From a virus: 42,972 bases of DNA. Location of the stretch: positions 1 to 42,972 of the IMG/VR virus record IMGVR_UViG_3300001681_000074; one strand, given 5' to 3'. A program made the position numbers and the translations under genes. This document shows positions 1 through 42,972 of this stretch, piece after piece; within the stretch, counting starts at the first letter, position 1, and every line of letters starts with the position of its first letter. The notes under the pieces were generated by a model. The model saw only the letters and a list, made by a program, of their open reading frames with translations. It was not told the origin of the DNA and ran no database searches.

Positions 1-68
1 TATTTCATTTAAAAACTCTCGCGCCATTTTTCTGTCGTTACGTATATTATCCAGTGCTTCATCCATAA
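1..68. repeat. Left arm of a 68-bp perfect inverted repeat at the contig edge
   Basis: Bases 1-68 are the exact reverse complement of bases 466-533; pairing fails at base 69 against base 465. The right arm lies inside a coding sequence (441-749) and fits its frame, whereas the left arm has no gene of its own and cuts the reading frame of the 70-444 gene, which has no start codon. This fits a fold-back chimera made during amplification or assembly better than a biological repeat, but sequence alone does not settle it. Confidence 0.95.
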
Positions 69-69
69 A

Positions 70-444
70 GTTAAGCGCCAGCAGAAACGTAATAAGCGTG
101 AAATTGATTACGACAATATTTCAAAAGCATATGAAGAAGAATTTTTATCTACGAGCGAATCTTATATTACCCATCGCGAAGAAGAGGAATTTTGGAAGTT
201 ATTTTATGAAGAACTTCAAAGCTGGGACGCCTCCCAAATGAAGGAAAACGATTTAAAAGTCTATAAAGCCATTAATATACTTTTTGAATCGAAGGAGGAG
301 ATCGATATTTTTAATAAAAAAGCTATTTATTTATATTTAAGAGAGATCACAGGCTTGAATACTAAGCAGATTGTGAATTCTCTTAAAAAGTTTCGAAAGA
401 AATATTATAGTTTTAAAGATGATTGGGAAAATGGAACGTTATGA
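70..444 (+). CDS. 5'-truncated gene, possible late sigma factor-like (gp55-type) C-terminal part
   Basis: The frame is open from base 13 to the TGA at 442-444, but bases 1-68 are a fold-back copy, so only 70-444 (124 codons) can be trusted. There is no ATG, GTG or TTG in frame before the ATG at 238, and the translation upstream of 238 is protein-like (Lys/Arg-rich, then acidic), so the true start is lost at the contig edge. The last 45 residues look like a helix-turn-helix: an aromatic/Leu helix, then TGLNTKQIVNSLKKFRKKY. That layout, a charged linker followed by a terminal HTH, recalls phage late sigma factors of the T4 gp55 type, but I rely on general resemblance only. Another small HTH regulator is possible. 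The gene overlaps the next one by ATGA, suggesting translational coupling. Confidence 0.45.
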   Translation, partial: VKRQQKRNKREIDYDNISKAYEEEFLSTSESYITHREEEEFWKLFYEELQSWDASQMKENDLKVYKAINILFESKEEIDIFNKKAIYLYLREITGLNTKQIVNSLKKFRKKYYSFKDDWENGTL

Positions 445-749
445 GTAAAAAAAATTTAGAAACTCTTATGGATGAAGCACTGGATAATATACGTAACGAC
501 AGAAAAATGGCGCGAGAGTTTTTAAATGAAATAGCGACTCAGATCGCCAACGATGCTACCCAGAATAAGTATCTCAGTCCAGTGGCCGCCAAACACATAG
601 AAACGCTGCAGCGATCCAACGAACAATTGGTAAAATTAATAAGCCTGCGACAAAAAGATCACACTCGCGGCCGCGGGCTATCCCTTTCAGAAGAAGATAA
701 GAATGAATTATTTGATATAATTCAGGGAGACTCTTCTGATGGCCAATAA
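441..749 (+). CDS. Small conserved-looking helical protein of unknown function
   Basis: This is a 102-residue protein starting at the ATG at 441, which overlaps the preceding stop codon (ATGA). An in-frame TTG at 423 would add six residues, but the ATG with GGAA just upstream is the better start. The sequence is highly charged and predicted mainly helical: an acidic/basic N-terminal helix (LMDEALDNIRNDRKMAREFL), then a Gln/Asn/Leu-rich stretch and an acidic C-terminus. There is no signal peptide, membrane segment or recognisable catalytic motif. It overlaps the start of the M23 peptidase gene by 11 bases, so it is probably co-translated with tail genes. I do not recognise the family; a small assembly factor or adaptor would fit the position, but that is a guess. 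Confidence 0.8.
   Translation: MSKKNLETLMDEALDNIRNDRKMAREFLNEIATQIANDATQNKYLSPVAAKHIETLQRSNEQLVKLISLRQKDHTRGRGLSLSEEDKNELFDIIQGDSSDGQ
466..533. repeat. Right arm of the 68-bp inverted repeat
   Basis: This is the presumed native copy. It codes for residues in the N-terminal part of the small protein at 441-749, in frame and without interruption. Its reverse complement forms the first 68 bases of the window. The arms are separated by 397 bases. Confidence 0.95.
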
Positions 750-2271
750 AAACTTTCTAGATTGGTCTACTTTCACCGATCCTTCCGCCGGCCGCGAATT
801 ATTAAATAATTCAATTCGAAAGGGCCTCGCATTTGATGCATACGGCGACAAGAAGCGATTTAAATTCAAAGCACGCGTTTTAACAAACGCATCCTATCTT
901 ACAGCAGATGGTGAAGCAGCTATTAACCGCGATCCCCCTACCAGTGATGAAGCTGCCGGCAGCATCGCCAACACGACCTTTAAATCTTTTCGCTACCAAG
1001 CACGTATTACCGGCAGCAATTCTCCGCATTGGTTTTTGCCTGATCCCTGCAACGCTACCTACGCCGAAAAACCAGTGGAAGCATTCAGACTGATAGCACT
1101 GCATACGACATTTGTTTCGACATTCGATATCGGAGCTAATGCAACAGCCGCTAGACTCCCGGTAGCCGGCCAAATTGTAGAAGTGGAATTAGAGGCTTCT
1201 GACATGTGGCAGTTTGACCTGCAGCAGGGTTTCCATGTTGGAATTGTTAAACGCGAACTACCTTCTGAACAAGAAGAGACGTTTTGCAAATCCGGAGAGT
1301 TTTTCGAGAGTTATTCTGGAGAAAGACGAAGCTTATCTGATGTTCAAAGATCCCGCGACAGGAGCGCCCCGGATCAGTCGTATTCAGACTCGGAAAGATC
1401 AGATTTCTGCAAAGAGTATCCAACTCTCGAAGACTGCGCAAAAGCGGGTAATTTTTATGGCCCACCGCTCCCATTTGTTGTTGCTCCAGTTAGGCCTCGT
1501 TCAGGCCGGACAGCACGCCCTATTGGTCTTAAGAAATGTCCACAGGAAGAACGGGACCGGTGGACCGCCCTGCGCGCTTCTAAACAAGGAATAGCCGCCG
1601 CCGGCGGCGGCTTTGTGATGCCAGTAAGTGGTTATATTACTTCTTTCTACGGAGAGATTCGCGCGGGTATCTCGTCCCAACCTCACGGCGGCCTTGATAT
1701 ATCAGCCCCGAACTATAGTTCTCCGGGCCAGTCCGCCGGCAACAATCGCCGCCGAGATGATGGTTCATCTGGTGGAGAGTATAAAGACGAGCATTATTTT
1801 ATGGGCGCGGTTATCGCCCCACAAGCCGGCAAAATCGTGCATGCTCCTCCGGGAACGATTTGGCTCGAATGTCAAACAAGCCCTAAAACCCGCTTTGCAT
1901 TTCGGCATTTAGACTCGTTTGCCAAAGGACTAGCGGAGAATGTGACTGTCAAACAAGGGCAGATCCTTGGTCGTATTGGGACCACCGGCCACACTTCACC
2001 TGCGATTGGTCCTCATTTACATCTAGAAGTTTATATTTGGGATGATGCTCTTAAACCCGGCGGAGGCCGCGCCATTTATGGTGTTCCGAAACCCCAGTCC
2101 AAGTGGGTGCGCCAAGATCCTATGGAATATTGTGGGTGGGCTGATGCCGTGGGTGGCAAGATTAAAGGCACCAACCTCTATCGCGGTTTTGGCTGCGGCA
2201 CCAATAACTTTGATTCCTCCATGGAGGACATTAGGGCGGTGCAATCGTCGTTGGTGTGGTTCAACGCCTAG
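739..2271 (+). CDS. Virion-associated M23 family metallopeptidase (tail lysin)
   Basis: This 510-residue protein probably cleaves peptidoglycan cross-bridges during infection. The C-terminal third holds a complete M23/LytM active site: HGGLD with H316 and D320, a histidine in FRHLD at H390, and the HLHLE motif with H426 and H428. By analogy with LytM, H316, D320 and H428 bind zinc, and H390 and H426 are catalytic. The segment after FRHLD (VKQGQILGRIGTTGHT) is the usual lysostaphin-type glycine-rich core. Residues 1-170 are beta-rich and may be the structural part that docks onto the baseplate. Residues about 175-290 are polar and low complexity, probably a linker. There is no signal peptide, as expected for an enzyme built into the virion. 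The start has AGGGAGA about ten bases upstream. Its position before spike-like and wedge genes suggests a role like that of T4 gp5, although T4 gp5 is a muramidase. Confidence 0.9.
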   Translation: MANKNFLDWSTFTDPSAGRELLNNSIRKGLAFDAYGDKKRFKFKARVLTNASYLTADGEAAINRDPPTSDEAAGSIANTTFKSFRYQARITGSNSPHWFLPDPCNATYAEKPVEAFRLIALHTTFVSTFDIGANATAARLPVAGQIVEVELEASDMWQFDLQQGFHVGIVKRELPSEQEETFCKSGEFFESYSGERRSLSDVQRSRDRSAPDQSYSDSERSDFCKEYPTLEDCAKAGNFYGPPLPFVVAPVRPRSGRTARPIGLKKCPQEERDRWTALRASKQGIAAAGGGFVMPVSGYITSFYGEIRAGISSQPHGGLDISAPNYSSPGQSAGNNRRRDDGSSGGEYKDEHYFMGAVIAPQAGKIVHAPPGTIWLECQTSPKTRFAFRHLDSFAKGLAENVTVKQGQILGRIGTTGHTSPAIGPHLHLEVYIWDDALKPGGGRAIYGVPKPQSKWVRQDPMEYCGWADAVGGKIKGTNLYRGFGCGTNNFDSSMEDIRAVQSSLVWFNA

Positions 2272-2321
2272 AAATGAGTCAGCTATCGGCAGAAGGTTAA
2301 TCTAAACAAGGAACACAAATT

Positions 2322-3197
2322 ATGACAGCCTCCAACCAATCAGGTCTATTCCGTACTCCAGGCCCAGGAACGTCCGACCCAGAAACCGGCCAAAACACTT
2401 CCCAACTGTTTTTCATCCAAGGACATGATCAACATGTCATCCAATACGATAATGCCTATTTGGTATTTGGCGCTGATCATCCCGAAGGCATGGCATCGGG
2501 TTTTGGAGCCGAAGGCGATCCTAATTGCAACACTATTGATCTCGTGGTAGGTAGAGGCGCCGGCGCAAGAAAAGGCAAAGGCCTTAAACCTCACAGCATG
2601 GTTAATAACAATATAACGACCGATGCTGCTCGGATCTATATTAGTCAAAAAACCAATATTGATACAAATTTTGCGTTAGCAGATGGTTCCCTGGGAAACG
2701 TTAAAGGATCGTCTGCAATTGGAATTAAAGCTGATGGTATACGTATTGTTGGGCGCGAAGGCATTAAGATTGTGACAGGTGGCGGAAGAGGCGTGAAAGG
2801 CGGCGGCGAAACAAGTTCAACTGGCGATCCTTTGGTAGCCGCACCCAAGATTGATTTATTGGCCGGGAATAATGATGAGAGCTTGCAGCCTATATTACTA
2901 GGAACTCGAACTGTAAAGGCTTTGGAAGAATATAATGATGATATTGTGGAAACTATTGCTGCTTCATTAAAAACCCTTGGAGAAATCCAATCTGAATTTT
3001 ACGGAATCATTGCGGAATCCATAGGGTCTGTCTTCCCGCCGGTCGGAGCCGCCGTCAATCAGGTGGTCAGCACTATTGATAGTGGGGTTGTACAGCCGAT
3101 GGGTCAGGTTCGAACCAATGCTAGTCTTTGGAAACAAAACTATTTAGTAGCTTCGGGAGACACATATATTTGCAGTAGCAATGTTCGGAGTACTTAA
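2322..3197 (+). CDS. Probable baseplate spike or tail structural protein
   Basis: This is a 291-residue protein with AAGGAA eight bases before the ATG. Residues about 70-165 are rich in Gly, Ile and Val with short alternating hydrophobic/polar strands (for example SAIGIKADGIRIVGREGIKI), the texture of intertwined beta-helical phage spikes such as the C-terminal part of T4 gp5 or gpV-type proteins. A Gly-rich loop follows. The C-terminal 100 residues are helical, then hydrophobic and Val-rich. It sits between an M23 tail lysin and a giant virion protein, which supports a tail-tip role. It lacks a muramidase domain or PAAR motif that I can see. The spike assignment is inference from composition and neighbours; a generic baseplate component is equally possible. 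Confidence 0.75.
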   Translation: MTASNQSGLFRTPGPGTSDPETGQNTSQLFFIQGHDQHVIQYDNAYLVFGADHPEGMASGFGAEGDPNCNTIDLVVGRGAGARKGKGLKPHSMVNNNITTDAARIYISQKTNIDTNFALADGSLGNVKGSSAIGIKADGIRIVGREGIKIVTGGGRGVKGGGETSSTGDPLVAAPKIDLLAGNNDESLQPILLGTRTVKALEEYNDDIVETIAASLKTLGEIQSEFYGIIAESIGSVFPPVGAAVNQVVSTIDSGVVQPMGQVRTNASLWKQNYLVASGDTYICSSNVRST

Positions 3198-3205
3198 AAT
3201 CTATA

Positions 3206-6200
3206 ATGCCAGAATCTAAATTTTTAAAACACCAAGACAAAAACAATGACGGCCTTATTGACGTTTGTGATGATTTAACACCCGTTCAAAACGTTAATAA
3301 TTGTCTTCCATGCACTCCCAATCCTTACGCGGTCGTGCCGGATTGGAAGACACTGACTGCCGAGGATCCTTTATTTAATGAAAAGAACTGTACTTATCAA
3401 GTCACTATCGTAACAAAGCTAGCTAGCATTTTTGAAAATAGTCAATATGAGGCTGATAGCGCAACGGAAGAAGAAGCTCAAGAAACTGTTGGTGCAATTT
3501 TTGATACGTATCAAGAGGAGGCCATAGAAGCGCTTTTAACTGGTTTTGAAAAAGTAGATGACGACGCATCTCGTCAAGTGTTAAGAGATGAAATTGAGCA
3601 TAAAAATTATGATCTGGATCCTCGTCCAAAATCTCGGCTTTTATTGTTATACGCGGTGCCATACGAAGCATTGGCTAGTCTAGACGATGTAGATAGTCCA
3701 ACAGACGAGGAAGAAGCCGAAGAAGATGCCGCGGCAGCCAAAGAAGGTCGTGTAGTAGTGACTTATAAAGCTTTAGAACTTGCACCTAAGCTAATGAGAA
3801 TCCGAAAAGGATTGGCACTTTATAATATTTATTTAAAAAAATACCAAGTACTGGATAAAGGAAATCTCTTTTTTGAGGAAGAGCCAGATACTATTTTTAA
3901 TCTTAGCATATACGGTGACTGGGGCGGTGGTATTAAGTGTGTTACGGCAAAACTGCTTAAACAATTAGAAGCCTTTTTAAATATGAAGGGCGCCGAAATC
4001 CCAGGTGTCGGCCGCCCTCACATCTTCAAAGGCTATGATACTGTTACGAAGCTCACATTTCATTTCGACACAAAATATAAACTTAAAAAATTGGAAGTTT
4101 ATACCGAAGGGTGTGGAGATATACCAAGAACTTATATCAAATCCTGTCAAAACTTAAGAGGTCGATCTGCGTGGATCGACCCAACGGCAGCAGCATATTT
4201 TGCGCATTTAGACGACATGGACAATGATCTAACAGCGCGCACTCCCAAACCCTGGTTAGACTTTGTTATTGAACACACCTATCCTAAAATCTATTCATCT
4301 ATCAACCATACTCTAGAAAATCTAGGCGACGATGAAAGCTGTGTTGCCGCAGCGTTGCGCAACGAAGTAAAGCAATTAGGCCAAGATATTCTTAGTGATG
4401 TGTTTAATGTAGCTGACGCAATTGCCCTCAAGTATTCGGAAACATGCTATGCTCCTGGCGAAGAAGGCCAAAAAAAGCTTCTTACTCAAGAAAAAGAGCT
4501 TGGACTTGTGGCAGATCCTAATGCACCCGCAGGCCCCGAAGCTGAAAGCTTTAAAAATCTCCGCGCCATGGCCGCCACTCAGGCCCAACGAGAATTAGAG
4601 AAGAGCAAAGATCCATTTGAAAGATTTTGTGGAGAATTTCTCGTTCCTCTTGCAGCCGGAATGGCTACCGCGGGAGGCGGTGGTGGTGGCATAAGAGGCG
4701 CCTTGAAAAAGGTAGGCGGTGGAGGCATGGATGACAAGATACGAGGACTATGGGAAAACCGCGGCGGGCTGCAAGATCTTAAGCTCTGTGGCCTCCAAGA
4801 CTTATTAATTGGTTCCATCCAATGTTTATTTAAGGGCATGACCTTAGAACAGGCCCTAGGCACCATCTTGAACCAAGCTTTTAGATCGATGAGCATGCAA
4901 AATTTTGATAAATTGTTCATTGGACTTCCTTATGAAAAACAATTAGAACTACAAGCACTCGTAAAGAAAAAGCTAGCCGAAGGAGATCTCTTCAAAGACA
5001 ACAGCCTCAACCAATCTACATCCGATGCCATCGCAGGACTGACTACCCCAAATACTACCGCAGAATTAGATCCCGGATCAATCTTCGGCACGTATCGTTC
5101 TCAAGATCCTAATATCGATAAAGATACGACACTCACAGAATTTCAAAATGGACAGGTTTCACAAAATGAGAGACGCCCTTTAAATCAACAATTTGATGTT
5201 GCCAATGAAGATAGAACAAAGCAATTAAGTGATAAGGTTTTATTAGAGGCATGGATTAAAGCATATCTTGAGTTATATCAAGAAAACCTTTTAGAATTAG
5301 TAGCAGAGTTCAATAAATTTCCCGGCGCCCAACTGGTCAAATTTTTAATTACCACCGTTGACTGTCCACGACCCCCTTTGTTTGAACCAAGTGTTCTCGA
5401 TTTTATTAAAGACATCGAGTTACCTTTCTGCAAAGGTACTCAAGATATCGTATGGCCACACTTCACGAATCCATTTACTTGGATGAATTGGAGAGTAGAT
5501 TTCGGCAAGCTTATCCAAATGGCCGCGATTTTAGCCCTACAAGAGCTAATCTGGACTACCATTATGAAGATTCTTCTTAAGGTATGCCAATTATTGAGTG
5601 GTGCTGCCTGTTCGCTTCTTGATCTCGCCATGCCTGATTTTGATGAGTGCGGAACATCCGGTGGTCGCCTGAGACAAATGATCCAGGATGCACTATGTGG
5701 GGATGCCGCGACAGCCACACAAGTAGATGACACCATGGTAGACACATTCGCACGCCTTGGACTCGGATCGGCTGCCTTCGCCGATCAACAACAAGTTTTG
5801 AACTTTGGCAATGATATGTCTTGCACAACCACACGACAAGAACTCGCACAAGCCTTTTTAGGAGAACCCTCCGAAGACTTTTTGAATGCGATAGGGCAGC
5901 TAGTTGCTACTGATTATACTGATTTTGAGTCAGCGCTTCCAAATAACGAAGCTATCGAAGCTTTTTTCACCAACATGGGCGCCCTGGCACCAGTTGGTTT
6001 TAGAACTCAATTAGGAGAATTTCTCGCTATGTTGCCCGAAGATGACAGACTGCCGGCAAATCCTTCGCTTTGCGCGACAGAAGAGCAAGTCCAAAGATTC
6101 GAAGAGTATCGCTGCAGCCTTTTGGAAGGCCGCGCAACCCCAGATCAATGCAAGGAGATGTTTCCCGATTATCAGTCTCAATTAGAAGAATTTTCTCAAA

Positions 6201-9200
6201 TCATGGGCCAAGGCATGGCTCCTACAATGCCACCCATTGTGTCTTCACCCGGTTGTGATGACGGCATTTTTCCGTTCGAGACCCCAGATGCAGTAGCCAT
6301 GGTTACTAAAGGTATCAACAGTAATTTAAAATTATTGCAAATGAATTTTACGACTGACATGATGGGCAACGGAGGCCTTTTTGGCGGACTCAACCAAAGC
6401 AAGTGGGGTTTCATGAATATGATCCTCTCTGATACCTATGGAAAACCTTTGACCAATCATCATCGCAAAGTTGCGAATGATCGAGGTGCTCAAACATATG
6501 TCGATATGTATGTCAAGGGCCCTGGTGTCGATTCCGGCGATGCATTTTGGAATGATTATGACGAGATGAAAGATCAATATGGAGCTTATCCAATCGATGT
6601 CGCCGGCTGGCTGCAGAAGGAACTAGGCCGAGTAGAGCCTGTATTTGACTCAAGTAACAAATTGATCGAATCCAAGCGATTTGAAATAGATCAAGGCCGC
6701 GTAAGTGACTTCACCGCGCTCGGTGGTATAGACCGTCTTTCCTACACTGGCGCGCAGTATTATAATATTCAACTGCAAGTAGATTTTGAAGAGGACCAAA
6801 TCTTCATTGTGGAGAAAGACAGAAAAGAGTCCGCGGATGTTACATTAGACTTTAGAGATAACAACGCAGGCTTGGCATCTATGGGCGTTACTAGTTGGGG
6901 ATGGGGCTTTGATATAGAAATGTATTTATCCGAATTTGCCCCCACTCGACGCCCAAGCCAATTTACTGGCGCCGGAGTGGATGCTGTTGGTCATCCGGCA
7001 CCTACATGGGAACTCACAGGAAGTATAGCTAACCGGCCGGACGACAACGCAAGAATAACCATATATGAGCTTATAAATGATGACGCGGATTATAAATGCC
7101 GCTTTAGAAAAGTAAAGGGCGCCTCAACAGGAATCGATTCAAGCCCCGAAAAGCTCTATGACTTTTTAGCAGTTGACAATACCTTTGAACAAATAGGTAA
7201 TATAAATCTTGACAATTATCCAAATTTTCTAGGAACATTTAAAACCAAGCAAGATTACCTGCCTCAAGTAGTTTTATTGCACGAGATTGCTAGAAACAAC
7301 GGCGCCTCGATAAGCAAAAATGACATTAAAGCGGCCCACGATCTCTACATGTCTTCGTTAATGTCACAGATTAAAACAACGATTTCCGGCAATAATATTC
7401 CATTTAGGTACGGCGCCAGCTTCGAAGGTATATCAGAAGACGATGTAAAATATGTTGTTAACAACGGACAAACCTTGTCAGATGGGGGTACTCGCTACAG
7501 AAAAGCTAAAATAGAAGATGAAGATGGCGGTGATCGCAAAATCAAGAGAAGCGATCAAATACTAGGGATTAGCCTCATGCAATATAACGTAGAGCAAGGT
7601 ATCCAAACCGGCCCCAATCGAGTATTTTATTTGGATCCCCACACTTATGGTGGCTCTTTTATGAATCCTCCGATTTATATTGCTCCTATGGCAAACCAAG
7701 GCTGGCTTGGCCTCTTTGATATTCTGTTTCCTGAATATTCTGTATGTGGTAGTGGCCAGGATAATGTTGATTTAATTGACTTCGGAGAGTTATCCAAAAT
7801 TATTGATGATGCTTATCCAACGATGCCCGTAGACGAGAGGTTAAAAGGCGATCCCGATTGTCAATTTGAACCCCCTTATCACCGTATTTTAGAAAGAAGT
7901 GCCGCGGCCGGCCTCGAAGGGATCTTGGCTGCTGCAGTACGGATATATGCGACTGTGCATTTTATAAAATCCATAGCAACGTTTAGCACAATTAAGCCTG
8001 ATTTTAAGGAAAACTTTAGCACTATCTATGCTCAATATATTATTTCTCGGATGGAAGAGCGCTTTCGAGAGGCACAGGCGCCTGCTTCAGAGTTTTTTAA
8101 TACATTTAAAGATGATGAATTTTGGTATGTATTTTTAGAACAAGCAGTTCAGAATTATTCTCGTAAAATTGAGCGTACTGGAGAGGCTCCTCCTTCAAAT
8201 GTGAGCGCAGCCTTAACAACGATTAATAATATGATAGAAAGCTATGATAATCCATCGAAAAAAGATATGGATGCCGCCCGAAAGCTTGGCGATTTTAGAG
8301 AGGTACAAACTCCTTTCGATGGAATATCGGCTTTAGAGGAGTATAGATATAAGAAAAATCTTGAAGCAGTCATGGACACTGAAGATGAAGCCAAAATCGT
8401 TCTACAAGAATTGGTAACTGAACAATTAGATATTATAGCTACCAAATTTGAGAAAGCCATGAAAAAGATGGATATGGCGCCCTCTATTAATGATATAGCA
8501 TATTATTTTCTCCAAAATTTAACTCAAGGCGCCAATGGTTTAGACCTGGAGAAAGAAATAAAAGAAGAAATCCAAGACCTCCCAACCGAAGGAGAAAATA
8601 TTTATACCCCCGGCGGAGAATTATATGTGTTGGAGAAGCACGATGAAGACAGTGGTTTTGAGGCGGGCGAAGAATACGTAGGATATTATCATATTGTTGA
8701 AGATGATGATGGGGATCCTCAATATATGGCCGGCGAAGAACATGTTTTTGCCGCTCACGATGTTTTAAATCCGATGGGTAACAAGACCATTGTTCCTATC
8801 GGAAACGTTGAAGACTACAAATTCCGGCCGGCCCAGGATCCTGCAAAGCCCTTCGCCATAGAAAAATATATTAGCATTGACGATGTTAAATACAGTTCCA
8901 GTACCGCGATTAATAAAATTAAACAACACGACAACTCACTAAACATCTCAGAAGTATATCCTGGCACCCTTGAGCATGTGGTAGATGCAGGCGGCAGAGT
9001 TGTGGGCCTCAAAGGAAAACTTGGAGTGCGGTATGGATTACAGTTTTCGTTAGTGGTCGAAGGCGAGAAAGTACCACTCACCACCGTAGAAATTGATGCA
9101 TTGGACTTACCGATTTCTAAAATAGCTCCTTTTGAAGGAAATAGCAAAACACTTTTATGTTTGCTCAACCTTCTCAAAGACGACCATACATTTAAATTAA

Positions 9201-9700
9201 TATATAAATATATTTTCCCCTTAAATAAAATTAATGCACTTTGGGCAGTCTATAATGATATGGGATTTTTAGCTTCTATTGGCGAGATTACTGTTGGAAA
9301 ATCGGACGCTTTGGGGGGAGATGATATGGATAAGAAACCCGGTTTGTGGGTTGATGTAGATAGGGATGGAAATGCAACCGTTAATGAAGGGGCCATGGGC
9401 TGGGCCGAAGTGTGTAAACGCCGAAAAGGTGGCGCTTTTGTGCTTGATTGGGATGATTGGGATCGAGAACTTCTGAGTAATTCGACCCACAGACTAAAGA
9501 AAATGTTTAAAAATTATTATCATTCACGAACGTTTTCCACAGAGATAAATTTGGATCCCGAAGACGATCCTTCTTGGATTTGGTTTACCGATTTGAGAAA
9601 CCGTATGAGACCATCACCAGGAGTAAGATTGTTGCCGTGGTGGAAGCGAAGAAGAATCAGAAAGGGTGTCCGGGACTCAAAAGGTAATTTCTGTGATTAA
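3206..9700 (+). CDS. Giant virion structural protein (2164 residues)
   Basis: This is one uninterrupted frame of 2164 codons. The start lies eight bases after the previous stop, and its nearest GGAG is 16 bases upstream, so initiation may rely on coupling. Residues 11-22 (DKNNDGLIDVCD) resemble a calcium-binding loop of the EF-hand/thrombospondin-3 type, and residues 2050-2061 (DVDRDGNATVNE) match an EF-hand loop at positions 1, 3, 5, 7, 9 and 12. A glycine run occurs near residues 491-496. Residues about 768-810 form a long hydrophobic stretch rich in Leu, Ile and Ala with two Cys. Several acidic, glutamate-rich segments occur, for example around residues 90 and 160-175. The C-terminus is basic. 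There are no long heptad arrays of the tape-measure type. It lies between spike-like and gp25-like genes, so I place it in the tail or baseplate. I do not recognise its fold, and the calcium loops are suggestive only. Confidence 0.85.
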   Translation: MPESKFLKHQDKNNDGLIDVCDDLTPVQNVNNCLPCTPNPYAVVPDWKTLTAEDPLFNEKNCTYQVTIVTKLASIFENSQYEADSATEEEAQETVGAIFDTYQEEAIEALLTGFEKVDDDASRQVLRDEIEHKNYDLDPRPKSRLLLLYAVPYEALASLDDVDSPTDEEEAEEDAAAAKEGRVVVTYKALELAPKLMRIRKGLALYNIYLKKYQVLDKGNLFFEEEPDTIFNLSIYGDWGGGIKCVTAKLLKQLEAFLNMKGAEIPGVGRPHIFKGYDTVTKLTFHFDTKYKLKKLEVYTEGCGDIPRTYIKSCQNLRGRSAWIDPTAAAYFAHLDDMDNDLTARTPKPWLDFVIEHTYPKIYSSINHTLENLGDDESCVAAALRNEVKQLGQDILSDVFNVADAIALKYSETCYAPGEEGQKKLLTQEKELGLVADPNAPAGPEAESFKNLRAMAATQAQRELEKSKDPFERFCGEFLVPLAAGMATAGGGGGGIRGALKKVGGGGMDDKIRGLWENRGGLQDLKLCGLQDLLIGSIQCLFKGMTLEQALGTILNQAFRSMSMQNFDKLFIGLPYEKQLELQALVKKKLAEGDLFKDNSLNQSTSDAIAGLTTPNTTAELDPGSIFGTYRSQDPNIDKDTTLTEFQNGQVSQNERRPLNQQFDVANEDRTKQLSDKVLLEAWIKAYLELYQENLLELVAEFNKFPGAQLVKFLITTVDCPRPPLFEPSVLDFIKDIELPFCKGTQDIVWPHFTNPFTWMNWRVDFGKLIQMAAILALQELIWTTIMKILLKVCQLLSGAACSLLDLAMPDFDECGTSGGRLRQMIQDALCGDAATATQVDDTMVDTFARLGLGSAAFADQQQVLNFGNDMSCTTTRQELAQAFLGEPSEDFLNAIGQLVATDYTDFESALPNNEAIEAFFTNMGALAPVGFRTQLGEFLAMLPEDDRLPANPSLCATEEQVQRFEEYRCSLLEGRATPDQCKEMFPDYQSQLEEFSQIMGQGMAPTMPPIVSSPGCDDGIFPFETPDAVAMVTKGINSNLKLLQMNFTTDMMGNGGLFGGLNQSKWGFMNMILSDTYGKPLTNHHRKVANDRGAQTYVDMYVKGPGVDSGDAFWNDYDEMKDQYGAYPIDVAGWLQKELGRVEPVFDSSNKLIESKRFEIDQGRVSDFTALGGIDRLSYTGAQYYNIQLQVDFEEDQIFIVEKDRKESADVTLDFRDNNAGLASMGVTSWGWGFDIEMYLSEFAPTRRPSQFTGAGVDAVGHPAPTWELTGSIANRPDDNARITIYELINDDADYKCRFRKVKGASTGIDSSPEKLYDFLAVDNTFEQIGNINLDNYPNFLGTFKTKQDYLPQVVLLHEIARNNGASISKNDIKAAHDLYMSSLMSQIKTTISGNNIPFRYGASFEGISEDDVKYVVNNGQTLSDGGTRYRKAKIEDEDGGDRKIKRSDQILGISLMQYNVEQGIQTGPNRVFYLDPHTYGGSFMNPPIYIAPMANQGWLGLFDILFPEYSVCGSGQDNVDLIDFGELSKIIDDAYPTMPVDERLKGDPDCQFEPPYHRILERSAAAGLEGILAAAVRIYATVHFIKSIATFSTIKPDFKENFSTIYAQYIISRMEERFREAQAPASEFFNTFKDDEFWYVFLEQAVQNYSRKIERTGEAPPSNVSAALTTINNMIESYDNPSKKDMDAARKLGDFREVQTPFDGISALEEYRYKKNLEAVMDTEDEAKIVLQELVTEQLDIIATKFEKAMKKMDMAPSINDIAYYFLQNLTQGANGLDLEKEIKEEIQDLPTEGENIYTPGGELYVLEKHDEDSGFEAGEEYVGYYHIVEDDDGDPQYMAGEEHVFAAHDVLNPMGNKTIVPIGNVEDYKFRPAQDPAKPFAIEKYISIDDVKYSSSTAINKIKQHDNSLNISEVYPGTLEHVVDAGGRVVGLKGKLGVRYGLQFSLVVEGEKVPLTTVEIDALDLPISKIAPFEGNSKTLLCLLNLLKDDHTFKLIYKYIFPLNKINALWAVYNDMGFLASIGEITVGKSDALGGDDMDKKPGLWVDVDRDGNATVNEGAMGWAEVCKRRKGGAFVLDWDDWDRELLSNSTHRLKKMFKNYYHSRTFSTEINLDPEDDPSWIWFTDLRNRMRPSPGVRLLPWWKRRRIRKGVRDSKGNFCD

Positions 9701-9717
9701 AAATAGAGAGTTGGTGA

Positions 9718-9725
9718 TATTTATA
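9718..9725. promoter_or_regulatory. TATTTATA motif upstream of the gp25-like gene
   Basis: TATTTATA lies 24 bases before the ATG at 9742 in one of the few gaps of 40 or more bases. It is followed by AAAGGGAGAG, a strong ribosome binding site. The same octamer precedes the 31600 gene, and TATTTATG precedes the 37000 gene, at nearly the same distance. It is the reverse complement of the T4 late promoter octamer. Whether it is a promoter, an RNA processing site or chance in AT-rich DNA is not known. Confidence 0.3.
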
Positions 9726-9741
9726 TAAAAGGGAGAGATAT

Positions 9742-10110
9742 ATGTCGTCCATTGGTGTAAGACTTCCATTGACATTAGATTCTGGGGATGGGTTTACCAT
9801 GAACAAATCTATGGCCAGGGTGATACAACAAAACTTTAAGATGCTCTTATTAACTGATAAGGGTGAAAGAGTTATGAATCCCAACTATGGGGTAGGAGTA
9901 AAACGGTTTTTATTCGAGAACGATCATCTAAACTGGCAAAATCAGTTAATAGATTCTATTAACTCCCAAACCACAATTTATATGCCTTATGTCATAATTG
10001 AAGGCATTGATGTGGCACCTTCGCCAACAAATGCAAACCGAGTTAATATAACGATTAAATATAGGATTAAGGGCGTAAATATTACAGATTTTATAGCGCT
10101 TACTATTTAA
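9742..10110 (+). CDS. 25: Baseplate wedge protein, gp25-like (GPW_gp25 family)
   Basis: The 122-residue length is typical for the gp25/GPW family, which forms the inner core of the contractile tail baseplate and contacts the sheath. The family's central motif is visible: GERVMNPNYGVGVKRFLFE at residues about 41-59, in the form ER-x-NPxYGxGxxxxLFE. The N-terminal segment with a hydrophobic Leu/Val core and the C-terminal beta hairpin (VNITIKYRIKGV) also fit. The start is supported by AAAGGGAGAG just upstream. The next gene, 17 bases on, encodes a gp6/baseplate-J-like protein, the usual partner of gp25 in the wedge core. Although some databases label the family lysozyme-like, no lysozyme active site is apparent here. 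Confidence 0.93.
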   Translation: MSSIGVRLPLTLDSGDGFTMNKSMARVIQQNFKMLLLTDKGERVMNPNYGVGVKRFLFENDHLNWQNQLIDSINSQTTIYMPYVIIEGIDVAPSPTNANRVNITIKYRIKGVNITDFIALTI

Positions 10111-10127
10111 GAAAGGAGAAATAATCT

Positions 10128-11921
10128 ATGTCCGATCATCAAAAAAAGATAGTACCAATTGACTATACCCATAGGGATTTTGAGTCTATCCGCGGCGACC
10201 TGATGCAAATTGCAGAAAGGTTTTATCCTGATTCCTTTCAGGATTTTAGCGAGGGTTCTTTCGGATCCTTAATGTTAGATGCCGTAGCATACGTCGGAGA
10301 TCAGTTATCCTTCTACTTGGACTATAATGTAAATGAATCATTTTTAGATACGGCCTATCAGTTTTCAAATGTCCTCCGGCATGGAAGGATATTGGGATAC
10401 AAGCCATCAGGATTGGCCACAAGCTATGGAACCGTTTCTTTATATATGTTGGTGCCGGCCTCTTCTACGGGCCTAGGCCCAGATAAGTCTTATATTCCCA
10501 TTATTAAAGCTGGGACTCGGTTTTTGTCTCAAACAGGGATTAATTTTTTATTAACGGCGAACGTAGACTTTAATGATCCAGCTTATACCACCATTGTAGC
10601 TCAAGCAGATGCAAAGGGCGCCCCCACATTTTATGCCATCAAGGCCGAAGGAACTGTAGTATCTGGATTTTTTAATCAAGAAACAGTTCGCATCGGCGCA
10701 TATCAGAGATATAAGAAAGTTAGGCTCCGGAGCGCCAACATTGCAGAAATAACTTCAGTGGTTGATTCCGAGGGTCACGAATACTTTGAAGTAGATTATT
10801 TGGCTCAAGATATGGTTTATAAGGAGATTACGAATAAGAACTATAAAAACGATAACGTACCTTCAATTCTAAAGCCTTACTTGGTTTCACGAAAGTTTGT
10901 GGTTGAGCGCGATAGCCGTGGTGTGTATCTCCAGTTTGGAAGTGGAAAGACCGGAGAAACAAATGTGGTAGCTGATGTTCAGTCAGTCGCTTTAGATATT
11001 TTCGGAAAGGATTATATTAGTGACACTACATTTGATCCGACTCGATTAAGTAAAAATGAGAATTTCGGAATCGTACCATCTAATACCATTTTATATATTT
11101 CTTATAGAGGAGCAGATCCTATCAATGCAAACGTCGCTGCAGGCGCAGTTAATCAAACTGCCAACATTTTATATGAATTTGAAGATGCCCCTTCTTTAAA
11201 CGCAACGACTGTCAGCACGATTATTAATTCTTTAGAGGTCAACAATGAAGAGCCAATTACGGGCGTCAATGATAATGTTGATTCGACAGAACTTAAAAGG
11301 AGGATCTACGACACTTTCCCGACTCAGAATAGAGCCGTCACTCAAGCAGACTATGAAAACATAGCCTATAGAATGCCGGCAAAGTATGGCTCAATTCAGC
11401 GTGTTAGTGTTCAGAAAGATCCAAGCTCTCTTAAAAGAAATTTAAATATGTATGTAACATCTGTTGATTCTCAAAATAAGCTTGCTACAACTAATTCTAC
11501 TATTAAAAATAATTTAAAAACATGGCTTAATCATTATCGAATGATGAATGATACCGTTGATATTCTAGATCCTTATATTATTGATTTGGGCGTTGAGTTC
11601 ACTATAAAAGCATCCCCAGATGTAGACAAATACATTCTGCTGGATTCCGCAATAGAGGCCATAAAATCTCTCTATACCAGTCATTTTTATATTGGAGAAG
11701 CTTTGTATGTGACGGATATCTATAATGCTCTCCGACAAGTAACTGGTATTTTAGACGTAACTCGGGTAAAGATCGTTAATAAGACGGGCCCGCGCTATGC
11801 TAGTACTGTTTTTGATGTAGCACAGAATACCTCCCCGGACGGAACTTACATAATTGCTCCTAAAAATGCTATTTTTGAGGTGAAGTTTCCCGCAGTCGAT
11901 ATTAAAGGGAAAGTTAAGTAA
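10128..11921 (+). CDS. 6: Baseplate wedge protein, gp6-like (baseplate J family)
   Basis: This is a 597-residue protein with a very strong ribosome binding site (AAAGGAGAAA) seven bases from the ATG. The N-terminus (YTHRDFESIRGDLMQIAERFYPD, then SFGSLMLDAVAYVGDQLSFYLD) is typical of gp6/gpJ proteins. Residues about 385-430 carry the family's second landmark, LKRRIYDTFPTQNRAVTQ followed by ADYENIAYRMP, before a segment ending in V-x-R-V. In T4, gp6 dimers make the inner baseplate ring and bind gp25 and gp53. The adjacent gp25-like gene upstream supports the call. The stop codon shares one base with the start of the next gene (TAATG), so the two are likely translationally coupled. Confidence 0.9.
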   Translation: MSDHQKKIVPIDYTHRDFESIRGDLMQIAERFYPDSFQDFSEGSFGSLMLDAVAYVGDQLSFYLDYNVNESFLDTAYQFSNVLRHGRILGYKPSGLATSYGTVSLYMLVPASSTGLGPDKSYIPIIKAGTRFLSQTGINFLLTANVDFNDPAYTTIVAQADAKGAPTFYAIKAEGTVVSGFFNQETVRIGAYQRYKKVRLRSANIAEITSVVDSEGHEYFEVDYLAQDMVYKEITNKNYKNDNVPSILKPYLVSRKFVVERDSRGVYLQFGSGKTGETNVVADVQSVALDIFGKDYISDTTFDPTRLSKNENFGIVPSNTILYISYRGADPINANVAAGAVNQTANILYEFEDAPSLNATTVSTIINSLEVNNEEPITGVNDNVDSTELKRRIYDTFPTQNRAVTQADYENIAYRMPAKYGSIQRVSVQKDPSSLKRNLNMYVTSVDSQNKLATTNSTIKNNLKTWLNHYRMMNDTVDILDPYIIDLGVEFTIKASPDVDKYILLDSAIEAIKSLYTSHFYIGEALYVTDIYNALRQVTGILDVTRVKIVNKTGPRYASTVFDVAQNTSPDGTYIIAPKNAIFEVKFPAVDIKGKVK

Positions 11922-13459
11922 TGGCACTTCTGCGATATACAGCTAGCGCTGATACTACCATCGTCAATGCTTTTCAACCCAACCTAAGAACACGCGGAAC
12001 CGGCGCCAATATGGGTTTGGCCGACGTGATGGAAGTATTTTCAGTTTATGGAAGAGAGACCACAAGCTCCCAAGAGCTTTCTAGATTATTAATTAAGTTT
12101 CCCGTCGCAGGTATCACAGCCGACCGTACCAATAGTGTAATTCCCGCTAGCGGATCAGTTAGCTTTTATCTGAGATTGTTTAATGCAAAAACTTCAAAGA
12201 CGGTCCCGGCCGAGTACACCTTAAAAGTTTTTCCAGTTTCTCAAGATTGGCAAGAAGGCATTGGATTAGATTTAGAGGGCTATGCAGATCTCACTAAAGG
12301 CAACACCGGCGCCAACTGGATGAGCGCATCCAACACCGTCGCATGGACAGCCTCTGCAGGAGACGCAGGAGGAGCTTATCTCACCGGAACAACCGATCCT
12401 AATTTTGGTCAAACATTTAGTACCGGACTTGAAGATTTAGAAATAAATATAACCCCCCTAGTAGAGCATTGGATGGCGGACACTATTAGCAACTATGGCG
12501 TTGGAGTTCACTTAACTTCCAGCCAAGAGGCAGCATTTTCTAGCTCCACAGGATTAAACAGCGGAAGTGTGTTGAATAACACCGGCGGCGCTACCACCTC
12601 TTATTATACTAAGAGATTTTTTGCGAGAGGCAGCCAGTTTTTCTTTAAGCGCCCCGTTATCGAAGCTCGTTGGAATTCTATCGTAAAAGACGACCGAGGA
12701 GAGTTCGTTTATAGTAGCTCTTTGGCTCCTGGTTCTGCCAATCTTAATACTTTATATTTGTATAACTATGTTCGAGGCCAGTTAACTAATATTCCCGCTG
12801 TTGGTAGCACAGGCTCTGTTCTTGTTAGTCTCTACTCCGGATCCGCAAAAAACACAGGACCATCAGGCTCTAAGTTGCTTTTATATGATGGTAATACCAA
12901 TCTTACCGGCGGTTATGTATCCACAGGGATTTATTCATGTTCGGTAGCAGCCACCGCTGCAGCATCCACCTTGCAATATTTGTTTGATGTATGGCATAGC
13001 GGAAGCATTGAGTTCTTTACGGGTTCCATTAACCCATCGGTATTGAGCGCCTCACAAGCGGTTTCATCCCCGGTCCATTATTTGAATATTACAAATCTCC
13101 AAGATCGCTATCGTTCCAATGAAACGGCTCGATTTAATTTATATGTACGAGATAAGAACTGGAGCCCCACTATTTACACAGTAGCTAATACTACAGCCAC
13201 TTCGACTACCATTCACAGCGCATCGTATAAAGTCTACAGAATTCTAGATTCTTATGAAGCGGTTCCCTATGGAACCGGCAGTGAGAAGCATACGGTCTTG
13301 TCCTATGATGTCTCAGGAAATTACTTTGACTTTGATATGAACTTGCTCGATCCTGGATATATGTATGGATTTAAATTTGCATTTTATGATGCTGCTCTGA
13401 CATCGTGGGTGGAACAGCCATATGTGTTTAAATTTAGAGTAGAAGACTATGGGTATTAA
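11921..13459 (+). CDS. Tail/baseplate protein with N-terminal DNRLRE-like beta domain
   Basis: This 512-residue protein starts within the previous stop codon (TAATG). The first 170 residues resemble a DNRLRE domain: an opening DTTIVNAFQPNLRTRGTG, then SRLLIKFPV, a predicted beta strand SVSFYLRLFNA, and KVFPVSQDWQEGIG. That domain is a jelly-roll-like carbohydrate-associated fold seen in surface proteins. The rest is rich in Ser, Thr, Gly and Tyr with short strands, typical of extended virion beta proteins. No enzyme motif is visible. It lies between the gp6-like wedge gene and the giant LamG gene and overlaps the latter by 11 bases, suggesting an outer baseplate part that supports or contacts the adhesin. 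Domain assignment is by pattern only. Confidence 0.75.
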   Translation: MALLRYTASADTTIVNAFQPNLRTRGTGANMGLADVMEVFSVYGRETTSSQELSRLLIKFPVAGITADRTNSVIPASGSVSFYLRLFNAKTSKTVPAEYTLKVFPVSQDWQEGIGLDLEGYADLTKGNTGANWMSASNTVAWTASAGDAGGAYLTGTTDPNFGQTFSTGLEDLEINITPLVEHWMADTISNYGVGVHLTSSQEAAFSSSTGLNSGSVLNNTGGATTSYYTKRFFARGSQFFFKRPVIEARWNSIVKDDRGEFVYSSSLAPGSANLNTLYLYNYVRGQLTNIPAVGSTGSVLVSLYSGSAKNTGPSGSKLLLYDGNTNLTGGYVSTGIYSCSVAATAAASTLQYLFDVWHSGSIEFFTGSINPSVLSASQAVSSPVHYLNITNLQDRYRSNETARFNLYVRDKNWSPTIYTVANTTATSTTIHSASYKVYRILDSYEAVPYGTGSEKHTVLSYDVSGNYFDFDMNLLDPGYMYGFKFAFYDAALTSWVEQPYVFKFRVEDYGY

Positions 13460-16400
13460 AAAGCTTTTTGAAACTACCGATACTAGTAGAAATTATTTAG
13501 CTGAAACAACAGAAAAAGACGCTTTTCAAGATGTTGAATCCGCTGCTAATTTAAGGGCGATCAACAAAGATAAGCAACGCTTTGTCCCGCAGATAAACTA
13601 TTCTCGACCTAAAAACTTTGCTAGGTTCGGTTCTGCATATCTATATTACAAGTCTTCGATTGAAAGAGTTCTCGATTATTATCCTTACGATGGCTCTGAC
13701 GCAGAAATAAACGAATACTTTAACGATTCTCTTGACATTGACAGATATATTCTGCGTCACCTCTATCCACGTTCTACTGGTTATGCATTATTGAGCGCCG
13801 ATGGGTGGGGCTCTTTGAGCACTCTAGACTCTGGTTCTGGATATGGCCTCCCCTCCAGTTTAGAATACATTACTTTCTATGGCGGCCCCGGCACAGGGTC
13901 GGCGAATCTCTCGGGTAGTAGCTTAGTCAATCTCGGACCTAACGACTCAAATAGCAAATTTCAATATTCTAATATCTATGAAGCCTCCTCTTCCACTTCT
14001 AATCTGTATAGCCGCGCAGGTTTGCCCTTAGACTACGGCAAGGGATCGCGAGAATCAAATCTCAAATCTAATTTTGATAACGGCGTTACAATTGAATTCT
14101 GGCTGAAAAAAGACGGTTTTGATAATGACATGACTTCCAAAGAAGTTGTGTTCGATATGTGGAACACCAACGAGACAGGCAGCGATGGTGGCGACGGCGC
14201 AGCATATGGGCGAATTACCATCGAATTGACGGGCGCCACAACTTCGGAAGGGAACAATTCTCCCTTCTTATTGACATGTCAATCGGGTACTACTGGTATT
14301 TTTACTGCTTCAATTGGTCAGAACCTTACACGCGCATCCTTGGCTTCGTGGCACCACTATGGAATAGCGTTTTTTAACTCAGGAAGTGGCTTTCATACTG
14401 AATTGTATGTCGATGGAAAATTAAACCAGGAAATCATCACAGGCGAGCGAGCCGTCGCAACTATAACATTTGCCGGCGTCCCCACAGCAGATGAAAGTAT
14501 CACCATTGCTTCAACTGATGGAACATATAGAATATATACCGCAAAAGCCGACCCTGGCGTCGAAGCGCTGGCTTCCCCTCTTTTCTTTAGTATTGGTGGT
14601 ACGAATGCAGAGAGAGCAGAATCGCTTAAGGGGGCTATTGAAGGAGCTTTTGGTCACGATGGAACGATTCTTGTATCCCGGTCTGGTGCAGTATTAACCT
14701 TAATTCAATCCACCCCTGGTACTGCTGGTAATACAGATATTACAGAAGACCTCACCAATGTTACAAAAACGAATTTTGTTGGCGGAACTCTCACGACCAA
14801 TCTCGACGAAATTCCTTCCAAAAATATGGTTGGCTCGATTGGCGGGCTGTTAACGAATATCTCGGGTGGTGCCTACACTACTCCTGGAAGCTTCACCGCC
14901 ACATCTGGTTCCGGAAAGCTCTCTGGCTCCTTAGATGAGTTCCGTTTCTGGAAAGTTCGGAGAACAGCCAAAGAAATTGGAGAGCATTGGTTCTCTCAAG
15001 TAAGAGGCGGTGTGAACACAGATATTTCAAATACGACCCTTGGTATGTATTACAAATTTAACGAGGGTATAACGGGAAATCCGGCCGTTGACAGCATAGT
15101 TTTGGACTATGGCGGGAGAGTCTGCAATGGTGGTTGGGTTGGCTATGACGCGTCCTCTCGAAACACGGGTTCTGCAATCTTATCTGCGTCCGCTGCAATC
15201 AAAGAATACAACGATCCTATCGTCAGACCAACCAATCTCAAGGTTATTGATTTAAAATCTGGATTGCTGGCTACTGGATCTGCGCATGATTCCACTAATA
15301 ATGCTTCGATATTGAGTCTGACTCCCGAATGGGTGATTGAGGATCACGGAGACGATGAGGTTAACAATCTTAATATAATATCTCATATTATTGGCTCTTA
15401 TTTCGACACACTTTACCAACAGATAGAAGCAGTGCCGACGTTAAATCAGGCAAACTATCCCAGCGCTTCATACAAGCCGATGCCTTTTGCCGAACACCTG
15501 CCGCAATCCTTGGGTCTCTATACTCCGGAATTGTTCGTTGATGCGACTGTGATGGAGAAGTTCTTAAACCGAGACAAAGAGCGATTATTTTCGGGAGATC
15601 TCACCGAGACCAAAAACTTAATTTACACAAACCTTTATAATAACCTCACTAGCATTTATAAGAGCAAGGGTACTGAAAAGGCTATTAGAAATGTAATGAG
15701 ATGTTTCAGCGTCGATGAGCGATTCATGCGCTTGGGTGTGTATGCTGATAGGCAAGTATATGAACTGAAAGATAACTTAAGGCAAACTCTTGTCAACAGA
15801 AAATCATTAAACTTTAACACTACAAATAATTTGGGCGGTGTCGTATATCAACGGCTAAGCAGTTCGAATGTTAATAGTCTCGGCTACCTTTCGGGCACTT
15901 ATTCCTCAAGCGGCCCTGAAGTACGATACGGCTGCACAATCGAAGCTGATATAACCTTCCCGAGATATAACACCGAAAGAGAGATATTCGAAAGAAACTT
16001 TGCCAAAGCTTCTTTGTTTGGAGGATATTCGGTATTTACGGCTTCTGCGACGTCTCTCGCGGGCAGCGATCTAGCATTTATCACCGGCTCACAGGATCTT
16101 TTCAATTTTCAGGTTCTCGCCATTAAGTCGCAAGAAAGTGCTAAAAATGTGTCTTTCATCCTTACGTCATCCAATGATCCCCATCCGCTGCCAACATTAA
16201 CCAGTAGCCAATTTTTGAATGTGTACGACGAAACAGAGTGGAATTTCTCTGTACGTGTCAATCCTAGCATTGGTGCTTTTGCCGAGGCATTGACTGGCGC
16301 TGTTAGACAGGATGGAGCAACTTATAACTACGATGTTGTTTTCCGAGGCACCAATACCCAATTAGGGAGTATCCTAGAAACCTTTGAGGTGACAGGCACT

Positions 16401-19400
16401 ATGAGCCAAGCTGCGGGAGCCAACTTTTTAAGTGGCTCCAAGAGACTCTATGCCGGCGCCCGCAGAACAAATATCACCGGCACGCTCTTAAACAAGTCTG
16501 ATGTCTTATTCAACGGCCTGCGCTATTGGGCCAAATATCTCGATAACGGCACTTTAGATCAGCATGCCTATGATTTGGATAACATGGGCATTTCTGCCTC
16601 ATATCAGCATCTCTCTGCCTTAGATAGTGGAAGCCAAGGTTACGACATTCTGAACAACAAGACACTCTTATTAAACTGGAATTTTGAGAGTGTAACCGGA
16701 TCCGGAGTCGCCGGCGAATTCTCACAGATTATCGATATAAGCTCCGGTTCTTCCGAGATCAGAAATAACTTTGGTTGGCTTGGTAAGCAGGCGGGCTATC
16801 AGCACACTGGCTATGGTTATGGCTTCGCAGCTTCTTCGACAGACGTAGTTAGACGCCAAGCCATTAATGCTTTCAGGTTTATAGACCCAGAACAGGTTAA
16901 TGCTTCAGATATGGTGCAAATCTTGTCTGATGATGACAAGACTTTCGGCACCACCGACACCTACATGGCACCCGATTATTATTATACTCTTGAAAAGAGC
17001 TTATACAACGCAATCTCTGAAGAGATGTTGGACTTTTTTGCGGGAGTTGTTGACTTCAACAATGTGATTGGTGCGCCAGTCAATAGATATCGAGAACGAT
17101 ACAAAGATTTAGAAAAGCTCCGAGAGGTGTTCTTTAGAAAAGTCACCACTATCGCCGAAGTCGAGAGGTTTATCGGATATTATAAGTGGTTCGACGATGC
17201 AATTGCTCAAATTGTAGACCAATTAATGCCGGCATCGTCCGACTTTAAGGCCGATGTGATGAATGTGGTCGAGAGCCACGTATTAGAACGAAACAAGTAT
17301 CAAACCAAATATCCTACTTTAGAGTTTAAAATCCCAACGCTTGACGATGCGCTTAAGGGCATTGAAGCCGCTTCGTATGATTATCACCAAGGATCTTCTG
17401 TAGAGCCAGGATCCCCGCGTAACACTAAGCTTCGTTATAAGTTCTGGCATGAGCGCGCCAAACGAACGGCACCAGAGATTTCCTCTAGCTACCCAGCAGT
17501 CGACACACAACGCGAGATTTATCGCAAAGTTATTAATTCAGCCCCCCGACTGACCCAGAGCCTCAATATTGCATGGACCCAAGACAATACTAGTTATGAT
17601 CTCGATCCCTACGCGGCCCGTAATTTTGGAAAGACACAACAGCTTAAGGTAGATCCTCCTGTTGGGCGCCACCGCGTAATTAAGGGCGGCGTAAACTTTG
17701 CCCATGGCAAGAATATTATGTACGTATATAATGCCCTCTATCCCTTTGGGCCCATTAATACCGATGGGGGCAGATTTATTCCCCTCAACGTCTTATTTAC
17801 TCCGGCTGAAGATCTAGTGCACAACGTAAAATTCAAGATGCTGGATTCTAATCCCACCGGCAAGAAACGGCAACGAGTTGTGAAGGTGCAGCATGGTCGC
17901 GACTGGGAAGGTGGCCTAGGCTATAAAAATGTTAAGTCAACATATGGTTATCCTTTCAATCTGGTTAGCGGAAATGTGACCACTGGCTATAATGCGGCCA
18001 TCAGCACAGGTTTTATGACCGGCGTTATTCTCACCAACCTGCACAATGATGTATATGGTCCCGATATGGAAGTTCCCATGCAGGGCCCATTCACTGATTA
18101 TGCTGTAGGGGGCCACCAATCTCGCCATGTCCGCGTGAACACCGGATCGGATACTTACCTCAATCGTCCTGAAGCCTGGAAGTTTGCGCCAGGAGTGTGC
18201 GAGACTACCAACTCCGGCGCCATCGGAATGGTTTCGGTAGATTACCCGTATCCAGATCTAGGAAAGGAGGGCTCCAATGCGGTTGGGCAAATAGATGTCT
18301 CTGGCCACCCCGGAGTAGGATCTACTGTAACAATTAATGATGGTGAAACGGAAACTACATTTGAAGTAGAATTTACAAATACAAAAGCAACCAACTTTCC
18401 GACTTCTGACTGCCCCAGCATCCAGGTCGGGGGACTGGCTGCACCTAACGCAGACGAAATTTATGAATTAGATCAGTGGACAATTTCGGGGTGGATACGT
18501 CTTGACCCCGCCGGCGGAGGGAGCCGTACAATCTTTCAAGCCGGCGCCACCGGCCAAACTCGCAATTTCTTGGTAAGATCGAATGCTAAATTAAGATACA
18601 GTTGCGAATGGTCAGATACTGTAGCGGGAGGCGGCAGCCATGAGCACTATTGGGAAGCCACAACTGCTTTATCGGATTCAACATGGTACCACGTAGCATT
18701 GGTATACGATGGGACTACAGGCAGCAGCGATCCTGTGTTTTATATTGACGGCGCCGTGGATGCTATTTCGGCTGAATATTCTCCCGCACCATCAGGCTCT
18801 CTAGTGGCGTTCGATGCCGGCGCCATCGCCCGTGTTGGCGGGTCCCAGGGCCAATGCGGAACCCTTAGATTCGAGGGAGATTTAGATGAAGTCTCTATTT
18901 GGCAACTAACGATGAGCGCCGATCAGGTAACCGAACTTTATGCGTCGGGTTCGGCTCTCAATTTATTTAAGCATTCTCTTTATACAGGCGACAGCGCTAA
19001 TCTATATTCATGGTGGCGTATGGGAGATGATCCTAGAGATGCTATTGATGGCACAGGGACATATGTCGCTGGAACCAATTCAATTATTGATCAGACTGGC
19101 AGAGCTAATGGAAATCCATGGGATGCCGTCACCACCACTTTCGATACGGATGTCGCCTCTGTATATCAATCAGTAGCTCCCGGCAACGTCGGGTGGACCC
19201 AAGCTTATACCTCTGCCGATGCTGCTGAAAACCTCCTTACTGCTGTTAATAATCAATCAGCCTTTGGAATTTCTGCCACCGGCCGCTCCGGCGGTGCTTT
19301 TGTAGTAACAAATACCAAATTTGGCACTGCAACGTCCACGCGCAATAAACTCCGCGGCGCCCAGGGCAACATTGCTATATCTTCGACTAAATTAGGCCCC

Positions 19401-22400
19401 GCCGCGGCCGCCACAGCATACGGACTCAGCGGAGGCACAGATCCTCAGATCATGAACTTTAATGCTCCCCGAGCGACCTATTATCGCGATATGATTGCGA
19501 AAGCTCCCGTTAATATCAAGAATATCCAATTGCGCTCTGGTTCTACAATTCTTGGAAACTATAGGCAGAATTATGAAGTGGTCAGCACAGTGGGAGCTTT
19601 TTCTAATCCCCGCAGATTTGTAAAAAACCCAATCTCAATGCCGGCCACGATAACTGATCGCCCATTGTTATCCGCATCCGATGTGGTGCGTACTTATTTG
19701 AACCTACACAGAGGTTCCAGCAGCGACCCTGGCATTTTCACCGGGAGCCATTTTAATTATGAGCTTGAATATGCGCCCATCGTTAACACCGGTTCCGACA
19801 ACCAATCAATCATTATTTCACGATTCGGTGCACCCGGCGGTGTTGAGACCATGACTCGCGGCTATCAAGACTTCCGCGCATCTGAATTCTCGGTATACAA
19901 CACGCTTAATAATCGCAATCTCCCTGTCATTCGTCCTTCACAAGGGCCTTCCGACACGGTGAGCGAGACTACGGGCATACGCGTTTCTGATATAAACTCA
20001 GAAGATTATGGTTTATATTCACATGCAGCCCGCCATGCAGCCCGCTTCGGCCGCGACTCCCTCGCAGTCGCCGATTATGATTTAAACTCCACACTTTATA
20101 TGATAGGCGAGAGTAGCATGCATGCTTATACGTCTAACAGTTCTCTACAAGCATGGTGGAGATTAAACACAGACGTTTCTACTCACGGAGATGTGGCTGA
20201 TAGCAGCGGCAACGGCCGCGCCGGAACCTTTGATGCCGCTGGCGATAGGCCCGGCATTTCGAGAGAAACTCCGGGCAATAAAATCCAGGTATCTACATGT
20301 GAGTTTGATGGCACTGACGATCAAGTAAATGTTGGCACAGCCGCTACGTGGCAGGCTATAATAGGGACTGGCGGAACGTCGAAGATGACATTTTCGACTT
20401 GGATCAACTTTTCTTTCATTAGTGGCTATGATAATATATTCTGGTTTGGAGAGAGCCCTAATGGCCACGCCGTTCTGTATTATACGAATTCTAGCGACAG
20501 GTGGACCTTTAGAACTTCGTGGGGCGGCTCCAACTTTTCATGGCAGGCCGACCACGCTTTAACAGTGGATACGTGGTACCACCTCGCAGTAACCTATAAT
20601 GCTGGAGCTACTGGCAACGATCCTGTTTTGTATATAAATGGTGTAGCTGTTTCATGGGCATCAGAGCCGACTGTGACCGGAGTATGGGGCGGCATTCAAA
20701 CCGATGCATGCTATATTGGTGCCTCTCCTGACGCGGCCTACCCCTTCACGGGCTATTTGGCCGATTTCGCTGTTTGGGATTCAATCTTAACAGCAGACGA
20801 AATGAAAGCTCTCTACAACGCAACCAAGGGCGCCTTCCTAAACTTAAACCCCGCAGGCAATTTCCCCGGCGCATCCCTTAACCAACGTGCTGCCATGTTC
20901 AAGGTGAACAGAAATCCCGCTGGCCGTGTCAAGACTTTCCTTTCTCACTCGGGAATCGAGATTTTTGAACAATCTGCACAATACGACAACTTTAATGTTC
21001 AACATACAATTCCTCGAATGGACAAGCAATATGCTTGGGTAACCAGTTCGATAGTCCTGGGAGATGACTTCACAGAGGTAGACTATAGATATTATGGCCG
21101 TGCCCAAACATGGGGAGCACTCGCAGGGCTTTACCAAGCCTTGGGCCCCGATGGGGAGCCTTTATATTCCACATTCTTTGATTATGTGATGGAGAGTAAC
21201 GTTTCCACCGATTACGATCCGCAATCCCCGTCAGGAGAGAATGTTGTGAATGGGGGCTTTGCCCAAGGTGCCCGCATGAACACCTACACCATCGATCCCA
21301 TCAATTCTGGTAGTACAAACCTTCTTGGCTTCAATGCCACCAGCAGTGGTGACTCGTATATAAGTGCAACACCGATGACCGTACTAGGAGGGGTGAATGT
21401 TATAACCCAGAGCACCACCAGCGATTGGGGAATCATTCCTCAAATCAGTAGCTCTGCGACGTATCTTAATCTGTTACTGACACGCCGGCGCGCCACTTAT
21501 GGATGGACTTGGCTAGCCACGCGCCAGCAACAGCACCCCATTCTTCTTAAGGAGAGAGATAATCAAAAGATTTCGGTGGTAACTTCTTCGAACGATTCAA
21601 TCATGACTTATAGACTGGCACCGCTTTCAAACCGTGGACGACCGGTCATCATGAACTTTGACGTTGCCGGTACAAACAACACAACCATCAAGATAACTCA
21701 CAACAATGAGCAATTATGGTTTAATGATCCGAACCTTGATAACGTGGCAGACTTCGATCCCGAAGAGACCATCACGGCTTACGAGCAATTGCTGGGAATT
21801 ATCCGGGCCCCAAGCTCTCCCTATAATCTTAACTGGGTAGCATACTCAGAAAACCTTTTCCCGTCATTGAGAAATGAATTCTCTGGCGGAATCATTAGCA
21901 AGCCGACCTATAACAACAAATACTGGCGAGACTCCAAAGCAAACCGAGTAACCGAAGGCAATACAATCGCCAACTCTTATGGTATCCGCGTGAGCCAGAG
22001 TGCATGGCCTCTCGATCCGCCAGAAGACTTCTTGACAAGAACAGTTCTGCCAAGTGGAACCTTTAATGGCCCAGGAAATGATAGTATGTGGGACGAAGAT
22101 GGTGCCGGTGTCCTCGGGGGCTACGATTATCCTGCTGATTGGACCTCGGCCGGCGGGGAAGGTGTTGAACCTTGGGCTAATAATAATGTATTGAAATTTA
22201 ATCCCAAATCAGGAGAATTGCAAAATGGTTATGTAATGGCCAATTTATCTTCTTCATGGGGAGGAACAGGCTATGGATTTTTCCATCAAGCCGCCACCAC
22301 GGGTAAATTTCTTGATCCAAGTTATGGTGTTTCTGCGCTCCGGTATTTGTTTCCCGGCGCACTCTACGCCAGAAAGCACATGCTTTCTTCCCCATCTTCC

Positions 22401-25400
22401 TTGGTCTCTCCCACGGGCGTTAGGATTGCTGAAACTGGAAGTCTGCCCCGCACAGGCTCATGGGAAATGTCAAGTAGTTTTGAGGCCGGCGCCGGCGAGG
22501 CTGTCTGGGAAGCCGGCCAACAGGCAGGAATTATCGTTCAGACCCCCGAAGTTTATTCTTTGACGGCTAGCTTTACTGCACCCAATACTGCGTCTTATGC
22601 GGTGAGCACTTATACTGGCGTCAGTTCGCTGCAGGGTTGGTGGAGATTGAATGCTGATGTGTCGACAGAGGGAGATGTGGCTGATAGTAGTGGCAAGGGA
22701 AGGACTGGCACGTTTGGTGGTTCCTCTAATCGGCCGATTTTTTCTACAGACAATCCTAGTACCATAATTCAACAAAATAGTTGTTTGTTTGATGGCACCA
22801 ATGATCAAATAAAGATTGGTAGTGCTGCCACATGGGATGCTATCATAGGAAAAACGACTGTCGGCGGAACTGCTCAAATGACTCTCGCAGGCTGGGTGAA
22901 TTTAAATGCACATGGAGGCGCCGCAGAACAATTTATTGATTTTGGAAACGATAACGCAATATTTTTTAGAAATGCCGCCGGCCGCTTAGGTTTCCAAACC
23001 GAATGGAATAGCGGCGCACAGGCATGGTGGCTAGGAACAGATCTGGATGACTATGATGGTACATGGATACACGTTGCTGTGACTTATGATGCTACTTCTC
23101 CCGATAACAATCCCCAATTATATCTTAACGGCCTCCCCGACACTACCAGTGGCCCAACCGGTACCGGTCCTACCAACACTTGGGACGGCATCACCATATC
23201 AGAGTGTTATCTAGGGGGTTCTGGTGGAGATGTTGATGGGCTGATGGCTGACTGGGCTGTATGGAACTCTATCCTTTCTGCCGACGAAATCAAAGCCATC
23301 GCCAACGCGCGCAATAACCCCAATCTCGGAAGCCCGTCTCAGTTCCAATTGAGCGCCTCCGCACCATGGTTTGACCAGTATTCAGATTACAACTATGAAA
23401 TGAAACTTCTCGCAAAGGACTATTCCATTGTTCCAGAATTCAGAATTAGTGATCACGTCGAAGACTACCTGAAATACGGTCTGTTCAATCCAAACAAGTT
23501 CGACTGGTGCACCATCCCGGAAACCGGCATCAATAGCTCCACTTCGTCCTTCTATCTCGATTACTCCAACTCCGAATTCATGCACGACTTCTTGAGAGTC
23601 AAAAACGAAACTCTATTAAACGCCAAAGAGATTAAACTAGTCTGCAGCGCAGCGATCCGCTTTAATCCCTATAAGGGCTTTTATCCCGTTCAACGAACAC
23701 TTCAAATGGTGGGAGCATTTTCCAGTTCTTATATGCATGGGTTTACCGGACGACACGCTTGGTCCGATAGCACCGGAGCGCCCGGGCCATCTCAACTCCT
23801 AGAAAATTCTGCATCTATGCTTCGCCCCGGAGTAATTCCTTTTCATTCTCCCGGAATTCTTTATAATTCTATTAAGTCGGGAATCGCTGTAGATTATCCT
23901 ATCATTACAACCCCGGAGAGAGCAATAAGAACGTGGGTATATCAAGATGATCAACCGGCCGGCGACCCGACCGGTCCCTCTTCGGCATCGGTGGAAGGGG
24001 CTGGAAGATCTGGATTTTCAAATAATTTATATGCGGTTACGTGTCCTGGTACGGGGACCGTCCATAGCTCGTTCACCACGCCGTTGACTCCTGATTCGTG
24101 GCGTGGAACTGGAAGTTGGTTTAATGAAAGATTGCCTTTTGAGGCAGCTATCACTCCCGAGATTTACTTAGATAACAAAACTTTTGTAGATTTAGAATCC
24201 CATACTTCCGGAGCAGTACTGGTTTCGGCCTCGTGGAACGGCGCCGCAGCAGCACCCACTACTTATACGCGAATGGCTCGGAACTTTTTTGGAGAAGTAG
24301 GAAACTTTTTCCTCAAAGATGCAGGATTTACTAAGCTTAAATCTGCCGCCCTGCCTTCGGATATACAATTCGACTCTGGTTCGGTTTATGGAGCACGACT
24401 GAAGATAAGAAGATCAGTTACGGGATCCCGGACTTATGAATATGATGGTGCAACAGCGCCTCAATTTACTCGATTAGACACTGGTTCGCATTATTATTTT
24501 GCTGCCGGCGTGACTAGTTCTTTCGGTATGTACGGCGGCCGCGGCCTCTTTAGTGCCTCTGTTGGGTCGTCCGGGGTCCAGCCCGGGGCCAACTGCCAGT
24601 GGATGACAGGAACCTTCCCTCTTCCCCAAGATCCCCACAGTAATCCCTCCTTTAAAGAAACGTTTACGATGTACAGCCGCCCGAGTGCGTTTGGTCCCGA
24701 TATCGCTGGGCGCCCAATGATGAACCAAGGAACGGTGAGAAGCGTCCTAGGATCCTTGCCCTCCGTATGTCGTGGTTGGCCATCAGCTATAGGCAATAAA
24801 GGAATCCTGCTCGGCGCCGAGGTGAAGAAGGGTGATGGTTATGTAGCCACCAATTATCCTTATGATTCTAGTTCTTATTATGCGCGTCATATGGCTACTC
24901 ATTCGGGAGTGATGGATTGTTTTAACGGTTTTAACTGGGCCTATACGCCGCCTTATTATCATGGAGAGTCCTGGGCCGATTTCGTGTTCCGGCCCACCAC
25001 TGGTAAATCTTATGATCTAGATACGATTCTTGCCGAGACTAAAATAAGATATTGGCGCGCCGACCCAGGTTGGGCCGGCAACTCTGGTTCGAATTTTGGC
25101 CAGAGGGGAATCATTTGTCTTAATGGCAAGACCCCCCTCATTCCATCCTTTAATCACGGGACTGGCGCCCTAACTTTCGCCCCTTATGATGGTGCTGCAA
25201 TCAATCAGAATGCAATGCAATTAAGTGCTAGTGTGGATCTGTTTGGAATTGAGACGGTACCGTTAATTGAGTTGGATATCCACGGCAAACCAGTATTTAC
25301 GCGAAACGAAGTTCAAGGAAAGCGTTGGGTAATTCAGCCCAAGTTTGAAACTCCAATGCTGAACTTTAATGATGAAGGCATTCATCCCATCACAAAACTT

Positions 25401-26678
25401 AATGGTAACTTAACTCTCCCCGCCAATTTCTCTGCATCAGTCCCCCGCGGTATGTGGCATCAATTCGGAACTATTCCGGAAGATCCCGACAAGGGAGTTT
25501 TCCTAGAGATGGGAGATATCCCCACACAATGGCTTCAATATCATTATGAATGTATTAACACTGGTAGTATGTATAATGATGGAAATATAGCATCCGGCCA
25601 GCGCCTGCACGAAGAGATGCGCTCCCTATCAGATGTGGTTGGTTTTAACAGCAACACACCCAGCGCACGCTTAGGCGAACTGGCAGATTCCCGAACGATT
25701 CGAGAGGCTGTGGTGGCTATCCCATATATTATTGAAAACGTAGAGGTAACTGACCCGGCCACCTTAGAAGCTAACTGGACGAGCCTCTCTCGCAAGAAGT
25801 TTATTGAAATTCCCGCAGAACGCTATGCAGCCGCCAGCGCAGCCACCGATGGAAGCGAGACTGGAGATTCGCTAGCTGCCGCCGGAGAGTCTATCCGCAA
25901 GCTTATACAGAAGATGGGCCGCTATATCTTACCTCCGCAGTTTGACTTTATCAACAACGAAAGCATCACTCCCATGGTTATGTACATGTTTGAGTTTGAA
26001 TACACCTTTGATAAAGACGATCTCTCCTACATGTGGCAGAATTTAGCTCCGAGAGACTCAAAAGAAATCAAACTAGAATACAAGTCAGTCGCCCATGAAT
26101 TAATGGACACAGAACTTCTTAACGAAAGCATTATAATGGACAATGCAAATTTGCGTTGGATGGTCTTCAAGGTTAAGCAGAAGTCTCAAGTAGATTATTA
26201 TGACCTAAGAGTCCAACAACTCGGACAAATAGAGGCCCCAGACTTAACTGAAGAATCAGACAGTGCTTATAAGATCGAATACAACTGGCCATATGACTTC
26301 CTGTCTTTCGTTGAAATGATTAAGATTGATGCAGAAGTTCTATTTACTTCAGATGGCGCCGCAGAAACGCGGCAAGTTCTAGGAGAAGGAGAATTTTCAT
26401 TACCAAGCAATATTGTTGCGCCAGAAATAGTCGCACAAGTTGCGACTACGCTGCAACAGGGTCCACTCACACCCGATTCGATTGGAGAAACTATCATAGA
26501 AGCAGTTTCTAATATACCTCTACAGCAGGGCAATCTGGTAAGACAGAAAGCGGTCACCCGCCAACCACGCCGCAGGCGCCCCGGCGTATTGAAAAAAGCT
26601 AAAACCGGCCCTTACTCAAAGAAGAAAACGGGGTCCAAGACATCTACAAAAAAGAGCAGCAAGAATAAAAAGAAGTAA
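13449..26678 (+). CDS. Giant 4409-residue tail/baseplate protein with four LamG-type domains
   Basis: This is a single frame of 4409 codons. The N-terminal 120 residues are Tyr-rich (for example SAYLYYKSSIERVLDYYPYD). LamG-like lectin domains lie at residues about 210-527, 1671-1888, 2231-2461 and 3059-3287, each with a WYH/WHH strand and a DFxVW- or DExxxW-type final strand. A second beta-rich module (start pattern I-x-x-x-G-x-P then T-I-x-D-G) is inserted into LamG 1 (residues about 332-455). Conversely, its two halves (about 1610-1662 and 1891-1970) flank LamG 2. Residues about 725-760 contain IYKSKGTEKAIRNVMRCF, which resembles the tail protein I / TIGR02242 motif. The last 43 residues contain 19 Lys/Arg and no acidic residue. 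It probably forms large peripheral baseplate or fibre structures binding host glycans. Start: ATG overlapping the upstream gene by 11 bases. The function is inferred from its domains and neighbours. Confidence 0.88.
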   Translation: MGIKKLFETTDTSRNYLAETTEKDAFQDVESAANLRAINKDKQRFVPQINYSRPKNFARFGSAYLYYKSSIERVLDYYPYDGSDAEINEYFNDSLDIDRYILRHLYPRSTGYALLSADGWGSLSTLDSGSGYGLPSSLEYITFYGGPGTGSANLSGSSLVNLGPNDSNSKFQYSNIYEASSSTSNLYSRAGLPLDYGKGSRESNLKSNFDNGVTIEFWLKKDGFDNDMTSKEVVFDMWNTNETGSDGGDGAAYGRITIELTGATTSEGNNSPFLLTCQSGTTGIFTASIGQNLTRASLASWHHYGIAFFNSGSGFHTELYVDGKLNQEIITGERAVATITFAGVPTADESITIASTDGTYRIYTAKADPGVEALASPLFFSIGGTNAERAESLKGAIEGAFGHDGTILVSRSGAVLTLIQSTPGTAGNTDITEDLTNVTKTNFVGGTLTTNLDEIPSKNMVGSIGGLLTNISGGAYTTPGSFTATSGSGKLSGSLDEFRFWKVRRTAKEIGEHWFSQVRGGVNTDISNTTLGMYYKFNEGITGNPAVDSIVLDYGGRVCNGGWVGYDASSRNTGSAILSASAAIKEYNDPIVRPTNLKVIDLKSGLLATGSAHDSTNNASILSLTPEWVIEDHGDDEVNNLNIISHIIGSYFDTLYQQIEAVPTLNQANYPSASYKPMPFAEHLPQSLGLYTPELFVDATVMEKFLNRDKERLFSGDLTETKNLIYTNLYNNLTSIYKSKGTEKAIRNVMRCFSVDERFMRLGVYADRQVYELKDNLRQTLVNRKSLNFNTTNNLGGVVYQRLSSSNVNSLGYLSGTYSSSGPEVRYGCTIEADITFPRYNTEREIFERNFAKASLFGGYSVFTASATSLAGSDLAFITGSQDLFNFQVLAIKSQESAKNVSFILTSSNDPHPLPTLTSSQFLNVYDETEWNFSVRVNPSIGAFAEALTGAVRQDGATYNYDVVFRGTNTQLGSILETFEVTGTMSQAAGANFLSGSKRLYAGARRTNITGTLLNKSDVLFNGLRYWAKYLDNGTLDQHAYDLDNMGISASYQHLSALDSGSQGYDILNNKTLLLNWNFESVTGSGVAGEFSQIIDISSGSSEIRNNFGWLGKQAGYQHTGYGYGFAASSTDVVRRQAINAFRFIDPEQVNASDMVQILSDDDKTFGTTDTYMAPDYYYTLEKSLYNAISEEMLDFFAGVVDFNNVIGAPVNRYRERYKDLEKLREVFFRKVTTIAEVERFIGYYKWFDDAIAQIVDQLMPASSDFKADVMNVVESHVLERNKYQTKYPTLEFKIPTLDDALKGIEAASYDYHQGSSVEPGSPRNTKLRYKFWHERAKRTAPEISSSYPAVDTQREIYRKVINSAPRLTQSLNIAWTQDNTSYDLDPYAARNFGKTQQLKVDPPVGRHRVIKGGVNFAHGKNIMYVYNALYPFGPINTDGGRFIPLNVLFTPAEDLVHNVKFKMLDSNPTGKKRQRVVKVQHGRDWEGGLGYKNVKSTYGYPFNLVSGNVTTGYNAAISTGFMTGVILTNLHNDVYGPDMEVPMQGPFTDYAVGGHQSRHVRVNTGSDTYLNRPEAWKFAPGVCETTNSGAIGMVSVDYPYPDLGKEGSNAVGQIDVSGHPGVGSTVTINDGETETTFEVEFTNTKATNFPTSDCPSIQVGGLAAPNADEIYELDQWTISGWIRLDPAGGGSRTIFQAGATGQTRNFLVRSNAKLRYSCEWSDTVAGGGSHEHYWEATTALSDSTWYHVALVYDGTTGSSDPVFYIDGAVDAISAEYSPAPSGSLVAFDAGAIARVGGSQGQCGTLRFEGDLDEVSIWQLTMSADQVTELYASGSALNLFKHSLYTGDSANLYSWWRMGDDPRDAIDGTGTYVAGTNSIIDQTGRANGNPWDAVTTTFDTDVASVYQSVAPGNVGWTQAYTSADAAENLLTAVNNQSAFGISATGRSGGAFVVTNTKFGTATSTRNKLRGAQGNIAISSTKLGPAAAATAYGLSGGTDPQIMNFNAPRATYYRDMIAKAPVNIKNIQLRSGSTILGNYRQNYEVVSTVGAFSNPRRFVKNPISMPATITDRPLLSASDVVRTYLNLHRGSSSDPGIFTGSHFNYELEYAPIVNTGSDNQSIIISRFGAPGGVETMTRGYQDFRASEFSVYNTLNNRNLPVIRPSQGPSDTVSETTGIRVSDINSEDYGLYSHAARHAARFGRDSLAVADYDLNSTLYMIGESSMHAYTSNSSLQAWWRLNTDVSTHGDVADSSGNGRAGTFDAAGDRPGISRETPGNKIQVSTCEFDGTDDQVNVGTAATWQAIIGTGGTSKMTFSTWINFSFISGYDNIFWFGESPNGHAVLYYTNSSDRWTFRTSWGGSNFSWQADHALTVDTWYHLAVTYNAGATGNDPVLYINGVAVSWASEPTVTGVWGGIQTDACYIGASPDAAYPFTGYLADFAVWDSILTADEMKALYNATKGAFLNLNPAGNFPGASLNQRAAMFKVNRNPAGRVKTFLSHSGIEIFEQSAQYDNFNVQHTIPRMDKQYAWVTSSIVLGDDFTEVDYRYYGRAQTWGALAGLYQALGPDGEPLYSTFFDYVMESNVSTDYDPQSPSGENVVNGGFAQGARMNTYTIDPINSGSTNLLGFNATSSGDSYISATPMTVLGGVNVITQSTTSDWGIIPQISSSATYLNLLLTRRRATYGWTWLATRQQQHPILLKERDNQKISVVTSSNDSIMTYRLAPLSNRGRPVIMNFDVAGTNNTTIKITHNNEQLWFNDPNLDNVADFDPEETITAYEQLLGIIRAPSSPYNLNWVAYSENLFPSLRNEFSGGIISKPTYNNKYWRDSKANRVTEGNTIANSYGIRVSQSAWPLDPPEDFLTRTVLPSGTFNGPGNDSMWDEDGAGVLGGYDYPADWTSAGGEGVEPWANNNVLKFNPKSGELQNGYVMANLSSSWGGTGYGFFHQAATTGKFLDPSYGVSALRYLFPGALYARKHMLSSPSSLVSPTGVRIAETGSLPRTGSWEMSSSFEAGAGEAVWEAGQQAGIIVQTPEVYSLTASFTAPNTASYAVSTYTGVSSLQGWWRLNADVSTEGDVADSSGKGRTGTFGGSSNRPIFSTDNPSTIIQQNSCLFDGTNDQIKIGSAATWDAIIGKTTVGGTAQMTLAGWVNLNAHGGAAEQFIDFGNDNAIFFRNAAGRLGFQTEWNSGAQAWWLGTDLDDYDGTWIHVAVTYDATSPDNNPQLYLNGLPDTTSGPTGTGPTNTWDGITISECYLGGSGGDVDGLMADWAVWNSILSADEIKAIANARNNPNLGSPSQFQLSASAPWFDQYSDYNYEMKLLAKDYSIVPEFRISDHVEDYLKYGLFNPNKFDWCTIPETGINSSTSSFYLDYSNSEFMHDFLRVKNETLLNAKEIKLVCSAAIRFNPYKGFYPVQRTLQMVGAFSSSYMHGFTGRHAWSDSTGAPGPSQLLENSASMLRPGVIPFHSPGILYNSIKSGIAVDYPIITTPERAIRTWVYQDDQPAGDPTGPSSASVEGAGRSGFSNNLYAVTCPGTGTVHSSFTTPLTPDSWRGTGSWFNERLPFEAAITPEIYLDNKTFVDLESHTSGAVLVSASWNGAAAAPTTYTRMARNFFGEVGNFFLKDAGFTKLKSAALPSDIQFDSGSVYGARLKIRRSVTGSRTYEYDGATAPQFTRLDTGSHYYFAAGVTSSFGMYGGRGLFSASVGSSGVQPGANCQWMTGTFPLPQDPHSNPSFKETFTMYSRPSAFGPDIAGRPMMNQGTVRSVLGSLPSVCRGWPSAIGNKGILLGAEVKKGDGYVATNYPYDSSSYYARHMATHSGVMDCFNGFNWAYTPPYYHGESWADFVFRPTTGKSYDLDTILAETKIRYWRADPGWAGNSGSNFGQRGIICLNGKTPLIPSFNHGTGALTFAPYDGAAINQNAMQLSASVDLFGIETVPLIELDIHGKPVFTRNEVQGKRWVIQPKFETPMLNFNDEGIHPITKLNGNLTLPANFSASVPRGMWHQFGTIPEDPDKGVFLEMGDIPTQWLQYHYECINTGSMYNDGNIASGQRLHEEMRSLSDVVGFNSNTPSARLGELADSRTIREAVVAIPYIIENVEVTDPATLEANWTSLSRKKFIEIPAERYAAASAATDGSETGDSLAAAGESIRKLIQKMGRYILPPQFDFINNESITPMVMYMFEFEYTFDKDDLSYMWQNLAPRDSKEIKLEYKSVAHELMDTELLNESIIMDNANLRWMVFKVKQKSQVDYYDLRVQQLGQIEAPDLTEESDSAYKIEYNWPYDFLSFVEMIKIDAEVLFTSDGAAETRQVLGEGEFSLPSNIVAPEIVAQVATTLQQGPLTPDSIGETIIEAVSNIPLQQGNLVRQKAVTRQPRRRRPGVLKKAKTGPYSKKKTGSKTSTKKSSKNKKK
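20022..20045 (+). repeat. 12-bp tandem duplication inside the giant gene
   Basis: CATGCAGCCCGC occurs twice in direct succession (20022-20033 and 20034-20045). It stays in frame and encodes HAARHAAR within the giant protein, just before LamG domain 3. It is probably a replication slippage product. Confidence 0.9.
20139..20829 (+). repeat. LamG unit 3, diverged duplicate of the unit at 22623-23310
   Basis: This codes for residues about 2231-2461 of the giant protein. It opens with SSLQAWWRLNTDVSTHGDVA and matches unit 4 through nearly the whole length, including AATW-x-AIIG, a WYHLAVTY/WIHVAVTY strand, LYINGV/LYLNGL and the closing DFAVWDSILTADE/DWAVWNSILSADE. The DNA is also visibly similar near the start, for example GGAGATGTGGCTGATAG in both. 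Confidence 0.85.
22623..23310 (+). repeat. LamG unit 4, diverged duplicate of the unit at 20139-20829
   Basis: This codes for residues about 3059-3287, starting SSLQGWWRLNADVSTEGDVA. It shares order, length and key motifs with unit 3, about 830 residues earlier. The region between the two units is not duplicated as far as I can see, so this looks like copying of a module rather than of the whole segment. Confidence 0.85.
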
Positions 26679-26681
26679 ACC

Positions 26682-28319
26682 ATGGCAAAATTCTTAAATA
26701 AAAAGGAACAAGTATACGACTTAAGATTAACTTCTTACGGGCGCTATTTGCTCGGAGAGGGAGACTTTAAACCTACTTACTATGCGTTCTTCGACGATAA
26801 TATTCTATATGATTCAGATTATGCGCGCCTCAATGCTTCTGGTACTGCTTTAGTTAGCGGCTCCAAAGAAGCCCAAAACGACATTCATAAGAGAATCAAA
26901 GAGGAAACCCAGTATTTAGAAAGCCTTGTTTTGTTCGAGGATGTAGAGAGCAATACAATATTGGCAAGTCAAACCTATAATGAATCCGAAGGCTATTTCA
27001 ATACAGAATTTAATCCGACCAAGGCTGACCTGCGAAAGGATGCGCTGGTATATGAGGCCATGATAGGAGACGCTTACTTTAGTGGGAAGACCCAGGCTGC
27101 GCCCGCATGGAAGATTGTTACTCTTCAAAGTGAGATTGCTTCGATTGTAGAAAGACCCCCAGAATCTGGAATCCCTCAAGTTAATATTACGGCTATGTAT
27201 ACTAAAGAAGTGGTATCGAACACACAAGCGGCCTTGGTAGATCCCGAGGATTATGGCGATAGCGATATGTTGCTTCAGAACACATTTAAGGATAACGAAG
27301 CCATAAGGCTCAAAATGGATCACCCTGTGATCTATATCGAAGAGCTTAATACTGCGCTGCTCAAAGAAAACTTCGACGTTGAAATATTCCAAATCACAGA
27401 TAATTCCGCAGAAATAGCCAGCGGAAGTATGCTTTTAACTGGATCAATACCCTCTAATGGAGACACTGTTACCGTTATCGATGGTCTCAATACAATAACT
27501 TTTGAATTTACGAGTAGCGTATTTGGGACCGGCAGCAGCATCCCGTCCGGCGACCCTGGCGCCGGAACCCCTATGTTTACCCCCGCAGGCATTATGCACC
27601 CCACGGCTTCCAATGGCAACACATTGGTTGAGCGGGGGTGTCGAGGGAACAGCGCAGCCGCCTACATACAAGTAACCCGTTGCAACCCAACCTACGCCGG
27701 CCTGGATGGGGCATATAAGGCAGACTACCTAGACTTTTATCTAGAAAAAGCCCAAGACCTTTTGTTCCAAGCTATAACTGCTTCTGTGTTGAACTTAGAA
27801 GTTGCGCACGGAACTCTCCGCTGCTATGCCCCAGAAAAGTGCAAAGAACTAGCGGGAACAGATTATCCTACCGACTACATTGAGCTTTATAATAAACGAT
27901 ATGGCGTAGGTGGCAATCAGGCTTTGTCTGCTAGCAATGGATCTGGCTCCACTGCAGGAATAGAAAATTGGAATGGAAAGATCCAATTAGGAGGCATGGG
28001 TGGTGGATTCGATGGAAATGAAATTTTTCAACGCAAATACTTCGCAGAACAAACTTCTCAAATTCAAGATGGATATATGATATCCGAATATCCGATTGTT
28101 CAAAACCGCCAAACTTTGACCACCGGCAACGTTGATTATTATTTTGACTTCTTGGCCGATGGAAGCGTAGATGAGAGATTAGCATGCAAGGGAGCATCAA
28201 TTTTTAATAAAGAATCATATTATATCGATCTTGATTTTGAGTGCGAGGCCACTGAAGAAAATACCACTTATTATGATATTTATGGATATGTAACGGAGCC
28301 TGAAATATGCCTGGATTAG
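26682..28319 (+). CDS. Virion structural protein with LTxxGRxxLxxG N-terminal motif
   Basis: This is a 545-residue protein starting three bases after the giant gene; the upstream site is only AAGAAG-like. Residues about 13-48 contain LRLTSYGRYLLGEGDF and then FFDDNILYDSDY. The order LT-x-x-GR-x-x-x-x-x-G-x-F followed by a DD-x-I/L-x-Y is shared with the proteins at 35838 and 37000, so the three probably share an N-terminal attachment domain. Residues about 248-280 (LLTGSIPSNGDTVTVIDG, then TITFEFTSS) match the beta module nested with LamG in the giant protein, here apparently interrupted by an unrelated Cys-containing segment. The central part is Gly-rich and the C-terminus has several Tyr and Cys. 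It probably belongs to the baseplate or fibre network; the exact role is unknown. It overlaps the next gene by 13 bases. Confidence 0.78.
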   Translation: MAKFLNKKEQVYDLRLTSYGRYLLGEGDFKPTYYAFFDDNILYDSDYARLNASGTALVSGSKEAQNDIHKRIKEETQYLESLVLFEDVESNTILASQTYNESEGYFNTEFNPTKADLRKDALVYEAMIGDAYFSGKTQAAPAWKIVTLQSEIASIVERPPESGIPQVNITAMYTKEVVSNTQAALVDPEDYGDSDMLLQNTFKDNEAIRLKMDHPVIYIEELNTALLKENFDVEIFQITDNSAEIASGSMLLTGSIPSNGDTVTVIDGLNTITFEFTSSVFGTGSSIPSGDPGAGTPMFTPAGIMHPTASNGNTLVERGCRGNSAAAYIQVTRCNPTYAGLDGAYKADYLDFYLEKAQDLLFQAITASVLNLEVAHGTLRCYAPEKCKELAGTDYPTDYIELYNKRYGVGGNQALSASNGSGSTAGIENWNGKIQLGGMGGGFDGNEIFQRKYFAEQTSQIQDGYMISEYPIVQNRQTLTTGNVDYYFDFLADGSVDERLACKGASIFNKESYYIDLDFECEATEENTTYYDIYGYVTEPEICLD

Positions 28320-31300
28320 TACTAACAGGGGACTTAACTGATTATTTGGGAAAATACTTCCCCAATCCCTTTATTGATACGGTGAATGTGTACGAGAATT
28401 CTCTTAAAGTTAAAGTTTCTCTTTATTTGCGCGCCCCAGATAATGATATTACTGCTGCTGAGACTTTAGACAGTCTGGATCCTTTAAAAGTTTATATATC
28501 CATGGTCATTGGAAAGCAACAAATTCAAGATTTGATTAATGGAAAAAAAGATCCATTTTGGTCTATAGTAGATAAGGCCGTCTCTTGGCCACAATTCCCG
28601 GGGATTGACTGTTGCGATGGCAAATGTAAAGGCTCTTTAATGAAAGAATATCAAAAATTATGGGACGCAAATAGTGTTACCGATAGCAGCTTTAGGGACG
28701 TTAATGCATCCTTTACGTCTTATAACATTGATAGACATTCAATGGATCCTATTCTATGGAAAACTTTGAATAATGAAGAGTTGCCATTTTCTCATACTCT
28801 CTTGTTAAATGAATTAACGTGGGTAGATACTTTGTTAGATGAGAATTCAAATAAGATATTTAAATATTCAACAGTGAATTCTCTTGGGGCCCCCACCATA
28901 GAATTTAATTTTCCCCATGATATCGCAGAGTTGTTCGGCGACACACCCGCGGATTATACACCAGCCAGCGGCTTAGACTTTGAAAGTTCTTATGGTACCC
29001 CCGCGACGTCGTACATCACCAGTACTCGCGATACAAGTTTAGAAGATCAATATCCGCCGGAGAGATTATGTAAAGATTATCAAGATCTCGCTATTTTTGC
29101 ATGGACTTCTCCCTATGAAGCCAGTGATCAAAGTAGCGCCTATTCGCCGTATCGTTATGATGGATCGAACAATGAATTGCCATATGTTGGAGATGGCTAT
29201 GGAATGCTTATGACCGGCTATCAATGGCGCCCAAATTATGATCAATCTCTTGCTACCATGCGTTCCCACGCGCTTAATGCGGGATGGGATGTGACGTATC
29301 TCCCCGGCACTGTCAACGCGTATAGCACGGTCAACCTTACTCCGAACAATCAAACCTTATCTACCGTTGGATGTAGTAATATGGCATATACTAAAGTTAT
29401 TGAAAATGGTACCCTAGCGAGCGGCACTCAAGTGATTTATGTAGATTCAAATAATCTTCCTTATAATGAGGGAGTGTTACAATCTTTAAATGGAAAATAT
29501 TATAAAGCCGTCAAGGTCACTCATCTAGATATTGTTAACAATTTTGAAGCCTTGGTTGCTGAATATGCCGGCACTAATTTGACTCCCCGTATGCAAGAAT
29601 TATTAGATAATATTTCTTATATCTTGGGAGTATATGGAGAAAGTGTTGAATTATTAACTCAATTAAATAGCTTACGAGTGGTTATTCCCGAGCAAGGAAA
29701 TGCGACTTTGATGGGGAAGTTATTCAACAAGATAACCACTCGGATCGCCAATTTCGATTCGGGTCTCGGAAGAGAAAACATTCTCTTTAGAAAGCTCGGT
29801 GCCAATCATACGGTTTATGAACGCCGAACTTTAGAATCTAGTGCGTGGGATATTGCTGATTATGGGGTGATTGGAGAAGCATGGCAGAACTTCATCGCGG
29901 CCGGCATCTATGGCCAGGGCGACGTCACGCGCATAGCGGAGGCGTTAGCGTTCTTCACAGGGGGCAAAACTACCGAGAGAGTGGATGTTCGCGGCGTTTA
30001 TAAAGAACTTCTATTGGACTATGATCCCAGCGATTATCTCTACCCAGGAATGATAGATTCTAAATGGTTTTGGCAACAGTCAGCCACGGCGTCGAAGCCC
30101 TTTGTTAATTCTGGATACATATTTTTTGATTTTGAAAAATATCTTTATCAACAAACGAGGCTGTCACAGGTTTTAGACATTTCTAAACTTATATACTGGT
30201 TTGGTCAGGAATTTGTAAACATGACAGTGGCTCCTTATAGCTTAGCTTTCGAGAGATATAAGTTCATACAGAGAGCTGAGGATATCCCCGGCCTTCAAGG
30301 GAACGGCGACACCACAGAATATTGGGAAGAATGGATCCACGATTCCCGCGGTGAGGCCGACGCCGGCGGCGGCATTTCCGCCCTAGGTCCGATATCTATG
30401 GGCGGCGCCGTTGCGTATTTTCTTAAGGAAGGATTGGACGTTTCCGATGACGCAGTATTTTATGATGATGAATATGACTATCCAGATTCCAGATATCCTA
30501 TGCAAACTTTTCCTGTTTCTATCGGAACAACTGGTGTGGATGGTGAGGGAGGCACAGTCACTCAAGACGAGGCAGTCACTCAAGCCAGTGGCGAGCCGGC
30601 CACCGACACGGACACTCAGTATACTTATATCGTCCCTCATAGCTTTAATGTAGCGAATCCTGAAGGATTGGGGGACTACCAATTGATGTGCTTTGAGTGG
30701 CAGGACGTCTCGGAAGACCACCCGGGCAACTATGACTATTATCAATCAGAAAATCAAGTATCACAAGCTGCAGCCGGCGGCCCCACCGGCGGTTTTTTTT
30801 ATAAAATAACATTAAAAGTATTCGATAGATCTAAAATGCTAGTAGATCAACTAGTAGAAACATATACGGGTGCTCAAGCGGCTCTAATTGAGTATAAAGA
30901 ACTGGCTGAACAGCTTTGTAGTTATAATAATATTACTAATGAATTTAATCAATTTTTTATTAATGGAGCAATAGAACACTATGGAGATGATCTGGCTAAC
31001 GCGCCTTGGAATCGAGTACCTCTGGTATATTTGATGCACCGCGACCTTCTCGAAAATACATTTGATGGTTCTGTTGATGAGATTGTCTCGGCTGCACGCG
31101 TCATTTCGGCGCAGATTGGGCCCGAATATGGAGCTTTAGAAAACCTACTGGCCTTTAAAACTGAAGTAGACACTTTTTACTCCCAAAACTATTCGGCGCC
31201 CGGGCCAGGAGCCACTGAGAACGCTGCAATGGTCACCCAGTACTGGGCAGGCGCCGTAGTATCCGACTCGGCTTATGGTGGAAACTTTATGTACCATGTT

Positions 31301-31543
31301 GACCAGTGGGACAAGGGTAACGAATTGGGTAACCTCAGCAGAGACTTTGGCTCTGTGGATACTTTAACGATATATAGGATGGTTGATAGCCCCATCTTCT
31401 TCCCGTTCGATAGGGCATCCACGGAAGCCGAAGACGCCGAAGACGCCGAGCAAGCTGAGGACATTGCCGACGACGACTCGTCTACTGGCTCGGACGACAG
31501 CAGCCAGGACGAGTTCGGCGGCGAAGGCCCCCCCGGCGCATGA
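28307..31543 (+). CDS. Large virion structural protein with acidic C-terminal tail
   Basis: This is a 1078-residue protein. The ATG lies inside the previous gene, with GGAG eight bases upstream. Residues about 100-107 hold a tight Cys group (DCCDGKCKG). The body is rich in Tyr, Asp, Asn and aromatic residues with no signal peptide or membrane segment, typical of large tail proteins in this cluster. The last 40 residues are strongly acidic (EAEDAEDAEQAED, then DDD and DDSSQDE) and are encoded by DNA that is clearly more GC-rich than the surrounding gene. Within it, a GAAGACGCC repeat suggests expansion by slippage. Another short repeat, CAGTCACTCAAG twice at 18-base spacing, lies at 30555-30584. 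The following gene encodes a protein with a very basic N-terminus, so the two tails might interact; this is speculation. I do not recognise the family. Confidence 0.78.
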   Translation: MPGLVLTGDLTDYLGKYFPNPFIDTVNVYENSLKVKVSLYLRAPDNDITAAETLDSLDPLKVYISMVIGKQQIQDLINGKKDPFWSIVDKAVSWPQFPGIDCCDGKCKGSLMKEYQKLWDANSVTDSSFRDVNASFTSYNIDRHSMDPILWKTLNNEELPFSHTLLLNELTWVDTLLDENSNKIFKYSTVNSLGAPTIEFNFPHDIAELFGDTPADYTPASGLDFESSYGTPATSYITSTRDTSLEDQYPPERLCKDYQDLAIFAWTSPYEASDQSSAYSPYRYDGSNNELPYVGDGYGMLMTGYQWRPNYDQSLATMRSHALNAGWDVTYLPGTVNAYSTVNLTPNNQTLSTVGCSNMAYTKVIENGTLASGTQVIYVDSNNLPYNEGVLQSLNGKYYKAVKVTHLDIVNNFEALVAEYAGTNLTPRMQELLDNISYILGVYGESVELLTQLNSLRVVIPEQGNATLMGKLFNKITTRIANFDSGLGRENILFRKLGANHTVYERRTLESSAWDIADYGVIGEAWQNFIAAGIYGQGDVTRIAEALAFFTGGKTTERVDVRGVYKELLLDYDPSDYLYPGMIDSKWFWQQSATASKPFVNSGYIFFDFEKYLYQQTRLSQVLDISKLIYWFGQEFVNMTVAPYSLAFERYKFIQRAEDIPGLQGNGDTTEYWEEWIHDSRGEADAGGGISALGPISMGGAVAYFLKEGLDVSDDAVFYDDEYDYPDSRYPMQTFPVSIGTTGVDGEGGTVTQDEAVTQASGEPATDTDTQYTYIVPHSFNVANPEGLGDYQLMCFEWQDVSEDHPGNYDYYQSENQVSQAAAGGPTGGFFYKITLKVFDRSKMLVDQLVETYTGAQAALIEYKELAEQLCSYNNITNEFNQFFINGAIEHYGDDLANAPWNRVPLVYLMHRDLLENTFDGSVDEIVSAARVISAQIGPEYGALENLLAFKTEVDTFYSQNYSAPGPGATENAAMVTQYWAGAVVSDSAYGGNFMYHVDQWDKGNELGNLSRDFGSVDTLTIYRMVDSPIFFPFDRASTEAEDAEDAEQAEDIADDDSSTGSDDSSQDEFGGEGPPGA

Positions 31544-31574
31544 GATTAATAATGACAGATATTACAAAAAACGC

Positions 31575-31582
31575 TATTTATA
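31575..31582. promoter_or_regulatory. TATTTATA motif upstream of the basic-tail gene
   Basis: This is the same octamer as at 9718-9725, 25 bases before the ATG at 31600 and followed by AGAGAGGA as the ribosome binding site. It lies in the 56-base gap after the 28307 gene. Its role is unknown; see the finding on shared upstream motifs. Confidence 0.3.
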
Positions 31583-31599
31583 AAAGAGAGGAATTATAA

Positions 31600-32226
31600 A
31601 TGGCTAAACAGCTTATAAAAAAGAATCGCAAAGGAAAGAGCCTAGGCCGCAAACGCCGTGCTCGCAATCAACGTTCTCGACCGATGCCTGCCGTCGCCGC
31701 GCAACCAGGATCCGATAAAGTACGACGAAGGCGCCGGAGCCCTCAACAAGCAGCAGTTCGTCGATTCGAAATACGTCAACAAAATACAGTCAGGTCTGCA
31801 TATGCTAAGCAACGCTCTCAAGGAGCCGCTCCATCGATAAACCAATCTCCGGGAGAGCCTTTAAATGACACTGCGCGCGCCCTTTTAGAGGGTTTAGGGT
31901 GCACTATTCTGAGCCAACAAGTTTATACTCAGAATCATTCCTTAATTTCTGAACAGACAGATACTGAAATGATTGAGAATACTAATATTATGGATCAGAA
32001 TATTTTTGATAAACTGAGCCCCACCGCGGTGAACGCCGGCCAAAACTTCAAAAACTTTAATAATCCTATTTTTACATTAGATCAACCGCTCCCCCGTGCG
32101 CAGACAAAGATGCGAGATAAAGTTAAAGAGAAGTTAGAGACGCCTAACATTGAGATGATAACAGCCGACCTTATTGATTTAAATAGGAATAGTCACGGCC
32201 GGCGCGTGCTAAAGCAGTTTAAGTAG
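31600..32226 (+). CDS. Small virion-cluster protein with Arg/Lys-rich N-terminus
   Basis: This is a 208-residue protein. By eye, the first 50 residues contain 19 Lys/Arg and a single acidic residue, including GRKRRARNQRSR and RRRRR. The remaining part is of ordinary composition: polar, partly helical, with FNNPIFTLDQPLPRAQTK and a charged C-terminus. Such a tail could bind nucleic acid, membranes or an acidic protein partner; the acidic end of the upstream 28307 product is a candidate. The start is supported by AGAGAGGA and follows directly on the TAA of a 15-codon frame (31552-31599). It lies among structural genes with no replication gene nearby. It could equally be an internal virion protein or an assembly factor. 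The family is not recognised. Confidence 0.75.
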   Translation: MAKQLIKKNRKGKSLGRKRRARNQRSRPMPAVAAQPGSDKVRRRRRSPQQAAVRRFEIRQQNTVRSAYAKQRSQGAAPSINQSPGEPLNDTARALLEGLGCTILSQQVYTQNHSLISEQTDTEMIENTNIMDQNIFDKLSPTAVNAGQNFKNFNNPIFTLDQPLPRAQTKMRDKVKEKLETPNIEMITADLIDLNRNSHGRRVLKQFK

Positions 32227-32236
32227 GAAAATATAA

Positions 32237-32881
32237 ATGGCTACCGAATTAGATTATATTTTTAGTCAGCTTGTGGATCTTGATGAAGAAGGTTTTTTGC
32301 TTCGACTAGAACTTGAGACCGAATGGGCCTCGGATACACGCATCGATTATATAATCGATGGAGATGTGGGAGTGGGGTACGATTGGGTCACTACCTTTGA
32401 GAGTGGTCACGACTATGACGTGAAGATTTATGATACTGTATATAGCGCTGTTGAACCCACTCTAAGTGAAGGGCTTACAATTTCGGTTACTGATATTGAA
32501 ACAGATGCCGCTAATCTGACAGCCCCCTTTGAAACTTACGAATTCGATGCTGATCCTGCCGCGGCAAAAACTAGTGTTAATATTAGATATGGACAGGAAG
32601 AATATTCCCGCATACGAGAACGCTTTAGTGCTCCAGAAGGCTCTACTTTTAAATCGCTTATTGAGGATGCTCTTTCTGACATTATTAATGAATTAGATCT
32701 GACGATTGCAGGGCGAGCATTCGGCAAGAAAGTTCTGGCGCCAAGACAGTTTACGCGAAATGATTTCTTTGCTATTTCCGCAGTTGAAGGTACTCAAGAT
32801 GTGGCCGTCTCGTTATCTACAGTAACTGGATCCGCCGGCGTAACTAGTACCTCTGTTTATAGTGCTGGGAGTGGTTATTAA
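32237..32881 (+). CDS. Structural-cluster protein of unknown function
   Basis: This is a 214-residue protein with AGGAAAA just before the ATG and ten bases after the previous stop. It is acidic overall. The N-terminal part alternates short hydrophobic strands with acidic turns (LDYIFSQLVDLDEEGFLLRL). The middle contains SVNIRYGQEEYSRIRERF, and the next segment is a helix (LIEDALSDIINELDLTI). The C-terminus is Ser/Thr/Val/Gly-rich, in the style of phage fibre ends. There is no catalytic signature, signal peptide or membrane segment. It is two bases upstream of the 977-residue structural gene, so the two are probably co-translated. I cannot name a family; a minor baseplate or fibre-attachment protein is the most economical guess. 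Confidence 0.72.
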   Translation: MATELDYIFSQLVDLDEEGFLLRLELETEWASDTRIDYIIDGDVGVGYDWVTTFESGHDYDVKIYDTVYSAVEPTLSEGLTISVTDIETDAANLTAPFETYEFDADPAAAKTSVNIRYGQEEYSRIRERFSAPEGSTFKSLIEDALSDIINELDLTIAGRAFGKKVLAPRQFTRNDFFAISAVEGTQDVAVSLSTVTGSAGVTSTSVYSAGSGY

Positions 32882-32883
32882 TA

Positions 32884-35817
32884 ATGTCGAATATTTATAA
32901 AGAATATAAATTTATTGATTTAAATGCTTTCTCAGGCTCCAGTGAAAACTTTAGAACTGCTAATGGGGGCTACTGGAGCATTATCAGCGGCACCACATCA
33001 GGAGAAAATATTGATTTTACTGTATTTAATCCAGGCGCCGATGGGAGCACAGCCGGAAACCAAAACAATAGCACCTTAGCTACTGAAGGATTTCAAGCCT
33101 TTATCCACCAGATTACCGCTAATATAGGCATTGATCGAGAATATGTAACAGCTATATCAGCAGACAAGATTTTACCGAATTATCGTTTTCCAGTCCGTAT
33201 TATTGGTAAAGAAGCCAATATCGAAAGTGGCGCACAATGGAAGGCCCTTATCATGGGGGGGGTCTATGCAGGTGAAACTTATGCGCCTCTCTACCAAACA
33301 AACACATTTGATGATAATACCTTTTTTTATAATATGCCTTATTCTACAATGGAAGCAAACACTCTAAGTAGTTCTCCGCTTGAGGTGGACATTTCACCGG
33401 TTTATAATTATTATGTTCAACAATACGAAGATTATATTAACAGCGATGCCAGTGAAAATCTCCTTCCTGATTATTATGTGTTTCGATCTTATTGGATAAA
33501 TCGATGGGATGGAATATCGGCTCTGGATCAATATGTGGATGAGGATATAGAAGAATGGATTACGTTAGGGAATTCTTATGATGCCACCGCACCTACGAGC
33601 ACGGGATATAGCGCTGTTAAGTGGTTTGAGGAGACTTATCTAGATACATTACCACCTTATCAGGTTTTAGATTCTGCAAATTATATTGTAAATACCCAAA
33701 GTGATACTACACAATATCTTCACAAAACACTTTACATGCGAGAATATCTAACATCTTCTTATCTTTCCTATACTCCTGATCCTTCTCTGATATCTGATGT
33801 ACAAACTAAACTTACAAATGTGTTTTTCAATGCAACCGCCACCCGGGCTTTGTTAGGTGGATCTCCGAATCTTACAGCTTTTCCCTATTACATAAAAATT
33901 AATTTCACTCGGGGAGAACCTATTGTAACTGACACGAGCTTGGATTGGGGTCAGAACCCCGGCCAAGGCGTGGGTGCGCAAGGAGCTTCAGGAGTAATAT
34001 TGGACACATTATGGAAGCATGGTTATGATTCTACCTTTTTAAATATTTTAAAAGATGCATTTACTGGCCAGGGTACACTTATTCCCGAGAGTATTGGTTT
34101 TGTATCGGCTGTAAATTATTATAGTGGTTCTTATCGTGTCAACGAGGCTGAAGGTACCGCACTGCGTTCAGTCGACATGTTTGATATGCTAGCCCACCGA
34201 TATAACAATTATATAACCCCCTCCCAAAATGGTTATTTTGTAGGAGACTCGGCCGAGACATCCAATTCCTCTACTTCGCCAGCTTCGCTCTTGGATCAAA
34301 TGGCACTGGATTCTGACGGCCGCTATAAGTATAATAATTCCATGGCTACGTTGGGAGTGCTATCTAATTTGAGATATTTTATTGGAGCTTATGACGAAGG
34401 GACTTATAATACTCCTAATACCATATATGATTTGTTCGACGTAGATGGAAACTTTCGCTCTGTCTCTGAAGAACTCCCCGTTTCTGGTTCGGATACAAAC
34501 GCAAGTCCAAGTGTTACTAAATTTTATGGAGGAGATGCGATAGACAAGCTTTATAATTTAGGTGGCGAGTCCAACTATCATGAAACTCTAGTGTATCGTA
34601 TAGAGAAAAAGGGTGCGAATGGAAAGACAATCCAAAATAATTGGATCCTGGCCGCCAGACCCGTTGACGTGCACGACGAACTCCGCGATCTAGAATCATT
34701 TGAATTTTGCGACACTCAATTAAAATATGGAGAGAGCTACACTTATGATTTGTATGCGTATGTAGCGGTAATCACCGGCAAGTATAATTTTTCCGATTTA
34801 GTGCTTACACGACCCCTCGGGTTTGCCGACGAATCTACTGGCTTAGATTGCATTGAGTGGTACAATCCTGCAACGGAGGAGACAGCCACCCCCTTGGCTT
34901 TTAAAATGACAGCCTTCGAATATGCCGACAGTTCGGTGGAAAATACTTTGGCCACCTCTGCACAAGATGTAAGTAGCAATACTTATCAAGCCGATTTTTA
35001 CGTTAATTATGAAAATACGATGAAGATAATCGAAGTTCCTATCACATCTAAGACCATACGAATTTTAGATAATCCCCCCACATCGTTGGATATCTTGCCG
35101 TATCAAATGATAGATGATTCGCAACGGATAGGGTTCTGTTTAAAAGATGATTCTTTTGTTCCTACTCCATATCCATCTGCGATAGAAACAACCGATTCGT
35201 TACTTAAAAAAGATTATTTAAATTCAAGTAACTTAACCCCAACCGACAACATCATATTGGATTCTATAACCAACAGCCGCTACATTCAGATTTTTCGCTT
35301 AGATGAAAAGCCCGAAAAGTTTGCTGACTTTGATGGTCATGAAATTGCATTGATTGATTTGGCGATTCCTGATTCGGTTCATGTGTATTCAACTCATCAT
35401 TTTGTTGAAAAAATTGCAGCCAATAAAAAATATTATTATTTATTCCGAGCTTTAAATGAACACCGCGAACCAGGATATGTATATGAGATATATGAAGCAG
35501 AACTTATAAGCGATGGCGGTTATAAATATGCCAAATTTAATTCTTTATATGAAACTGATTTGGCAAAGGACATTTATAAAGATCCATCCAGGCCTGCCAA
35601 GAACCTTCTCCAGCTTCGTCCGGCCTATTCTCAACTGGCATTAAATTTTGCCTCGGCTGATTTTGATGGGACAGCCTATGATGAATTAAGTAATGTTGGA
35701 GTTGGTATAGACGATTATACTATCTGGGGCAAAACTTTCAAAGTACGCCTTACATCTCGAAAAACAGGCAAGAAAATCGATTTAAATATTACTTATGATT
35801 ATGAGGACGCATTATAG
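32884..35817 (+). CDS. Large virion structural protein with two FN3-like segments
   Basis: This is a 977-residue protein starting two bases after the previous stop; the nearest purine-rich site is GGGAG about 14 bases upstream. The sequence is rich in Tyr, Asn, Thr and Ser. Residues about 570-635 (VYRIEKKG at the start, YAYVAVITGKY at the end) and 801-878 (IQIFRLDEK at the start, YYYLFRALNEH near the end) both have the strand order and a Tyr-x-Tyr-x-x-x-A strand typical of fibronectin type III folds, common in phage tail proteins for adhesion or spacing. No enzyme motif is visible. The position between unknown small proteins and the paralogous 35838/37000 pair places it in the outer tail assembly. 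The FN3 call is a pattern judgement and needs a profile search to confirm. Confidence 0.75.
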   Translation: MSNIYKEYKFIDLNAFSGSSENFRTANGGYWSIISGTTSGENIDFTVFNPGADGSTAGNQNNSTLATEGFQAFIHQITANIGIDREYVTAISADKILPNYRFPVRIIGKEANIESGAQWKALIMGGVYAGETYAPLYQTNTFDDNTFFYNMPYSTMEANTLSSSPLEVDISPVYNYYVQQYEDYINSDASENLLPDYYVFRSYWINRWDGISALDQYVDEDIEEWITLGNSYDATAPTSTGYSAVKWFEETYLDTLPPYQVLDSANYIVNTQSDTTQYLHKTLYMREYLTSSYLSYTPDPSLISDVQTKLTNVFFNATATRALLGGSPNLTAFPYYIKINFTRGEPIVTDTSLDWGQNPGQGVGAQGASGVILDTLWKHGYDSTFLNILKDAFTGQGTLIPESIGFVSAVNYYSGSYRVNEAEGTALRSVDMFDMLAHRYNNYITPSQNGYFVGDSAETSNSSTSPASLLDQMALDSDGRYKYNNSMATLGVLSNLRYFIGAYDEGTYNTPNTIYDLFDVDGNFRSVSEELPVSGSDTNASPSVTKFYGGDAIDKLYNLGGESNYHETLVYRIEKKGANGKTIQNNWILAARPVDVHDELRDLESFEFCDTQLKYGESYTYDLYAYVAVITGKYNFSDLVLTRPLGFADESTGLDCIEWYNPATEETATPLAFKMTAFEYADSSVENTLATSAQDVSSNTYQADFYVNYENTMKIIEVPITSKTIRILDNPPTSLDILPYQMIDDSQRIGFCLKDDSFVPTPYPSAIETTDSLLKKDYLNSSNLTPTDNIILDSITNSRYIQIFRLDEKPEKFADFDGHEIALIDLAIPDSVHVYSTHHFVEKIAANKKYYYLFRALNEHREPGYVYEIYEAELISDGGYKYAKFNSLYETDLAKDIYKDPSRPAKNLLQLRPAYSQLALNFASADFDGTAYDELSNVGVGIDDYTIWGKTFKVRLTSRKTGKKIDLNITYDYEDAL

Positions 35818-35837
35818 ATTATGCGAGAAATAGTTAA

Positions 35838-36944
35838 ATGTCTTTCTTAAATCTCAAAGATATCGCTGGGCCCACAATTATAATTGATGCCACGCTCACA
35901 GACGCAGGCCGCCGCTATATGGCACAAGGAAACTTTACTGTTGCTAAGTTTGCGCTCGGCGATGATGAAATAGATTATGAACTAGTAAGTGGAGACTTGA
36001 ATGGCAATGGCGGTACCCCCACACTCACTAATGCAGACACGACTCCCCTGTTAGAAGCATCCTCTCGCCAGAACGCCAACATCAATTATGGCCTGATGGA
36101 TCACGAGCGAAAAGATTTATTTTATATACCGATTTTAAAAATAAACAACAAGCAGCAAGACTCTGCTCTCCCTCAAACAAGTTCATTAGATCCGGGCCCA
36201 ACGGATGTGACACCTGAAGTATATTATTTATCTGTTAATGATGAGACTACAAAGAAGCTGAAGAATACAGTGGGATTCAGCGCTGGGAACATTTTAGAAT
36301 CCAACGTTGTGGAAAAAACTAAAATAATAATAGAATCAGGAATTGACTTAAGTCCGACTGGCTCTTATAAAGAGTTTCTGGATGCAAGTGGTCCGAACCC
36401 GCTTGCCATTTCAGGCAAGCGGACCGCCGCCGATAGAGAAGCTTTTATTCTACAAACCGAACTTTTAGATAACGCATTCTATGTTTATTGCGATAATAGA
36501 TTTGTGACCAATATTCTTATTCCGAGTAGGGAATCTAAGTTTGCTAATAACATCGGAGGCAACTCCACAGTCAATTTTGAAACTCTTAATTTCGCAGAGC
36601 CCATTTCGGATCCCACTTATATAGAGAATTTTAGCACCTTCTACGCACCCGCCATCGCGAACTTGGTATACAACAGAGGCCCAAGTCAGGATTTGGATAT
36701 TTCAGTTATTTGCGGGCCCCGCGGCAGCGCTGTCGCAATAAACTTAAAAATAGATCCAATGCTCACTGCAACATCAGCAGGAGATGTTAATTATAAATAT
36801 TCTACTTACGGCACCACTAGTACTCTTTTATTTGGAGGGAGCGATAAGTACGATTATATCGATACGGCCCTATATATAGAAGGCATTACAAGCGCCGCAC
36901 GCTTATCGATTCCAATAAGAATTATAAGATATGCGGGCACCTAA
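35838..36944 (+). CDS. Virion structural protein, paralogue of the next gene
   Basis: This is a 368-residue protein. The ATG at 35838 follows a weak GAGAAAT site, 21 bases after the previous stop. The N-terminus (IIIDATLTDAGRRYMAQGNF, then FALGDDEIDYEL) matches the next protein (LDAVLTDLGRTRMAQGTF, then FGLGDDEIDYSQ). It also matches, more distantly, the 545-residue protein at 26682. The middle shares INYGLMDHERKDLFYIP with INYGLLDLARNDVLYMP. The C-termini also align, ending IPIRIIRYAGT and INLRIIRYVSAS. The two genes therefore arose by tandem duplication and have diverged considerably. All family members here sit in the structural operon, so I infer a virion role, possibly fibre or baseplate decoration. 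No known enzyme or adhesin motif is seen. Confidence 0.82.
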   Translation: MSFLNLKDIAGPTIIIDATLTDAGRRYMAQGNFTVAKFALGDDEIDYELVSGDLNGNGGTPTLTNADTTPLLEASSRQNANINYGLMDHERKDLFYIPILKINNKQQDSALPQTSSLDPGPTDVTPEVYYLSVNDETTKKLKNTVGFSAGNILESNVVEKTKIIIESGIDLSPTGSYKEFLDASGPNPLAISGKRTAADREAFILQTELLDNAFYVYCDNRFVTNILIPSRESKFANNIGGNSTVNFETLNFAEPISDPTYIENFSTFYAPAIANLVYNRGPSQDLDISVICGPRGSAVAINLKIDPMLTATSAGDVNYKYSTYGTTSTLLFGGSDKYDYIDTALYIEGITSAARLSIPIRIIRYAGT

Positions 36945-36973
36945 AAAGTTTGAAGACTAATTAATATAATTAC

Positions 36974-36981
36974 TATTTATG
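36974..36981. promoter_or_regulatory. TATTTATG motif upstream of the 37000 gene
   Basis: This is a near copy of the octamer at 9718 and 31575, 26 bases before the ATG and followed by GAAGGAGAGAG. A perfect TATAAT is also present a few bases upstream (36965-36970), but I see no good -35 box at the expected spacing, so a sigma70 promoter is not supported. Confidence 0.3.
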
Positions 36982-36999
36982 AAGGAGAGAGATAAATAA

Positions 37000-38025
37000 A
37001 TGGCTTTTTTAGATAACTCCGGCGATATCATCCTCGACGCCGTGCTGACAGACTTAGGCCGGACGAGAATGGCCCAAGGCACTTTTAACATTTCTCGCTT
37101 TGGACTCGGAGATGATGAAATAGATTATTCCCAATGGGTTACTGCCACTGGATCAGCTTATCAAGATTTGACTATTTTGCAAACTCCTGTTTTCGTGGCC
37201 CACACCAAAGCTCCCAATATTAATTATGGCTTGTTGGATTTGGCACGCAACGATGTGCTTTACATGCCTTCTATCCAAACCAGCAATACTTCTAAAGTCA
37301 ACACCGCCGTCACCGAAAACAACGGTATTTTTTATCTTGCAGCTAATTCAGAAACTAATAAAAACTTGGTAGCATCGACTGCTTTAGGGGATGCCAAATA
37401 CGTACTTGTGAATGATGAACTTAGCGGAAAAGTTCTCCTAGAAGAATTTGGTCTTAAAGACTCATCTAATGATGGTATCAACCCCACACAGGCTAATACG
37501 CAGAACTACTTAGGGAGTCCTGGTCTTTTAGATAAGGCTGCACGAGTGCGAGTGGATACTCGGTTCATTAGATCCGTGTTGGGCCCTCGCGGAGGCTCTT
37601 CATTTGCAAATACTGCAAATGGGGATCCGTCTATTAATATTACTTTAGAATCAGTATCCGCTACAGCCAATGTGTCTTCAATGGTCAACTACAGCGAGTG
37701 GACCATAGGGTTGATGAAGAACCAAGTCACTTACAACCCTATCAATAGCGAAAATAACATTATAGTAACCAATGGGGTTGTCGGTTCTGTGGGTGCATTT
37801 AACTTTAGTGTGTTCAAGGAATTGACCTCCATCTCCACCGGAACTCGTAGCGCTTATTATACTCTTTACGGTGCGACAGACGTGGTAGGGACTGACGCGC
37901 GCCTTGGCTTCTCCGGCGCACAAAAGTGGGACTTTATTGATACAACCGTATATATTTATGGGGAATCGAGCACGGCGATGAAACAAATCAACCTCAGAAT
38001 TATTCGATATGTTAGCGCATCATAA
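37000..38025 (+). CDS. Virion structural protein, paralogue of the 35838 gene
   Basis: This is a 341-residue protein with a strong ribosome binding site (AAGGAGAGAG), in a 55-base gap that also holds the TATTTATG motif. It aligns with the 368-residue upstream protein from end to end: LT-x-x-GR-x-x-MAQG-x-F and LGDDEIDY near the start, NINYGL in the first third, a YxxYGxT strand and the WDFIDTTVYIYG/YDYIDTALYIEG strand, and a final I-x-L/I-RIIRY. It is shorter because of gaps in loops. The separate upstream motif and stronger ribosome binding site suggest it may be expressed at a different level from its paralogue. The role is inferred as outer tail or fibre structure from position. Confidence 0.82.
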   Translation: MAFLDNSGDIILDAVLTDLGRTRMAQGTFNISRFGLGDDEIDYSQWVTATGSAYQDLTILQTPVFVAHTKAPNINYGLLDLARNDVLYMPSIQTSNTSKVNTAVTENNGIFYLAANSETNKNLVASTALGDAKYVLVNDELSGKVLLEEFGLKDSSNDGINPTQANTQNYLGSPGLLDKAARVRVDTRFIRSVLGPRGGSSFANTANGDPSINITLESVSATANVSSMVNYSEWTIGLMKNQVTYNPINSENNIIVTNGVVGSVGAFNFSVFKELTSISTGTRSAYYTLYGATDVVGTDARLGFSGAQKWDFIDTTVYIYGESSTAMKQINLRIIRYVSAS

Positions 38026-38042
38026 CAAGGATTAAGAATTAA

Positions 38043-39134
38043 ATGCCAGTATTAAACTTTCAACCATTAACAGACGCGGACAAAACAACGACGCGGACCC
38101 TATTGCATGAAGCAATTCCAATCACCGGCACAATCCTAACAGGTGCTTATGCGGGTGGTTCTAATATTAAGAACTATTCTCACGGACAATTTCAATCGGT
38201 TTATGATTATCCATATTTAAGTTCTTCGGCTAACCATATTTTTGATATCAGTGTTGGCTATGATGAAAGCTCGGTGCTGTCTGCCTCGGCTGTTGCAGGC
38301 ACTGGCGTTCAGATTGCCAAGAAGATTAATATGTATAACGAATATGCTCAAGTCCTTTTGGGTTTTACTGGTTCGAATAATACTGTAGAAATTTTTGAAA
38401 GTGATTTAAGCTTTGTTGATAACGATGCTCAAATCAAAGAAGGATTTTTTGTTAACTTCTCTCGCCTCTTAACCAAAGATCAGGTTAAAAAAGGCTCTTT
38501 TTCTATTACTGTCTCTTCGGCTTCTTGGGGAGACGGAACACCTGGAAATCTTGTTTTTGATTCTGGCCTCATTACTCTGACTGATGCCTCTGCATCCGAA
38601 GGAACAAACGCAGGTGTAAGGAATACTTTGGGTGGTGACTATGGAGTACTTTATACTTCTGGTAACACTGCGCATGGAATCGTTTTCTATCAAGCAGGTT
38701 GTGCAATCTTAAGTTCTTCTCTCTGGGCATCCATTACCGATTTTAATAGTGGGTCGGTCTTGAGTGGAAGTAGCATTAACCCCAGCCCTCTCAGTGTCGA
38801 ACAGTCACTAGTGAGTGCCTCTATCAGTGGCTCCTGCGATGCATTGCGCCACCGCATTAAGACGCTTTCGTTCAACAATACGACGGAAATCAACTCTTCG
38901 ATTTACTTCTGCAGAGTCCCTCACAACAAGTTTAATTATAGCTCCAATCCCACCTACCTTTCCGGCAGCAAGATTAGAGTGAAACTGACGGCAGACTCTC
39001 AACCCGTTTCCTATATTACGACTATAGGATTATATAGTACTGCCGGCGAACTCTTGGCAGTCGCCAAGCTCTCGGAGCCACTCCGTAAAGATCCAAATAA
39101 CGAAATTACATTGCGTGTTAGACTGGACTACTAA
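38043..39134 (+). CDS. Virion structural protein, C-terminally related to the next gene
   Basis: This is a 363-residue Ser/Thr-rich protein with AAGG about 12 bases before the ATG. A segment near residues 145-165 (LLTKDQVKKGSFSITVSS) and a later YGVLYTS strand have counterparts in the next protein (SKIKPGSVSLKWYFTGS and VGGVILYDEG). The C-terminal 75 residues are most similar: FNYSSNPTYLSGSK against VNYSNNPSFIKYGQ, then ITTIGLYSTAGELLAVAKLS against VSRVGIYDENKKLIGVATLA, and both end in R-LD-Y/L. The pair therefore shares a terminal domain and probably a full-length origin. The composition and position suggest fibre or baseplate appendage subunits. I do not recognise a named family. Confidence 0.8.
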   Translation: MPVLNFQPLTDADKTTTRTLLHEAIPITGTILTGAYAGGSNIKNYSHGQFQSVYDYPYLSSSANHIFDISVGYDESSVLSASAVAGTGVQIAKKINMYNEYAQVLLGFTGSNNTVEIFESDLSFVDNDAQIKEGFFVNFSRLLTKDQVKKGSFSITVSSASWGDGTPGNLVFDSGLITLTDASASEGTNAGVRNTLGGDYGVLYTSGNTAHGIVFYQAGCAILSSSLWASITDFNSGSVLSGSSINPSPLSVEQSLVSASISGSCDALRHRIKTLSFNNTTEINSSIYFCRVPHNKFNYSSNPTYLSGSKIRVKLTADSQPVSYITTIGLYSTAGELLAVAKLSEPLRKDPNNEITLRVRLDY

Positions 39135-39136
39135 AA

Positions 39137-40390
39137 ATGGCGTTCAAGAAATTTGAACAGAAAGACGTCTTATTGAACACAATGAAAGCTCACCCTCAGA
39201 GTGAGTTTTTTATTAATAATAGCACGATTTATTATAACAACATGCCCGAGCAATCCGGCGCGTTTAGTTCTCAGGTCCGGAACGTTCCTCCCGGCTTTAT
39301 TAGCTTATACGAATATAATATCGATAAGAGATCGTCGACGATCCTCCCCCAAGATGGCAACTATAATAATTACATCTTTCCTTTCATTACTAAGGGCTCG
39401 TCCGGAGGAAGCTTTCGGACTGCAATTCATTCAAGTTCCGACGACTCTTTAAATCCTGGCGATGAGTGGACAACCACCGCAGTAGGAGACACGCTCTATG
39501 GAGTTTATCCCTTGTCTGCGTCAATTATTAGAGAGTTGATTAATACGCCATCTGCGTCGGGTGGTACTTATAATGCACAATATCTTTCGTTGCGAAATCG
39601 CTTGAATTTTTATTCAGCTAGAAGCCTGCATTATGCAGTAACATCTTCATATGGAGACAAAAACACTCAAGCACTAAACATGATCTATATCCCGTCGATA
39701 TTTTATGGATCTAAAATCAAGCCGGGCTCTGTTTCCTTGAAGTGGTATTTTACAGGCTCGTTAATCGGAGAGCTTCAAGATAGAAAACAAAACGGAGAGT
39801 TGATCGAAGTTACGAATTCGGTAGCTTTTGGTCCAAAGCATTATGACAATAACAACAAAGTAGGTGGTGTTATTTTGTATGATGAGGGGATAATCCTCCT
39901 AACTGGGTCATATCCAATAACTAGCGATACCATATATACGTCCAAAGATGGCAACCCCACATGGCGAGTCTTTGCTGCAGGAGCACAGGATGGAGTAAAT
40001 TCCACCACGGTTGGTAACGATGCTTTCGCCAAGATCGCTTTCGGCCTCTCCTTCAAAGGAACCACCGAAACACCAGTCATGACAATGTTTGCCCACGCAA
40101 AGAAAGGCGAGGTCAATTATTCCAACAATCCCTCCTTTATCAAGTACGGACAAGACCTTGTGAATTTCACCTCTGCACACGTTTATGAAGAAAATTCTGA
40201 AAGATTGCTTGCCAACACAGTCAGTTCGAGTTATACTGATTACAGCGCTTCGTTTAAAAGACAAGTATATGTTTCGAGAGTTGGAATTTACGACGAGAAC
40301 AAAAAGCTCATCGGAGTGGCAACCCTCGCAAATCCAGTTCTTAAAGAAGAAGACCAAGACTTGGCTTTTAAATTACGCCTAGACCTGTAG
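39137..40390 (+). CDS. Virion structural protein, C-terminally related to the 38043 gene
   Basis: This is a 417-residue protein starting two bases after the previous stop, with no strong ribosome binding site, so coupling is likely. The N-terminal half is Ser/Tyr/Asn-rich and unlike its neighbour. From about residue 190 it parallels the 38043 protein: FYGSKIKPGSVSLKWYF, a Gly/Asn-rich loop, VGGVILYDEGIILLTGS, then the closing domain with VNYSNNPSF, the VGIYDENKKLIGVATLANP strand pair and a final KLRLDL. The conserved closing domain suggests a shared docking surface, while the N-terminal halves vary. It is the last structural gene in the block; the following gene belongs to DNA metabolism. The family is not recognised. 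Confidence 0.8.
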   Translation: MAFKKFEQKDVLLNTMKAHPQSEFFINNSTIYYNNMPEQSGAFSSQVRNVPPGFISLYEYNIDKRSSTILPQDGNYNNYIFPFITKGSSGGSFRTAIHSSSDDSLNPGDEWTTTAVGDTLYGVYPLSASIIRELINTPSASGGTYNAQYLSLRNRLNFYSARSLHYAVTSSYGDKNTQALNMIYIPSIFYGSKIKPGSVSLKWYFTGSLIGELQDRKQNGELIEVTNSVAFGPKHYDNNNKVGGVILYDEGIILLTGSYPITSDTIYTSKDGNPTWRVFAAGAQDGVNSTTVGNDAFAKIAFGLSFKGTTETPVMTMFAHAKKGEVNYSNNPSFIKYGQDLVNFTSAHVYEENSERLLANTVSSSYTDYSASFKRQVYVSRVGIYDENKKLIGVATLANPVLKEEDQDLAFKLRLDL

Positions 40391-40398
40391 GATATTAA

Positions 40399-40974
40399 AT
40401 GGTACTCGGAGTAGATATCTCCACCAGCATCACTGGCTTTGCAGTCGTGACTGATAATGTGCTGGTATATTATGATTCAATTGATTTGCGAAAATACAAC
40501 GGAGTCTTTGCAAAGACAATTGCAATGAAAGAAAAGCTGATGGACATTTATGAAATGTATCAGCTTGATAATGATGAGAAACTTCAAGGCGATTCTGAAT
40601 TTCCTATCGAACACATTTACATCGAGCAATCGCTTCATATGTTTATGGGAGGCAAATCTTCAGCAAAGACTCTCTCAACTTTAACTCGATTCAATGGCAT
40701 TGTCTCATGGCTTCTCTTCGAACTATTTGAGATAGAGCCACAGTTTATTGGCGCCTCCTCCGCACGAAAGCGCGCCGGCATTAAAGTTCCGAGAGGAGAG
40801 AAAGCAAAAAAAGTTGTTTTGAAATATTTGCTTGACAACGAGCCCACTTTCAAGGTACAATATACTCATAAGGGCAACCCCAAACCCGAATCGTTTGATC
40901 GGGCGGATGCAATTATAATCGCGCGCGCCGGAGATATAATTGAGCGAGAAAAAGAAACACAAGATTCTGTGTGA
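40399..40974 (+). CDS. RuvC-like Holliday junction resolvase
   Basis: This is a 191-residue RNase H-fold nuclease that probably resolves branched DNA intermediates before packaging, a role T4 gives to the unrelated endonuclease VII. Acidic catalytic residues are visible in the expected order: D6 in GVDISTSITGFAV, E76 in IYIEQS, and D167/D170 in FDRADAIIIARAG. The conserved TG after the first aspartate and the late D-x-x-DA motif are RuvC/YqgF-like features. Length is close to RuvC (about 170 residues). TAGGAT overlaps the preceding stop and serves as ribosome binding site. The gene overlaps the primase gene by 35 bases. Together with the primase it marks the switch from structural genes to replication genes. 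Other RNase H-fold nucleases cannot be fully excluded. Confidence 0.85.
   Translation: MVLGVDISTSITGFAVVTDNVLVYYDSIDLRKYNGVFAKTIAMKEKLMDIYEMYQLDNDEKLQGDSEFPIEHIYIEQSLHMFMGGKSSAKTLSTLTRFNGIVSWLLFELFEIEPQFIGASSARKRAGIKVPRGEKAKKVVLKYLLDNEPTFKVQYTHKGNPKPESFDRADAIIIARAGDIIEREKETQDSV
40930..40933 (+). promoter_or_regulatory. Ribosome binding site supporting a TTG start for primase
   Basis: GGAG lies six bases before the TTG at 40940. No ATG or GTG occurs in the primase frame upstream of the zinc-binding cysteines, so this site fixes the start inside the resolvase gene. Confidence 0.7.
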
Positions 40975-41875
40975 CATATTAGGATATTCACATACCAATG
41001 GCCCAGAATCTCTTTTCAAATGTCCGGTATGCGAGCATCACAAGCTTAAGCTCTCTGTTAACCTTCGCAAGAATGTTTTTAAGTGTTGGGTATGTGATTA
41101 TCGTGGCCGTAATATTCGTAGGTTGGTTCGTCGTTTTGGGACGTTTGTTCATTTACAGCGATGGGAAGAACTTACGGGCCGCCACGATATTGAGAGATTT
41201 GCTGAGCTATTTGATGATAGCCCTCGTCTGGACCCTCAGCCCGCTCTGGATCTTCCAGAAGAATTTATAAGTCTGACCGGGGTAATCCCAGCCACAGGTG
41301 TCTACGCTCACAAATATTTGCATTCGCGTGGCATAACAAAAGCTGATATTCTTAAGTGGAAGATAGGTTATTGTTTCGGTGGTGAGTATCGCAATCGCAT
41401 TATCATCCCGTCTTTTAATGATGACGGAGACGTCAGCTATTTCATGGCGAGATCCTATAACGGAGATTCATATAAGTATAAGAATCCGAGAGCATCCAAA
41501 GACATTGTATTCAATGAGTTATATATTGATTGGAACGAAGACTTAACAATTGTCGAAGGAGTTTTTGATGCTATTACAGCAGGAAACAGCGTACCTATAT
41601 TGGGATCTTCATTGCGGCGCGGCTCCGAACTCATCCGCAAAATTGTATACAACGATACCCCCGTCTACGTCGCCCTCGATCCCGACGTCCAAGAAAAAGA
41701 AAACAAGATTATTGAAACTCTTCTTAGATATGATGTCGAACTTTATAAGATCGACGTAGATGGCTATGAAGACGTCGGTTCCATGCCTAGAGAGGTTTTC
41801 CAAGAACGAAAACAAAAAGCGAGATTTATAGATAGAGAAGACTATTTATTGATGAATTTACTCTCGGCAGTGTAG
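40940..41875 (+). CDS. 61: DNA primase, DnaG/gp61-like
   Basis: This 311-residue primase makes RNA primers for lagging-strand synthesis; T4 gp61, its functional counterpart, has about 340 residues. A zinc ribbon is complete: C28-x2-C31 and C49-x2-C52, with WVCDYRG after it. The TOPRIM part shows E206 in VEGVFDAI and D247/D249 in ALDPDV, the metal-binding acids. Residues between carry the RNAP-like basic stretch (YRNRIIIPSFNDDGDVSYF). The predicted start is a TTG with GGAG six bases upstream, because no ATG precedes the zinc motif. The gene overlaps the resolvase by 35 bases, implying coupling. There is no helicase domain; a separate gp41-like helicase should lie outside the window. No truncation is evident, but the C-terminal helicase-binding part appears short. 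Confidence 0.88.
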   Translation: MSEKKKHKILCDILGYSHTNGPESLFKCPVCEHHKLKLSVNLRKNVFKCWVCDYRGRNIRRLVRRFGTFVHLQRWEELTGRHDIERFAELFDDSPRLDPQPALDLPEEFISLTGVIPATGVYAHKYLHSRGITKADILKWKIGYCFGGEYRNRIIIPSFNDDGDVSYFMARSYNGDSYKYKNPRASKDIVFNELYIDWNEDLTIVEGVFDAITAGNSVPILGSSLRRGSELIRKIVYNDTPVYVALDPDVQEKENKIIETLLRYDVELYKIDVDGYEDVGSMPREVFQERKQKARFIDREDYLLMNLLSAV

Positions 41876-41885
41876 GAGACCCCCG

Positions 41886-42173
41886 ATGAAAGTAACCAAA
41901 TCACAACTTAAGCAGATTATTCAAGAAGAGCTTGAAGCCGTAGTAGCAGAAGCCGAACGCACTGCGAAGGGGAACATCACTCAAGATACCCGCGAAAAAC
42001 ATGCCACGGTGGGAAAAGACAAATTTCCTATTTTTGATAAGAAGTCGGCAGAAGCTGCGATAGATTTACGCGGCCACGCCCCCGAAGCAGATAGGGCGAA
42101 GATTATCAATAAGGCAGCGAAATACGCACCAGCAGCAGCAAAGAAAGCACGCGAAGCTGATAAGAAAGACTAA
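41886..42173 (+). CDS. Small basic Ala-rich protein with capsid-targeting-like N-terminus
   Basis: This is a 95-residue protein with AGGAGA six bases before the ATG; the site overlaps the primase stop. The N-terminus, MKVTKSQLKQIIQEEL, matches position by position the start of the next protein (L8, I11, I12, E14, E15, L16). In T4, internal proteins carry a short N-terminal capsid-targeting sequence that the gp21 protease cuts after an L/I-x-E; here I12-Q13-E14 would fit. The remaining 81 residues are Lys/Ala-rich with a C-terminal AAKYAPAAAKKAREADKKD, compatible with DNA binding. A packaged internal protein is therefore possible, but this is inference. I think similar N-termini occur in other marine phage small proteins, from memory only. 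An unrelated short protein is the alternative. Confidence 0.78.
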   Translation: MKVTKSQLKQIIQEELEAVVAEAERTAKGNITQDTREKHATVGKDKFPIFDKKSAEAAIDLRGHAPEADRAKIINKAAKYAPAAAKKAREADKKD

Positions 42174-42175
42174 GA

Positions 42176-42556
42176 ATGCGCGTTAAAAAGTCTGACTTGA
42201 TGAATATTATCAAAGAAGAGCTTAATGAGTTCAACATAGGCAATTATTCGCAGGCCGCCGGCGGCGACCTTCGAGCGGCACAATTAGCCAACGATATGCC
42301 CATAGAACCCGGGCCCGATCTTCCTGGATTAACAATAGTAAACCTCCTGGCAGAACTCCAAACCTTATTGGAAGAATGGAAAGAAAAAGACTATCCATCT
42401 GACGAAGCGCGATATGAAGGATATTATGCCGATATCGCCGAAGTAGTCGATAGATATGATCCGTGCGCACACCCAGGCGATTCATGTGAAGACGCTCACC
42501 CTGATCAGTCCCACGAAGAATGCATGAAGGATCAAGAAGAGAGCGACGAAGAATAA
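42176..42556 (+). CDS. Small acidic protein with the same N-terminal motif and a Cys/His cluster
   Basis: This is a 126-residue protein starting two bases after the previous stop. MRVKKSDLMNIIKEEL repeats the N-terminal pattern of the 41886 protein, with I12-K13-E14 in the same place. After that the two differ: this one is acidic, with a Leu-rich helix (VNLLAELQTLLEEWKEKD), a Tyr/Asp stretch (YEGYYADIAEVVDRYD) and a C-terminal DPCAHPGDSCEDAHPDQSHE cluster of two Cys and three His followed by another Cys, which might bind a metal. It ends in DQEESDEE. No family is recognised. It is the last gene before a sigma70-like promoter. Shared N-termini on a basic and an acidic protein suggest a common targeting signal rather than common function. 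Confidence 0.75.
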   Translation: MRVKKSDLMNIIKEELNEFNIGNYSQAAGGDLRAAQLANDMPIEPGPDLPGLTIVNLLAELQTLLEEWKEKDYPSDEARYEGYYADIAEVVDRYDPCAHPGDSCEDAHPDQSHEECMKDQEESDEE

Positions 42557-42560
42557 AAGC

Positions 42561-42589
42561 TTGACTTCTTGTTTATAATAGGTTATATT
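42561..42589 (+). promoter_or_regulatory. Sigma70-like promoter upstream of the gp47-like gene
   Basis: TTGACT at 42561-42566 and TATATT at 42584-42589 are separated by 17 bases, giving five of six matches at each box. It sits in the 58-base gap after the 42176 gene, and the downstream gene has CGGAGG just before its ATG. A host-sigma early promoter for recombination genes would fit. There is no clear terminator upstream, so readthrough is likely too. Confidence 0.55.
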
Positions 42590-42614
42590 ATAAGAGTATC
42601 TATGCGGAGGATAC

Positions 42615-42972
42615 ATGAAGTTTGCACATATAAGTGATACTCATATCAAAAATTTGAAGTATCATTATGAATATCGAATCATATTCGAGCAGTTGTATGA
42701 AACACTGCGAGAAGAGAAGGTCGATTACATTATACACTGTGGGGATATAGCCCACACCAAGACACAGATCTCACCAGAGTTTGTTGAGATGTGTTCTGAT
42801 TTTTTTCGCAGTCTCGCTGAGATTGCACCAACATATATTATTCTAGGAAACCATGACGGCAACCTAAAGAACAGCAGTCGCCAAGATGCACTGACACCGA
42901 TTGTCGATGCGCTTGATTTACCGACACTGCGCCTATTAAAGAATTCTGGCGAGGAACATTTGACAGATGATT
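42615..42972 (+). CDS. 47: Recombination nuclease subunit, gp47/SbcD-like, cut by the window end
   Basis: The first 119 codons of a calcineurin-type metallophosphoesterase are present; the rest lies beyond the window. Metal-binding motifs are in order: D8 and H10 in HISDTH, D44 in HCGDI, and N79/H80 in LGNHDGN. This is the Mre11/SbcD/T4 gp47 nuclease pattern. In T4, gp47 works with the ATPase gp46 to resect DNA ends during recombination-dependent replication, so a gp46-like gene is expected downstream. The start has CGGAGG at 42605-42610, four bases before the ATG, and a sigma70-like promoter further upstream. It is too short here to exclude another phosphoesterase, but a typical SbcD start is a close match. 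Confidence 0.88.
   Translation, partial: MKFAHISDTHIKNLKYHYEYRIIFEQLYETLREEKVDYIIHCGDIAHTKTQISPEFVEMCSDFFRSLAEIAPTYIILGNHDGNLKNSSRQDALTPIVDALDLPTLRLLKNSGEEHLTDD

Follow-up and report, generated by a model that had tools for sequence, protein, structure and literature searches.

Two adjacent genes near the end of a 42,972-base virus record, a fragment of a phage genome that we analysed whole and call the window, encode small proteins (A and B) that share an N-terminal leader, and this leader recurs as a portable module on many mutually unrelated small proteins of uncultured T4-like phages. We suggest, at a probability of roughly 0.78, that the leader is a capsid-targeting propeptide that is cut off by a gp21-type S77 protease. 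The case for A and B individually rests on the whole family.

In phage T4, only a handful of proteins bear a capsid-targeting sequence, and the internal proteins IPI-III are anti-restriction proteins. T4 leaders are 10-20 residues long (PMC5694885), and the T4 capsid-targeting sequence alone is enough to package foreign proteins (PMC9026906, PMC5694885), the first ten residues of IPIII sufficing for incorporation into the head (PMC9026906). The T4 protease gp21 has the specificity L/I-X-E (PMC9026906), and distinct GmrSD restriction enzymes are blocked by IPI-III (PMC12373910).

Table 1. Features of genes A and B and of their neighbours; positions are those of the window.
Feature	Position	Strand	Description or basis
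Gene A	41886..42173	+	95 aa, small, basic, tagged
Gene B	42176..42556	+	126 aa, small, acidic, tagged
AGGAG ribosome-binding site of gene A	41874..41878	+	Sequence
Leader of A, residues 1-22 (MKVTKSQLKQIIQEELEAVVAE)	41886..41951	+	Predicted propeptide end V20-A-E22/A23; cleavage inferred from site statistics
Payload of A, ~73 aa, basic	41952..42170	+	Relatives, alignment
Leader of B, residues 1-18 (MRVKKSDLMNIIKEELNE)	42176..42229	+	Predicted cleavage L16-N-E18/F19
Payload of B, 108 aa, acidic	42230..42553	+	Relatives, pI
Cys/His cluster of B (CAHPGDSCEDAHPDQSHEEC)	42464..42523	+	Alignment of 5 sequences
DnaG-type primase, upstream neighbour	40940..41875	+	phrog_47, E 9e-42
SbcD/Mre11-type phosphoesterase, downstream neighbour, truncated at the end of the window	42615..42972	+	PF00149, E 2e-14

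Only two bases separate genes A and B, and the range given in the first-pass annotation (to 42240) ends 21-22 codons inside B. Over residues 1-16 the two proteins are identical at ten positions, exactly those which that annotation had listed (M1, V3, K5, S6, L8, I11, I12, E14, E15 and L16), and its description of the remainders as unlike, basic in one protein and acidic in the other, holds as well: they are unrelated, with a pI of 9.7 for A from residue 23 and 4.1 for B from residue 19. A helix is predicted over residues 5-23 of A. Five of six distinct relatives of the A payload found elsewhere are also tagged, that is, begin with the leader, and the spacer between leader and payload varies in length; a 72-aa relative (L007) has no tag. 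All four aligned relatives of B are tagged (L015, L152, L005 and L164), and at L005 relatives of A and B are again adjacent. In the alignment of five B sequences H99, C104, H108 and H113 are invariant, and this cluster may form a metal site. In Pfam no family matched A or B, in PHROGs A matched at chance level only, and Foldseek searches with models of both proteins returned nothing below E 1; these AlphaFold models reach modest confidence (pLDDT 72 and 62), and we therefore claim no fold for either protein. Among named phages, neither a DNA search nor a search with the leader alone gave a match. The ORFs of the window include T4-like baseplate proteins, and its primase is also present in other tagged contigs. 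Between baseplate-like and tail genes lies a single 4,409-aa ORF (13449-26678), relatives of which occur in tagged contigs.

The leader has the consensus MKITKSQLKQIIKEEL plus about six residues, ~20-22 residues in total. With A as the query, IMG/VR yielded 19 loci, many of them aligned over residues 1 to ~19-30 only, and dozens of unrelated small ORFs in these loci begin with MKITKSQLKQIIKEEL. A strict DNA pattern of the motif was found in at least 120 stretches of viral contigs and, across 257 billion bases of genome sequence from bacteria and archaea, in 10 stretches; the two bacterial or archaeal bins rich in tags both contain an S77 protease. From the IMG/VR loci and 20 whole contigs a set of tagged ORFs was drawn, and the 283 with E14 fall into 215 tail clusters that have no detectable similarity to one another, so that other proteins with the same start, which the first-pass annotation had suggested seeking, are plentiful. 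Conservation of E14 does not simply reflect ascertainment, because 84 of the 94 tagged ORFs outside the search pattern keep it. When the N-termini of 2,532 proteins were clustered all against all in an unbiased way, this leader ranked first, shared by 112-134 tail clusters depending on the threshold. Scored with a matrix derived from 213 other tail clusters, A reached 45.9 bits and B 23.6 bits; the score of B was matched by 12 of 550,604 internal protein segments, and the internal matches listed at this level include obvious extra copies of the tag. The likeness of A and B is not a matter of chance. Residues 6-16 alone reached at least 10 bits in 106 of 2,446 N-termini versus 0 of 1,519 internal control stretches.

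Copies of the tag are also seen inside proteins or at the C-terminus (L016, L058, L061, L089, G007 (947) and G009 (1723)), some of these proteins being tagged at the N-terminus too, and they may represent gene fusions or cargo with two tags. Cleavage at the C-terminus is also known for T4 Alt. A tagged 257-aa ORF lies in the chromosome of a WOR-3 MAG (L271; CP070664.1, ~2.077 Mb), where it perhaps belongs to a prophage or a misassembled phage.

Within one phage, tags on unrelated payloads share synonymous codons at 0.59-0.62 versus 0.44 expected, which suggests that leaders are copied between genes of the same phage. The same sharing could indicate that the common start is an element acting at the DNA level, such as a recombination site or translation leader, or a remnant of recent gene duplication, with no function in the protein. 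We regard this as highly improbable, given that the protein motif is maintained from phage to phage although ~40% of synonymous sites vary even inside one genome, that E14 persists outside the seed pattern, and that the register of the site described below shifts with hydrophobic-x-E preserved.

Conservation of the leader drops after residue ~22, and ahead of that point a second hydrophobic-x-E is common: 152 of 208 leaders (73%) have [ILVMF]-x-E with its E at residues 18-23, versus 54±6 when residues 16-26 are permuted and 82±5 (maximum 98 in 500 shuffles) when columns are shuffled among proteins. The remaining ~27% have no second site in this interval. The glutamate is at residue 21 in 26-28% of leaders and at residue 22 in a like proportion, more rarely at residue 18, and further downstream the pattern occurs at ~2% per position. 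When D, Q, K, N, R, S or T was substituted for E in the site test, the 208 leaders showed no excess. The signal was replicated in two arrays outside the defining set (24 of 39 leaders versus 12.3±2.1), a count reached by 0 of 1,000 shuffles. Family statistics thus place a gp21-type L/I-x-E site where the leader ends. Similar to this second site, a conserved LLxE, followed by S, A or T, stands near residue 62 of the major capsid protein in these phages, likely where its propeptide ends.

The first-pass annotation had put a gp21-type cut after residue 14. As a general cut site we reject E14, residue 15 being E in 258 of 283 leaders, and because the hydrophobic-x-E signal falls at residues 18-23 we predict that A is cut after E22 and B after E18. 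The site in A (VAE22) has V, not L or I; that in B is LNE18, with F, not A, S or G, as its P1' residue. E14 may still serve as the cut site in the minority of leaders whose residue 15 is small. This proposal is partly post hoc: a second site is less frequent among such leaders, with P 8e-5 in the arrays that prompted the test and P 0.19, not significant, in the main set alone. An amphipathic helix was considered for the leader and dropped, the hydrophobic moment not being significant (P ~0.18).

Of the large tagged contigs, 19 of 24 encode peptidase S77 (PF03420), as do 13 of 24 shorter ones (32 of 48 overall) and 26 of the 27 tagged contigs with Gp23, the single exception having only an edge-cut capsid gene. 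In 8 of 18 contigs the immediate neighbours of S77 include tagged ORFs, which can thereby hold the same sites as the prohead core genes 67, 68 and 22 of T4, a likeness seen in position; most tagged genes, unlike those of T4 gp67, gp68 and gp22, are located away from the surroundings of S77. One contig that shares the payload of A (G002) has two tagged genes ~8 kb before S77. The phage of the window very probably has an S77 protease, because S77/Gp23 contigs are collinear with the window: of the 24 window ORFs, 19 have a match in one of these contigs (G016) and 18 in another (G019). Among the ORFs of the window fragment neither head genes nor a protease could be identified, so that the prohead protease for which the first-pass annotation had proposed looking is present in most tagged contigs and in the collinear relatives but not in the fragment itself. 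The reading of the N-terminus as capsid-targeting-like in that annotation is supported by the portability of the leader, the gp21-type site and the co-occurrence with S77. Presence of S77 does not in turn imply the tag, because T4, Syn19, HTVC008M, RM378 and C48C1 all have S77 and lack the leader. The regions upstream of tagged genes and of capsid genes showed no enrichment of the T4 late promoter TATAAATA. In several phages (G002, G006, G009 and others) an ORF of ~140 aa soon after S77 has a tag-like start, MKKSELKxIIKECVKEVIFEEG or similar; this conserved ORF is possibly a core protein or an ancestor of the leader.

A and B have primase and SbcD as their neighbours and are not located between portal and major capsid genes, and the tagged genes of several relatives likewise sit among replication genes and not in a head operon. 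This placement, and the want of a known domain in most payloads, would suit a leader that docks on some other phage or host component, such as the replisome, RNA polymerase or the nucleoid, with no relation to the head, the E-rich pattern then reflecting helix composition. We consider this unlikely, since hydrophobic-x-E is more frequent than after column shuffling, which preserves the composition of each position, only E is enriched, tagged genes adjoin S77 as noted above, and a second, T4-like leader occurs in the same gene clusters.

This second leader, MKxLxExWRxFLxE, is the second most shared N-terminus among the 2,532 proteins (30-37 unrelated tail clusters), and in 54 of 73 cases its E stands exactly three residues past the aromatic, as in MKTYQEFIAE of T4 IPII/IPIII. 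Its carriers are G002, G003, G009, G017 and others, and at L265 (1194-5239) several genes with it come after a tagged gene. Smaller leader classes are ARRKNTRRIDPRYFLNE and MKHLRQYIRQILLTE. The former is seen on six unrelated proteins (G010, G019, G020, G023 and G024). Tagged genes can form long arrays: at L295/L296 (NHDW01000006.1, 183-213 kb) ~17 are consecutive, ~15 genes with the other leader MKHLRQYIRQILLTE come next, and further tagged genes follow. This 306-kb contig, binned as Methylococcaceae, has an S77 protease and is likely a misbinned jumbo phage. Another array, of ~16 tagged genes, lies at L298 (PBIO01000025.1, 53-64 kb) on a contig binned as Halobacteriovorax.

Domains found in the payloads of these leaders include a Zeta-toxin-type kinase, PAP2, HD, GNAT acetyltransferase and NUDIX, together with a weak ADP-ribosyltransferase (ART-like) match; most payloads, including A and B, have no known domain. 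Payloads with enzyme domains fit injected enzymes better than scaffold. This bears on the alternative that tagged proteins reach the head without being injected, as fillers of the prohead core or scaffold that are degraded by the protease or retained in the head. Tagged ORFs can indeed occupy the positions of T4 core genes 67/68, and in some phages the conserved ORF that follows S77 has a tag-level score, but more than 200 unrelated payloads, long runs of tagged genes and enzyme domains are unlike scaffold, and we hold the filler explanation to be improbable.

The literature on comparable leaders led to work on T4, phiKZ, SPN3US and P1; proteomics covering a tagged protein did not turn up, for immuto (see below) either. 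Like T4 IPI, IPII, IPIII and Alt, the tagged proteins are unrelated small proteins with a short, predicted N-terminal propeptide that ends in a gp21-type site, and most tagged contigs encode an S77 protease. Unlike the T4 capsid-targeting sequence, the leader has a different sequence, spans ~22 residues and is borne by far more proteins; packaging, cleavage and injection, which are proven for the T4 internal proteins, we infer for the tagged ones. The first leader gave no match in T4 at E 0.1, and only the second leader class resembles the T4 sequence. Because the first leader is unlike IPII/IPIII in sequence, A and B are not filed in the T4 family: they are placed as working like T4 internal proteins, not as family members. 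The inner-head and ejection proteins of phiKZ and SPN3US are similar in having head-protein propeptides cut past x-x-E by a relative of gp21, several of which, unlike the tagged leaders, exceed 100 residues; the phiKZ cleavage motif is S/A-X-E (PMC9026906), and SPN3US gp53 and gp54 have common N-termini (PMC5694885). The closest cultured phage found is Flavobacterium phage immuto, which has S77 and several genes (L283-L286) with a short leader, MKKSQLRQIIKEAL, that scores with the same matrix; it is two residues shorter at the N-terminus, with A replacing E15. One short-leader gene of immuto (record 113188) matches DUF5661 and, weakly, RegB. The motif string was not found in the open-licence papers searched, and it may have been described elsewhere. 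Capsid-targeting sequences are already known; as far as those papers show, what is new here is the sequence of the leader, the scale on which it is used and the occurrence of several leader classes side by side.

We propose that the leader would dock many unrelated small proteins on the prohead core of a T4-like phage, and that during head maturation the S77 prohead protease would cut past hydrophobic-x-E (E22 of A, E18 of B), freeing the payload inside the head before it fills with DNA. The payloads would then most likely exit with the DNA at the next infection. Such injection, argued by analogy, is plausible and less certain than targeting and cleavage, and an anti-defence role for A or B, modelled on T4 IPI-III, is a guess. 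We give about even odds to the broader idea of a general head-loading code, in which several interchangeable leaders, some internal or C-terminal, would mark large sets of preloaded effectors, with arrays of up to ~17 consecutive tagged genes in jumbo phages. If such a code exists, much of the injected proteome would be readable from sequence. With a leader that recurs on hundreds of unrelated proteins, candidates for injection could be listed from sequence for uncultured phages, and the arrays suggest tens of payloads in some of these phages. The leaders would also supply new packaging tags, and the question of what phages inject with their DNA would become testable by proteomics.
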